The position numbers and the translations under genes were made by a program. The notes under the pieces were generated by a model that saw only the letters and a program-made list of their open reading frames with translations, made no database searches and was not told the origin of the DNA. From Betaproteobacteria bacterium (GTDB lineage: Bacteria > Pseudomonadota > Gammaproteobacteria > Burkholderiales > SG8-41), in contig CANJQI010000013.1 in the NCBI GenBank assembly GCA_947476215.1, forward strand, positions 1 to 49,425: a DNA stretch of 49,425 nt, given 5' to 3'. Positions within the stretch are counted from its first letter, which is position 1. Each line of letters opens with the position of its first letter. This document shows positions 1 through 49,425 of this stretch, piece by piece.

Positions 1-252
1 ATTTTCGTGAGCCAAACCGGCCTTGAAGACGGGCCCGAACGGATCGGCGGATTCGGATTGATCTGCTTTGGCCAGATCCACCTGGATGTTTGCGACCATG
101 ATGCTGGGCGCGTTCTGGATGCCCAGTCGCACCGCCTGATGAAGCGTTATTGCGCCACAGGCTGGAATAACGTCCGCCGCGGACACGCTCATGGACGCAA
201 GGGAAGATGCAACAAAAACAACGGTTTGGAGATACTTTGGCTTAAACATCAT
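1..252 (-). CDS. TolC-family outer-membrane efflux protein, N-terminal part (runs off left edge)
   Basis: The reading frame from the ATG at 252 stays open to base 1 (84 codons). It begins with a basic start and a hydrophobic stretch ending in SMSVSAAD, a typical Sec signal peptide. The mature part has ITLHQAVRLGIQNAPSIMVA followed by NIQVDLAKAD, the first-helix pattern of TolC/OEP proteins (LTLxEAVxLAlxNNPxL). Such proteins form the outer-membrane channel of RND, MFS or ABC exporters. Position downstream of the NRPS genes on the same strand suggests product export, but this is inference, since a 243-bp gap and a separate promoter lie between. A second ATG at 249 is an equally possible start. 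The C-terminal part is outside the window. Confidence 0.72.
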   Translation of the reverse strand, partial: MMFKPKYLQTVVFVASSLASMSVSAADVIPACGAITLHQAVRLGIQNAPSIMVANIQVDLAKADQSESADPFGPVFKAGLAHEN

Positions 253-344
253 GCTCCGTGGCTATGGTGAAGTGTAGGGTTGGTGCATCACCACTAGCGT
301 GTAGCTTACCGATGGTTTATGACCGATTTGTGACGAGCGAGGAC

Positions 345-372
345 ATTTTAGAGTATTGGGGGGATGGGTCAA
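345..372 (-). promoter_or_regulatory. sigma70-like promoter for the TolC-type gene
   Basis: Read on the minus strand, TTGACC (367-372) and TAAAAT (345-350) are separated by 16 bp, each one base from consensus. Transcription would start near 338 and leave a leader of about 85 nt before the ATG at 252. The surrounding 253-495 stretch holds no gene. It also contains a short CGCCG/CGGCG hairpin near 398-412, without a U-tract in either direction. Confidence 0.5.
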
Positions 373-495
373 ACTATTTTTTAATCCCTTAGTCCCCGCC
401 GCTTGCGGCGCGGTACTGAAATCGGGGAATCCAAAGGGGCGCAGCCACGTGGTCAAGGGCGGGATGAATACCCCGACCGCGAAGTTTATCGTTAA

Positions 496-1233
496 TCACG
501 CAATTCGCGCCAGATCTCGCTCTAAAGTCGGCAGGAAATCGGCGGCGGTTCTGGCAAAGAAATGGCCGCCTTGAAATATCCGAAGGGAAAAGCTCACTCC
601 TGCAAATCGACGCCAATCCTGCATGCTCGTCGCCTGGGCGGCCAGGTCCTCGTTGCCCGAGTAGGCCAGAATCGGACACGACAGCGGCAAATCCGGCACT
701 GGATGCTCAACCAAACCGATGTCTGCGCGCAAGATCGGGAGCATCATCTGGCGAAGTTCCGGATCTTGAAACACCAGTTCCGGCACCCCGCCGTAGCGCC
801 TGATGTGCTCGATAAACTCATCATCCGGCAAAATCGCTGCGCCAGGCGTCGATGGTTTGCTATCTGGCGCGCCGTGCGCGGCAGGAATGAACAATTCGGG
901 TAGCGGCAGACCCAATTCAGCCAGACGATGACACAGGGCAAAGCCTATCTTCGCCCCAAGGCTGTAGCCCAGCAGGGAATACGGATGGTCCAGGTGCGGC
1001 GCCAATGCAATGGCTAACTCATCCACCAAGCGCCCCAAATCCTGGTGGCAGGGTTCGTTCAGCCGGGTTTCCCGCCCAGGATATTGCACCGGCACTACCG
1101 ATACCTTATTCAGGTTCTTGCGCCATGGCAGGAAGAAAGAAGCGCCGCCTCCCGCAAATGGCAGACAAAACAGGCGGCGAGCCGCGGACTCACCCCCAAA
1201 ACCAAACGGAAACCAGCTGCTTTTATCAACCAA
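496..1233 (-). CDS. Type II thioesterase (NRPS editing hydrolase)
   Basis: A 245-residue alpha/beta hydrolase of the GrsT/TycF/SrfAD group. Visible family marks are LFCLPFAGGGAS near residues 21-32, VPVQYPGRE near 48-55, the nucleophile elbow GYSLGA with Ser91, an acid in YSGNED (Asp196) and the C-terminal QGGHFF (His224). Type II thioesterases remove mis-primed or stalled acyl groups from carrier proteins, so the job here is probably housekeeping for the large synthetase upstream. The start codon is TTG at 1233 (or an undetected later start), overlapping the TGA of the preceding gene by 8 bases, which suggests translational coupling. The family assignment is secure; the pairing with the synthetase is inferred from the neighbourhood. 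Confidence 0.9.
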   Translation of the reverse strand: MVDKSSWFPFGFGGESAARRLFCLPFAGGGASFFLPWRKNLNKVSVVPVQYPGRETRLNEPCHQDLGRLVDELAIALAPHLDHPYSLLGYSLGAKIGFALCHRLAELGLPLPELFIPAAHGAPDSKPSTPGAAILPDDEFIEHIRRYGGVPELVFQDPELRQMMLPILRADIGLVEHPVPDLPLSCPILAYSGNEDLAAQATSMQDWRRFAGVSFSLRIFQGGHFFARTAADFLPTLERDLARIA

Positions 1234-1744
1234 GCCGCGATTCCGCCCTCAAGCCTGGCGCAAGCTGTTTGCCTTGCGTGTATTGCGTCTCAAAATAATT
1301 TTTCAGGGTACTTTTTTTACTGCCTAAAAAGTTACCGCCGGTCTCGTAATGTTTTTGAAAAATCTTGCCGACCGCATAGACTGCAGCTGCGTTGGTAAGC
1401 GAAAGGAACCCGATGTAGGTCGCGTGCCCGAACAGCGGGACGCCCTTTACCGCAGACTTGGCTTTGGCCGCAAAGTAGAGAGGCGCAATGCTTCCGATAA
1501 GCGAGAGCAGAAGTTTGTAGGCCACCAGCTTGCGAGGAACAGGAAAATCGTAAATCGCCGCAAGATCCCGAATCATCTTTACCTCGATGCCGGTGACGAC
1601 CGCCACATCAATGATGAATGAGGGTATCAATGCGCAGCCCATGGCGGCGATAACATGATTTCTGATGCAAAGCTCCGCTCTACGTTCCCGCCCCGATGAA
1701 ACATCGTGGGTTTGCGAAGCAAGGGCATCAATATCTTCCGACAT
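1226..1744 (-). CDS. DUF697-like small membrane protein
   Basis: A 172-residue protein with a hydrophilic N-terminus and about three hydrophobic segments (roughly residues 30-52, 76-95 and 103-125). The arrangement IPSFIIDVAVVTGIEVKMIR, followed by DLAAIYDFP, matches the DUF697 (YcjF-tail/GTPase-associated) pattern, in which an Ala/Pro-rich helix precedes a conserved 'xxQxxMixxLaxxYgxp' segment. Its biochemical role is unknown; relatives often sit next to dynamin-like or Era-type GTPases, none of which is here. The stop codon overlaps the thioesterase start, and the gene lies 91 bp downstream of the DUF4350-like gene, so all are probably one transcript with the NRPS. The charged C-terminus is probably cytosolic. 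Confidence 0.7.
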   Translation of the reverse strand: MSEDIDALASQTHDVSSGRERRAELCIRNHVIAAMGCALIPSFIIDVAVVTGIEVKMIRDLAAIYDFPVPRKLVAYKLLLSLIGSIAPLYFAAKAKSAVKGVPLFGHATYIGFLSLTNAAAVYAVGKIFQKHYETGGNFLGSKKSTLKNYFETQYTQGKQLAPGLRAESRLG

Positions 1745-1835
1745 GCATGCAACGCTTAGCTTAAGCTCGGCTTGTACGCGTGTCGAGAGTACGCTGTGCC
1801 GGGATATGAAGTAGTCGGATTCAATGTGAAAATTC

Positions 1836-2825
1836 CTATTTGATCCGATTGCTCAGCCAATGCATCAGGTTGAGTATGAACTGCTTGTTGTTGGGTGCAT
1901 CAGGATTGTGAAAGCCGGTGGGGTAGTCATTCGCCCATTCCGCGTAATTCACCGAAAACATTGATGCCTCTCCGAATACCGCGACCCTGCCTTTGCCCGG
2001 TCGCAAAACCACGCCCTGATACAAGCCTTCTGCGGACGCAAAAGGCGTTTGCAGGGAGATATCGACATGATCGCTAGGCCACGCAATCTTCGCGCCACGG
2101 CCCAATTCCAGAATCGGCGCAAACGCTACGCCGGGGCGCATCCGAAACGCATTTCCGGTAAAGCTGACGACTAAAGGAATGCGCTCGCCTTTTTTAATTC
2201 CATTGGTCACCGGATGAGCGCGTAGTTTGCCGACATTGGGCGTCGCAGGCTCCCGATAAAATTTAATCAGATTCATGTCTCCCGGCTTGTAGGTGAAGGC
2301 CGCGTCAAAGGCGAAATTATTCAACATGAGCACGCCAAAAGCATCGCCGAGCTTTTCCGCCGCGCCGGGAAACGGCATGTGATCGGCGATTAAAAGCAAG
2401 GACCCGCCCGCATTAACCCAATCGCGGACCGCTTTTATTTCGTCCTCGGTAAATGCGTCGGGCGCCGGAAGCAGCCATTTGTCCTTGGTTCGTTTCTCAT
2501 TGGCATTTTTTTCATTCAACGCGTTGCAGATGACCAGGATATCCGCCTCGGCAAGCGTTTGGGCGCTCAGGCGCTCGCGCAGGGGCTTGACCGTGGCGCC
2601 ATCGGCGATAAGGAGGTCCGCGAAGCCCTTAAAGCGATCATCCATGGTCTGATAATTATTGTGGGCTTCATCGATGAGGACACGAGGACCGGCGCCACTC
2701 TTAAACGCGGGATTGGCCACCGTCACCACGTAATTCCCGGTTCCGACAATCCCCTTCGGTTGTGCAAAGGCTAGATTGCACAGCAATACTACCGACATGG
2801 ACACCATGGTAATCATCTTGAACAT
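1836..2825 (-). CDS. Secreted DUF4350-like protein (class I glutamine-amidotransferase-like fold)
   Basis: The ATG at 2825 is preferred: it yields a clean signal peptide (MITMVSMSVVLLCNLAFAQ near residues 4-22), whereas longer frames run into the 3' end of the synthetase gene. The 329-residue product has VLIDEAHNNYQTMDDRFKGF near 47-66 and the segment AVRDWVNAGGSLLLIADHMP near 145-164. Both are typical of DUF4350/GldG-like domains that resemble glutamine amidotransferases but are mostly uncharacterised. The late FGEASMFSV also fits. The frame starts 68 bp after the NRPS stop, in the same direction, so cotranscription is likely. A periplasmic role linked to the peptide product is conceivable but unproven. 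Confidence 0.75.
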   Translation of the reverse strand: MFKMITMVSMSVVLLCNLAFAQPKGIVGTGNYVVTVANPAFKSGAGPRVLIDEAHNNYQTMDDRFKGFADLLIADGATVKPLRERLSAQTLAEADILVICNALNEKNANEKRTKDKWLLPAPDAFTEDEIKAVRDWVNAGGSLLLIADHMPFPGAAEKLGDAFGVLMLNNFAFDAAFTYKPGDMNLIKFYREPATPNVGKLRAHPVTNGIKKGERIPLVVSFTGNAFRMRPGVAFAPILELGRGAKIAWPSDHVDISLQTPFASAEGLYQGVVLRPGKGRVAVFGEASMFSVNYAEWANDYPTGFHNPDAPNNKQFILNLMHWLSNRIK

Positions 2826-2893
2826 TGTTAGCTGCTTTCGAAAATTTAAGAAACCTACCCTTGCCAGAGATTCTACCCAATAGCGGTTTATCT

Positions 2894-5800
2894 CTACAAA
2901 TCCGTCAAAAATCCGCTCAGCGTCGCCGCCAGCACTTTCGCGTTGGTCGAAATCATCATCGTCAAATGATCTCCCGGGGCTTCGCCTACCGATATGGGTC
3001 GATCGAAATAGGCCGTCCATCCCAAATCGCGTGTATCGTGCATGGCGGCGAATTGTTCGGAAACAAGCGCCTCCGGTTGCTGTTCCCGCGAGCGCAGCAA
3101 CAGCACGCGAGTGCTTGCATGGAGTCCTTCGGGCGCATAGGTCAAGCGCAAGTTCGCTTTATAGACCTCGATAAAGCCACGGAAATTACGAATGTCGGAA
3201 CCTTCCGGCAAGACCCCAGCCTCGATTAAGCGGCGGTGCAATAAGCCCAGTTGCGCGTCGCTCTCAAGCGCCTCGAATTGCTCAGCGCTTACCCTCGCGT
3301 CTAGCGTGTACATATTCGAGACGATGTCCGAGACTTGCGCCAACCACCGGGCTTGGCTCCAATCCTCTCCGGTGGGCCGGAAGAAATGCGGCGCAGGCGT
3401 ATCGAGCAGCACAAGCACCTCCGGTTCACGACCCGCATCATGCAATTGCCTGGCCATTTCGAAGGCCACTAAACCTCCGAAAGAATGGCCTGCCAGAATC
3501 CGCGGAAATTCGTGTCCCTCGCGTTTGATTGCCTCGATATAGTGCCGCGCCAAATCCTCCACGGTGCTAGGCGTAGGCGTCACGCCATCGAGTCCGGGCG
3601 GCTGCAAACCGAAAAACGGACGATCCGCGCCCATGGCGCGCGCCAGATCATGGAAATAGACAACATTACCGCCGGCTCCAGCGGCGCAGAAAAATGGCGC
3701 CTTGTTTCCTTGAGTTTGAATTGGGACCAGCGACGCCCATTCAGTTTCTTTGATATCACCGCGAAGCAAGCGGGCCATGGATTCAACCGTGGCGCTTTGA
3801 AACAAACTGGCCAATGGTAAATTGCGACCGAATCGCCGCGCAATTTTCGCCATCAATCGCACCGCGATAATCGAATGCCCGCCCAAATCGAAAAAATCGT
3901 CGCGGATGCCTATGGGCCGCAGATCCAGAACTTCTTCCCACAGATGAACCAGGGACAATTCCACATTGTCGCGAAAACCAATCCGCTCACCCAAGCCTTG
4001 ATTGCGGGCATCATCGGGCAAGCGCAGGGCGAGCCGGTCGATCTTCCCATTGGGCGTCAACGGCATGGCTTGGATAGACACAAAATGACTTGGAACCATG
4101 TAATCCGGCAACGCCGCCAGCATCGCCCGCCGCAGTTCATTCGCTTCAAGCTTTTCGCCTGCGTAATAAGCCACCAGGCGCGCATCACCCGCGCTATCCC
4201 GATCCAGAACCACGGCGCACGCCACCACCCCCGATTGACGAGCGAGGACATATTCGACCTCACCCAATTCAATCCGGAATCCGCGAACTTTCACCTGCTG
4301 ATCGCTTCGTCCCAGATATTCGATGCGACCATCGCGCAGATAACGCGCAAGATCGCCGGTGCGGTAGAGCCTTTGCCCCGGCACGAACGGATCGGCCAGA
4401 AAGCGTTCCTCGGTCAACTCAGGACGATCGTGATATCCCGATGCCAGACCATCACCCCCGATAAAGAGCTCTCCTGTCACGCCCACCGGTTGTAAGTTCA
4501 TCCGAGCATCCAGGATCATCAGACGGGTGTTGGCGATCGGCCTGCCTATGGGGATGGTGGCATGAAGCAAATCTGCCTCAGTCACGCGTTGTAGCGCGGA
4601 CCAGACCGTGGTTTCCGTCGGGCCGTACATATTCCACAATTCATCGCAGCAATCCAGCAACTGCCTGGCCAGACCGGAACTCAGTGCCTCACCGCCACAA
4701 AGAATCTTCAGTCCGCTTTGTCCTTGCCATCCTGTTGCCAATAACATGTTCCAGGTGGCGGGAGTCGCTTGCATCAGCGTAACCTGCTCCGCGGCGATGG
4801 TTTTTATCAATTCATTCGCATCACGTGTTACCGCCTCGTCGGCAATGATGATCCTGGCGCCCGCGCTCAAGGGGAGAAAAAGTTCCAGCAGCGCGATATC
4901 GAACGAAATGGTGGTCACCGCCAGCAGAATATCCTCGGCGCGGATTCCCGGCGTCTGCCGCATGGCATACAGAAAATTCGCCGCGGCTCGATGGGCAACC
5001 ATCACACCCTTTGGCTTGCCGGTGGAGCCTGAGGTGTAAATAACGTAGGCCAAGGGGTCGGTGCCGATATTTTGGTGATTGGCGGCAACAGGTTCCGCGA
5101 TTAGACTTGCCGGATTATTCGCCCTATCCAAAAGAAAAACAGCGCAATCCACTGCGGGTAATTCGGATAAGCATGCAGACTGAGTCACCAGCAGGCGCAC
5201 TCGGGCATCATCCAGCACAAAGCGGATGCGCTCCGGTGGATAGTTTCGATCCAGAGGCACATAGGCGCTGCCCGTCTTGAGGATCGCCAGCAATCCAATC
5301 AGCATGTCCGGCGAGCGCTCAACGCAGAGCGCGGCCAAGGTTCCTGGACGTAATCCCGCAGCGCGCAGTTGCGCGGCAAGTAGATCCGCGCGCTCATCGA
5401 GCGCCCGGTAGGTAAGCTTTTCTTGGTGGAACTGAACTGCGATTGCACCCGGGGTCCGCCTTGCCTGGGCTTCAAATATCCCATGAAGGCTCAACGGCCC
5501 ATTGAATTGAGCGGCAGTCCTGTTCCATTCCACGGCCATGCACGCCGCCTCCTCGACGGACAGCAAAGGCAAGCGATCCACAGACTGATTCGGGTCGTCG
5601 GCAATCGCCTCCAACAAATTGGCATAGTGGGCGCCAAGCCGATCCACGGTTTCGCGGTCGAACAAATCCGCGTTGTATTCGAACGAGGTTTTCAAAACGC
5701 CATTGCGATCGCTAATCGCCAGGGTCAAATCGTATTTCGACACTACCTGTCGCGAGACAATCTCCGTTATCTCCAGGCGATCCAGCGCCGGGGTTACCGA

Positions 5801-8800
5801 GGGCGCGTTCTGCATCGAAAACATCACCTGGAATAGCGGCGAATAGCTCAAGTTACGCTGTGGCCGCAATTCCTCGACCAATTGCTCGAACGGAACCTCC
5901 TGATGCGCAAAGGCTTCCAGCGCGATGATTCGCGCGTTGCCGAGAAATTCAGCGAAGCCTTGATCGGGCACGACCGCCAGACGCATGACCAGGGTATTCA
6001 CGAAAAATCCGATCAGCGGTTCAAGCTCGCTGCGGGATCGATTGGCGGTCGGCGATCCCATGACGATGTCCCGCTGCCCGCTGTAACGCGCCAGCAAAAC
6101 CGCGAACACCGCCATCAGGAGCATGTACAGCGAGACCCCGGATTGCTCGGCAAGACGCTTTAGTCGCGCCGACAGGGAAGATCCCAGCGATTTCTCGATG
6201 GAGTCTCCGGAAAATCGTTGTATCGCCGGTCGCGGCCGATCCGTGGGCAACTCCAGCAAAGCAGGGGCGCCTGCGAGACGCGTTCGCCAATATCCCATTT
6301 GGCGCTTCAGTTCATCACCGGCCAGATAGCGACGCTGCCAATGCGCATAGTCCGCATACTGAATGCGCAAACGCGGCAGCGGAGAATTATTGCCTGCGGC
6401 GAAGGCATTATAGAGACGGCTCCACTCGGACACCATCACGCCCATCGACCATCCATCGGAAACGATGTGATGCATGTTGAGCATGACAATATGCTCGGAT
6501 GGCGCAAGGATCAGTAATGTGCTGCGGAACAAAGGGCCTTGCGCCAGATCGAAAACTTCCTCCGCATGCGCATGCAATGCCCGGCTCACCTCGGCGGATT
6601 GCTGTTCCGGCGCGTATCCGCTCAGGTCGGACTCCGCCATAACAGGTATTGATTCAGCGATGGACAGCGTTGGCACCCCATCAAGCGTTTCAATGCGACT
6701 GCGCAGCACTTCATGACGCTCTACGATGACGCGCAAGGCCGCTGCCAACGCGTCACGCCGCAACGGTCCCTTGAGGCGCAATGCAACCGGCATGTTATAC
6801 GTCGTGCCGGCGCCTTCGAGCCGATCTAAAAACCACAGCCTCTGCTGGGCGAACGAGAGCTGCAATGGGGCCTCGCGCGTCACCGGCGCAATGGTCTCGG
6901 TCCCCGGCTGGCCCAGTCGGGCATAACCCAGGATCTCCGCCATTCCCCATGAGGGTTCGCCGAGAAAATCCTCCTTGTAAATACTCCGCCAACGATCGGC
7001 GACGCTAGGATCGATACGGCTATGCGTATGAAATTTGATATCCCCCAGCATCTTGGATTCCCGGTGGATGCCGTTGGTCATTCGCGTTGAAGAATTCTCG
7101 TCGTCGTAAATACGCAGCATCTCGGGCACGTAGTCGATCGCCATGAATTCGCACATGCGCCTGACCGCCTGTTCCGGCTGTTGGGAGATTTCCTCGAAGC
7201 CGATGGCGAGCTGGCGTTGCCGGGGAATTCCCGCCAGGAACTCGACAATATTGCGGTGACTGTGCAACCAAATCAATTCCGCCAATCGGCGCCGCGGAAT
7301 CTTGTGCGGATAACGAAAGAATATCTGGTCGAGCTTTGCTTCTTCGAACGAACTGATCATGCCGTAGGGATGGCGATGCAGGTGGATGTACAGGGGTTCG
7401 TCGAAATACTCCTCCGCGCGTTGCATCACCCCGACATCCAATGCATACGAGGGCGATTTATCAACCAGGATGCGTCCATCGAGCCAACTTTGCAGTTCTC
7501 CGTAGAAGGACTTGACCGAAGTCTCGCCGCGTTCGCGCGTGGCCATGATACGTTTAGCCTCGTCTGCGTCCACACCGCGTGCTTGCATCACCGCCCGCAG
7601 CGTACCCTCCAGCCAAAAGGCATCCCGTCCGGAACAAATCTCCTTGCGCTGAGCCAAGGTGTCAAATCCCAGCAACTCCAGTTCCGGCGGCGAAAAAAGC
7701 TGCGGGTGGCCGCCCAGCAGCACGCGCAATAAAGTCGACCCCGATCGCGGCGGTGAAAGAACGAAGATTGCGCGGGGGTTGTGTCGTTTGTGGTCACCTC
7801 CGCGAGCGCGAGTTTCAACACTTGGCAAACTATTCGTCCCGAGGCGTTCCATTGATGGCGCGCCAGGGGAAAAAGCGATGGTGGGCGGTATTAAGCGTCG
7901 AAAAGCATCGACATCCGATTCCGAAATCCTACCGGATACCTCCATCGCAGTGGAGCTATCCTGCACAGCACCCAGCCTGGCCATCGCTTCGGGGTAATGC
8001 ACGCACAGGTATTCCACCAAACGGCGAATCGTCGGCGCCTCGAAAAGCGCGACCACATAGACCACACTATGCAGATGTGCCTGGAGCTTGTTCGCCAGAA
8101 TCGCGCCACGGATGGAATCGCCGCCAAGTTCAAAGAAATTTTGATCGATGCCGACTGTAGAGATACCCAACACCTCGCACCATAACTCGGCCAACAATCG
8201 TTCCATCGGCGTTTGCGGCGGAACGAAGGCCGGCCCGCCCCTTAGCCCCTCGGCAGCGTGCAGCGCCAGCAGGTCGGCAAGTAGCTTGCGGTCCAATTTC
8301 CCGTTGGTGGTGAGCGGCAATCGCTCCAAAACCAACACCGCGGCAGGCACCATGTAGTCGGGCAAGCGTGAAGTCAGGTACGCGCGCAGGGTCGAGGGCA
8401 GCGTATCGTCCTGCCAATCCCTCGATACGGCATAGGCGACCAAACGGGCGCCGGCCGCGTCGTTTTTGGCCTCCACCACGGCCTGCGAAACCCGAGGATG
8501 CTGTGTAATACAAGTCTCGATTTCTCCCAGTTCTATTCGAAAACCGCGAATTTTTACCTGCTGATCCATTCTCCCCAAGTATTCGAGCTTGCCATCGGGA
8601 CGCCAGCGCGCCAGATCGCCGCTGCGATAAGCGCGCCCCGCCTGCCCGATAGAGGCATCGGGAATGGCGATGCCAGGCAATCTGCCAACAATGAATCGCT
8701 CCGCCGTTAGCGCCGGTAACTTGAGGTAGCCCTTGGCCACACCGGCGCCGCCGACAATGATCTCACCGCCCACGCCAATTGGTACCGGCTGGCCATACCG

Positions 8801-11446
8801 GTCGATCAGATCGATAGAAAGATCCGCCAGCGGGCGGCCAATGACCCCCCCCCCCGCGGCGATGTCCAGCGCGTTTAATCGGTGAAATGTTACGTGCACC
8901 GTCGTTTCGGTAATCCCGTACATGTTGATCAGTTGCGGCGCATCCAAGCCATGACGATCAACCCAAACCGAAAGGCTGCGCGGATCAAGCGCCTCACCGC
9001 CGAAAATCACCCATTTCAAGGCGAGCTCGGAACCGCCGTCCCCCGCATGCTTAGGTAGATCAATTTCGTGTCGATCACGCGAGCTGCGATCAGCCTCGAT
9101 CAGTTGTCGAAAAGCCGATGGGGTCTGGTTGAGAACCGTGACGCCGCTGCGCTTGATCAAGTCGCAAAACTGATCGGGGGAGCGGCTAATTGCAAACGGC
9201 ACCACCACCAAGCGGCCGCCATACAGCAACGCACCCCATAATTCCCAGACGGAGAAATCGAATGCATAAGAATGGAACAGGCACCACACATCGTCCGCGC
9301 CGAATCCAAATAATTCCTCGCTGCACATGAAGAGCCTTGCCACGTTGGCGTGCGTGACTTCTACACCCTTTGGCCTTCCTGTCGAGCCCGAGGTATAGAT
9401 CACATAAGCCACGTCGGCGGCAGCGCTGCTGAGTTCTGGGGCCCTCGATGGCTCATCCGCCAAGCCGGGGTCACCAAGATCGACAATCGGGACATCAAGC
9501 GCCGGCTCGCAGCGATACGCCAGCACAACGCCAACATCGCTGTCCTGCGCCATGTACCGCAATCGCTCCTCCGGATAGGACGGATCCAAGGGAACGTAGG
9601 CTGCTCCGGCTTTGAGAATCCCCAGTATGCCCACCACCAACTCGATAGAACGCTCAACGCACAATCCGACGCGATCGCCACGGCTCACACCCAGGCGCAG
9701 CAAACGATGCGCGACCTGATTGGCGCGCTCGTCTAGCAGTCGATAACTCAAGCCTGCGTCCTCGATGCAGACCGCGATTGCATCGGGGCGAATTCTCACC
9801 TGCAATTCAAAGGCACAATGCAAGGTGATGTCCACCTTGAAATGCCCATTGCCGCCGCGCCAGTCCTCAAGCTGTCGTGTTTCCTCGCTACTCAGCATGG
9901 GCAGGGTACGAACACTCGCGTTTGGGGTGGCGACCAATCCCTCCAGCAGCAGGCGGAAATGGGCAATCAGACGAACAATACTTGGCCGCTCAAACAGATC
10001 GGTGTTGTAACGAAAGAAACCCTTGAATCCCTGCGGGCTTTCTTCCATGGAAAGCACCAGATCAAATGGCGCATTCAAGGACTCGGTGGGCTGTGGGGTA
10101 ATGCTCAGACCATCCAGAGTCACTTCGCCCATCGGCGCGTTTTGCAGCGCGAACAACACCTGGAACAAGGGCGTGTGATCCAGATTACGCTCCAGGCCCA
10201 ATGCCTGTATGAGTTGATCGAATGGCATCTCGCAATGTTCATAGGCTTCCAGCGCGGTCTTCTTCACCGCCTCCAACAGCTGCATGAAACTCGGATTCGC
10301 GGAAAGATCCAGGCGCAACGCAACGGTATTCAGAAACAGACCAATCAGTCCCTCGGTCTGACTATGAGGCCGCACCGAAATGGGCGATCCAACGACCACG
10401 TCCTCCGCGTCCGTATGCCGGCAAAGAAGTACACCCAAGGCAGCCAACAGCGCCATGAACGGCGTCACGCCGGCCTGAACGCATAGCCTGCCCATTCGCC
10501 GCGAAAAATCAGCATCCAATAAAAAATGCTCCACGCAACCGATATTCCGGCGGATTCTTGGCCGTTGATGATCCGTGGGCAGCGCCAGAAAGCCTGGCGC
10601 GCCGTCTAGCTTTGTACGCCAGTAAGACAGGTGGCCTGCCAGCCGCTCCCCGCTCATGCGCGCCTTTTCCCAATGCGCATAATCGGCATACTGAACCGGG
10701 AGGGCCGGCAATGGACTTCCGCCGTTAGGCGGCGGGTCGGCCGAATAGTGACGATACAGCCGGGAGATTTCGTCCACGAGAATACCCATAGACCAGCCGT
10801 CGGAAATAATGTGGTGCATGGTCAGCAGGAACAAATGCTCCGCGGCGGCGCACCTCAGCAGCAGCACACGCATCAAAACTTCACCGCGCTGCAAGTCAAA
10901 GGGCATCGACGCTTGTTCATGCACGACCCGCGTCACTTCAATTTCCCTGGCTGCATCCTCCAGCACGCTCAAATCGAGCAGGGGCAACGCCAAGTCGACA
11001 TGCGCCAAGGGGATTTGCACCGGCGCGTCGTCTTCGATACAAAAAGCGCTGCGTAATACCTCGTGGCGTTGCACCACTTCGTTGAGCGCGCTTCGCAAGG
11101 CCGCGATATTCAGATCACCGCAAAGGCGCAATACAATAGGCGGCATCACGTAGGTCGCTCGATTACCGTGATCGAGTTGGTCGAGAAACCAAAACCGCTG
11201 CTGCGCCGCGGAAAGCGGCAGCCCTCGCCCCCGCGCTTGTCGTGGAATCGGCGCCTCCACCCACGCGCGATCCTCTGCTCGTTGCCGGAGCAGAGGGATC
11301 AAGCTATCTTTTAGACTAGACAATCGCGCCAGCAATGCCGGGCTCAAAACCCCCTTGGGCGCGCTGTAACGTAAGCCTCCGCCCTCGAGTGCTAGCTTTA
11401 CATCGAGGGCATCTAACTCCGACAACAACGACATTGCTCTATCCAC
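2894..11446 (-). CDS. Two-module nonribosomal peptide synthetase with embedded sulfotransferase domain
   Basis: 2850 residues. Domains in order: TubC-type N-terminal docking domain (5-56); C1 (74-510, HHIISDG at 211); A1 (535-1055, YTSGSTGRPKG); PCP1 (1080-1145, LGGDS, Ser1111); linker; sulfotransferase (1226-1508); C2 (1528-1955, HHIVSDG at 1659); A2 (1975-2470); PCP2 (2490-2562, LGGHS, Ser2525); TE (2580-2850, GHSFGG with Ser2655, probable Asp2682 and His2827). Read against GrsA, the A1 pocket is D-F-W-N-I-G-M-V-H-K, the known threonine code. The A2 pocket is D-I-L-Q-L-G-M-V-W-K, close to glycine codes of the DILQLGLIWK type (less sure). The docking domain implies an upstream partner protein, absent here. 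The start is GTG at 11446 with GAGG 7 nt upstream; an ATG four codons later (11434) is an alternative. The terminal TE implies release of the product from this protein. Confidence 0.96.
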   Translation of the reverse strand: MDRAMSLLSELDALDVKLALEGGGLRYSAPKGVLSPALLARLSSLKDSLIPLLRQRAEDRAWVEAPIPRQARGRGLPLSAAQQRFWFLDQLDHGNRATYVMPPIVLRLCGDLNIAALRSALNEVVQRHEVLRSAFCIEDDAPVQIPLAHVDLALPLLDLSVLEDAAREIEVTRVVHEQASMPFDLQRGEVLMRVLLLRCAAAEHLFLLTMHHIISDGWSMGILVDEISRLYRHYSADPPPNGGSPLPALPVQYADYAHWEKARMSGERLAGHLSYWRTKLDGAPGFLALPTDHQRPRIRRNIGCVEHFLLDADFSRRMGRLCVQAGVTPFMALLAALGVLLCRHTDAEDVVVGSPISVRPHSQTEGLIGLFLNTVALRLDLSANPSFMQLLEAVKKTALEAYEHCEMPFDQLIQALGLERNLDHTPLFQVLFALQNAPMGEVTLDGLSITPQPTESLNAPFDLVLSMEESPQGFKGFFRYNTDLFERPSIVRLIAHFRLLLEGLVATPNASVRTLPMLSSEETRQLEDWRGGNGHFKVDITLHCAFELQVRIRPDAIAVCIEDAGLSYRLLDERANQVAHRLLRLGVSRGDRVGLCVERSIELVVGILGILKAGAAYVPLDPSYPEERLRYMAQDSDVGVVLAYRCEPALDVPIVDLGDPGLADEPSRAPELSSAAADVAYVIYTSGSTGRPKGVEVTHANVARLFMCSEELFGFGADDVWCLFHSYAFDFSVWELWGALLYGGRLVVVPFAISRSPDQFCDLIKRSGVTVLNQTPSAFRQLIEADRSSRDRHEIDLPKHAGDGGSELALKWVIFGGEALDPRSLSVWVDRHGLDAPQLINMYGITETTVHVTFHRLNALDIAAGGGVIGRPLADLSIDLIDRYGQPVPIGVGGEIIVGGAGVAKGYLKLPALTAERFIVGRLPGIAIPDASIGQAGRAYRSGDLARWRPDGKLEYLGRMDQQVKIRGFRIELGEIETCITQHPRVSQAVVEAKNDAAGARLVAYAVSRDWQDDTLPSTLRAYLTSRLPDYMVPAAVLVLERLPLTTNGKLDRKLLADLLALHAAEGLRGGPAFVPPQTPMERLLAELWCEVLGISTVGIDQNFFELGGDSIRGAILANKLQAHLHSVVYVVALFEAPTIRRLVEYLCVHYPEAMARLGAVQDSSTAMEVSGRISESDVDAFRRLIPPTIAFSPGAPSMERLGTNSLPSVETRARGGDHKRHNPRAIFVLSPPRSGSTLLRVLLGGHPQLFSPPELELLGFDTLAQRKEICSGRDAFWLEGTLRAVMQARGVDADEAKRIMATRERGETSVKSFYGELQSWLDGRILVDKSPSYALDVGVMQRAEEYFDEPLYIHLHRHPYGMISSFEEAKLDQIFFRYPHKIPRRRLAELIWLHSHRNIVEFLAGIPRQRQLAIGFEEISQQPEQAVRRMCEFMAIDYVPEMLRIYDDENSSTRMTNGIHRESKMLGDIKFHTHSRIDPSVADRWRSIYKEDFLGEPSWGMAEILGYARLGQPGTETIAPVTREAPLQLSFAQQRLWFLDRLEGAGTTYNMPVALRLKGPLRRDALAAALRVIVERHEVLRSRIETLDGVPTLSIAESIPVMAESDLSGYAPEQQSAEVSRALHAHAEEVFDLAQGPLFRSTLLILAPSEHIVMLNMHHIVSDGWSMGVMVSEWSRLYNAFAAGNNSPLPRLRIQYADYAHWQRRYLAGDELKRQMGYWRTRLAGAPALLELPTDRPRPAIQRFSGDSIEKSLGSSLSARLKRLAEQSGVSLYMLLMAVFAVLLARYSGQRDIVMGSPTANRSRSELEPLIGFFVNTLVMRLAVVPDQGFAEFLGNARIIALEAFAHQEVPFEQLVEELRPQRNLSYSPLFQVMFSMQNAPSVTPALDRLEITEIVSRQVVSKYDLTLAISDRNGVLKTSFEYNADLFDRETVDRLGAHYANLLEAIADDPNQSVDRLPLLSVEEAACMAVEWNRTAAQFNGPLSLHGIFEAQARRTPGAIAVQFHQEKLTYRALDERADLLAAQLRAAGLRPGTLAALCVERSPDMLIGLLAILKTGSAYVPLDRNYPPERIRFVLDDARVRLLVTQSACLSELPAVDCAVFLLDRANNPASLIAEPVAANHQNIGTDPLAYVIYTSGSTGKPKGVMVAHRAAANFLYAMRQTPGIRAEDILLAVTTISFDIALLELFLPLSAGARIIIADEAVTRDANELIKTIAAEQVTLMQATPATWNMLLATGWQGQSGLKILCGGEALSSGLARQLLDCCDELWNMYGPTETTVWSALQRVTEADLLHATIPIGRPIANTRLMILDARMNLQPVGVTGELFIGGDGLASGYHDRPELTEERFLADPFVPGQRLYRTGDLARYLRDGRIEYLGRSDQQVKVRGFRIELGEVEYVLARQSGVVACAVVLDRDSAGDARLVAYYAGEKLEANELRRAMLAALPDYMVPSHFVSIQAMPLTPNGKIDRLALRLPDDARNQGLGERIGFRDNVELSLVHLWEEVLDLRPIGIRDDFFDLGGHSIIAVRLMAKIARRFGRNLPLASLFQSATVESMARLLRGDIKETEWASLVPIQTQGNKAPFFCAAGAGGNVVYFHDLARAMGADRPFFGLQPPGLDGVTPTPSTVEDLARHYIEAIKREGHEFPRILAGHSFGGLVAFEMARQLHDAGREPEVLVLLDTPAPHFFRPTGEDWSQARWLAQVSDIVSNMYTLDARVSAEQFEALESDAQLGLLHRRLIEAGVLPEGSDIRNFRGFIEVYKANLRLTYAPEGLHASTRVLLLRSREQQPEALVSEQFAAMHDTRDLGWTAYFDRPISVGEAPGDHLTMMISTNAKVLAATLSGFLTDL
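6923..7771 (-). other. In-line PAPS-dependent sulfotransferase domain of the NRPS
   Basis: Residues 1226-1508 of the synthetase. FVLSPPRSGSTLLRVLLGGH (from 1228) is the 5'-phosphosulfate-binding loop of the Sulfotransfer_1/3 fold. HLHRHPYGMISSFEE (1355-1369) is the 3'-phosphate-binding strand and helix, and RMTNGIHRESKMLGD (1455-1469) is the C-terminal motif. The wording SPPRSGSTLLR...SPPEL...VDKSPSYALD...GIH...GD resembles, from memory, the sulfotransferase of the curacin synthase CurM and related olefin synthases, which sulfonates a beta-hydroxyl so that it can leave. The domain sits directly after PCP1, whose LGGDS core is the variant usually seen before epimerisation domains. An N-terminal linker of about 75 residues (1146-1225) includes ISESDVDAFRRLI, which may be a docking element. 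Confidence 0.9.
8845..8855 (-). repeat. Homopolymer of 11 G (coding strand) inside the first A domain
   Basis: Eleven consecutive C on the plus strand encode Ala864-Gly865-Gly866-Gly867 and the first base of Val868, just before the VIGRPLAD motif. The frame is intact at this length. A gain or loss of one base would frameshift the NRPS after about 865 residues and remove everything from late A1 onward. Confidence 0.95.
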
Positions 11447-11515
11447 TGGACCACCTCAATCTCGGAAACCTCTGCCGTAAGGTCTCGCAACCTTGGGGGG
11501 TAATCCCAACTTAAA

Positions 11516-11545
11516 ATTATAGCGCAACATTCATCGATCAGTTCA
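11516..11545 (-). promoter_or_regulatory. Probable NRPS promoter
   Basis: On the minus strand a perfect TATAAT (11516-11521) lies in an AT-rich stretch. Its best -35 partner is the weak TGAACT (11540-11545) at 18-bp spacing. The start site would fall near 11509, about 60 nt before the GTG at 11446. The weak -35 may mean activator dependence. The stretch 11447-11680 between the NRPS and the cysN remnant holds no gene. Confidence 0.42.
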
Positions 11546-11723
11546 TCAGTCATTCAAAAATTCGTGTTAAAACATGCCACTTACGAGCGCTATCATGTTT
11601 TGGGAATGCTCAATAATGAATACCAATTTTATTTGTTTGATTTGATATCCGCTCTCAAACGAGGCCACATCAGCGAGACAACATTGTCACTGCACACCTC
11701 AACAAGCTAGAAGGCCATTTCTG

Positions 11724-12197
11724 ATGGCTCGCGAAAATTCGGCCATCGGCAATGGTGCGTCGCATAGACAACGCCCCGCGACGCTCAATGAGTTTCTCCT
11801 GCAACCGCATGATCAAGACCTGCTGTGCTTTATCACCTGCGGCAGCGCAGATGACGGCAAGAGCGCTCTCATTGGACGCCTGCAATGGGAGTCTCGACTG
11901 CTGTTCGATGACCAGTTGGCGGCGCTGGAATCCGACTCCAGAAAATACGGCACGCAAGAACAGGCACTCGACTTTGCCTTGCTGGTCGACGGTTTGGCGG
12001 CCTAACAGGAGCAAGGCATCACCATCGACGTGGCCTACCGCTATTTCACCACCGGCAAGCGCAAATTTATCGTGGCCGATACGCCGGGCCGCGAACAAGA
12101 CACTCGCAACATGATAAGCGGCGCCTCGACCGCGAACGCGGCCGTGCTACTGGTCGACGCCCGCCACGGTCTGCTGACCCAGACCCGCTGGCACGCC
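11724..12197 (+). pseudogene. cysN: Broken fragment of sulfate adenylyltransferase GTPase subunit (CysN/NodQ)
   Basis: The N-terminal GTPase domain of CysN is recognisable: [18 protein letters not shown] (P-loop, usually GSVDDGKSTLIGRL), [18 protein letters not shown], then [22 protein letters not shown] and [14 protein letters not shown]. It is dead by several criteria. A TAA at 12003-12005 sits where the family has Glu (GAA) in LAAEREQGIT. The G3 motif DTPGHEQYTRNM has become [12 protein letters not shown], losing the His. Homology stops after TQTRWHA near 12197, about a quarter of the way into a normal CysN. The ATG overlaps a TGA that ends a short KLEGHF tail (11704-11724), reminiscent of the CysD C-terminus and of cysDN coupling; that upstream remnant is only suggestive. 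CysD/CysN (with CysC) make APS/PAPS, the cofactor needed by the sulfotransferase domain encoded divergently. Confidence 0.88.
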
Positions 12198-12474
12198 CCA
12201 GCAATATGCAGTGGCAGACAAATGATACGGCGAAGATCAAAGACCGCACAGAATAAAAATTCTGCACGGGTTCTGCCCGAGCCATTGCTGCCGGTCCAGG
12301 GCCCTACCCCCCCAGTGGGTCTGGGCGTTGCCAGAAGGCCCGTGGCGAACTGACCGAAATATCAAGCGCTGAAGTGGCTGTCACCTGAGTACCGCGGGAA
12401 CACGTGCCGTGTCGGTCCCGAACCGTGACACCGGAAGAATATTCCCCTGAGTGCTCCCCCAAGCTCCAGAAACG
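12198..12474. other. Gene-free stretch between cysN remnant and tRNA terminator
   Basis: No coding region, RNA gene or clear regulatory site could be recognised. It contains a run of seven C near 12308-12314 and short GC-rich palindromes. Homology to cysN cannot be followed into it, so the 3' part of that gene is deleted rather than frameshifted. Confidence 0.6.
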
Positions 12475-12500
12475 AAAAAGCCGACTGGTGAGAGTCGGCT
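12475..12500 (-). terminator. Rho-independent terminator of the tRNA-Arg gene
   Basis: On the minus strand a perfect 8-bp stem AGCCGACT/AGTCGGCT with a 6-nt loop is followed directly by TTTTT. It lies about 17 nt past the CCA end of tRNA-Arg. Confidence 0.9.
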
Positions 12501-12516
12501 AATCCGTTGATTATAC

Positions 12517-12593
12517 TGGTGCGCCCGGAGAGATTCGAACTCCCTACCCCTTGGTTCGTAGCCAAGTACTCTATCCAGATGAGCTACGGGCGC
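12517..12593 (-). tRNA. tRNA-Arg (anticodon ACG)
   Basis: 77 nt including an encoded CCA. The acceptor stem GCGCCCG/CGGGCGC is perfect. The anticodon stem CTTGG/CCAAG encloses the loop CTACGAA (anticodon ACG, read as ICG after deamination). The T arm GGGAG-TTCGAAT-CTCTC is canonical, and the D arm GCTC..GAGT is present. Confidence 0.97.
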
Positions 12594-12670
12594 ATTTTAC
12601 GACACAACTGCCTAGCCACGACACAGCGACGCTCGTAACTACCTGATACTAAACACGGAACAAGAGAGGC

Positions 12671-12716
12671 TATCCGGTTCGCAGCCAGGTAAACTATTCG
12701 ACTGGGCTACGAGCGC
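12671..12716 (-). pseudogene. Degenerate tRNA-Arg 5' half
   Basis: On the minus strand GCGCTCGTAGCCCAGTCGAA, continuing into TAGTTTACCTGGCTGCGAA, resembles the 5' acceptor strand, D arm and anticodon arm of the intact tRNA-Arg 80 bp away, with anticodon loop CTGCGAA (GCG). The anticodon stem is only partly paired, and no T arm or 3' acceptor strand follows. It is probably a relic of a second tRNA-Arg gene or of a past integration at this locus. Confidence 0.7.
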
Positions 12717-12767
12717 TGGTAAGGCGCGATTATATCAGAGCCACAGGGTCACCGGAAACCAAAACTA

Positions 12768-13373
12768 TCAAGCCCGCGTCACAGGTGGAAACCCGGAGTC
12801 CTGATCAGGACCCGCATCTTTCCAGCGTTTGACAATGTGCGGATCTATGCCAAAAAGATCGAGGGCACGACCTGCACTTTGCGTGACCAGATCGTCGATG
12901 GTCTTGGGACGATTGTAGAAGCCCGGCACCGGCGGCATCACAATTGCGCCGTTACGCGTCGCCTGAGCCATGAGTTCTATGTGACCGGCATGCAAAGGCG
13001 TTTCGCGGAACATCAGCACCACGCGCCTGCGCTCCTTCAAACACACGTCGGCGGCGCGCACCACAAGTTCATCGTCATAACAATTCGCGATGCCGCTGAG
13101 TGTCTTGACCGAGCATGGCGCAACCAGCATGCCGGCTGTGCGGAATGAACCGCTGGAGATTGAAGCGCCGATGTCCTTGTAGCCATGCAATACATCGGCA
13201 AGGCCGCGTACGCCATCCAGCGTATAGTCTGTTTCTTCTGCGATCGTGCGTGCAGCGGACGAGGAAAGTATCAGGTGCGTTTCGACGTCTTCGACATCGC
13301 GCAGGATTTCGAGAGCTCTGACGCCGTAAACGATCCCGGAGGCGCCGGTCATGGCAATTATCAGGCGCTTCAT
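12768..13373 (-). CDS. ubiX: UbiX-family flavin prenyltransferase
   Basis: 201 residues starting at the ATG at 13373; longer frames add an unlike extension. The family start MKRLIIAMTGASGIVYGVRA binds FMN, and SGSFRTAGMLVAPCSVKTLS, LKERRRVVLMFRETPLH and GAIVMPPVPGFYNRP are all hallmark UbiX/Pad1 segments. UbiX joins dimethylallyl phosphate to FMN to make the prenylated cofactor for UbiD-type decarboxylases. No UbiD is in the window, so it could serve either ubiquinone synthesis or an aromatic/unsaturated acid decarboxylase elsewhere. It is divergent from the Bug gene at 13552. Confidence 0.95.
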   Translation of the reverse strand: MKRLIIAMTGASGIVYGVRALEILRDVEDVETHLILSSSAARTIAEETDYTLDGVRGLADVLHGYKDIGASISSGSFRTAGMLVAPCSVKTLSGIANCYDDELVVRAADVCLKERRRVVLMFRETPLHAGHIELMAQATRNGAIVMPPVPGFYNRPKTIDDLVTQSAGRALDLFGIDPHIVKRWKDAGPDQDSGFPPVTRA

Positions 13374-13551
13374 TTGAGTATCATTTGGCTTGTTTGCAAG
13401 TGCGCCGATTGTACCAGAACGGGAAATGTGGTTTCCCGCGCCCAATACACGCGAAGGCGGGCATGGCGCATGCAAGCCGCCTCTGGTACCGCCTTACGTG
13501 CCTGTGTTACAGTTGGAAACTGAAATACTGAACGAAAGGCAGGAGATTACG

Positions 13552-14517
13552 GTGTTGGCGAGTCGTTTTATTGCATACGCAAATGCAGCGGGTGCGATCC
13601 TGTTCAGCACGCTTTCCTCCGGCGCGGACAACTATCCAAGCAAACCAATACGCTTTATCAGCACCGAAGTCGGCGGCGGCAGCGATCTCGCCGCACGGCT
13701 GATCGCGCAGGGCATTACAGGCGCGCTTGGTCAGCCGGTGATTGTTGAAAACCGCGGCGGTGGCGCGACGCTATCCGGGGAAATCATCGCGAAAGCCACG
13801 CCCGACGGATACACGCTGATGATTGCGGCCGGCACGCTGTGGATAGGATCGCTGCTGCGCAAGACGCCCTACGAAACGCTGCGCGATTTCGCGCCGATTT
13901 CGCTGGCCATCAGCACGCCCAATCTGCTGATCGCGCACCCGTCGGCGGCAAGCTCGGTCAAGGAACTGGTTGCTCTGGCGAAATCACGCCCCGGCCAACT
14001 GAATTATGGCTCAGGCGCATCCGGCGCGTCGTCCCATCTTGCAGGCGAACTGTTCAAGTCCATGGCCGGCATCAATATGGTGCGCATTCCGTATAAAGGC
14101 AGCGGCCTCGCGGTCAACGCCGTGATCTCCAACGAAGTACAGTTGATGTTCCCCAACGCTTCGCTGGCGATTCCGCACGTCAAGTCCGGGCGGCTGAAAG
14201 CGCTGGGCGTGACGAGCGCCGAACCTTCCGCCGTGCTCCCTGGCGTGCCCACCATCGCCGCATCGGGTCTGCCCGGATATGAATCGGTCCTGCATACCGG
14301 ACTCTTTGCACCCGCGAAAACGCCGCCCTCCATCATCCGGCGGCTCAATCAGGATACGGTCCGCTATTTGAATACGCAGGAAGCCAGGGAGTTGTTTTTG
14401 AAGACGGGGGGATCGGAGGTCGTGGCGAGCACGCCGGAACAGTTCACCGCCAAGATCAAATCCGAAGTCATCCGCCTGGGCAAGTTGATCAAGGATGTAG
14501 GTATAACCGCAGAGTAG
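13552..14517 (+). CDS. Bug/TctC-family periplasmic substrate-binding protein (1 of 9)
   Basis: The GTG at 13552, preceded by AGGCAGGAG, gives 321 residues with a signal peptide cleaved near LSSGA-DNYPSKPIRF; longer frames upstream add non-homologous sequence. Family marks are YPSKPIRFISTEVGGGSDLA, ALGQPVIVENRGGG, PDGYTL, DFAPIS, HPS..SSVKELVALAKSRPG, LNYGSG, HLAGELFKSMAG and a final LIKDVGITAE. Bug proteins are two-lobed receptors for carboxylates such as tricarboxylates, nicotinate or glutamate. The stop is immediately followed by the ornithine-cyclodeaminase-like gene, so the two form a transcript. The ligand is not predictable. Confidence 0.95.
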   Translation: MLASRFIAYANAAGAILFSTLSSGADNYPSKPIRFISTEVGGGSDLAARLIAQGITGALGQPVIVENRGGGATLSGEIIAKATPDGYTLMIAAGTLWIGSLLRKTPYETLRDFAPISLAISTPNLLIAHPSAASSVKELVALAKSRPGQLNYGSGASGASSHLAGELFKSMAGINMVRIPYKGSGLAVNAVISNEVQLMFPNASLAIPHVKSGRLKALGVTSAEPSAVLPGVPTIAASGLPGYESVLHTGLFAPAKTPPSIIRRLNQDTVRYLNTQEARELFLKTGGSEVVASTPEQFTAKIKSEVIRLGKLIKDVGITAE

Positions 14518-14529
14518 ATGGGAGAAGAA

Positions 14530-15510
14530 ATGACCATACTGATTTCAGAAGAAGACATCGCGAAACTGCCACTGTCCGTGAAGGCCGCCATTCCCATCAT
14601 GGAAGACACCTTCCGCCAGCTGGGTGCCGGCACCGCGGAAAATCCGCCGCGCTACCGCATGCCGTTCCGCAATGGGTTTATCCAGTTCGGACCGGCGGCA
14701 TTGCATGCCAAGGGTGTTGCCGGCTTCAAGCTGTGGGCCAATATCGGCAAAGGCGAAGGCGTGCATAAGAACAATCTGACTCCCAGCGCGAATTACCTGT
14801 ACAGCATGGAAACCGGAGAGCTGCTCGCCATCGTCCACGCCCTTACAATCGGCAGGTATCGCACCAGCGCGGTATCAGCGGTTGCCGCAAAATACCTCTC
14901 GCCCGAGAACGCAAGCACCATAGGACTCTACAGCGCCGGCAAAATTGCCGAGGGGCAGATTGAAGCGGTGTGCGCGGTTCGTCCCATCAAATCGATACGC
15001 GTCTACAGCCGCCGCCCGCCCGAACGCGAGGAGTTCTGCAAACGCATGTCGAAGCGCCTGGGCGTAGACGTGATCCCGGCAAAAGCACCGGAAGAAGTGC
15101 CGCGCGATGCCGACATCATCATCACCGCCAGCACCGCGGAGGAACCGATACTGTTCGGTGACTGGATCAAGCGCCCTACGCTGGTGATCGCAGCCGGTGC
15201 CAACCACTGGTACAAGCGCGAGATCGACGGCAAAGTCATCGAGAAAGCCACTCTGATCGTGTGCGACGAAAAGGAACAGGCCAAGGTCGAAGGCGGCAAT
15301 TTTCTGTGGGCCATCGCGCACGGGCTGACCACCTGGGACCGGATCGAAGAGATGGGCGATGTCGTCAACGGTCACATATCCGTGCCTGACCTGAAGACCT
15401 CCACCATCGTGTTCGGATCACATGGCCTTGCCACCAATGATGTCGCGATGACGCTGGAAACCTACAATCTGGCCAAGGCTGCCGGGCTGGGCCGGGACAT
15501 CAGTCTGTAA
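14530..15510 (+). CDS. Ornithine cyclodeaminase / mu-crystallin family protein
   Basis: About 326 residues. The ATG at 14530 is chosen because GGAGAAG precedes it; an earlier ATG at 14518 abuts the Bug stop codon. It shows the family layout: N-terminal dimer region, then LTIGRYRTSAVSAVAAKYLS (cf. T.xRTaAxsalaak.La) and a Rossmann part with DADIIITASTAEEPIL and VIAAGANHWYKREID. Relatives are ornithine cyclodeaminase, alanine dehydrogenase (Ala-type), ketimine reductase and imine reductases using NAD(P). The glycine-rich loop reads LYSAGKIA instead of the usual IGTGxQA, with the first Gly replaced by Ser, so cofactor binding may differ. It is cotranscribed with the Bug gene. Confidence 0.88.
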   Translation: MTILISEEDIAKLPLSVKAAIPIMEDTFRQLGAGTAENPPRYRMPFRNGFIQFGPAALHAKGVAGFKLWANIGKGEGVHKNNLTPSANYLYSMETGELLAIVHALTIGRYRTSAVSAVAAKYLSPENASTIGLYSAGKIAEGQIEAVCAVRPIKSIRVYSRRPPEREEFCKRMSKRLGVDVIPAKAPEEVPRDADIIITASTAEEPILFGDWIKRPTLVIAAGANHWYKREIDGKVIEKATLIVCDEKEQAKVEGGNFLWAIAHGLTTWDRIEEMGDVVNGHISVPDLKTSTIVFGSHGLATNDVAMTLETYNLAKAAGLGRDISL

Positions 15511-15537
15511 ATCAGCGGCGCTTCGGGGACGTTGTAC

Positions 15538-16953
15538 TTATCCCCGTAGCAGAGGTCTGAGCGTGCGCACATCCGCGACGCGTTCGAGCTTCCATACTAC
15601 ATCGCACAGCGCGCGCGCACGGCTCTTCCCCAGTACCGGCGCCATCAGGGCGTAACACTTCTCGTCGACTTCGGCACGCGTCATGGGATTATGCGCGGTG
15701 CCGCGTACGGCACGCGTGTGATGGCGCAGATGCCGCCCATCCTTCAGCACCAGCTCGACTATACCCTGCTTGGATGGCCGCAGCTTTTCCAGCGCTTCGT
15801 CGGCGATCAACTCGACCCGTCGCCGCACCGCAAGCACTTTAGGATCCTTCATGCGTGAGTGGTCGTGGGTTGCGTCAAACGTCACATAGCCATCGACCAG
15901 CATCAGCGCGCACATGTGCTGCATATTGATGTCCGACGCTTCGCGATTGTTGGTGATGCGTGCGCCATTGGCGTAAACGCGCACCACAATTTTCTCAATA
16001 TCGCCGGCTTTGATGTTTTCCGAGCGCATCAGTTCCAGCAGCGAATCCAGCGGCGCCTGTATCGGCGAACCCACCGACCAGCGCTTGATCGTGGTGTTGG
16101 TAATTTCATACGTCTTGCCGAGTTCTCGCACCAGAAGTTCCGGTTGCTGCGCCCGCTTCTGCCTATAGGACTCGTCATACGCCATAAAAAAGCTTCGATC
16201 GCCGGAAAACACATCGTCGACCGCAGTGCAACCGAGCGACACCAGCGTCGCGGCGGTAACGCCGTTACGCGCCGACATGCCGCCAAAGCCAAACGCCTTC
16301 TCTATGTGTTCGGGATCGCGCGCGAAACAAGACACACCGGATGCCTGCTGCGCGGCATACGAAAGCACATGACGCACCTGCTGTTCATTAAAGCGGTGCA
16401 ATGCCGCGCTTGCCGCGGCCGCGCCGAACACGTTGCCGAAACCACTGGTCAAATGCCCGAGATTGCTGAATCCCATCGCACCCAGGAACAAATTCATGCG
16501 CGTGCCGACGTCGTAGCCCAGAGCAACCGCGCGCAACAACGCAGCGCCACCGCTACGCTCGCGCTCCGCAACCGCGAGCGCCGCCGACACGGTCCCGCAG
16601 CCGGGGTGGGTCACGGAAGGTGAATGACTGTCGTCAGTTTCGTCGGCGTGTGCCGCCATGCCGTTCGCGAGCGCCGCGTTCACGGCATTGGTCATGAACT
16701 TGCGCCCCACCACCGTGGCTTCGTTGTTACCACCCAGCGCCTTGACAAACGCATATGCCCTCTCGCCCGGCACCAAACGTGATCCCGACACCATCGCGGC
16801 GATGGTATCGAGCACGTGATGTTTGGTGCATTCAATTACTGGCGCGGGTAGTGCGCGGCGCGGCGCACTTGCGATATAGCCCGCCAGTTTGTTCATGACC
16901 GGTGAGATGCCCGCACCCGTCTTTGATTTCGTTCCTGTTTTTGTTGCTGACAT
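15538..16953 (-). CDS. MmgE/PrpD family protein
   Basis: 471 residues with the family pattern CTKHHVLDTIAAMVSGSRL, NGMAAHADETDDSHSPSVTH, HPGCGTVSAALAVAER and ALGYDVGTRM, and the C-terminal half VELVLKDGRHL...H and PMTRAEVDEKCYAL. Family members include 2-methylcitrate dehydratase (PrpD), cis-aconitate decarboxylase and iminodisuccinate epimerase. The substrate is usually a di- or tricarboxylate, consistent with the surrounding tricarboxylate-type receptors. It has an N-terminal low-complexity Lys/Thr stretch of about 12 residues. It is convergent with the gene at 14530 and starts the long minus-strand block (3' end of that block). The exact reaction is unknown. Confidence 0.93.
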   Translation of the reverse strand: MSATKTGTKSKTGAGISPVMNKLAGYIASAPRRALPAPVIECTKHHVLDTIAAMVSGSRLVPGERAYAFVKALGGNNEATVVGRKFMTNAVNAALANGMAAHADETDDSHSPSVTHPGCGTVSAALAVAERERSGGAALLRAVALGYDVGTRMNLFLGAMGFSNLGHLTSGFGNVFGAAAASAALHRFNEQQVRHVLSYAAQQASGVSCFARDPEHIEKAFGFGGMSARNGVTAATLVSLGCTAVDDVFSGDRSFFMAYDESYRQKRAQQPELLVRELGKTYEITNTTIKRWSVGSPIQAPLDSLLELMRSENIKAGDIEKIVVRVYANGARITNNREASDINMQHMCALMLVDGYVTFDATHDHSRMKDPKVLAVRRRVELIADEALEKLRPSKQGIVELVLKDGRHLRHHTRAVRGTAHNPMTRAEVDEKCYALMAPVLGKSRARALCDVVWKLERVADVRTLRPLLRG

Positions 16954-16983
16954 CAGAAGCTTCCAGTGGCTGGCGTAAAAACA

Positions 16984-17949
16984 TTATTCGGCGGTAATCC
17001 CGGCTGCCTTGATCACCTTTTCCATACGGGCAACCTCGGCCTTGACCATGGCGGCAAGCTCCGCCGGCGTGCTACCTACGGTGTCCACCCCATCGCTCAC
17101 GAACTTCTCCTTGATATCGGGCCTGTTGAGGATGAGCACCAATTCCCGATTGAGCTTGCTGATCACGGCTGCAGGGGTTTTGGCCGGCGCGAACATACCG
17201 GCTTTTTGTGTAGATTCATAGCCAGGCACGCCCGATGCAGCCACCGTAGGCAATCCTGGCAATAACGGCGTCGGTTCAGCGGTGGTGACCGCCAGCGCTC
17301 GCACCTTGCCCGATTTGACGTGCGCGGACACGGAACCGGTGCTGGCTATCATCATTTGCACTTCGCCTCCCATCAAACCGATGACGCCCCCGCCGCTGCC
17401 CCGATACTGCACCGTGATGATATCAACGCCCGCCATGAATTTGAACAACTCAGCCGCAAGATGATTTGAAGATCCGGATCCGCCAGTCGCGTAGTTGAGG
17501 CCGCCCGGTTTGGTTTTTGCCAACGAAATCAAATCTTTAACTGACTTTACCGGCACCGCCGGATGCACCACGAATATCAGAGGCGCACGGGTCGCCATGG
17601 TAACCGGCGCATAGTCCCTGAGCACATCGTACGGCAGGCTCTTGCGCATCAGCGGCAACGTCCAGAATATGGTTCCGGAATAAATCAGCGTGTAGCCATC
17701 CGGATTTGCCTTGGCGACGATTTCACCGCCTATGGTCCCGCCCGATCTGTTTTCCACCACCACCTGCTGCCCCAGGCTCGCGGACAAGGCAGGCGCCAGC
17801 AAACGCACGCCGAAGTCCTGACTGCCGCCGACCTGTGCCGTCACCACGCGGATCGGCTTGCTCGGGTAACTCTGGGCGCACACAACAGACACGGCAAATG
17901 CAACCGCGCCAACCGGAAGAAGCAATAATTCTTTTTGTCGGATTCCCAT
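16984..17949 (-). CDS. Bug/TctC-family periplasmic substrate-binding protein (2 of 9)
   Basis: 321 residues with a signal peptide ending VVCA-QSYPSKPIRVV. Family marks are SLGQQVVVENRSGG, NPDGYTLIYSG, HPAVPVKSVKDLISLAKTKPG, LNYATG and LAVTTAEP, ending with KVIKAAGITAE. The segment facing the ligand after TAQVGGSQDFG departs from the more common GGxxD pattern (Ser-Gln in place of Gly/Ala-X), hinting at a different ligand. It lies 30 bp upstream of the MmgE/PrpD gene and 56 bp downstream of the cupin gene, so it is probably in one operon. Confidence 0.95.
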   Translation of the reverse strand: MGIRQKELLLLPVGAVAFAVSVVCAQSYPSKPIRVVTAQVGGSQDFGVRLLAPALSASLGQQVVVENRSGGTIGGEIVAKANPDGYTLIYSGTIFWTLPLMRKSLPYDVLRDYAPVTMATRAPLIFVVHPAVPVKSVKDLISLAKTKPGGLNYATGGSGSSNHLAAELFKFMAGVDIITVQYRGSGGGVIGLMGGEVQMMIASTGSVSAHVKSGKVRALAVTTAEPTPLLPGLPTVAASGVPGYESTQKAGMFAPAKTPAAVISKLNRELVLILNRPDIKEKFVSDGVDTVGSTPAELAAMVKAEVARMEKVIKAAGITAE

Positions 17950-18005
17950 GTCGATTCTCGTTAAACCTAATCACATACACAACTTCATTGCGCGCAAAAA
18001 ACAAT

Positions 18006-18341
18006 CTAAAACGGTTTGCTGGGCCCGAAAATGGCGACGAGCGTAAGGTCTTCATCAATATTGAAAAAAGAGTGTTCAGAAGTGGCCTGCACGTAAAGGA
18101 TATTTCCGACCTTGATTTCCCGTTCTTCGGCGCCGATCCGCAACCAGGCGTGCCCCTTCACTACCATGTAGATTTCGTCTTCCAGGTGCGGCGCCTGCAT
18201 ATCGCGCGCGCCTACCGGTAAATGGTATATCGCGCAACTCAGCGACGGCGCCCTGATAAATTCATTGAATACCGGCTCCTTTCGTGGAAGCTTGCTCGTC
18301 AACTCATCGATCAAAAAGACCTGCCACGCGCTGCCACTCAT
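18006..18341 (-). CDS. Small single-domain cupin protein
   Basis: The ATG at 18341, with GGAG eight bases upstream, gives 111 residues; a longer TTG-initiated frame is less likely. The cupin core is visible: DMQAPHLEDEIYMVVKGHAW supplies the metal-site His and Glu residues of cupin motif 1, and a second motif spans VGNILYVQATSEHSFFNID. Small cupins act as dioxygenases, isomerases or sugar/acid-binding proteins; which one cannot be told. It is located between the Bug gene and the FAH-family gene on the same strand. Confidence 0.85.
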   Translation of the reverse strand: MSGSAWQVFLIDELTSKLPRKEPVFNEFIRAPSLSCAIYHLPVGARDMQAPHLEDEIYMVVKGHAWLRIGAEEREIKVGNILYVQATSEHSFFNIDEDLTLVAIFGPSKPF

Positions 18342-18415
18342 GAGTTCGCTCCGTGAAAAAATAGCCGGCAAGGTGCCGGCCGACTTAATCGTTTCTTAGT
18401 TTGAAACAGCACGAA

Positions 18416-19339
18416 CTACGAATACTTGCCCGAAAGCTGCTTGGGCCTGCCCGTAATACCCTTCTGCTCCATCTCCAACCGTGTGTCCCTGACCCACGTG
18501 CGCTTCAGATCGTCGCGGCAATTGAAATGCAGCCTACCCAGTCCGTCGACTTCGAGTTCGACCTTGTCACCATCCTGAAAACTGCTGAGGCCGCGATGGT
18601 TGGTTCCCATCGCCAGAATGTCGCCCGGCTCCAGGGTATGAATGGCGCTCACCCAGGCAATGCACTTCGGAATATTGTGCGCCATGTCGCAGGTGTTGTA
18701 ATTCTGCTTGAGCGTACCATTCACCCACAGCCGGATCTGAAGTTTGTGTGGATCCGGAATCTCGTCCGCAGTCACGATATAAGGTCCGATAGGGGCAAAT
18801 GTGTCACGTGACTTCATCTGGAAGAAGACATTGCGGTCCGGCGGCAGCCCGCGTGCGGAACCGTCGATGAAATTGATATAGCCGAACACATGCTCCATGG
18901 CCTTTTCAATGCTGACGTTGGTCGCACGCTTGCCTATGATTACACCTATCTCCGCTTCGCCTTCGAAATTCACTGCGGGAGCATCCGGAAAAATCATGGT
19001 TTCTCCTGGACCTATGATAGCGCCGGGGGATTTATGAAATGCATTGATGGGCGCCGCCTCCTTCTTGGTGCCGTCTTCCATGTAATTCACGGCCATGCAG
19101 TCGATATTCATGGGCCTGGGCAGCGGTGCGCGTATCTTCACGCCGCTGACGGGTACGCCCTTGCCCTTCTGCACCGCATCTTCGAGTGCTTTGCGGAATT
19201 CCGGGAAACGCGCGATCAGCCCATTAATCACATCATGCGGACCGACGTGCGGAATGCTGCGCACCACATCGGACACATCGACCACCGCGTCCCCTTTGAG
19301 CACGCCCAGTTTATAGTCGTCGAAAAACAAAATTTTCAT
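18416..19339 (-). CDS. Fumarylacetoacetate hydrolase (FAH) family protein
   Basis: 307 residues; the start at 19339 has a perfect AGGAGG upstream. C-terminal FAH fold: FEGEAEIGVIIGKRA supplies the metal ligands Glu128 and Glu130, and FIDGSARG supplies Asp159. Then come FAPIGPYIVTADEIPDPHKL, LKQNYNTCDM and LEPGDILAMGTNHRGL. The family hydrolyses or decarboxylates/isomerises beta-diketo and 2-keto-enoate acids (HpcE, fumarylpyruvate hydrolase, oxaloacetate decarboxylase-like). The usual NDVSARD/E loop is altered to IDGSARG. It fits an aromatic or dicarboxylate ring-cleavage type route with the adjacent cupin, but the substrate is unknown. Confidence 0.93.
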   Translation of the reverse strand: MKILFFDDYKLGVLKGDAVVDVSDVVRSIPHVGPHDVINGLIARFPEFRKALEDAVQKGKGVPVSGVKIRAPLPRPMNIDCMAVNYMEDGTKKEAAPINAFHKSPGAIIGPGETMIFPDAPAVNFEGEAEIGVIIGKRATNVSIEKAMEHVFGYINFIDGSARGLPPDRNVFFQMKSRDTFAPIGPYIVTADEIPDPHKLQIRLWVNGTLKQNYNTCDMAHNIPKCIAWVSAIHTLEPGDILAMGTNHRGLSSFQDGDKVELEVDGLGRLHFNCRDDLKRTWVRDTRLEMEQKGITGRPKQLSGKYS

Positions 19340-19420
19340 TGTTGCCTCCTGATTACCTATGAAAGTAATTATAACCGCCGCGACACGATGTATCTGTGCG
19401 CTATCGGGCGAAAAACCGGG

Positions 19421-21394
19421 TTAACAACAGCGCAGCGGAAATGCCACGCCCTCGGGCAACTCGTGTTCCGTCGCGGAATGTCCAGCGTGCGCATCGGCTT
19501 CCACTATCGCCGCGTCTTCAATTTCCGGCCGTGCCACGGAATCGCTGATGGTACGCAGCTGCGCCCGTTTGGTTTCGGTTGCCTCATGATCAACCTCCCC
19601 GCTGGCCACATCGAAGATCAGGCCGTAACAGGCTTGCGCGCGCTGTTTTGAAATGTATCCCTCGCGCAGATCCTCTTCGACCTTGTCGATCGGGCGATCC
19701 AGTGGTGAGCCGTAGCCGCCACCACCACCCGATTTCAGTATATAAGCGTCACCGGGTTTGAGCATGCGCCCTATCACCTTGCCACTGGGAAAGTGCAGTT
19801 CATGTTCCGCTCCGGCCATCAGCACCGCAACCTGATTGCCGGCCGCCGGATGTCCGCCGAACAAGCCCCATGGACGGCAGTACACGCGTTCGATGTAGGA
19901 GTTCATGACGAACTCATCCGTGGCACGCACCATTTTCTCGGTACCCAGCCCTCCCTGCCACTGTCCGGCGCCGCCGGAGTCCTCGCGCAGCGAGTAGCGC
20001 AGCGCCTCCACCGGATACTTGGCCTCAATCTGCTCTATGGGGCTGTTATGCGTGTCACCGTCATTGATGCATATCGTCGCGTTCGCGCCATCCGCGCCGC
20101 ACTTTGCGCCCCACCCACCGCCCGTCAATCCGCCACCACTCAGAATAAACATCTTCCCGTCCGGAAGGTGGCCATGTAACTGCGTCGTCATGAGCTCGGC
20201 ATGATGCCCCGCGATGACCCGATTCGGAATTGCCGGCGCCAGCGCCTTGAATATGGTATCGATAACCGTCATCGGATAGGTCATCCAGCGGCGCATGGGC
20301 GCGGGCTTGGTGGCACTGACAACACGCCCTGCCGGCAGTATGATCTTGAGCGGCCTGAAGCTGCCTTCGTTGATCGGGCGCTCCATGCCGGATGTCACGC
20401 ACTTGAATGCCACCTGACAGCAACCGCGGCCTGCGGCCTCGCCCGAGTTATAGAAGCCCTTGACCTGCTTGCTGACGTCGGTCAGATCGATGGTCATTTC
20501 ATCGCCCGACACGATAACCTTGACCTTGATGGGCACGCGTTTACCCGCATCCACGCCATCATCATCCATGAACGAACCGGCCTCATACTCGCCATCGGGG
20601 ATGGACAACACGTGCTTACGCGCCAGCGCTTCACTGTGGTCCATGATGGCGGCGATGCCGTTCATGACCTGTGTACATCCATAACGCTTCATGAGTTCGT
20701 GAAAGCGCCGCGCTCCGGTCTGCACCGTGGCGATCTGCGCATGCAGGTCGCCGATCGCACGTTCGGGTATGCGCACGTTCATGCGCAGTATGGCGACCAG
20801 ATCCTCGTTGATCTTGCCCGCGCTGTGCATCTTGAGTATGGGCACCTGCAGGCCTTCGGAAAATATGTCGCGGGTCATGACATTCAGCGCCCCGCCTATG
20901 TCCGCCCAGTGCGCCATGCAGGTTGAGAACGCGATCAGCTTGCCGCCATCGAAGATAGGCACGACCAGCGTAATGTGATTCAGGTGGCTGCCCGTGATGT
21001 AGGCGTCGTTGGTGACCAGCACATCGCCCGGCATTATGCCTTTCTCGCCGAAATGCGCGAGCATGGCCTTCACGGTATCGCCCATGCCGCGTATGAAGGT
21101 CGGCAGTCCTATGCCTATGGATATGATTTCACCGCGCGCGGTAAAGAGGCCAACGGTGAAATCCTGGGCCTCATATATGATCATGCTGTACGCCGTACGC
21201 ATGAGGTTGGTTTTCATTTCCTCCGTAATGGCGACCACCGCATTGCGCACGATTTCCGTCACCACCGGATCAGCGCGCCGCGCGGCGGCTAGGCGCTTTT
21301 TCGCGGCCTTGCCGGCCTTAACTGCGGCAGCGGTCTGCTTACGCTTTGCCGGGCGTTGCGCTGATTTTGCGGGTTTTCGATTTCGCGTTGCCAT
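19421..21394 (-). CDS. Hydantoinase B/oxoprolinase family protein (HyuB-like)
   Basis: 657 residues. After a Lys/Arg/Ala-rich N-terminal tail of about 40 residues, it shows family hallmarks: VVAITEEMKTNLMRTAYSMI, DFTVGLFTARGE, GDVLVTNDAY, GSHLNHITLVVPIF, AHWADIGG, FYNSGEAAGRGC and, late, EDSGGAGQWQGGLGTEK with SGGGGGYGSP. It partners the HyuA-like protein encoded 5 bp upstream. Together they form ATP-dependent amidohydrolases (5-oxoprolinase, N-methylhydantoinase) or acetophenone/acetone-carboxylase-like enzymes. No third small subunit is seen. The basic N-terminal tail is an oddity. Confidence 0.95.
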   Translation of the reverse strand: MATRNRKPAKSAQRPAKRKQTAAAVKAGKAAKKRLAAARRADPVVTEIVRNAVVAITEEMKTNLMRTAYSMIIYEAQDFTVGLFTARGEIISIGIGLPTFIRGMGDTVKAMLAHFGEKGIMPGDVLVTNDAYITGSHLNHITLVVPIFDGGKLIAFSTCMAHWADIGGALNVMTRDIFSEGLQVPILKMHSAGKINEDLVAILRMNVRIPERAIGDLHAQIATVQTGARRFHELMKRYGCTQVMNGIAAIMDHSEALARKHVLSIPDGEYEAGSFMDDDGVDAGKRVPIKVKVIVSGDEMTIDLTDVSKQVKGFYNSGEAAGRGCCQVAFKCVTSGMERPINEGSFRPLKIILPAGRVVSATKPAPMRRWMTYPMTVIDTIFKALAPAIPNRVIAGHHAELMTTQLHGHLPDGKMFILSGGGLTGGGWGAKCGADGANATICINDGDTHNSPIEQIEAKYPVEALRYSLREDSGGAGQWQGGLGTEKMVRATDEFVMNSYIERVYCRPWGLFGGHPAAGNQVAVLMAGAEHELHFPSGKVIGRMLKPGDAYILKSGGGGGYGSPLDRPIDKVEEDLREGYISKQRAQACYGLIFDVASGEVDHEATETKRAQLRTISDSVARPEIEDAAIVEADAHAGHSATEHELPEGVAFPLRCC

Positions 21395-21399
21395 GCTGA

Positions 21400-23481
21400 T
21401 CAGCTCCGTCCAATGGTGATAACCAGGTCGCCGTGCTTGCTGACTTCCAGTTTGTCACCGGGAAACACGACGGTAGTGGAAGCGTATTCCTCGACCAGTG
21501 CCGGACCGGCAATGCGCTGGCCGGCGACCAAATTTTGGCGTGCATAAACAGGCGTATTCACAAAGCCTGCATCTTCCGTGAAGTAAACTTTGCGCCGTGC
21601 GGGTTTTGCAACCGGCTTGCGACCACGGGCAGGTGCGGTCAATCGTTTGGCCTCGGGCTTGTCGAGCGCACCGACCACGGAACTGTGCAGGCTTACGATC
21701 TCGGCGGGCTCCTTGGGCGCATTGAACGCATAGCGCTTCATGTGCTCGTCATCGAAAAGTTGTTTGAGCGCAATCCTGTCCGGCTTGGCGAAGAACGAGG
21801 CCGGCAGTTCGACCGTGACCGGATGCTCCTGCCCCACGTAACGCATGTCGGCCGCGCGCGAACATACGATGCGTTTGCTGTCGATGTCGCGCTGCAGTAT
21901 CCGCACGCCCTGCGCTTCGAGATCGGCATATATTCCAATGAACTCCCCGAAGTCGAGCAGGTTGACCGGCTTGAACCAGGTACGCACGAAGTCCCAGCGC
22001 AGATCAGCCATCAGCATGCCGTAAGCTGAAAAATGGCCCGGTGACGGCGGGATGATGACCTGCGGTATGCTCAGTTCACGCGCCACGATGCTGGCGTGCA
22101 ACGGCCCCGCGCCACCGTACGCCACCATCGCAAAATTGCCCGCATCCAGTCCCCGTTCCGTGGTCACGCGCGTGACGACATTCGACATGGTCGTGGCGGC
22201 TATGCGTATGATGCCGTTGGCCGCCTGGGTCAGCGAAATTTTCATCGGTTCCGCAATGCGGTTGCGCAGAGCCTGGGTCGCCTCGGCCTGATTCAGTTTC
22301 ATCTCACCGCCGAGGAAGTTGTCCGCGGACAACCGCCCCAATATCAGGTTGGCATCGGTCACGGTCGGCTCGGTGCCGCCAAGGTTGTAGCACACCGGCC
22401 CGGGCGACGCGCCCGCGCTCTGCGGCCCCACCCTCAGCCCTCCGCCTTCCTCGATGCGCGCGATGCTGCCGCCACCGGTGCCGACCTCCTGAGTGTCTAT
22501 CAGCGGTATCTGTATAGGCAGGCCTTCGGCATATCCGCCGACCATAATGCTGCCTGCCATCATGACTTCACGATTGAGCACGACGCCGGCCTTGGCGGTA
22601 GTGCCGCCCATGTCGAACGCGATGGCATTGCGCAGTCCCAGCCTGTCGCAAACGACCTGCGCGCCGATAACGCCCGCCGCCGGCCCGGATTCGAGCATGC
22701 GTATGCATTCGCGCTGTGCACGTGCCACATCAAACAGGCCGCCATTGGATTGCACCACAAAAAAAGAACCATCGAAACGTTCTTTCCTGAAACGATCCTG
22801 AATTTCGCCCAGATAAGTCTTGATGCGCGGACCTATGTAGGCGTTGGCGGCGACGGTGGAGGTGCGCTCGAATTCGCGATATTCCTTCGACAGTTCATGT
22901 GACGCTGAAACAAACACGCCAGGACAGTGCTCCTCCATCAATTCCCGGGCGCGTATCTCGTGCGCCGGATTCATATAGGAATGGAAAAACAGTATGGCGA
23001 CCGACTCTATGCCCAGCTCGCGCAATTGCGCCGCCAATGCCACGAGTTGCGCTTCATCCAGCGCCTCGGTCACCTCGCCGCGGGCGTTCATCCGCTCGTT
23101 CACTTCAAATCTGAGCGAACGCTTGATCAGAGGCTGGTGTTTCTTGAAGAACAGGTTATAGGCCTGCGGCCGGTTGATGCGGCCTATTTCGTAAATGTCG
23201 CGGAAACCGCGTGTCGTCAACAACGCGGTTCTCGCACCGGAGCGTTCCAGTACCGTGTTGATCGCGATCGTGCTGCCATGGAGAAAAAGCCGCGCCGATT
23301 CTATCGAGGCGCCGGCCTTGTCCACACCGGTGACGATACCGTCAACCAGTTGGCCCGGTGTAGTCAGCGTCTTGCCGAAAAATGTCTGCCCTGAGGCCGC
23401 ATCGAACGCAACAATGTCTGTAAAGGTTCCGCCCACGTCGGCGGCGACGCGATAGGATCTGGACGAATCTGAAGATTGCAC
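21400..23481 (-). CDS. Hydantoinase/oxoprolinase family protein, ATP-binding subunit (HyuA-like)
   Basis: 693 residues from the GTG at 23481 (AGGGAAGG upstream). The actin-like ATP-binding signatures are RVAADVGGTFTDIVAFD at the N-terminus and AIAFDMGGTTAKAG in the middle. LFLHGSTIAINTVLERSGAR, PGPVCYNLGGTEPTVTDANL, YGGAGPLHA and the C-terminal MRYVGQEHPVTVELP are all family positions. This subunit probably phosphorylates the amide or carbonyl substrate, which the HyuB-like partner then cleaves or carboxylates. The stop lies 5 bp before the HyuB start. A basic insert KRLTAPARGRKPVAKPARRK near residues 630-650 mirrors the basic tail of the partner. Confidence 0.95.
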   Translation of the reverse strand: MQSSDSSRSYRVAADVGGTFTDIVAFDAASGQTFFGKTLTTPGQLVDGIVTGVDKAGASIESARLFLHGSTIAINTVLERSGARTALLTTRGFRDIYEIGRINRPQAYNLFFKKHQPLIKRSLRFEVNERMNARGEVTEALDEAQLVALAAQLRELGIESVAILFFHSYMNPAHEIRARELMEEHCPGVFVSASHELSKEYREFERTSTVAANAYIGPRIKTYLGEIQDRFRKERFDGSFFVVQSNGGLFDVARAQRECIRMLESGPAAGVIGAQVVCDRLGLRNAIAFDMGGTTAKAGVVLNREVMMAGSIMVGGYAEGLPIQIPLIDTQEVGTGGGSIARIEEGGGLRVGPQSAGASPGPVCYNLGGTEPTVTDANLILGRLSADNFLGGEMKLNQAEATQALRNRIAEPMKISLTQAANGIIRIAATTMSNVVTRVTTERGLDAGNFAMVAYGGAGPLHASIVARELSIPQVIIPPSPGHFSAYGMLMADLRWDFVRTWFKPVNLLDFGEFIGIYADLEAQGVRILQRDIDSKRIVCSRAADMRYVGQEHPVTVELPASFFAKPDRIALKQLFDDEHMKRYAFNAPKEPAEIVSLHSSVVGALDKPEAKRLTAPARGRKPVAKPARRKVYFTEDAGFVNTPVYARQNLVAGQRIAGPALVEEYASTTVVFPGDKLEVSKHGDLVITIGRS

Positions 23482-23586
23482 GGTGACGCCTTCCCTGTTG
23501 CCTGTGTTATTGCAGCACCGGAGGCGAGGGTGCTGCCATAAAAAAAACCGCGTATTTTGACACTGCGCGCCTAATCTGTCTATCGG

Positions 23587-25659
23587 CTATATTGCGTGCC
23601 CTACACGCGCTCCATCGGCTATGGCCTGCAGAATCAGACGCGACTCGGTGCAATCGCCTATCGCATGGATCTCCGGCACCAGTCCCTGTAGATCCCTGGC
23701 AAGCTGCGGATTGGATGCCGGCGGCAGTGCCGTGATTATCGAATCCGCGGCGATGGTGGCGGTCTCGCCTTCGGGGGTGCGTATCACAAGGCCCGCGTCG
23801 GTAATTTCCTTGAACTCCACGCCGGTCAGTATGATGGTGCCCTTTTTCCTTAACCAGCCGAGCAGGCGGTTCTTCAGCACGATGGAGATGCCATCGCCGA
23901 GTTGATCGGAAGATTCGACGATGGTCACCCGCCTGCCCCTCTTGACCATGAACGCGGCCAACTGGCAGCCATGAAGCTGCCCTCCCATGATCACCACCCT
24001 GTTGCCCACCGGCAGCCAGAACCGTGTTGCCCATCCCAGGAGTTTCGCGCCCAACAAGCCGAGGAACGGCGCCGCCTTGCGGGCCAGCACTTCACCGCCC
24101 AATACGATCTTGTGGTCTATCCCGGGAATGTGCGGTGTAACCCGCTGCCCACCCGTAGCCACGACTACCACCTCGGGTTTGAGCGACCGCGCCAATGCCG
24201 GAGTAAATTCCTCCCCGAGCCGGATATTCACGGCACGCTTGTGCAACTGGGTTTCATAGTAACTGACCAGCGCCGGCAAATTTTCTATCTCGGTGCCTTT
24301 GATCAAAGCGGCGAGCGGCAGCGATCCGCCCAGCGCTGATTCCTTTTCGTAGAGCGTCACCTGGTGGCCCCGCGCGGCGGCAACTATCGCGGCTTCCATC
24401 CCGCCCGGGCCGGCGCCGATGACAAAGACTTTTTTCTTCCTTGCCGCCGGTTTAATTTCATACTCGCGTTCCTTGCCCAGCGCCGCGTTGACGCGACAAT
24501 GCGCAGGTTTGTATTTGCCGAATTCAGTGCGGCATTCGAGGCCCTGCATGCACGGCCTGACATCCTCGAATCTGCCTTCCGCGATTTTTCGCGGCAATTC
24601 CGGATCCGCCAGCAGACGTCTGCCCATGGCGATAGCGTCGGCCTTGCCGTGACGCAGCACCCATTCTCCGAGTTCGGGCCCCAGACTGCCCACGGCAATC
24701 ACGGGAATGGACACCGCCTCCTTGATGATCGCCGCTTTACCGGCAACGATGCCGGGTTTCTCGACCACTTCCGTCGGAACGGTGCGCTCGGGAAACAGCA
24801 ACTGCTCGGCGTACTGCGCCCACGCATAGTCGCCTTTGCCATACCCCCAGTTGGTCACATTGATAATGTCCAACCCGGCGGCTTCCAGCAGCTTTGCGAT
24901 ACCCGCGCTTTCCGCCGACGTCGTGCCGCGCTCGTGCCCCCACTCCTGGCCGTTGATGCGCATGCCGATGACAAAGTCCTTGCCGACGCGCGCACGCGCG
25001 GCGCGTATGATATCGGCCGGAAAACGCGCGCGCGTTGCCAGCGACGCACATCCGTATTCATCGTCGCGCCGGTTCCACACGCGGGACAGAAAACTGTTGA
25101 GCAAATAGGAGTGTCCGGCGTGTATCTCGACGCCGTCGAATCCCGCCTTTTGCGCCCGCCACACCGCATCGGCATGTTTCTCTATGCAATGCTCGATATC
25201 GGCGCGCGTCATGGCGCGCGGCTGGTCGTATTTCATGCGCGGGTCGGCGACCGGATCATCGTCTTCGGCAAGCTCGGACGGCACCAGGGGCCGCAACCCT
25301 GAAAACGTGCCCGCCGGTCCGTTGTGCGTCAGTTGCAGAAATGTCGGGCAACCGTGACTGTGTATCGCTTCCGTCAACCTGGAAAACGATGGAATAAATA
25401 CGTCATCGTCCAGACGCAACCGGTTTTCCCCCTTGCCGCCGATAGGAAAATCAACGCAACTGCTTTCGGTGATCAGCAATCCCACGCCGCCCTGGGCGAG
25501 TCCGCTGTAAAAGGCAATCTGCATGTCGCTGACGTTACCGTCGCTGGCCGCGAAACCCAGGGTAGTCGCCGGCTTGACCATGCGATTACGAAATCTGACA
25601 TTCTTGACCTGTAACGGCTCCAGCAGCTTTTTGAACCGCTCTCTCTCATCGACTATCAT
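23587..25659 (-). CDS. Old-yellow-enzyme/2,4-dienoyl-CoA reductase-type flavoprotein
   Basis: 690 residues. The N-terminal FMN TIM barrel (to about 370) carries LEPLQVKNVRFRNRMVKPA, FLQLTHNG and the active-site strand FDGVEIHAGHSYLLNSFLS. A C-terminal FAD/NAD(P) module begins KVFVIGAGPGGMEAAIVAA near 410. The layout matches FadH, trimethylamine dehydrogenase and enoate reductases. The [4Fe-4S] linker is unusual: RPCMQGLECRTEFGKYKPAH is followed by a third Cys, so the spacing is C-x5-C-x10-C, with Gly where the second of four Cys should be. The cluster may be altered or absent. The gene is in the same strand block as the HyuAB genes. A reductase or demethylase of an unsaturated acid is plausible. 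Confidence 0.92.
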   Translation of the reverse strand: MIVDERERFKKLLEPLQVKNVRFRNRMVKPATTLGFAASDGNVSDMQIAFYSGLAQGGVGLLITESSCVDFPIGGKGENRLRLDDDVFIPSFSRLTEAIHSHGCPTFLQLTHNGPAGTFSGLRPLVPSELAEDDDPVADPRMKYDQPRAMTRADIEHCIEKHADAVWRAQKAGFDGVEIHAGHSYLLNSFLSRVWNRRDDEYGCASLATRARFPADIIRAARARVGKDFVIGMRINGQEWGHERGTTSAESAGIAKLLEAAGLDIINVTNWGYGKGDYAWAQYAEQLLFPERTVPTEVVEKPGIVAGKAAIIKEAVSIPVIAVGSLGPELGEWVLRHGKADAIAMGRRLLADPELPRKIAEGRFEDVRPCMQGLECRTEFGKYKPAHCRVNAALGKEREYEIKPAARKKKVFVIGAGPGGMEAAIVAAARGHQVTLYEKESALGGSLPLAALIKGTEIENLPALVSYYETQLHKRAVNIRLGEEFTPALARSLKPEVVVVATGGQRVTPHIPGIDHKIVLGGEVLARKAAPFLGLLGAKLLGWATRFWLPVGNRVVIMGGQLHGCQLAAFMVKRGRRVTIVESSDQLGDGISIVLKNRLLGWLRKKGTIILTGVEFKEITDAGLVIRTPEGETATIAADSIITALPPASNPQLARDLQGLVPEIHAIGDCTESRLILQAIADGARVGHAI

Positions 25660-25702
25660 TTTCTCGTGTCCCGTGTATTTCCATCATGTAAGGGGTGCTG
25701 CG

Positions 25703-26725
25703 CTAGCGCTCCACCGGCTTGATGCCAGCGGATGTAATAAGCTGTTGATATCGCTTGAGTTCTTTCTGTATGTGCTCGGCGGTCTGCGACGGAGTCGCGG
25801 CTATGACCTGCCCCCCGTCGGCCTCTATATTGTTTTTTACAGAACTGACCATCAGCGCCTTGCGGATCTCGTTGTTCAGCACACCCACCACTTCGGTGCT
25901 CATGCGCGCCGGTCCCAATATGACATACCACAGACCAAATTCAAATCCAGGAACGCCGGCTTCCGCTATCGTCGGCACCTGCGCCAATGCCGTCACGCGC
26001 GTCAGGCTGGTAACCCCCAGCGCACGAACCCGCCCGGCATTGACCATGGACACGGCGGGCAGAACCGCAGTGACCTTGAGCTCGATCTGGCCGCTGGCGA
26101 CATCGGACAACGATGGCCCGCCGCCTTTATAGGGCACGTGATTCAGCGGAACACCCGCCATGTACCGGAAAAGCTCCACAACGAGATGAGACGGCGTGCC
26201 GGCGCCGGCGGATCCATAATTCAGCGGATGCACCGAACGCTTTGCCAAGGCAATCAATTCCCTGATATTCCTGGCGGGAACAGAAGGGTGCACGACCGCC
26301 ACCATGGGGGATGACGCGAGTAGCGCCACCGGCGTGAAATCGGCCACCGCATCGTAAGGCAATCGGGTGTAGAGCGCGGGGTTGATTGTGTGCGTACCCG
26401 TGGTCGACAACAGCGTGTACCCATCCGGGTTGGCCTTTGCCACCAGTTCGGTACCTATGATGCCACTCGCGCCCGCCCGATTGTCGATGACGAATGGCTG
26501 TCCCAGACTCTGCGACATTTCCCGTCCCATCAACCGCACCAATATGTCGGTGGTACCACCGGGGGCTATGGGCACTACGATCCGCACGGCACGATTCGGG
26601 TAGCTCTGCCCGATAGCCGGAAAACTCAGCTCGATCGACAGCGCGCTGGCGACAGCCAGCGACAAGTATCGAAACGTCACAAAGCGGCGATTCAGCAGCA
26701 ACCCCGATGCAATATTGTCACTCAT
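25703..26725 (-). CDS. Bug/TctC-family periplasmic substrate-binding protein (3 of 9)
   Basis: 340 residues from the ATG at 26725, which has GAGGAG five bases upstream; a GTG two codons earlier is possible. It has an N-terminal basic region plus a hydrophobic segment ending near FPAIGQ-SYPNRAVRIV. Family marks are VPIAPGGTTDILVRLMG, SLGQPFVIDNRAGASG, NPDGYTLLSTTGTHTINPAL, HPSVPARNIRELIALAKRSVH and LNYGSAGAGTPSHL. This subtype (GGTTDI, IDNRAGA, THTINP) is the classical Bug form and differs from the GGxxD/ENRxGG group elsewhere in the window. It probably shares a transcript with the reductase downstream. Confidence 0.95.
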   Translation of the reverse strand: MSDNIASGLLLNRRFVTFRYLSLAVASALSIELSFPAIGQSYPNRAVRIVVPIAPGGTTDILVRLMGREMSQSLGQPFVIDNRAGASGIIGTELVAKANPDGYTLLSTTGTHTINPALYTRLPYDAVADFTPVALLASSPMVAVVHPSVPARNIRELIALAKRSVHPLNYGSAGAGTPSHLVVELFRYMAGVPLNHVPYKGGGPSLSDVASGQIELKVTAVLPAVSMVNAGRVRALGVTSLTRVTALAQVPTIAEAGVPGFEFGLWYVILGPARMSTEVVGVLNNEIRKALMVSSVKNNIEADGGQVIAATPSQTAEHIQKELKRYQQLITSAGIKPVER

Positions 26726-26793
26726 CGTCACTCCTCACAATTTCCCAACGTGGCTCGTTGTCGATACTCACGAAAGCGTCACACGCAACCATG

Positions 26794-27780
26794 TCACTCG
26801 CGTTTGATCTTCGCGGTCTTGAACACGCGGCTAAACAGATCCAGCTGGCGTCTGATCTCGGCCGCAAACTCGTCCGGCGAACTGCCCACCGGATACGATC
26901 CGCCGGCGGCCAGACTGGCCAACACATCCGGCAGTTTCAGCAACCTCACCACTTCACGATGCAGCCTGTCCACGACGGCACGCGGCGTCCTGGCGGGGGC
27001 GATGAGCCCTTCCCACGGCGCGAAGTCCAAGCCTTGCAACCCGGCCTCCTGGAATGTTGCCACATCCGGCAGCGATGCAAGGCGCACCTTACTCGAAGTA
27101 CCCAGCACCTTGAGTCTGCCGCTCTTGATTGCAGCCATGGATGTCGTCATGCTCGAGAAGAAAAACTGCACCTCACCCTGCAATACGCCTACCACAGCCT
27201 GCGCCCCCCCTTTATAGGGGACGACGACAAAATCCGTACCGGTTTGCTGCCTGAACATTTGCATGGTCAGGGCGCCCGCGCCAGCGGTTCCAGCCGTGCC
27301 ACCACTGAGTGCGCCCGGTTTCGCCTTCGCCATGGCGATCAAGTCCTTCGTGGACGACACGGGAAACGACGCATTAACGACCAGCACCAGCGGCTGCGTG
27401 ACTATCTGCGTGATAAACGTGAAATCCCGCTCCGTATCGTACGGAAGTTTGTCGTAAACGAACGGATTGAGGGTGTGATTCGCATTCGCCATCTGCAGCG
27501 TGTAGCCGTTGGGCTGTGCGCTCGCGACGATCTCCGATGCAATGGTATGTCCCGCGCCCGGTCTGTTGTCGAGAACCACAGGTTGACCAAGATTGCGCAG
27601 AAACTCGTTTGCGACGATACGCGCCAGTACGTCCGTGCCGCCGCCCGGCGGCACACCGAGCAACAGCCGTATCGGTCTGGACGGAAAGCTGTTGACGCTC
27701 GAGGGACTACCTTGCCCCCAAACGCCTGCCGGCAGACACGCCCAAACAAATGCGATGACAGAGGCATGCCTGACCGTCAT
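26794..27780 (-). CDS. Bug/TctC-family periplasmic substrate-binding protein (4 of 9)
   Basis: 328 residues from the ATG at 27780, preceded by CAGGGGG; longer frames add unlike sequence. The signal peptide ends GVWGQ-GSPSS. Marks are FPSRPIRLLLGVPPGGGTDV, NLGQPVVLDNRPGAGH, QPNGYTLQMANANHTLNPFV and LEGL/IAPARTPRAVVDR. The ANANHTLNPFVYDKLPYD segment, WEGLIAPA and the C-terminal FSRVFKTAKIKRE make it a clear paralogue of the receptor at 42156 (NANHTLNQFVYGKLRYD, FSRVYDGGKIRRE). The two may bind related ligands. It lies in the same direction as its neighbours at 25703 and 27806. Confidence 0.95.
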   Translation of the reverse strand: MTVRHASVIAFVWACLPAGVWGQGSPSSVNSFPSRPIRLLLGVPPGGGTDVLARIVANEFLRNLGQPVVLDNRPGAGHTIASEIVASAQPNGYTLQMANANHTLNPFVYDKLPYDTERDFTFITQIVTQPLVLVVNASFPVSSTKDLIAMAKAKPGALSGGTAGTAGAGALTMQMFRQQTGTDFVVVPYKGGAQAVVGVLQGEVQFFFSSMTTSMAAIKSGRLKVLGTSSKVRLASLPDVATFQEAGLQGLDFAPWEGLIAPARTPRAVVDRLHREVVRLLKLPDVLASLAAGGSYPVGSSPDEFAAEIRRQLDLFSRVFKTAKIKRE

Positions 27781-27805
27781 GATGCCCCCTGAAACCGGCA
27801 TCGCG

Positions 27806-28921
27806 CTAATCGCCGGTAACAATGACTTCGTCGCCCTCAACGGTAAACTTGTGATTGAACCCATCCGAAACCCACGACATATATTTCACCATGTCCGCAA
27901 AACGCGGATCGGCACTGCGCAAGGGTTCGGTTCGGTATTGCTTGTCCATCATCATGGGCAGGAACGACACTCGCTGCACGCCCTGCTTCGAAACCACGGC
28001 TTTGGCAAGCAGCGCACGCCTGCAATCCCGGCCATATGGCATCAACGGATATTCCGGATCCTGATCGGTGTAGTTACGAATGGCGCCATGTACCCACGGC
28101 AGATCTTTCCAGCTCGGCGCTTCAAACGGCTTGGTCATGGAAAACACGCCAAGGCTGTAGAAAATGGTTTTACCCTTGTAGACTTCGATCGCCTTCGACA
28201 GATGCGGTGAATGTCCTAGCACCAGGTCGGCACCGGCGTCGATACATGCACGGGCAACCGCAACGTGATAGTCGGGAATGACGCGCGGTAGGCGAATAAT
28301 TCCATAGTGAAGCGCGACAACAACGATGTCGACCTTGGCGCGCAGCGCAGAAATATCTTCCACCAGCATCTTTAGATCGCGTTCGTCCGGATCGGTCCAG
28401 ATGCGCACCGGCGCATGCGGTCCACGCGGCTCATAACGGGTGTTGACGCGCATGCGCACGATACCCGGCTTGCCCGGGCCCGCTTCGCTGCCAGGGTGCG
28501 CCACCGAACAGCTGGACAGGTAGCCTACCTTGACACCTTTCCGCTCCACGACCGCCGGCTCGCGCGCCTCGGCGAGATCCCGCCCCGCGCCCATGACCTG
28601 CATGCCCTTGCCCAGCAATAGCGCCCGAGTATCCAGCATGGCATTGGGTCCGGCGTCGTAGATATGATTGTTACTGAGATTCACCACATCAAATGCGCAA
28701 TCGGTGAAAATCTGCGACATCTCCACGGGTTGCCGGACCTGTGGCGCCAGGTCGTTGTCCTCACCGCGGTCGGAATAGGTACGCATGCAATTGACATAGC
28801 GCACATCCGCCTTTGCGAGAACCGGGCGCACCAGTTCGGTGTAACGCTCCATGGGAAAACCGTCCTTCGGACCGTGCACCGGACCACAGTCGCCACCTGC
28901 AAGCAATGTTATTTCAGCCAT
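27806..28921 (-). CDS. CapA-like (poly-gamma-glutamate synthesis type) metallophosphatase-fold protein, copy 1
   Basis: 371 residues with GGGAG before the ATG. It starts directly with the first beta strand LLAGGDCGPVHGP and has no signal peptide or membrane anchor, unlike capsule-type CapA/PgsA. Family marks are DVVNLSNNHIYDAG, GVKVGYLSSCSV, DIVVVALHYGI, LVLGHSPHLSKAIEVYKGKT and IFYSLGVFSMT. The usual NLE motif is NCM (YVNCMRTYSDRG), so one presumed metal ligand is missing. It is closely similar to the divergent gene at 30148. The role is unknown; neighbours argue for a cytosolic step in acid or amide catabolism rather than capsule formation. Confidence 0.88.
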   Translation of the reverse strand: MAEITLLAGGDCGPVHGPKDGFPMERYTELVRPVLAKADVRYVNCMRTYSDRGEDNDLAPQVRQPVEMSQIFTDCAFDVVNLSNNHIYDAGPNAMLDTRALLLGKGMQVMGAGRDLAEAREPAVVERKGVKVGYLSSCSVAHPGSEAGPGKPGIVRMRVNTRYEPRGPHAPVRIWTDPDERDLKMLVEDISALRAKVDIVVVALHYGIIRLPRVIPDYHVAVARACIDAGADLVLGHSPHLSKAIEVYKGKTIFYSLGVFSMTKPFEAPSWKDLPWVHGAIRNYTDQDPEYPLMPYGRDCRRALLAKAVVSKQGVQRVSFLPMMMDKQYRTEPLRSADPRFADMVKYMSWVSDGFNHKFTVEGDEVIVTGD

Positions 28922-28956
28922 GTTGTCTCCCTACCCCGTTTGATTAAAGTCCTGCG

Positions 28957-29922
28957 CTATTCACGTATGCCCGCATCCCTGATGAGTTTGCCCCACTTGG
29001 CCATATCCGATTTGATCGTGGCAAGCAGCTGTTCGGGTGTCCCGCCAGCGGGCTCCAGTCCCGCCGCCAGAAACTTCTCCTTGACGTCGGGTAGCATCAG
29101 GAATCGCACCGTCTCCTGATTCAGGCGATTGATAATCGCCGCTGGCGTGTTGGCCGGCGCAAACATTGCATAGAGCGACTCCGCATCGTAGCCCGGCAGA
29201 CCCGACGCCGCCACCGTCGCCAACCCCGGCATCAGCGGCGATGGCTGCGCGCTGGTAATCGCCAATGCGCGCAAGCGTCCCGATTTGACGTGCGGCAATG
29301 CCGCGCCGGTTACCGAAAACGTCAACTGCACTTCGCCGCCGATCAAGGCATTCAGTGCCGGTCCGCCGCCTTTATAAGGTACGCGGACGATATTGATCTT
29401 CGCCATCGTCTTGAAAAGTTCAGAAGCCATATGTGTGGCATTGCCCGAGCCTATGCCGGCCTCGTTGAGTTCACCCGGGCGGTTACGCGCAAGCGCGACC
29501 AGGGCCGCCACCGACTTGACCGGCAGCGTCGGGTGCACCAGCAATACGCTGGGCGATCGGATCACCAGCGTAATGGGTGCAAGATCCCGTATCGTATCCC
29601 ACGGCACATTATCGGCCATGAACTGAAAGAGCCAGATGTTGCCGCCATAGACCAGCAAGGTATAACCATCCGGCTTGGCCTTGATTACCGCCTGAACGGC
29701 GAGCGCGCCGCCGGCGCTGATGCGATTCTCTATGATCAACTGCTGCCCAAGACTGCCGGCTATACCCTGCGCGAGCAATCGCGCCGTCAGATCGAGAGCG
29801 CCCCCCGGACCGCCCGTCACTATGCGCACAGGCTGGCTGGGGTAGTTCTGCGCATCTGCGACCGCCATGCCATCCAGCATGGCGGTAACACAACACATGC
29901 ATGCGACGCTGCGCGATATCAA
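28957..29922 (-). CDS. Bug/TctC-family periplasmic substrate-binding protein (5 of 9)
   Basis: The preferred start is a TTG at 29922 with GGAG eight bases upstream, giving 321 residues and a hydrophobic leader ending MAVADAQNYPSQPVRIV; an upstream TTG at 29967 is a weaker option. Marks are GGPGGALDLTARLLAQG, SLGQQLIIENRISAGG, KPDGYTLLVYGGNIW, HPTLPVKSVAALVALARNRPG and LNEAGIGSGNATHMASELFK, with final KLIRDAGIRE. It is placed between the two CapA-like genes and convergent with neither: it is transcribed with copy 1 and divergent from copy 2. Confidence 0.94.
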   Translation of the reverse strand: MISRSVACMCCVTAMLDGMAVADAQNYPSQPVRIVTGGPGGALDLTARLLAQGIAGSLGQQLIIENRISAGGALAVQAVIKAKPDGYTLLVYGGNIWLFQFMADNVPWDTIRDLAPITLVIRSPSVLLVHPTLPVKSVAALVALARNRPGELNEAGIGSGNATHMASELFKTMAKINIVRVPYKGGGPALNALIGGEVQLTFSVTGAALPHVKSGRLRALAITSAQPSPLMPGLATVAASGLPGYDAESLYAMFAPANTPAAIINRLNQETVRFLMLPDVKEKFLAAGLEPAGGTPEQLLATIKSDMAKWGKLIRDAGIRE

Positions 29923-30078
29923 TCTGATCTCTCCGGAATGTCGCTGGCACGCAAGGCAGGCGGTCAACGAACTCTACATATTCTACTCGAACTTGTATGC
30001 GCTCGAAGTCTTGCGCTGCGCTTCAAACGCGCGGCCTCACATCAGCGCTGAATCGCCATGCAGATGCCGGGCGTTGAC

Positions 30079-30108
30079 TTGACCCCATGCTGTATTGAAG
30101 CTAATAAT
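30079..30108 (+). promoter_or_regulatory. Sigma70-like promoter for the plus-strand CapA/racemase/mutase block
   Basis: TTGACC (30079-30084) and AATAAT (30103-30108) are 18 bp apart, each one base off consensus. The start site would lie near 30115, about 33 nt before the ATG at 30148. Confidence 0.45.
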
Positions 30109-30147
30109 ACGCCCACTGAAAAACTTCATATCAAGGGATGCAGAATC

Positions 30148-31284
30148 ATGGCGGAAAAAAGTGTTGTCCTGTTCGGGGTCGGCGACGTCGGCCCTATACA
30201 CGAGCCGATGGACATCTACGGCGCCCACGTCCGATCGACGCTTGCCACGGGCGACATACGATTCGCGCAATGTGAACGTCTATACTCCGACCGCGGGGCG
30301 TTGCAGGTTCATTCCGGCGTTCACGAACGGCCGCTTAAAGCGCACATGGCATCGGTATTCTCCGATTGCGGATTCAACGTCATTTCCCTGGCCAGCAATC
30401 ACGGCATGGATTGGGGTCCCGATGCCCTGATGGACACCATAGAACTATTCCGCAAGCATGGAATGCAGACCGTCGGCGGCGGCGCCAATATCAAGGAAGC
30501 CCGCCAACCCGCCATCGTCGACAGCAATGGAATCAAGGTTGCGGTCCTCGCTTACTGCTCGGTCATAAAGGAAGGCTATGCGGCAGGCGCGAATACGCCG
30601 GGCGTCGCGCCGCTGCGCATACACACCTACTATGAACCCATCGAGTACCAGGCTGGCGTGCCGCCGCGCGTCGTCACAGTCCCCTACGAGGAGGATCTCG
30701 CTGCCATGGTCAACGACATCAAGGAGGCGAAAAAGATCGCCGATGTCGTGGTCGTGTCGCTGCACTGGGGCATACATTTCATCCCGCGCCTGATTGCCGA
30801 ATACCAGCCGATAGTCGCCAAGGCCGCCTATGCTGCAGGCGCGGCGCTGATCCTCGGTCACCACGCGCATGCGCCGAAAGCGATCGGCGTGCACGGCGGT
30901 AAAGTGTGCTTTTACAGCCTGAGCAATTTCATCATGACCTCGCGGCTCACCGAGCGGCTCATGGCCAAGGAAAACACAACCTCCGCCCATGAAGCATTGG
31001 CGAAGTTTGCCAAGCGTTACGGCGTCAAGGTGCTGCCGGGCGATCCCTTGCCGTACGGCACGGACAGCGCGCGCAGCCTGATTGCCAAAGCTGTAATCAC
31101 GCGCGAGGGTGTAAAACAGGCATCGTTCCTGCCGGTTCTGATCGATAAACAATGCCGGCCGGAAATCCTGAAACACGGCGATGCGCGTTTCGATGACGCC
31201 GTCAAGTTCATGGACTGGCTGTCCGAGGACTTCGACCATCAGTTTACGGTCCATGGCGACGAGGTCCTGATCAGCGGCAAGTAA
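30148..31284 (+). CDS. CapA-like metallophosphatase-fold protein, copy 2
   Basis: 378 residues from the ATG at 30148 (AAGGGA upstream); a longer upstream frame has no family similarity. As in copy 1, the protein begins with LFGVGDVGPIHEPMD, lacks a signal peptide, and shows NVISLASNHGMDWGPDALMD, DVVVVSLHWGIHF, LILGHHAHAPKAIGVHGGKV, CFYSLSNF and a C-terminal LPVLIDKQCRPEI matching LPMMMDKQYRTEP in copy 1. Here the NLE-equivalent reads QCER, keeping the Glu. The two copies therefore differ at a presumed metal-site position. It heads the plus-strand block containing the racemase-like, B12 and mutase genes. Confidence 0.88.
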   Translation: MAEKSVVLFGVGDVGPIHEPMDIYGAHVRSTLATGDIRFAQCERLYSDRGALQVHSGVHERPLKAHMASVFSDCGFNVISLASNHGMDWGPDALMDTIELFRKHGMQTVGGGANIKEARQPAIVDSNGIKVAVLAYCSVIKEGYAAGANTPGVAPLRIHTYYEPIEYQAGVPPRVVTVPYEEDLAAMVNDIKEAKKIADVVVVSLHWGIHFIPRLIAEYQPIVAKAAYAAGAALILGHHAHAPKAIGVHGGKVCFYSLSNFIMTSRLTERLMAKENTTSAHEALAKFAKRYGVKVLPGDPLPYGTDSARSLIAKAVITREGVKQASFLPVLIDKQCRPEILKHGDARFDDAVKFMDWLSEDFDHQFTVHGDEVLISGK

Positions 31285-31454
31285 GACGGCGGCGCTCAGG
31301 TTCCGCCGTACAACACAATCCGGACAAACGGCGAATCACGGCTCGCCGGTTGCCATGCAGTCAACCGTCTGATCATCCGGCGACTGAGCTGACCGGTTTC
31401 CTGTTCCGGCTGGCTTGTGCGCCCGGCGATATCGACCTTTGAGGAGTTACGAGT

Positions 31455-32237
31455 ATGAAAATTTGGTTTCAGGCGTTAAGCCCCAGTCCCAACATAGACC
31501 CGAGGTGGGCGCCATATGAAGACGCGTGCGCGCGCTACTGCCCCACCATCGCAAGGCCTGACACGCACATCCATTTCGCGTCGACGGAAACACGCGCACC
31601 GAAAATGATAGTGTCGAGCTATATACAGTACCTGCACCTGGGCCAGGTCATAGAAAATGCCATCCACGCTGAGCGCGACGGCTACGACGCCTTTATCGTC
31701 GGCGGCATGCGTGACCTCGGATATTCGGAACTCCGCGAAGCCGTTGATATTCCTGTCATTTTTATCAGCGAGGTGTCATATCAAGTCGCGGCCATGATGT
31801 CTTCAAAATTCGCCGTCATACACTCCGACGAGCATCCGTTGCAGGCCGCAGCGGCCATCATCCGCAAGTACGGCCTCGAAGCGCATAGCGTACCCGGAGC
31901 GCATATCGGATATACGCAGACCGATCTGATCGAAACTTTCGAAAAAAATCCGAAGAAAATCATCGAAGAGATCCGCGTGGCCTCCCAGGGCCCCATAGAG
32001 CGCGGCGCGGCCATGCTGGTGCCGGGATTTGCGGCAATCAATGTGTTCCTCGCTGAACACGGTGTGCGCGATATCGACGGCGTACCGATCCTCGACTGCC
32101 AGGCGGCGGTGATCAAGACCGCCGAGATGCAGGTCGATCTGCGCCGGCTGGGCATTCCGAAGGCACGCCTGGGTCCCAAGTTTTCGGTTTTGAAGTCGGA
32201 TATCGAAACCGCGCGCAAGGTATATGGATTGTCATAG
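31455..32237 (+). CDS. Asp/Glu/hydantoin racemase superfamily protein lacking both catalytic Cys, copy A
   Basis: 260 residues, GAGGAG before the ATG. The fold is recognisable from VIENAIHAERDGYDAFIVGG, REAVDIPVIFISEVSYQVAA and GAAMLVPGFAAINVFLAEHG, then IDGVPILDCQAAVIKTAEMQ. In hydantoin and glutamate racemases two Cys do the acid/base work, one before the DPG-like turn and one in LGCxGM. Here those positions read VGGMRDLG and VPGFAA, so neither Cys is present. It is therefore probably not a two-base racemase; a decarboxylase, isomerase or hydrolase-like role is possible. It is followed after 3 bp by copy B. Confidence 0.88.
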   Translation: MKIWFQALSPSPNIDPRWAPYEDACARYCPTIARPDTHIHFASTETRAPKMIVSSYIQYLHLGQVIENAIHAERDGYDAFIVGGMRDLGYSELREAVDIPVIFISEVSYQVAAMMSSKFAVIHSDEHPLQAAAAIIRKYGLEAHSVPGAHIGYTQTDLIETFEKNPKKIIEEIRVASQGPIERGAAMLVPGFAAINVFLAEHGVRDIDGVPILDCQAAVIKTAEMQVDLRRLGIPKARLGPKFSVLKSDIETARKVYGLS

Positions 32238-32240
32238 CAC

Positions 32241-33026
32241 ATGAAACTCTGGTACCAAAGCTATACGAAGATAGGCTACGATCCGCGCTGGAAGCAGTAC
32301 GAAGACGAACTGAACAGCTATGTGCAGAAGGTGGCGCGGCCCGGCACCATTGTTCACGTCCATGGCGTCAAGACCATGGCGCCCAAGATGTTCGAGTCCG
32401 AATACCTGCAGCAACTGCATGTCGCACAGGTCATAGACAATGCGCTGCAGGCCGAACAGCAAGGCTACGATGCCTTCTGCGTCGGCGGCACGCTGGACAT
32501 CGGTCACCTCAGCCTGCGCGAAGTGCTGGATATTCCGGTGGCATTCATTGCGGAAAGCTCTTTCTATGCGGGCTGTCAGTTGGCCAGAAAATTCGGCATC
32601 GTCGCGCAAAGCGAGCAAGCGTTGAGAAGAAAATTGGAACTTGTGCGCTATCACGGACTTGAGCAACGTTGCACGCCAGGCGCTTACATGAATTCCAGCA
32701 ACCTTGAAATCATTGATCTGTTTGAAAAAAACCCGCAGCGCTTTATCGACATGTTCACAGCCGCAGCACGCACGTGCATCGCCGACGGTGCGGGCATCCT
32801 GATACCGGGCTTTGGTGCCATCAGCACCTTTTTTGGCGAACGCGGCATCCATGAAATAGACGGCATACCGATACTGGATCTCACCGCAGTGGTGATCAAG
32901 ACCGCGGAGATGCTGGTGGACTTTCAAAGCCTGGGACTCAAGCGAACACGCCTCGGCATGCACAACTACGCGTCCAAGGAAGAAATACTGGCCGCGCGCA
33001 AACTCTATGGCGCATCATCAAAGTAG
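32241..33026 (+). CDS. Asp/Glu/hydantoin racemase superfamily protein lacking catalytic Cys, copy B
   Basis: 261 residues, beginning 3 bp after copy A and similar to it throughout (MKLWYQSYTKIGYDPRWKQY against MKIWFQALSPSPNIDPRWAP). Its equivalents of the catalytic sites are FCVGGTLDIG and LIPGFGAIS. A Cys sits two residues before the usual first position, and the second Cys is absent. It keeps the shared DGIPILDLTAVVIKTAEM tail of this subgroup. The tandem pair suggests a hetero-oligomer or two related substrates. The next gene (B12-binding subunit) starts at or just after its stop. Confidence 0.88.
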   Translation: MKLWYQSYTKIGYDPRWKQYEDELNSYVQKVARPGTIVHVHGVKTMAPKMFESEYLQQLHVAQVIDNALQAEQQGYDAFCVGGTLDIGHLSLREVLDIPVAFIAESSFYAGCQLARKFGIVAQSEQALRRKLELVRYHGLEQRCTPGAYMNSSNLEIIDLFEKNPQRFIDMFTAAARTCIADGAGILIPGFGAISTFFGERGIHEIDGIPILDLTAVVIKTAEMLVDFQSLGLKRTRLGMHNYASKEEILAARKLYGASSK

Positions 33027-33048
33027 TCCTATTGACCGACCCGCCTCC

Positions 33049-33483
33049 ATGAGTTCATCCAAACCAGCCGCCGCACCGATACGCATATTGCTGGCGAAAC
33101 CGGGACTGGACGGCCATGACCGCGGCGCCAAAGTTCTGGCACTGGGCCTGCGCGATGCCGGATTTGAGGTGCTATATACAGGCCTGCATCGCACCTGCGA
33201 AGAGATAGTAACCATCGCGACCCAGGAAGACGTCGACGTGATAGGTGTGAGCATGCTATCGGGAGGACATGTTGCCGCGCTCACCGGCATCATGAATCTG
33301 CTGCGGGCGCAGGACGCCGCGGATATCCTCGTCGTTGCGGGCGGTTTCCTGCCTGACCAGGACGAAATCGCAGCAATCAAGGCACTGGGCGTACTGGATG
33401 TATTCGATACCGATACCCGCATAGAAACCGTGGTTTCCTTTCTGCGTGACGCCGTCAAGACGGCCCGTGAGCAAGCGAAGTAA
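33049..33483 (+). CDS. Cobalamin-binding small subunit of an acyl-CoA mutase
   Basis: 144 residues from the ATG at 33049; an ATG at 33007 overlapping the preceding gene is an alternative, and neither has a strong ribosome site. The protein is a lone B12 domain: IRILLAKPGLDGHDRGAKVL contains DxHxxG, whose His coordinates cobalt. DVDVIGVSMLSGGHVAALTG and ILVVAGGFLPDQDEIAAIKA follow, as in the C-terminal domain of methylmalonyl-CoA mutase and in IcmB/HcmB. It should pair with the large subunit encoded at 35362, which lacks this domain. The acyl-CoA ligase gene lies between them. Confidence 0.94.
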   Translation: MSSSKPAAAPIRILLAKPGLDGHDRGAKVLALGLRDAGFEVLYTGLHRTCEEIVTIATQEDVDVIGVSMLSGGHVAALTGIMNLLRAQDAADILVVAGGFLPDQDEIAAIKALGVLDVFDTDTRIETVVSFLRDAVKTAREQAK

Positions 33484-33488
33484 TCGAC

Positions 33489-35150
33489 ATGCCGATCGCA
33501 ACCATACTGACCCCCGAGCTCATCGAGCGATATACCAGGAGCGGACATTGGGGAAGCCGCATCTGGCCTGACTACATAGATGCCACCGCCGATGCCGCCC
33601 CGGACCGTCTCGCCGTCATCGATACCGCAGGCGTACTCACCTACCGCGAATTGCGCCGGCTGATAGACCGGCTGGCGCTGCACCTGATCGATCTGGGTGT
33701 CAAAAAAGAACAACGATTCGGCATTCAACTGCCGAACTGGCGTGAATTCATACTCATGCGCTTTGCGCTTGCCAAGATAGGTGCCGTATCCGTGCCGCTG
33801 CCGATAGACTGGCGCGAAAAGGAAGTCGAGTATGTGCTATCGACAACCGAGGCGGTCGGTGTCCTGGCACCGGCGACGTTTGGCAAGCGCAACTACCTGC
33901 AGGAACATCGCGGCATGCAGGCTTCCTTCCCCGGCATGCGACTGCGGCTGGTGGCGCGCAGCACGGAAGGCCGTGGCGACGGATGGCTGCCGCTGGACGA
34001 CATGCTAAACGATGCGATCGAAAATCGGCGCTCGGTTGATTCACTGGCCGCCGTGCGTCCCGACGCGAACGAGGTTGACGTCATCGTGCCGACATCAGGC
34101 AGCAGCGCCGCGCCCAAACTCGTGGTACGCACGCCGAATTGTTTTCTGGCGACCACGAAACAGTTTACCGACCATCGCGGCTTGCTGAGCGGCCAGGACA
34201 TCATGGCGGGGTTGGCCCCGATTACACGAGGCATGGGATATTACGTCGGCGTGGCGTCGCCGGTCGTCACCGGCAGCACCATGGCGCTGCTTGAAAAATT
34301 CTCGCCTGAAGATGCGCTCGACTGGTTGGCGAAGACCAAAGCCACGATGGCTGTTGCGGTACCCACGCAGTTGATCAAAATGCTGCAGGTCCCGCACTTC
34401 GAGAAATACGATTTGAGCGCACTCAAGATGATAGTCAATGGTGGCGCGGCCATCCCGCCCGGCGTCGCCGCCGAAGCCGAACGGCGCTTTGGATGTGTCG
34501 TGCTGAGCGCATATGGTTCGGTGGAAGGCGCCACCCCTGTCTGCACAGCGGCCTCGGACCCGCCGCAAAAACGATATACCACGGTAGGCAGGGTCATGCC
34601 CGGCATGGAACTTCGTATCGTGGATGATCAGGGTCGACAAACCACGCTCGGCAACCCCGGCGAAGTTGTTTATCAGGGCCCTGGCGTCTCGCTGGGTTTC
34701 TGGCGCAATCCCGACGCTTACCGCGAACTGTTAGACAGGGATGGCTGGTTCCGGACGGGCGATCTCGGTGTTCTCGACGCGGACGGCTTTCTGACCATCG
34801 TCGGGCGCAAAAAAGAAATCATCATCCGCGGCGGCATCAATATCAGTCCCGCCGAGGTTGAAGGCCTGCTGCAGGAATGCCCCGGCGTCAGTCAGGTCGC
34901 CGTCGTCAAGATGCCCGATCCGACACTAGGCGAGCGTTGTTGCGCCTATATCGTACCCACTGCGGGCGCATCGATTTCCGTGGATGTCCTGGCGCGCTTC
35001 CTGGATGCGCGCGGCGTCGCGAAATACAAATTTCCGGAGCGCGTCGAAGTCCGCGATGAATTACCTTTGACGCCCGACGGCGGCAAGGTGCTGAAACGCG
35101 CGCTTGAAGATGACATTACCGCGCTGCTGCAGCGCGAGGGCGTCATTTGA
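33489..35150 (+). CDS. Acyl-CoA synthetase (AMP-forming ligase)
   Basis: 553 residues of the ANL superfamily. Visible are the N-terminal YIDATADAAPDRLAVIDTAG and LTYRELRRLIDRLA, VLSAYGSVEGATPV (A5-like), GWFRTGDLGVLDADGFLTIV (A7/A8), GRKKEIIIRGGINISPAEVE and the C-terminal PDGGKVLKRAL with catalytic Lys533. The P-loop is PTSGSSAAPKLVVRTPN (201 onward) rather than the usual TSGTTGxPKGVxxTH, though its Lys is kept. The ligase sits between the two mutase subunit genes, so it probably makes the CoA ester of the acid that the mutase rearranges, as in the 2-hydroxyisobutyrate pathway. Substrate unknown. Confidence 0.92.
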   Translation: MPIATILTPELIERYTRSGHWGSRIWPDYIDATADAAPDRLAVIDTAGVLTYRELRRLIDRLALHLIDLGVKKEQRFGIQLPNWREFILMRFALAKIGAVSVPLPIDWREKEVEYVLSTTEAVGVLAPATFGKRNYLQEHRGMQASFPGMRLRLVARSTEGRGDGWLPLDDMLNDAIENRRSVDSLAAVRPDANEVDVIVPTSGSSAAPKLVVRTPNCFLATTKQFTDHRGLLSGQDIMAGLAPITRGMGYYVGVASPVVTGSTMALLEKFSPEDALDWLAKTKATMAVAVPTQLIKMLQVPHFEKYDLSALKMIVNGGAAIPPGVAAEAERRFGCVVLSAYGSVEGATPVCTAASDPPQKRYTTVGRVMPGMELRIVDDQGRQTTLGNPGEVVYQGPGVSLGFWRNPDAYRELLDRDGWFRTGDLGVLDADGFLTIVGRKKEIIIRGGINISPAEVEGLLQECPGVSQVAVVKMPDPTLGERCCAYIVPTAGASISVDVLARFLDARGVAKYKFPERVEVRDELPLTPDGGKVLKRALEDDITALLQREGVI

Positions 35151-35214
35151 TGATCATCGCCGCGTCGTGTTGTTGAGTCTTCCCGAGTTCATGACACATA
35201 TTCGTACACCTTTG

Positions 35215-35298
35215 GTCGTCCCGGCGAACGCCGGGACCCAGCAACATATGGAGAAACCGCGGGAAACCATCTGGATTCCGGTTTTCACCGGCATGACG
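35215..35298. repeat. Palindromic intergenic repeat (REP/mini-element-like)
   Basis: The left end CGTCCCGGCGAACGCCGGGA forms a local hairpin (CCCGGCG/CGCCGGG). The right end contains CCGGTTTTCACCGG, and the two ends are imperfect inverted copies (..GGGACCCAG and CTGGATTCC..., GGCATGACG). This GTCxTxCCGGCGAAxGCCGG...CTGGATTCC layout is common among dispersed intergenic repeats of beta- and gammaproteobacteria. Only one copy is in the window. It occupies the gap between the ligase and the mutase large subunit. Confidence 0.65.
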
Positions 35299-35361
35299 AG
35301 TGCCCATCATGAATTTGGCAAAAACCAATAGTCACCGCGACAACGCCGAACAGGAGCACTC

Positions 35362-37047
35362 ATGTATTCAGAAGAATTCCTCGATAAGTTAAGAACACAG
35401 GTCACCGACTGGGAGTCGCGGCACACCAAGGAGTTCGCCTCGGAACAAAAATCCGAGTTCACCAATGACTCGCACATTCCACTAAAGCGCGTCTATACCC
35501 CGCTCGATCTCGCCGACCGGAAAGTCGACTATTGCGCCGATCTCGGAATGCCTGGTGAGTTCCCTTACACGCGCGGCATCACCTCCACCATGTACCGGTC
35601 GCAACCGTGGCTGATACGTCAATACGCGGGCTTCTCCAAGGCCGCCGAAACCAACAAGCTGTTCAAGACCATGATCAAACAGGGTCAAACCGCCTTGTCG
35701 CTCGCGTTCGACCTTCCTACGCAGCTGGGGCTGGATTCCGATGATCCGCGCGCACGCGGAGAAGTCGGCAAAGTCGGGCTGACCATCAATTCATTTCAGG
35801 ACTGGGAAACGGTATTCGACGGCATCGAAGTCGGCTCGATCTTCGTAAATTCCGTCTCCAACGCGCAAGCCGTAGTCACGCTCGCCATGCACGTCGGCAT
35901 GGCAAAGAAGCAAGGCAAGGACCCGCGCACGCTCAAGGGCAGTCTGCAGAACGACATCCTGAAGGAATACATCTGTCGCGGAAACTACATTTACCCGGTC
36001 AAACACGGAATGCGCCTGGCGGCCGACAGCTTCATGTACTGTATGGAACACCTGCCCGCGTATTTCCCGGTCAACATGGGCCAGTACCACCTGTCTGAAG
36101 CGGGCGCCAGCCTCGTACACGAAGCGGCGTTCGGACTCGGCATAGCCATCGCCTACATGGATGAAGTCGTGCGCCGCGGCGGCGACATCGATCGATTCGC
36201 ATCAAGATTTTCTTTTGTCATCTCGCAGGACCACACCGACTTCTTCGGCGAGATCGCAAAATTCCGCGCCCAGCGCCGCATTTTTGCCCGCACCGTACGC
36301 GATCGCTACGGCGCGAAGAACCCCGAATCGATGATGATGCGCGTGCTGAGCACCAACGGCGGCTCCACCATGTGCCGTCCGCATCCGATCGATAACCAGT
36401 CGCGCAATGCAATCGCCTGCATCATCGCGGCGTTGTCGGGAGCGCAGTTCATCGGCCTGCGCACCATGGACGAAGTACTCGGCATCCCCAGCGAGGAATC
36501 AACACTGGCGTCGATCCGCACTCAGCTCATCGTCGGCAACGAAGCCAACCTGACCAGCGTCGTGGATCCGCTTGGCGGCTCGTACTATCTCGAAACCCTG
36601 ACCGCCGAAATGGAGGAACAGATACAGGCTGAACTGAAGCGCATCGATGACATGGGTGGCATGGTCAACGCCATCGAGTCCGGGTACATACAGCGCACCA
36701 TTTCCGACGACGCTTACCGGCAGCAGCAGCAGTTCGAGTCAGGCGAGCTCGTGCGCGTCGGCGTCAACAAGTTCGTATCCGAGAAAAAAGAACCGCACAA
36801 AATGAAACCGTACGTCGTGGACCCCGCCGACGAGATCGCGCAGACACGGGCGCTCGCTGCATTGCGCAAGTCGCGAGATGGTCAGCGAGTCAACGATGCG
36901 ATCGCCAATCTGCGCAAGGTGGCGGCGACGGACGAAAACGTAATGCCCTCGATTATCGCGGCCGTGGAGGCTTACGCGACGATGGGCGAAATTTGCGGCG
37001 CGCTCAAGGAAGTGTTTGGGGAGTACCGGGCGCCGGGACTATTTTGA
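35362..37047 (+). CDS. Methylmalonyl-CoA-mutase-type large subunit (no B12 domain)
   Basis: 561 residues, CAGGAG before the ATG. The length and the end at KEVFGEYRAPGLF show a two-subunit mutase whose B12 domain is separate (33049). Active-site residues aligned by motif to Propionibacterium mutase are IRQYAGF (Tyr88, equivalent to Tyr89), ICRGNYIYP (Arg206, equivalent to Arg207) and GQYH (His243, equivalent to His244). In isobutyryl- and 2-hydroxyisobutyryl-CoA mutases the Tyr is Phe or Ile and the Arg is Gln, so this enzyme looks built for a CoA ester with a free carboxylate, such as methylmalonyl- or a related malonyl-CoA. One nearby difference is GLDSD for the usual GYDSD (Leu124). No MeaB-type chaperone gene is in the window. 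Confidence 0.95.
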   Translation: MYSEEFLDKLRTQVTDWESRHTKEFASEQKSEFTNDSHIPLKRVYTPLDLADRKVDYCADLGMPGEFPYTRGITSTMYRSQPWLIRQYAGFSKAAETNKLFKTMIKQGQTALSLAFDLPTQLGLDSDDPRARGEVGKVGLTINSFQDWETVFDGIEVGSIFVNSVSNAQAVVTLAMHVGMAKKQGKDPRTLKGSLQNDILKEYICRGNYIYPVKHGMRLAADSFMYCMEHLPAYFPVNMGQYHLSEAGASLVHEAAFGLGIAIAYMDEVVRRGGDIDRFASRFSFVISQDHTDFFGEIAKFRAQRRIFARTVRDRYGAKNPESMMMRVLSTNGGSTMCRPHPIDNQSRNAIACIIAALSGAQFIGLRTMDEVLGIPSEESTLASIRTQLIVGNEANLTSVVDPLGGSYYLETLTAEMEEQIQAELKRIDDMGGMVNAIESGYIQRTISDDAYRQQQQFESGELVRVGVNKFVSEKKEPHKMKPYVVDPADEIAQTRALAALRKSRDGQRVNDAIANLRKVAATDENVMPSIIAAVEAYATMGEICGALKEVFGEYRAPGLF

Positions 37048-37062
37048 CGATACAGAAACAGG

Positions 37063-38157
37063 CTATGCAACACGCAGTTTCTCGACAAGTTGCATATCCG
37101 GATCGAGACCCAGTCCTGATCCCTGAGGAATCATGATCTCGCCGTTCTTCGGATGCATCGCATCTCCAAACGGATTGTCTTCAAAGGCGCAGTAGGAACG
37201 CTCTATCCACGTCTGCCGCGTGGACGCCGCGCACACATGGACCGACGCCAGGAAGCCCGGACCGAAATAGGGCGAGTGCGGCACCACCGGAACCGCAAAA
37301 CTCTCTGCCAGCGCGAAAATTTTGCGCAGCTCGCTGATGCCGCCGACCTTGGTGACGCTGGGCTGCGCATAACTGAGCGCGCCCGCCTCAAATAACCTTT
37401 TGAATTCAAACAGATTTGAGACGTTCTCTCCAGCGGCCACAGGGATGCTGCTTACGGAACGCAACCGCACCAGACCCGCGTGGTCGTCAGGCGGATAAAG
37501 CGGTTCCTCTATCCACGTCAGATTCAAGTCCGCGAGTCGCCGCGACATCGCTATCGCCTCTTCGAGTTGCCAGGCACAAACGCAATCAACCATGATGGGA
37601 ACATCCGGACCGGCCTCGCGCCGGGCAGCGCGGATGATGTCGGGGTTGCTTTCATGCAGCTTGATGAGCCGGTAGCCGCGATCAAGCGCCTGCCGCAGAT
37701 GCTGGTTCACTGCTGCGGACTCCCCATAGCGCAGCAGGCTTGCATACGCAGGAATCGAACTGCGTGCGCTTCCTCCCAGCATGCGGTACAGCGGAAGACC
37801 GGCACGCTTGCCGGCAAGATCCCACAGTGCGATGTCGATCGCCGACATCGCAAACACGATCGGGCCGCTGCGACCGCAATTAAAGAGGCCGCGATACAGG
37901 CTGTGCATCAGATCCGGAATCTGGGTAGGGTCGCGCCCTATGCAGCGTGGTGCGATGACGTGCTTTATGGCGGCGTGCGTTGCCATCCAACCCGTATTCG
38001 CGAACGCCTCTCCGAATCCGCTTAAACCATCGTCCGTATCCACACGCACCATCACCGTGTACGTGTCGCGTTTGACTTCGCCGCTCGCCATCGGCTGCGC
38101 GCCGTCGAGCTTGAGCGCCATTCTGATCAGGATGGCTTCGATGTGAGTGATCTTCAT
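37063..38157 (-). CDS. Mandelate racemase/muconate lactonising enzyme family protein (enolase superfamily)
   Basis: 364 residues from the ATG at 38157, one base after the stop of the Bug gene, so translation is probably coupled. Capping domain plus barrel: metal ligands Asp191 (MVDCVCAW), Glu217 (WIEEPL) and Glu244 (AAGENV). The base motif is Lys166-Leu-His168 instead of the common K-x-K. His294 (VVPHSPYFGPG) is present, but the Asp that normally pairs with it in the QPD..RxGG strand is Ser (QPSVTKVGG). Members are acid-sugar dehydratases, racemases and cycloisomerases. This constellation does not match a class I can name. The Bug partner may import its substrate. Confidence 0.92.
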   Translation of the reverse strand: MKITHIEAILIRMALKLDGAQPMASGEVKRDTYTVMVRVDTDDGLSGFGEAFANTGWMATHAAIKHVIAPRCIGRDPTQIPDLMHSLYRGLFNCGRSGPIVFAMSAIDIALWDLAGKRAGLPLYRMLGGSARSSIPAYASLLRYGESAAVNQHLRQALDRGYRLIKLHESNPDIIRAARREAGPDVPIMVDCVCAWQLEEAIAMSRRLADLNLTWIEEPLYPPDDHAGLVRLRSVSSIPVAAGENVSNLFEFKRLFEAGALSYAQPSVTKVGGISELRKIFALAESFAVPVVPHSPYFGPGFLASVHVCAASTRQTWIERSYCAFEDNPFGDAMHPKNGEIMIPQGSGLGLDPDMQLVEKLRVA

Positions 38158-38158
38158 G

Positions 38159-39145
38159 CTATCCGCCTTTGATACCGACATCCTTGATGAGCTTGCCCCA
38201 CTTGGCGATATCGGATTTGATGATGGCCGCGAATTCTTCCGGCGAATTCGCGACGATCTCGGCACCGGCGTTGAAAAACTTTTCCTTGGCCTCGGGCTTA
38301 CGCAGATACCGAACCACTTCCTGATTCAGCCGCTGAGTGATGGCTCTCGGCGTTTTCGCTGGAGCCCACATGCCATAAATCGCACCGGATTCATATCCAG
38401 GTACACCCGAAGCCGCCACTGTCGGCAGGCCGGGGACCATGGCGCTCTGCTCAGCGCTGGTTACCGCGAGCGCGCGCAGCTTGCCTGACTTCACATGCGG
38501 CATCACCAGACTGACGTCGCCGATCACCATGTGGACTTCGCCGGTGATCAAACCGGTTACCTGCGGTGCGTTCCCTTTGTAAGGCACATGAACTATGTTC
38601 ACGCCCGCCATGGATTTGAGCAACTCACCGGCGAGATGTCCCGCACCGCCTGTGGCGCCCGAGCCATAGTTCAACTGGCCCGGTTTTGCCTTGGCAAGGG
38701 CGATCAATTCCTTGACCGAGCTCGCGGCCACCGACGGATGCACAACGAGAACGGTGACCGTGCGCACCAACACCGTAATCGGCGAAAAGTCCTTCATCGC
38801 ATCGTACGGCGCCTTTTGCAACAGCGCGGTGATCCACAGATTGCCACCCGTAACCAGCAATGTATATCCGTCAGCGGGCGTCTTGGACACAATTTCCCCA
38901 GGAATCAAGCCTCCGCCTCGGTTATCCACGACCACAGTCTGCCCCAGGGGACCGGAAATTCCTTGTACGGTAAGGCGTGCGAGTACGTCAGCGGCGCCGC
39001 CGGCCAGCCCCGTAACAAGGCGTATGGGCTTGTTCGGATAGTTGGGCTCCGCGCCAGACGACGCGGCGCGCGCATCTATCGCACCGGTGCATAGAACCAT
39101 TGCGCCTGCGAACCATGATATTGCGACATGTCTCGGTGATTTCAT
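38159..39145 (-). CDS. Bug/TctC-family periplasmic substrate-binding protein (6 of 9)
   Basis: 328 residues from the ATG at 39145, with GGGGAA upstream; longer frames lack a signal peptide at their start. The leader ends AIDARAAS, followed by NYPNKPIRLVTGLAGGAADV. Other marks are PLGQTVVVDNRGGG, PADGYTLLVTGGNLWITALL, HPSVAASSVKELIALAKAKP, LNYGSGATGGAGHLAGELLK and final KLIKDVGIKGG. The stop is two bases from the enolase-superfamily start, indicating a receptor/enzyme pair. Confidence 0.95.
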   Translation of the reverse strand: MKSPRHVAISWFAGAMVLCTGAIDARAASSGAEPNYPNKPIRLVTGLAGGAADVLARLTVQGISGPLGQTVVVDNRGGGLIPGEIVSKTPADGYTLLVTGGNLWITALLQKAPYDAMKDFSPITVLVRTVTVLVVHPSVAASSVKELIALAKAKPGQLNYGSGATGGAGHLAGELLKSMAGVNIVHVPYKGNAPQVTGLITGEVHMVIGDVSLVMPHVKSGKLRALAVTSAEQSAMVPGLPTVAASGVPGYESGAIYGMWAPAKTPRAITQRLNQEVVRYLRKPEAKEKFFNAGAEIVANSPEEFAAIIKSDIAKWGKLIKDVGIKGG

Positions 39146-39185
39146 CAATTCCCCAGTCATCAAGGCCGGCAGGACATCATCGCCA

Positions 39186-39599
39186 TCAATGTCCCGCAAG
39201 TCCGCGTTGCACGGCGCGCAGTATGTCAAAGCGTGTGATCGCACCCACGATGCGCCCCTCCTCCACTACCGGAAACCGGCGCACTTTTGCCGACATGAAC
39301 AAACCTGCCGCATAGTAAATGTCCATCGTCGGCGGTATGGTCTGCACATCGGAACTCATGAAATCCCTCACCTTGCCCTTCGGAGCATCGTGGTCTGGGC
39401 CGCCCAGAGTCAGTATCTTCAGGCAGTCAAACTCCGTGAGCATGCCTACGAGTTCACCTTTGGCGCCAGTCACAATCGCGCCCGTGACCCGCTTTTCGAG
39501 CAGGAAATCCACAGCTTCCATGATGTCGGTATCAGGTGACAACGTTTCGACGTATTTGTCCATGAATTCCCGGACGGTAGGTAGACGGCGTACGTTCAT
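39186..39599 (-). CDS. Tandem CBS-domain protein
   Basis: 137 residues, strong AAGGGGG before the ATG. There are two CBS motifs: LSPDTDIMEAVDFLLEKRVT, then GAIVTGAKGELVGMLTEFDC (first), and IPPTMDIYYAAGLFMSAKVR, then RFPVVEEGRIVGAITRFDIL (second). Such free-standing CBS pairs bind adenosine nucleotides such as AMP, ATP or SAM and regulate partner proteins. The partner is unknown. It is cotranscribed with the racemase-like and flavoprotein genes upstream. Confidence 0.93.
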   Translation of the reverse strand: MNVRRLPTVREFMDKYVETLSPDTDIMEAVDFLLEKRVTGAIVTGAKGELVGMLTEFDCLKILTLGGPDHDAPKGKVRDFMSSDVQTIPPTMDIYYAAGLFMSAKVRRFPVVEEGRIVGAITRFDILRAVQRGLAGH

Positions 39600-39660
39600 G
39601 GTGACCCCCTTTGCGATGCCCGCGCCTATGCGGGCTCATGTCCAATCGGCGATTTTGTCT

Positions 39661-40437
39661 CTACTCTATCCCATACAGCTTGCGGGTCGCGGCCAGCAAA
39701 TCCTTGGGCTGCGGCGCATAGGCACCCATGCCGTCCCTGTCTATCCCCATGTGATGCAGGTCCACCATGAACTCAGCCATTTTGACCAGCGTCCCCTGCG
39801 AGTCCAGAACGCGCACGCCGCCCAGACTCTTGATGCCCTGCTCAATAAGCAGCATGGTGATGGGGTTGCCGGCCGTTATCAATACGTTGGCACCTTGCAA
39901 CGCCACCTTTTTGGCCTCCGCTTCCAGCACACTGATAACGGGTTGCGGATCCTTGAAGGCCTTGCTGAGTTCGGTCGGAGTCAACTCCACCGATCCGCCC
40001 GCGGTTACCCTGTCATGAAAACCGTACGCCCTCGCCTTCTCATTAAGGCGACCGAGCAACACTTCGCTATAGCTGAGAAAGGCAATTTTCGGCGCAATCA
40101 GTGAAGCAACATGCAGCGCATTTTCAACGGGAAAAATGACCGGAATGCTGACAGCCTCGCGAATCTCAAGAAAGCCATAATCCTGCATGCCCAGTTGAAC
40201 GAATGCATCGTAGCCTTCGCGTTCGGCGCGAACCGCGGCTTCAATTATCTGCGATGTATGCAGGAACACATCGTATTGATAGCTTCGAGTTCTGCCACTG
40301 AAAACCTGCGTGCCGTGCAGACTGATGCTGGTGCCCGGTCTTGCAACCCGCTTGAAATGTTTTTCGAGCGACTGCTCGTAGTCATTCCACAGCGGATTGA
40401 CTCCCATGTCCGTGCAGCTTTGAAACCAGAGTTTCAT
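39661..40437 (-). CDS. Asp/Glu/hydantoin racemase superfamily protein lacking catalytic Cys, copy C
   Basis: 258 residues from the ATG at 40437 (MKLWFQSCTDMGVNPLWNDY, the same start as copies A and B). At the catalytic positions it reads VQLGMQDYG and LITAGNPI, so no Cys at either site; the second loop also differs from the PGF of copies A and B. Other shared marks are REAVSIPVIFPVENALHVAS and the C-terminal LDSQGTLVKMAEFMVDL. It is encoded between the CBS gene and the TcuA-like flavoprotein. It is a third, more distant member of the same unusual subgroup in one window. Confidence 0.86.
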   Translation of the reverse strand: MKLWFQSCTDMGVNPLWNDYEQSLEKHFKRVARPGTSISLHGTQVFSGRTRSYQYDVFLHTSQIIEAAVRAEREGYDAFVQLGMQDYGFLEIREAVSIPVIFPVENALHVASLIAPKIAFLSYSEVLLGRLNEKARAYGFHDRVTAGGSVELTPTELSKAFKDPQPVISVLEAEAKKVALQGANVLITAGNPITMLLIEQGIKSLGGVRVLDSQGTLVKMAEFMVDLHHMGIDRDGMGAYAPQPKDLLAATRKLYGIE

Positions 40438-40496
40438 GTCGTCAGCCTTTTCGCATCCGGTGCAAATCGTTGCGACTGCATTCAATCAGACGCACG

Positions 40497-41990
40497 CTAT
40501 CCCTTTACAGCGTAACGCGCGGCACTTTCACCAGCGAGGCGCCCGAATACCGCGCCGTTCATGAGACCGGAACCGCCCGGATAATTGAAATAGAAGATCC
40601 CGCCCACCATTTCGCCCGCCGCGTACAGGCCGGGGATGGGCTCCTCTTCCGTATCCACGACCTCCGCCTTGGTGGTAATTTTCACACCGCCGAAGGTAAA
40701 CGTAATGCCGCACGTCACGCCGTATGCTTCAAACGGCGGCGTATCCATGGCCAGCGCCCAGTTCGACTTCGGTATCGTCAATCCGGCCGTGCCACGACCG
40801 TCGAGCACATTTGGATCATACGGCACCTCCTTCTTGATCGACGCATTGAATTCCTTGATGGTCTTGAGCGCCTGCACCTTGTCGACGCCTTCGAGCTTGC
40901 TGACCAGTTCTTCGATGGTATTGCCGGTCACCTTGGTCACCTGCTTGATACGGTAAGTCTCGCGCAGCTTGTCGAGCACCTTGCCGTCGAATATCTGCCA
41001 GCAGCACTGTCCCGGCTGCGCCAGGATAACGCGGCCATATTTGGCGTAGGTGAAATTCCTGATGTCCGCCGCCTCATCGACAAAGCGCAGACCGTTGTTG
41101 TTGATCATGATGCTCAACGGATAGCTGTGCTTGCCGTGATTCACCGGGCCATTGACCAGACAGCCAAAGTCGGGCGCGTGCAGATCCCAGTCGCAGGCAT
41201 GCGCACCGGACCAGTTGCCATACGGCATGGCGCCTATATCCAGTGCCATGCGTATCCCATCGCCCGTGTTGTAGCGCGTGCCGCGCACCTTGGCCAGATC
41301 CCAGCCGGGTCCTAGGTAGCGTGTGCGCCACTCGCGGTTCGCTTCAAAGCCGCCGCACGCAAGAACCACGGCATGCGCACGAATTTCCTCCTCCACGCGC
41401 TTCACCGTGACGCGAACGCCCTCAACCCCGTCCGCGCCACATATCAGCGATGTCACCCGTGTGTTATAGCGAATATCGATGCCCTGCTTCTCGGCCGCCT
41501 TGTATTCGTGGTTGATCAGTCCCATGCCGCCGCCCACGGGCGTGACGACCAGCCCGCCCCAGAACTTGAACTTGCCCTCGTGCTTGTGCGCCTGAACGCC
41601 GTACAGCGGCACAAACCGCAAACCCTTCTGCCTGATCCAGTTCACCGTATCGGTGCTGCGGCGTATGAGTATTTCCGCCAGATCCGGATCACTGCGATAC
41701 TCTGTCGTGCGCCCAAGATCGTCAAAGAACTGATCGGCGGTGTACTGGCCGAAATCTGAAGATTCGATCTCCTGCTGGGTGAGATCGGGCACGAACTTCT
41801 TGACATCTTCCAGGCCATTGTGAACGAACCGGAAATTGCCGCTGGTAAACGCCGAATTACCGCCGCGCTGTTCCTTCGGCGCGCGCTCCAGCACCAGCAC
41901 CTTTGCGCCGTTCTCCTGCGCCGACATGGCCGCACACAGCGCGGCATTGCCGGCCCCCACCACAATGACATCGTAAGACGATAGCTTCAT
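40497..41990 (-). CDS. FAD-dependent dehydrogenase of the tricarballylate dehydrogenase/fumarate reductase family (TcuA-like)
   Basis: 497 residues from the ATG at 41990 (GGGAG upstream); longer frames lack homology. The N-terminal dinucleotide fold is YDVIVVGAGNAALCAAMSAQ. It is followed by RAPKEQRGGNSAFTSGNFRF, AVVLACGGFEANREW and the C-terminal TFTFGGVKITTKAEVVD, PIPGLYAAGEMVGGIF and NYPGGSGLMNGAVFGRLAG. This is the FAD_binding_2 flavoprotein group that includes TcuA, KstD and fumarate reductases. GLYAAGEMVGGIFY and the overall length fit TcuA. Tricarballylate or a similar polycarboxylate fits the many tricarboxylate-type receptors here, but no TcuB/TcuC-like gene is present. Confidence 0.9.
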   Translation of the reverse strand: MKLSSYDVIVVGAGNAALCAAMSAQENGAKVLVLERAPKEQRGGNSAFTSGNFRFVHNGLEDVKKFVPDLTQQEIESSDFGQYTADQFFDDLGRTTEYRSDPDLAEILIRRSTDTVNWIRQKGLRFVPLYGVQAHKHEGKFKFWGGLVVTPVGGGMGLINHEYKAAEKQGIDIRYNTRVTSLICGADGVEGVRVTVKRVEEEIRAHAVVLACGGFEANREWRTRYLGPGWDLAKVRGTRYNTGDGIRMALDIGAMPYGNWSGAHACDWDLHAPDFGCLVNGPVNHGKHSYPLSIMINNNGLRFVDEAADIRNFTYAKYGRVILAQPGQCCWQIFDGKVLDKLRETYRIKQVTKVTGNTIEELVSKLEGVDKVQALKTIKEFNASIKKEVPYDPNVLDGRGTAGLTIPKSNWALAMDTPPFEAYGVTCGITFTFGGVKITTKAEVVDTEEEPIPGLYAAGEMVGGIFYFNYPGGSGLMNGAVFGRLAGESAARYAVKG

Positions 41991-42028
41991 TACCACTCCC
42001 TTTGCGTGATCCCGAGATAAGTAGACAC

Positions 42029-42052
42029 GTTTACTCATCATGGATAGTAAAC
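42029..42052. promoter_or_regulatory. Operator-like inverted repeat between divergent flavoprotein and Bug genes
   Basis: Perfect 7-bp arms GTTTACT and AGTAAAC are separated by 10 bp, in the 165-bp gap between the start codons at 41990 (minus) and 42156 (plus). The size and spacing suit a dimeric LysR- or GntR-type regulator, but none is encoded nearby. Confidence 0.5.
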
Positions 42053-42155
42053 TGCGCACGGAAGGTCTGCAATACTTAGCTGAGTAAGGCTTGACAATCC
42101 GGGGCCAAGCATCAAAATCGCGGCACGCAGATGCTATATTCAAGGGGGTACAGGC

Positions 42156-43139
42156 ATGATCAGAATCTTGCTATTGGCGGCTATCGCGCTCTATGCGCAC
42201 GGCAACGCACTGGCGCAACGAGCAGCGCAAAAAGGTGACGGTGATTTCCCTAACAAACCCGTACGCATGGTCGCGGGATGGCCGGCGGGCGGCGGTTCTG
42301 ACCTCATCGCCAGAGTCGTATGCATACAACTCTCACGCAGTCTCGGCCACCCCGTCATCATCGACAATCGCCAGGGCGCAGGAAACTCCGTCGCCTCCGA
42401 AATCGTCGCCAATTCCGCGCCCAACGGCTACACGCTGCAGTTTGTCAACGCCAACCACACACTGAACCAGTTCGTCTACGGCAAGCTGCGCTACGACATC
42501 GTTAAGGACTTCGCCCCTATTTCCCAGGTCTCAACGAGCGCGCTGGTACTGGTGACCAACGCCTCCTTCCCGGCCACATCACTGAAAGATCTGATCGCTA
42601 TGGCCAAGGCCAAACCCGGGTCGCTCAGCGCGGGCACATCCGGCACTGCCGGTTCCGGTGCAGTAACCACCGAAATATTCCGTCTGGTCAGCGGTTTGAA
42701 CTTTCTGGTCGTTCCGTATAAGGGCGGCGCCCCCGCCATGGTCGCCCTGCTGCAGGGCGAGATACAGTTTGCGATCGGTACTCAAGCCACGACGATGGGC
42801 TTCATAAAAAGTGGAAAACTCAAAGTGCTGGCCACGTCCAGCAAGACGCGGTTGGCACACCTGCCCGGCGTCCCCACTTTTGACGAGCACGGACTAAAGG
42901 GCCTGGAACTGGGTCCTTGGGAAGGCATCATTGCACCGGCCCAAACACCGTCCGCGGTCATCGACCGCGTCTATCGCGATGTCGTGAAAGCGCTTAAAAC
43001 CCCTGAAGTGCTGGAGAGTTTATCGTCGCAGGGTATAGAACCGGTCGGCAGCACGCCGGCCGAGTTCAATACGCATATCAGGCAGCAACTCGAAACATTC
43101 AGCCGCGTATACGACGGTGGGAAGATACGCCGCGAATAG
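42156..43139 (+). CDS. Bug/TctC-family periplasmic substrate-binding protein (7 of 9)
   Basis: 327 residues, AAGGGGG before the ATG. The signal peptide is ILLLAAIALYAHGNALAQ. Marks are FPNKPVRMVAGWPAGGGSDL, SLGHPVIIDNRQGAGNS, APNGYTLQFVNANHTLNQFV, TSLKDLIAMAKAKPGSL and FLVVPYKGGAPAMVALLQGE. It is the closest relative in the window of the receptor at 26794, sharing NANHTLN, AGTSGTAGSGAVTTEIFR-like and WEGIIAPAQTP segments. It stands alone on the plus strand, divergent from the TcuA-like gene and convergent with the SDR gene, so it may serve the flavoprotein route through the shared control region. Confidence 0.95.
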   Translation: MIRILLLAAIALYAHGNALAQRAAQKGDGDFPNKPVRMVAGWPAGGGSDLIARVVCIQLSRSLGHPVIIDNRQGAGNSVASEIVANSAPNGYTLQFVNANHTLNQFVYGKLRYDIVKDFAPISQVSTSALVLVTNASFPATSLKDLIAMAKAKPGSLSAGTSGTAGSGAVTTEIFRLVSGLNFLVVPYKGGAPAMVALLQGEIQFAIGTQATTMGFIKSGKLKVLATSSKTRLAHLPGVPTFDEHGLKGLELGPWEGIIAPAQTPSAVIDRVYRDVVKALKTPEVLESLSSQGIEPVGSTPAEFNTHIRQQLETFSRVYDGGKIRRE

Positions 43140-43187
43140 TAACCAGCACGCGCACGCCATCATTAAATACGTCGCGGTCATTCAAAG

Positions 43188-44024
43188 TCATTTCGCTTTT
43201 CGAACCCCTGCGGGGCGTTGTTCCCGCACGTAGTCCTCTTCAATCAGCTTGCGCACTCTCGTCAAGCCGAAATTCAGCGCGCCGCCGTCGATCGTGAGAT
43301 CCGCGGCATTGATGTAACTGGCATCGTCGCTTGCGAGAAACAACACCGCGCTCGTCACTTCGTCAGGTCTTGCCGCACGCTTCATCGGCATGATGCGTTG
43401 ATTCGAGGAACGGTACGCCGGCGTCGCATGTGCCGATATGCCGGTATCGCTTACCTGTGCAGGATGCACGGCATTGACCCGTATACCCCAGTCCAGATAT
43501 TCCATGGCCGCGCACGACGTCAGGCCGCGCACGCCCCATTTGCTTGATGTGTAAGCGACGCCGCGATGGGCAGCCAGCGCCGCCGTTGAGCCGATGTTGA
43601 CGATAGCACCGCCACCGGAGTCGCGGATCAGCGGCGCGGCAGTCTTGATGCCCAGCATCGGCCCCATCAGATTGACATTGATGACTCGCGACCATTCATC
43701 CATCGTAATCCGGTCTATACCCGTCCTGCTGATGACACCGGCGTTATTGATCAGCACATGCAACGCACCAAACTCTGACCGGATGCGGCGGATCGCGTTC
43801 TTCCATTCAGCCGCGGACGTGACGTCGAGATGGACAAAGATGGCGCGGCCACCCGACTTCTTGATATCGCGCGCGAGCTTGCGCGCCGGCCCGTCGACGA
43901 CATCCGCGAGCACTACGGCTGCGCCCTCCTCGGCAAGCATGCGGACCTGACTCTGCCCCTGGCCGCCGCTGGCGCCAGTCACCAGTGCAACCTTGCCTTT
44001 GTATCGTTTTGCCGTTCTGGTCAC
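43188..44024 (-). CDS. Short-chain dehydrogenase/reductase
   Basis: 278 residues from a GTG at 44024. Classical SDR: VTGASGGQGQ (residues 15-24) binds NAD(P), ADVVD ends strand 2 with an acidic residue favouring NAD, then HLDVTS, LINNAGV, the active-site Ser in IVNIGSTAAL, YTSSK (Tyr and Lys) and VNAVHPAQVSDTGI. The C-terminus FLASDDASYINAADLTIDGG is typical of 3-ketoacyl-ACP/levodione-type reductases. It probably oxidises a hydroxy-acid or alcohol intermediate. The gene lies 3' of the carboxyltransferase-like gene on the same strand. Confidence 0.95.
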   Translation of the reverse strand: MTRTAKRYKGKVALVTGASGGQGQSQVRMLAEEGAAVVLADVVDGPARKLARDIKKSGGRAIFVHLDVTSAAEWKNAIRRIRSEFGALHVLINNAGVISRTGIDRITMDEWSRVINVNLMGPMLGIKTAAPLIRDSGGGAIVNIGSTAALAAHRGVAYTSSKWGVRGLTSCAAMEYLDWGIRVNAVHPAQVSDTGISAHATPAYRSSNQRIMPMKRAARPDEVTSAVLFLASDDASYINAADLTIDGGALNFGLTRVRKLIEEDYVREQRPAGVRKAK

Positions 44025-44102
44025 GCCATGCCTAAAACTATAATTTAATCCAATAAATCAAATAGGTATGAAAATACACCTAACGCAGGTGGAACGCACC
44101 GA

Positions 44103-45575
44103 TCAGGCTGCAGAGACCTGCGGCTTGCTGGAGACGTCGATCAACAATTCTTTCTTCTGGATAAAGACGCGCGCCAGCTTTGGACGTTTTGCAATTTCCT
44201 TGAGCAGCCGGATGACAGGAACATCAAATGAGTATTCCGTGTTGGTTTTGCCCGCCGCAAGCATGTCGTCGACCTGCGAGCCCGCATAGGAATAGCGCAG
44301 CAGGCGTTCTTCGTCGCTCATATTGGGATACTTCTTGCGCAATGCGGGCACGGCCGGCTCGGGCGGCGGCGGCACCAGCGCAATCGACTTGGAGCCGCTT
44401 TCGATGATCTTGTCGAGCACGCCGGGTTCGACGGGGGCCACCAGTTTGCCGTAGTAGCCCAACACGTATTTCTTAACCTCGTCGGGGATAATTTTGTAAC
44501 GCTCGCCATGCACGACATTAAACACAGCCTGCGTGCCTACGAGTTGCGAAAAGGGTGTAATCATGATCGGCCATCCAAGTTCGCTGCGGATGCGCGCGCA
44601 TTCATGCAGGACCGCATCGAGCTTGTTGGTCAGGCCGGCCTGAGCCAGCTGACTCTTGAAGTGGGACACCATCCCGCCGGGCACCTGGTGCTCGAAGTGA
44701 AAGGCGTCGTATTCGACCGGCACGCCCAGCGGCTTGCCCTCCTGTTCTGCGACCTTCGTGAAGTGTTCACTGATTTCCGCAATGAGCGCGTCATCGATAT
44801 TGACCGTATAACCCATGTCGCGCAGATTGCGGACTATCGTCTGGGTTGCCGGTTGCGCGGCGCCATTGGCGAGCGGTGCGATCGACGTATGCACCTGGTC
44901 AACGCCGTACTTGACGCCTTCGAGCACCACCAACGGTCCCAGACCCGTGGTGCAGTGCGTATGCAACTCCAGGGGTATTGTGCCGATAACCTTCTTGATG
45001 GCCGGTATTAGCGTGCGTATCCTCTCAGGTGTCAGCAACCCGCCTGCGTCCTTGAGCATGATTGCGTTGACGTCCGCGCGCTGTATCAGTTCTGTCGCTT
45101 TCTGGACGTAAAGTTCGTCGGTGTGCACCGGGCTGTGGCCGTAGGCCAGCACACCTATCGTATAAGCGCCCAGTTCCTTGGCGCGTTTGAGCAGATAGAC
45201 GATGGCATCAAGATCGTTGAGCGGCTCCACCGACCTGAAGCGTTTTATTCCATTCGCGATGAAACGTTCGGTCCACAGTAACAACAAGTCGTTGGGCACC
45301 ACATCAAAACCAGTGAGGTGTCTGCTGCGCGCAGTTCCATACAGAGGCGTGTGCGTAATCTTCTTCGACATGATACGTATCCGCTCCCACGGATTTTCCT
45401 TCAGATAGCGCACGCAAACGTCAAAGTGCCCGCCGCCTATCAGATCGATTCCGTCGATGCCGGCACGGTCCATTTTCTCGGCGACCGGCAGCATCATGGC
45501 CGTGGTCATGCGTGACGCCCACAGGCACTGGTGCCCGTCACGCAATGTCTGATCGATAATCTTGATTTCTTTCAT
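44103..45575 (-). CDS. Biotin-type carboxyltransferase-like protein (PycB/OadA/5S family) without biotin domain
   Basis: 490 residues, GGAG before the ATG. TIM barrel: IIDQTLRDGHQCLWASRM carries metal-binding Asp8, AIMLKDAGGLL carries the Lys175 that is carboxylated in the family, and LELHTHCTTGLG carries His205 and His207. The helical PYC/OADA part follows: HFEHQVPGGMVSHFKSQLAQ and PIMITPFSQLVGTQAVFNV. Two departures stand out. The substrate motif LLRGQNLVGY is replaced by YGTARSRHLTGF, and the protein ends about residue 490 with no biotinyl MKM domain. No biotin carrier or carboxylase gene is nearby. It may use a carrier encoded elsewhere or act as a lyase on another 2-oxo acid. Confidence 0.9.
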   Translation of the reverse strand: MKEIKIIDQTLRDGHQCLWASRMTTAMMLPVAEKMDRAGIDGIDLIGGGHFDVCVRYLKENPWERIRIMSKKITHTPLYGTARSRHLTGFDVVPNDLLLLWTERFIANGIKRFRSVEPLNDLDAIVYLLKRAKELGAYTIGVLAYGHSPVHTDELYVQKATELIQRADVNAIMLKDAGGLLTPERIRTLIPAIKKVIGTIPLELHTHCTTGLGPLVVLEGVKYGVDQVHTSIAPLANGAAQPATQTIVRNLRDMGYTVNIDDALIAEISEHFTKVAEQEGKPLGVPVEYDAFHFEHQVPGGMVSHFKSQLAQAGLTNKLDAVLHECARIRSELGWPIMITPFSQLVGTQAVFNVVHGERYKIIPDEVKKYVLGYYGKLVAPVEPGVLDKIIESGSKSIALVPPPPEPAVPALRKKYPNMSDEERLLRYSYAGSQVDDMLAAGKTNTEYSFDVPVIRLLKEIAKRPKLARVFIQKKELLIDVSSKPQVSAA

Positions 45576-45602
45576 TTAAAACTCTCCGATTCAGTTCTGC
45601 TG

Positions 45603-46562
45603 CTACTCAGCGCGGATGCCGGCACTCTTGATGACTTTTTCCCACTTGGCCATGTTGGTCTTCAAATAGACAGCCAGTTCAGCAGGAGAACTCGCCACCA
45701 CTTCCAATCCGCTCTTGAGAAACTTTTCTTTGGTGTCCGGCAGGCTCAGGTATTTGACGATTTCGCGGTTCAGGCGGCTGATGACCGCGGCAGGCGTACC
45801 TTTCGGCGCCAGAATAACGTGTACTGACGAATCTTCATAACCGGGTACACCCGACGCCGCAATCGTGGGCAATTCGGGCGCCAATGCAGATGGCGCGGCA
45901 CTGCCGATCGCCAGCGCGCGCAGTTTTCCCGAGCGCACAAACGGCAGGGTCGCGCTGACATTGGGGATCATCAGCTGAACCTGGCCGCCCATGAGTGCTG
46001 TCAGCGCCGGACCGGCGCCCGTATAGGGAATATGCGTGAGGTTAATGCCGGCCAGCGATTTGAACAATTCCGTTGCAAGGTGATTTGCCGATCCCGCGCC
46101 GCCCGAGGGATAGTTGAGCTCCCCCGGTTTTGCCTTCGCCAGCGCGATCAGTTCCTTGACGGATTTCGCCGGCAGCGAGGGCGTCACCACCAGTATGCTG
46201 GGCGACGTATCGACGATGGAAATCGGTGAGAAATCGCGTACCGGGTGGTAGCTGGTTTTCTCAAGAAAGGGCGTGACGGAAAAACTTGAACCCTGCAGTA
46301 ACAGCGTGTATCCATCCGGATGCGCCTTGACTGCAATCTCGGAGACCAGCCGCGTCGGGCGATTCTCCACGATTACGTTCTGACCTATGGGCCCGGAGAT
46401 ACCAAGCGCGATGTTACGCGCGCTGAGATCATTGCCGCCGCCGGCGGGTGTCGTGATGATGCGTATGGGCTTGCTGGGAAACCCCTGTGCCAGCACCGGG
46501 TTCGCATGGATCAAAACGATGGCAAGCGAGAATCTCGATATCGCGACAACTCCATTGTGCAT
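45603..46562 (-). CDS. Bug/TctC-family periplasmic substrate-binding protein (8 of 9)
   Basis: 319 residues from the ATG at 46562 (AGGAG upstream); the longer frame overlaps the next gene. The signal peptide ends ANPVLAQ-GFPSKPIRI. Marks are TTPAGGGNDLSARNIALGIS, IGQNVIVENRPTR, HPDGYTLLLQGSSF, TPSLPAKSVKELIALAKAKP, LNYPSGGAGSANHLATELFK and final KVIKSAGIRAE. The ENRPTR segment lacks the usual GG after the Asn-Arg. It lies 27 bp upstream of the carboxyltransferase-like gene, likely the same transcript. Confidence 0.95.
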   Translation of the reverse strand: MHNGVVAISRFSLAIVLIHANPVLAQGFPSKPIRIITTPAGGGNDLSARNIALGISGPIGQNVIVENRPTRLVSEIAVKAHPDGYTLLLQGSSFSVTPFLEKTSYHPVRDFSPISIVDTSPSILVVTPSLPAKSVKELIALAKAKPGELNYPSGGAGSANHLATELFKSLAGINLTHIPYTGAGPALTALMGGQVQLMIPNVSATLPFVRSGKLRALAIGSAAPSALAPELPTIAASGVPGYEDSSVHVILAPKGTPAAVISRLNREIVKYLSLPDTKEKFLKSGLEVVASSPAELAVYLKTNMAKWEKVIKSAGIRAE

Positions 46563-46612
46563 ACGTTCTCCTGTCCAGATCGGCATTTTGTGCTCCACCA
46601 TCGCCTTTCGTA

Positions 46613-47974
46613 TCACGACGCCGTCAACCAGTACGCCGCGCCCAGCAGACCCGCCGCCACCTCTCGCGGTCTTTCAATATGACCATAGTGAGTAATCGGC
46701 AAATCAAATAGTTGGACCCGTATCGCAGCTTCGGGATTGTTTTCGCGAAACGGCTGCACCATCGAAAGTTCCTGCGCCTGTTCCGGCGCGATCTTGTTCC
46801 AGTGCCGTTTGTCCCATTTGGCGACGCCCCAGATCATGCGCCGGTAGCCGGTAAGCGGCGCTTTGTTGGCGGCGAACAGATCCGCGAAAACCGCTTCCGC
46901 AGACACCTTCAACCCTGATTTCGCTATCAGATCCCTGATTTCAATTTCGCATTCGGGTTGCAGGTTTGCCACACCGCGATGCTCGAGGTCCTGCATTGCC
47001 TGCTTGATGTTAGGACGATTCCTGTCAACCAGCGAGAGCCAGCGGTTCGCCACGGCAAGATCATCCATTCCAGCGTCCCGGCAGGGATTGAGCGGCCCCA
47101 CATATCCGTCCGCAACATACTCCGCTGCGTTGCGCAGACGCAAGTCGGCGAGCCCCGGATTTATTGCTTCAGACTTCGCAGTTCCGACGGCTCCCGCTTT
47201 GCGCTCTTCCCAGTCCCTGCGAATACTCGCGGGACCGCCGCTTCCCCACCCCAGAAAACGCCCGCGCAGACGCGGGCCGAGTTCGGCGTCGTCTTTGGCC
47301 ATAAACGCCAGCTCGCCCGAGGTCGAGTGTCCGATGATGAGGATGTCGCCACGGGTCTCCTGAACAATCAGACGCTTGAGTCCATCGAATACCATTCGGT
47401 TGGTATAGATCGCGTTGCGCAGGCTGATTTCGCCGGGCGGCAGGTCGCGGTCAAGCAGGTACTGCGGCGAGCGCTGCGTTACCGGCAGAGTCCAGCCGCC
47501 ATATTTGAAATTACCCGGTATCGTCACGATCAGGACATTGGCATGCTGAGCGAGATATTGCCCGAAGCCCGGACGATTCAGCGGATCCGTGAAGAATTCA
47601 TACATATTGGCGGAACCGCCGTTGACGACGACCAGCCACGGCAGCTTTGCCGCGTCAGGACACAGGCTTTCGAGCCGCAGTGCCGTGATATCCCAGTCCA
47701 GGCCATAACACGGATAACGAATGACAGCCCACGTGCTCTTGTATCCGACTGATCCGCCCGGGATACCTTCAAGCTCGCGCGGATCAAAAGCACCGCCGGG
47801 TTCGCGATTGGCAATGGCGCTGACGCATTTGCCGTCGTCCGGCAAGGTAATCGCGGATGCCATCGCGACCAGCAGGTCCTCCGGAACTGCGGTAAAGGGC
47901 TTGGCGGGTTCCAGTGCCGCAAAGAATTTTCGGAACGCTGCCGTTTGCGCAATTTCTTGTCGTTGAATGGTCAT
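46613..47974 (-). CDS. Large alpha/beta-hydrolase-fold protein
   Basis: 453 residues, AAAGGA before the ATG. The nucleophile elbow is ILIIGHSTSGELAF with Ser217, preceded by WLVVVNGGSANMYEFF near 113-127 (oxyanion-type strand). A late His in FDLPITHYGHIERPREVA could complete the triad; the acid is not obvious. There is no signal peptide. At about 450 residues it is longer than simple esterases, and I cannot name a specific family. It sits between two Bug genes in one direction, suggesting hydrolysis of an ester, amide or lactone of an imported acid. Confidence 0.75.
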   Translation of the reverse strand: MTIQRQEIAQTAAFRKFFAALEPAKPFTAVPEDLLVAMASAITLPDDGKCVSAIANREPGGAFDPRELEGIPGGSVGYKSTWAVIRYPCYGLDWDITALRLESLCPDAAKLPWLVVVNGGSANMYEFFTDPLNRPGFGQYLAQHANVLIVTIPGNFKYGGWTLPVTQRSPQYLLDRDLPPGEISLRNAIYTNRMVFDGLKRLIVQETRGDILIIGHSTSGELAFMAKDDAELGPRLRGRFLGWGSGGPASIRRDWEERKAGAVGTAKSEAINPGLADLRLRNAAEYVADGYVGPLNPCRDAGMDDLAVANRWLSLVDRNRPNIKQAMQDLEHRGVANLQPECEIEIRDLIAKSGLKVSAEAVFADLFAANKAPLTGYRRMIWGVAKWDKRHWNKIAPEQAQELSMVQPFRENNPEAAIRVQLFDLPITHYGHIERPREVAAGLLGAAYWLTAS

Positions 47975-47987
47975 AGTCTATCGTCCT

Positions 47988-48977
47988 TTATTGTCCGCGT
48001 ATTCCGGCCTTCTTGATAAACGCGCCCCACTTGGCCATGTCTGACTTTATTATGCCCACGAATTCGTCCGGCGTGGATGCGGTCGCTTCCATGGCTGCGC
48101 CCAGAAACTTTTCCCTGATGTCGGGCCGCGCGAGGATGCGCGCTATTTCCTGATTCAATCGCGCCACCAAGGCATCGGGCGTTCGGGGCGGTGCGAATGC
48201 ACCATATATCGATGTCATTTCATAGCCACGCAACCCCGACTCCGCCACGGTAGGCAATGCGGGGAACAATGTCGATCGCTTCTCCCCGGTCACTGCAAGA
48301 CCGCGCAATTTTCCAGCACTGATCTGCGAACTAACCGACCCCGATGTCGCGAACATCAATTCCACTTCGCCGCTCAGCAAACCGATCACCGCCGACCCAC
48401 TGCTCTTGAAGGGTATGCGCACGATGTTGACGCCTGCCAACACGTTGAATAGTTCGGCCGCGAGATGTACTGCGGAGCCGGTCGACGCCGAAGCATAGTT
48501 GAGTGCGCCTGGCCTGTTTTTTGCCAATGCAATCAATTCCTTGACAGACTTGACCGGCAGCGACGGATGGACCACCAGCACGTTGGGCGAAAGCGCGGTC
48601 AAGGTTATAGACGAAAAATCACGTGTCGGATCAAATGCCGGTGTGCCGCGCAGAAATGCATCTATCCACAGGCTGCCGCTGTAGAACAGCAGCGTATATC
48701 CATCGGGCGGTGCCTTGGAGACAAACTCGGAAGCGATCAGGCCGGTCGCCCGATTCTCCACCACCACTTGTTGCCCCAAGGTAGTCGTCAGTGCCTGTGC
48801 GATCAATCGTCCCGAATAATCGTTGCCGCCCCCCGTACCGCTGGTAACAATGCGAATCGGCTTGCTCGGAAACGCTAGTCCTGAACCGGGCGAGTTGGTT
48901 TGGCCAACAGCATTGCATGCGTAGCAACCGGCGGCGGCAAGACCTGCCACCTGAACCATGAAACGCAGCAAAAACAT
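47988..48977 (-). CDS. Bug/TctC-family periplasmic substrate-binding protein (9 of 9)
   Basis: 329 residues from the ATG at 48977; the longer frame adds a non-signal extension. The leader is rich in Ala/Gly (VAGLAAAGCYACNAVGQ). Marks are FPSKPIRIVTSGTGGGNDYS, LGQQVVVENRATG, PPDGYTLLFYSGSLWIDAFL, HPSLPVKSVKELIALAKNRP, LNYASASTGSAVHLAAELFN and final FIKKAGIRGQ. It is immediately upstream of the hydrolase gene (13 bp), so the two form a receptor/enzyme pair. Confidence 0.95.
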   Translation of the reverse strand: MFLLRFMVQVAGLAAAGCYACNAVGQTNSPGSGLAFPSKPIRIVTSGTGGGNDYSGRLIAQALTTTLGQQVVVENRATGLIASEFVSKAPPDGYTLLFYSGSLWIDAFLRGTPAFDPTRDFSSITLTALSPNVLVVHPSLPVKSVKELIALAKNRPGALNYASASTGSAVHLAAELFNVLAGVNIVRIPFKSSGSAVIGLLSGEVELMFATSGSVSSQISAGKLRGLAVTGEKRSTLFPALPTVAESGLRGYEMTSIYGAFAPPRTPDALVARLNQEIARILARPDIREKFLGAAMEATASTPDEFVGIIKSDMAKWGAFIKKAGIRGQ

Positions 48978-49392
48978 GTCGTCCGATTGGGGTTGTTCGC
49001 GTCTAAACAGCAAATTATACCGCCTTATACCGCCATGACCTTCGGAATCGGAACGCACGGCTCATCGGGGAAAAACTGCGCACAACGGAAACTATCTTGA
49101 TGCGGGTCAGTATACGGCCCTTTGGCGGCAACCGTGACAAGGCCGCCACGGCGCAAGCTCATTCGACGTGTCGAAGGAAGTCGAGCCAGTCGTCGCGACT
49201 TGTCCGCCCGGTTGACAGCTTGGACAACACCTTGGGCATGGCACGGCTGTGATCCACAGCCCAAGCTAAGGTGTTTCCTTACTCCCATCGTCTTATACCT
49301 GTAACAATGGGTGTAACATGACAGCGTAAGCGCGAATATCTGAATATAAGCACGAATATCTTAAGATATGCATCTTCCGCAAGACGATTTAC
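48978..49392. other. Gene-free stretch with regulatory-looking repeats at its right end
   Basis: I find no convincing gene. Frames of 60-87 codons exist on both strands but have no recognisable domains, no good ribosome sites and a biased composition. The right end becomes AT-rich and carries the palindrome described separately. Confidence 0.5.
49328..49369. promoter_or_regulatory. Palindrome and direct repeats upstream of the right-edge gene
   Basis: A perfect 14-bp palindrome ATATCTTAAGATAT lies at 49356-49369. Two 14-bp direct repeats AAGCGCGAATATCT (49328-49341) and AAGCACGAATATCT (49348-49361) are offset by exactly 20 bp, about two helical turns. They end 23 bp before the ATG at 49393, the position expected for an autoregulatory or repressor site. 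Confidence 0.55.
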
Positions 49393-49425
49393 ATGGCCAC
49401 CAGAAAACCCATGAAAAGCCCCCCC
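49393..49425 (+). CDS. Possible start of a gene running off the right edge
   Basis: The ATG at 49393 opens a frame (MATRKPMKSPP) that stays open for the 11 codons left. It follows an AT-rich, repeat-bearing upstream region. The basic start would suit a small DNA-binding regulator, but this is only a guess and no ribosome site is clear. Confidence 0.35.
   Translation, partial: MATRKPMKSPP

Follow-up and report, generated by a model that had tools for sequence, protein, structure and literature searches.

In-line sulfotransferase (ST) domains have been described in both peptide and polyketide assembly lines, and the nearest described NRPS cases are cyanobacterial. According to the accessible text of the varlaxin study, the first module of AerB consists of OMT, FkbH, PCP and ST domains (PMC10143770). 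The available part of the suomilide study proposes that the OMT, FkbH and ST of BslA make the sulfated methylglycerate of the suomilides; it assigns the bsl cluster of Nostoc sp. KVJ20 to these compounds and gives 2-O-methylglyceric acid 3-O-sulfate as a constituent of the isolated suomilides G and H (PMC13122637). ST domains are also reported for the cyanopeptolin and dysinosin synthetases (PMC2533009, PMC6520454), the one of cyanopeptolin (oci) in 2008 (PMC2533009). Alkene formation by an ST followed by a TE is described for curacin and proposed for haliamide in the accessible sections of two further papers (PMC5577590, PMC6274090), while SulN, as far as the available text goes, sulfonates the amine of a PCP-bound peptide (PMC11298585).

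The window analysed here, a stretch of 49,425 nucleotides from a Betaproteobacteria bacterium, encodes an NRPS with an ST in mid-line. It resembles BslA and the varlaxin/dysinosin AerB (OMT, FkbH, PCP, ST, then C-A-PCP-E) in the order PCP-ST-C, in having an ST of the Nostoc-type clade, and in the PCP-bound beta-hydroxy thioester that would be the substrate. In the cyanobacterial enzymes, however, an FkbH-delivered glycerate loading module stands at the line start, whereas the window NRPS has a Thr-code A domain in place of FkbH and the O-methyltransferase before the PCP. With the STs of CurM and OLS (4gbm, 4gox) the window ST shares one family, including the PAPS loop and the Glu of SPPEL. Those enzymes are PKSs in which the ST and then a TE close the line and sulfate is lost, according to the accessible text (PMC5577590, PMC6274090); the window has PCP-ST-C in mid-line instead of this terminal carrier-ST-TE. 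The oci ST, likened here by description, also lies inside an NRPS line but belongs to a glyceric acid start unit (PMC2533009, available part). SulN of sulfazecin likewise carries out a PAPS-dependent sulfonation of a PCP-bound residue, but it is free-standing, targets an amine and leads to a beta-lactam (PMC11298585, available part), whereas the window ST is part of a 2850-aa frame.

The initial annotation knew of no characterised NRPS with such a domain. In this general form the statement does not stand, since BslA and AerB carry an in-line ST for PCP-bound glycerate; the new element would be an ST acting on an A-loaded aminoacyl-PCP. No such ST, and no A-PCP-ST-C acting on an amino acid, was found in the literature searched, including the accessible parts of PMC4558948 and PMC6070996. 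Searches for an ST with dehydroamino acids and a condensation domain, and for sulfated Thr or Ser in a nonribosomal peptide, returned no paper, with most subscription journals outside their reach.

Architecture of the NRPS

The frame contains, in Pfam order, TubC_N, Condensation, AMP-binding, PP-binding, Sulfotransfer_3, Condensation, AMP-binding, PP-binding and Thioesterase. The features are as follows.

2894..11446, minus: bimodular NRPS, 2850 aa (single open frame without internal stop; Pfam order)
11282..11431, minus: TubC_N N-terminal docking domain (PF18563, E 9e-14)
9869..11221, minus: C1 condensation domain with MHHIISDG, nearest solved Txo2/Txo1
8297..9811, minus: A1 adenylation domain (PF00501/PF13193), code DFWNIGMVH via alignment
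8006..8197, minus: PCP1 with ELGGDS (PF00550, residues 1084-1147)
6923..7771, minus: in-line ST of CurM/OLS type (PF13469, PDB matches, model)
5543..6862, minus: C2 condensation domain with MHHIVSDG
4022..5476, lower limit approximate, minus: A2 adenylation domain, code DILQLGMVW
3776..3967, limits approximate, minus: PCP2 with DLGGHS (PF00550 in two stretches)
2912..3697, lower limit approximate, minus: TE domain with GHSFGG (PF00975, E 8e-24, residues 2584-2717)

We read this architecture as TubC_N-C-A(Thr)-PCP-ST-C-A(Gly)-PCP-TE, taking DFWNIGMVH to be a Thr code and DILQLGMVW a Gly code. The real start is probably the ATG at 11434, with whose MSLLSEL the TubC_N domain opens. The proposal that an ST is built into the NRPS between PCP1 and the second C domain is borne out: 6923-7771 on the minus strand, residues 1226-1508, is an ST domain, and SPPRSGSTLL, RHP and the GIH...GD tail are all found within frame 2894-11446. 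A fusion created by assembly is excluded because the same layout is present in a same-genus genome with an 89% identical ST, and this independent genome, together with a CurM match at E 4e-57, rules out an assembly artefact or a chance motif.

The sulfotransferase domain

Pfam places Sulfotransfer_3 at residues 1227-1439 of the NRPS (E 3e-23). In phmmer searches of the PDB the window ST matched the CurM ST (4gbm, E 4e-57) and the OLS ST (4gox, E 1e-53) over 264-265 residues, a full-length similarity; the remaining matches were weak (E 0.012 and above). A profile from 34 rows retrieved the CurM ST at 1.4e-97 and the OLS ST at 1.1e-88, followed by protein-tyrosine sulfotransferases at 1e-10 and above. 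The structure prediction and CurM alignment suggested as a check gave a confident AlphaFold2 model (mean pLDDT 90.5, pTM 0.90) and the CurM ST as the nearest solved chain.

The window ST has the PAPS-loop Arg, the SPPEL Glu, DK, RxP and the 3′-phosphate-site Ser of the CurM/OLS family, residues with presumed roles in the PAPS site and in catalysis. None of the PAPS-binding or putative catalytic residues whose loss would have spoken against an active enzyme is missing from its alignment. Among 93 aligned rows (92 STs of the sampled loci, the sample being the best 80 of 132 with the window, L003, L005 and L006 added, and one PKS ST) Lys105, Arg133, Ser141 and Asp244 are conserved in 93/93. The Arg of the PAPS loop and the SPPEL Glu are each present in 92/93 with one gap, the value for SPPEL being inflated by SPPEL-like letters in one of the two peptide patterns that found the 80 loci. 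In the alignment the SPPEL Glu falls on the second Glu in the GEET segment of tyrosine sulfotransferase 2. We take the latter to be the catalytic base of that enzyme and the SPPEL Glu to be a putative catalytic residue.

When the NRPS is compared with that of the same-genus relative, L005, all other domains examined have a higher dN/dS than the ST (0.107): 0.155 for C1, 0.233 for A1, 0.264 for C2, 0.194 for A2, 0.217 for TE, 0.160 and 0.195 for the two PCPs, and 0.310 for TubC_N. The linker between PCP1 and the ST is loosely conserved (53% identity). In more distant pairs dS is saturated in several domains, so that their ratios tell little.

Distribution of the layout and substrate codes

Genomes were scanned with two peptide patterns and the best 80 of 132 loci taken. 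Together with the window, L003, L005 and L006 these gave 92 typed ST domains, after L001, L002, L004, L007, L008 and L009 had been dropped as repeats; L005 and L010, with identical STs, were both counted. A-PCP-ST-C is the context of 51 of the 92, so that the search for other proteins of this order, which had been proposed, finds a common layout within this best-80-of-132 sample. The others are PCP-ST-C without a called A domain (15), A-PCP-ST at the frame end (10), A-PCP-ST-TE (6) and various arrangements (10). In the same sample the order is spread over 11 phyla by record label; Cyanobacteriota is represented there by a single weak A-domain call (L070), and the labels of some bins seem to be wrong. 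Its recurrence across many bacterial groups suggests that such enzymes probably make sulfated peptides. The layout of the window NRPS is rare in its own family (2/74 genomes) and in the order (2/399 genomes drawn, E 1e-15), the window genome included in both counts. Orthologous NRPSs, whole or in large part, are found in eleven other loci (L005, L011-L019, L086), and fragments in L010 and L020. The near-identical NRPS contigs of L009 and L010 are filed as Chitinophaga pinensis and Spartobacteria, names that look like binning or naming errors.

Substrate codes were compared between A domains directly upstream of an ST and the other A domains of the same loci, leaving out those without a called PCP after them; the counts rest on the best 80 of 132 loci plus the window, L003, L005 and L006. 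Hydroxyl residues are encoded in 40/63 readable codes upstream of an ST and in 8/84 elsewhere (Fisher p 4e-12), and the enrichment persists without the 13 orthologous loci, the window being kept (29/52 versus 8/69, p 2.6e-7). The 40 comprise Thr 26, Ser 7, Tyr 6 (two of them uncertain, with DAFT-type codes) and Hpg 1. The other 23 have no hydroxyl residue assigned and consist of eight DAE-type codes, five of the IGVQRV kind, four DIPR, two DIWE, one Gly and three others; one Ile/Val-like code is among the 23. Threonine as the substrate of the ST module agrees with the A1 code as we understand it, and all 11 orthologues for which the code is complete (L005, L011-L019, L086) retain it.

The remark that PCP1 is of the kind usually found before an epimerisation domain also holds, in view of the PCP motif statistics. 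PCP1 has ELGGDS, and the residue preceding the PCP Ser is D or N in 78/89 PCPs upstream of an ST in the best-80-of-132-loci sample. It is D in 25/26 upstream of low-scoring, E-like C domains and H in 25/30 upstream of C domains.

Phylogeny of the ST and C domains

In an IQ-TREE phylogeny of 93 ST rows, the two PKS-type rows (Calothrix L089, and L032, KS-AT-KR-ACP-ST) are separated from the remaining 91 at 100/100 support; the tree was midpoint-rooted, its bootstrap had not settled, and CurM itself lay outside the row set. The group of 91 holds the window ST and the cyanobacterial FkbH-linked STs of Nostoc type, whose loci have the order PCP-ST-C-A-PCP; in L043 and L057, the two tested, FkbM-type methyltransferase and FkbH domains precede the ST. 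The window ST is 52% identical to that of L042 (Nostoc sp. KVJ20) and 37% to a Calothrix PKS ST. Strain and layout suggest that L042 is BslA itself, the frame called there ending after the ST. A recent transfer of a plain PKS ST into this NRPS is not favoured, given that the NRPS STs form their own clade, to which the two PKS-type rows do not belong.

On this tree Thr as substrate is clustered but spread (14 changes versus a shuffled mean of 22.8), while Ser and Tyr show hardly any clustering (60 and 51 of 500 shuffles reach equally low values). Residue specificity can therefore not be read from the tree. A FastTree of 139 C domains gave no support for a special dehydrating C domain after the ST: those following an ST do not come together in one clade (24 changes), and the HHxxxDG motif of C2 is of the ordinary kind. 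They are nevertheless more clustered than shuffled labels (mean 42.1, 0/500 as low), a clustering that the orthologues favour.

Assembly line and sulfate activation

A whole-genome search found no C domain outside this NRPS. The genome has one long KS-bearing frame, a KS-AT-KR-ACP protein of 1545 aa on contig C240; beside it lies an A-PCP protein that is truncated at the contig end. The code of the latter, DATKVGEVG, is presumably that of Asn. The two proteins are 61% and 59% identical to the products of the genes that immediately precede the orthologous Thalassomonas NRPS. There, PCP, aminotransferase, C, A(Asn) and PCP in one protein are followed by KS-AT-KR-ACP and then the NRPS. TubC_N domains bind EREEG-like tails, and EREEG-like residues are present at the C-terminal tail in 8/8 PKSs examined, the C240 protein included. 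The NRPS is therefore likely to work with the A(Asn)-PCP and KS-AT-KR-ACP proteins of C240. The Thalassomonas NRPS is followed by an unknown protein, a type II TE, an FAD oxidase and an outer-membrane efflux gene. Of these four, the first two are also present in the window, together with the truncated efflux gene.

1836..3020, minus: conserved neighbour, no Pfam family above cut-off
1226..1744, minus: DUF697 protein (PF05128, E 1e-9), with homologues beside the NRPS in L014, L015, L019 and L020
496..1233, minus: stand-alone type II thioesterase (PF00975, E 6e-37), with homologues beside the NRPS in L011 and L019
1..261, minus: truncated outer-membrane efflux (OEP) gene, assigned by clustering

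The protein of 1836..3020 has homologues in 7/7 loci compared (L005 90%, L016 63%, L011 50%, L014, L020, L019, L015); because its frame overlaps the end of the NRPS, its start is probably further in. The OEP fragment has longer homologues in L011, L015 and L016, identified as OEP in L011 and L015. From the Thalassomonas line, the kept neighbours and the orthologous loci, we would expect a lipopeptide of the type amino-fatty-acyl-Asn-ketide-Thr-Gly as the probable product. The Thalassomonas line is preceded (L108:309-4902) by 3-hydroxyacyl-CoA dehydrogenase, acyl-CoA dehydrogenase and HAD-like genes, reminiscent, we assume, of those for hydroxymalonyl- or methoxymalonyl-ACP.

Genes for PAPS formation are present in the genome: a CysN-CysC fusion (C49), truncated at a contig end, CysD and a second CysN. 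The window itself has a CysN remnant near the NRPS, next to a tRNA gene.

11784..12197, plus: broken CysN (sulfate adenylyltransferase large subunit) remnant (TIGR02034, E 2e-62)
12517..12593, minus: tRNA-Arg (ACG), just past the remnant (ARAGORN)

The remnant has 138 codons with one in-frame TAA, covers TIGR02034 model positions 1-125 of 406 and is 68.8% identical to the CysN part on C49; with the tRNA it has the look of the edge of an inserted or rearranged stretch. In the best-80-of-132-loci sample, sulfate-activating genes lie near the ST in 14/84 sources, namely the window remnant and 13 loci: L003 (cysD, cysN, CysC), L062, L081 (CysD alone) and ten of Nostoc type (CysC). None was found in the orthologous loci within the stretches examined around the NRPS.

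Proposed function of the ST

In view of the above, we consider it probable that the ST sulfates the beta-hydroxyl of threonine on PCP1 at the expense of PAPS and that the sulfate is retained in a lipopeptide. The A(Asn)-PCP and KS-AT-KR-ACP partner of C240 would dock via TubC_N, A1 would load threonine onto PCP1 and C1 would join it to the chain from the partner PKS. Either before or after C1 acts, the ST would move sulfate from PAPS to the beta-hydroxyl of the PCP1-bound threonine. The O-sulfothreonyl chain could then be handed by C2 to glycine and released by the TE as a sulfated lipopeptide ending in Thr(OSO3)-Gly, most likely with its sulfate kept. Retention is suggested by the clade shared with FkbH-linked STs and by the Tyr and Hpg modules, since beta-elimination of sulfate is impossible from phenolic residues. 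Some observations fit this proposal less well. In the solved relatives sulfation serves elimination, the L042 ST shares only 52% identity with that of the window, the layout occurs in 2/74 genomes of the family, the PKS partner lies outside the window, 23/63 codes before an ST have no hydroxyl residue assigned, and Cys genes accompany the ST in 14/84 sources of the best-80-of-132-loci sample, none of them orthologues.

In CurM and OLS the sulfate is lost by decarboxylative elimination. A comparable activating role in the window NRPS is rather unlikely. The threonine beta-OH would be made a leaving group, after which C2, the TE or a spontaneous step would eliminate it to dehydrobutyrine, or an amide N or O would displace it with ring closure. 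Such elimination or ring closure has to be considered because CurM does so on a like substrate, a beta-hydroxyacyl thioester, and the CurM and OLS STs are the nearest solved relatives; ST-then-TE alkene formation is known from curacin and proposed for haliamide in the accessible text (PMC5577590, PMC6274090). Six A-PCP-ST-TE proteins and one PCP-ST-TE in the best-80-of-132-loci sample resemble the ACP-ST-TE of CurM, and the clustering of C domains after an ST would allow some adaptation of C. The window ST, however, precedes a C domain and not a TE, Tyr members exist, one of them as ST-TE (L030), and the C tree and the C2 motif give no sign of a dedicated C domain. CurM-like elimination is also less likely because the window ST groups with the NRPS STs, a separate clade holding FkbH-linked members whose products keep the sulfate in the available parts of the reports (PMC10143770, PMC13122637). 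That A-PCP-ST-C in general is a PAPS-driven route from Ser or Thr to dehydroamino acids or small rings, with curacin logic in mid-peptide-line in many phyla, we regard as unlikely.

It is improbable that the ST targets another group, either an amine, giving a sulfamate, or a hydroxyl elsewhere in the chain, for example one made by the KR of the preceding unit. SulN offers a precedent in trans for the amine of a PCP-bound peptide (PMC11298585, accessible text), the C240 PKS module contains a KR, and some STs follow codes without an assigned hydroxyl residue; yet hydroxyl codes are enriched exactly at the ST module and the Thr code is kept in 11/11 orthologues. An inactive relic, as the broken CysN copy next to it and the separate contig of the candidate partner PKS might suggest, is most improbable in view of the lowest dN/dS against L005, the intact key residues, and the CysD and CysN-CysC elsewhere in the genome.

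If threonine O-sulfation with retention is correct, a Sulfotransfer_3 domain after A(Thr/Ser/Tyr)-PCP would predict an O-sulfated residue, a rule for reading gene clusters, and engineering would gain a part with which to sulfate a residue of choice; in-line amino-acid sulfation in NRPS modules would appear widespread, with 11 phyla by record label in the best-80-of-132-loci sample. If the sulfate is a leaving group instead, the domain would represent a new route to dehydroamino acids.

Other ST arrangements

Several sampled loci show unusual arrangements. Agrobacterium vitis pRvVAT039a (L003:12934-24158) has a 1215-aa A-PCP-ST-TE gene with code DAEVVGAVA, adjoined by an ectB-like diaminobutyrate transaminase, cysD, cysN with a CysC part, a methyltransferase and a transporter, an arrangement that looks like a small NRPS of CurM type able to supply its own PAPS. 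In L051:1-4281 the Gly code DILQLGMVW stands directly upstream of PCP-ST-TE, a misfit with hydroxyl sulfation. Two consecutive ST modules occur in the NRPSs of L061:2180-15316 and L084:2192-18418, the A domains upstream of the paired STs having the codes DIPRVGHVG or DIPRVGHIG. In L006:8394-14419, L062, L069, L077 and L081 the A-PCP-ST unit forms a gene by itself, and its A code is unusual (IGVQRVIGV or similar). In L006 the gene is followed by TubC_N-C-PCP-TE, and in L062, L069 and L081 a weak ST-like ORF lies upstream, of Stf0 type in L062.
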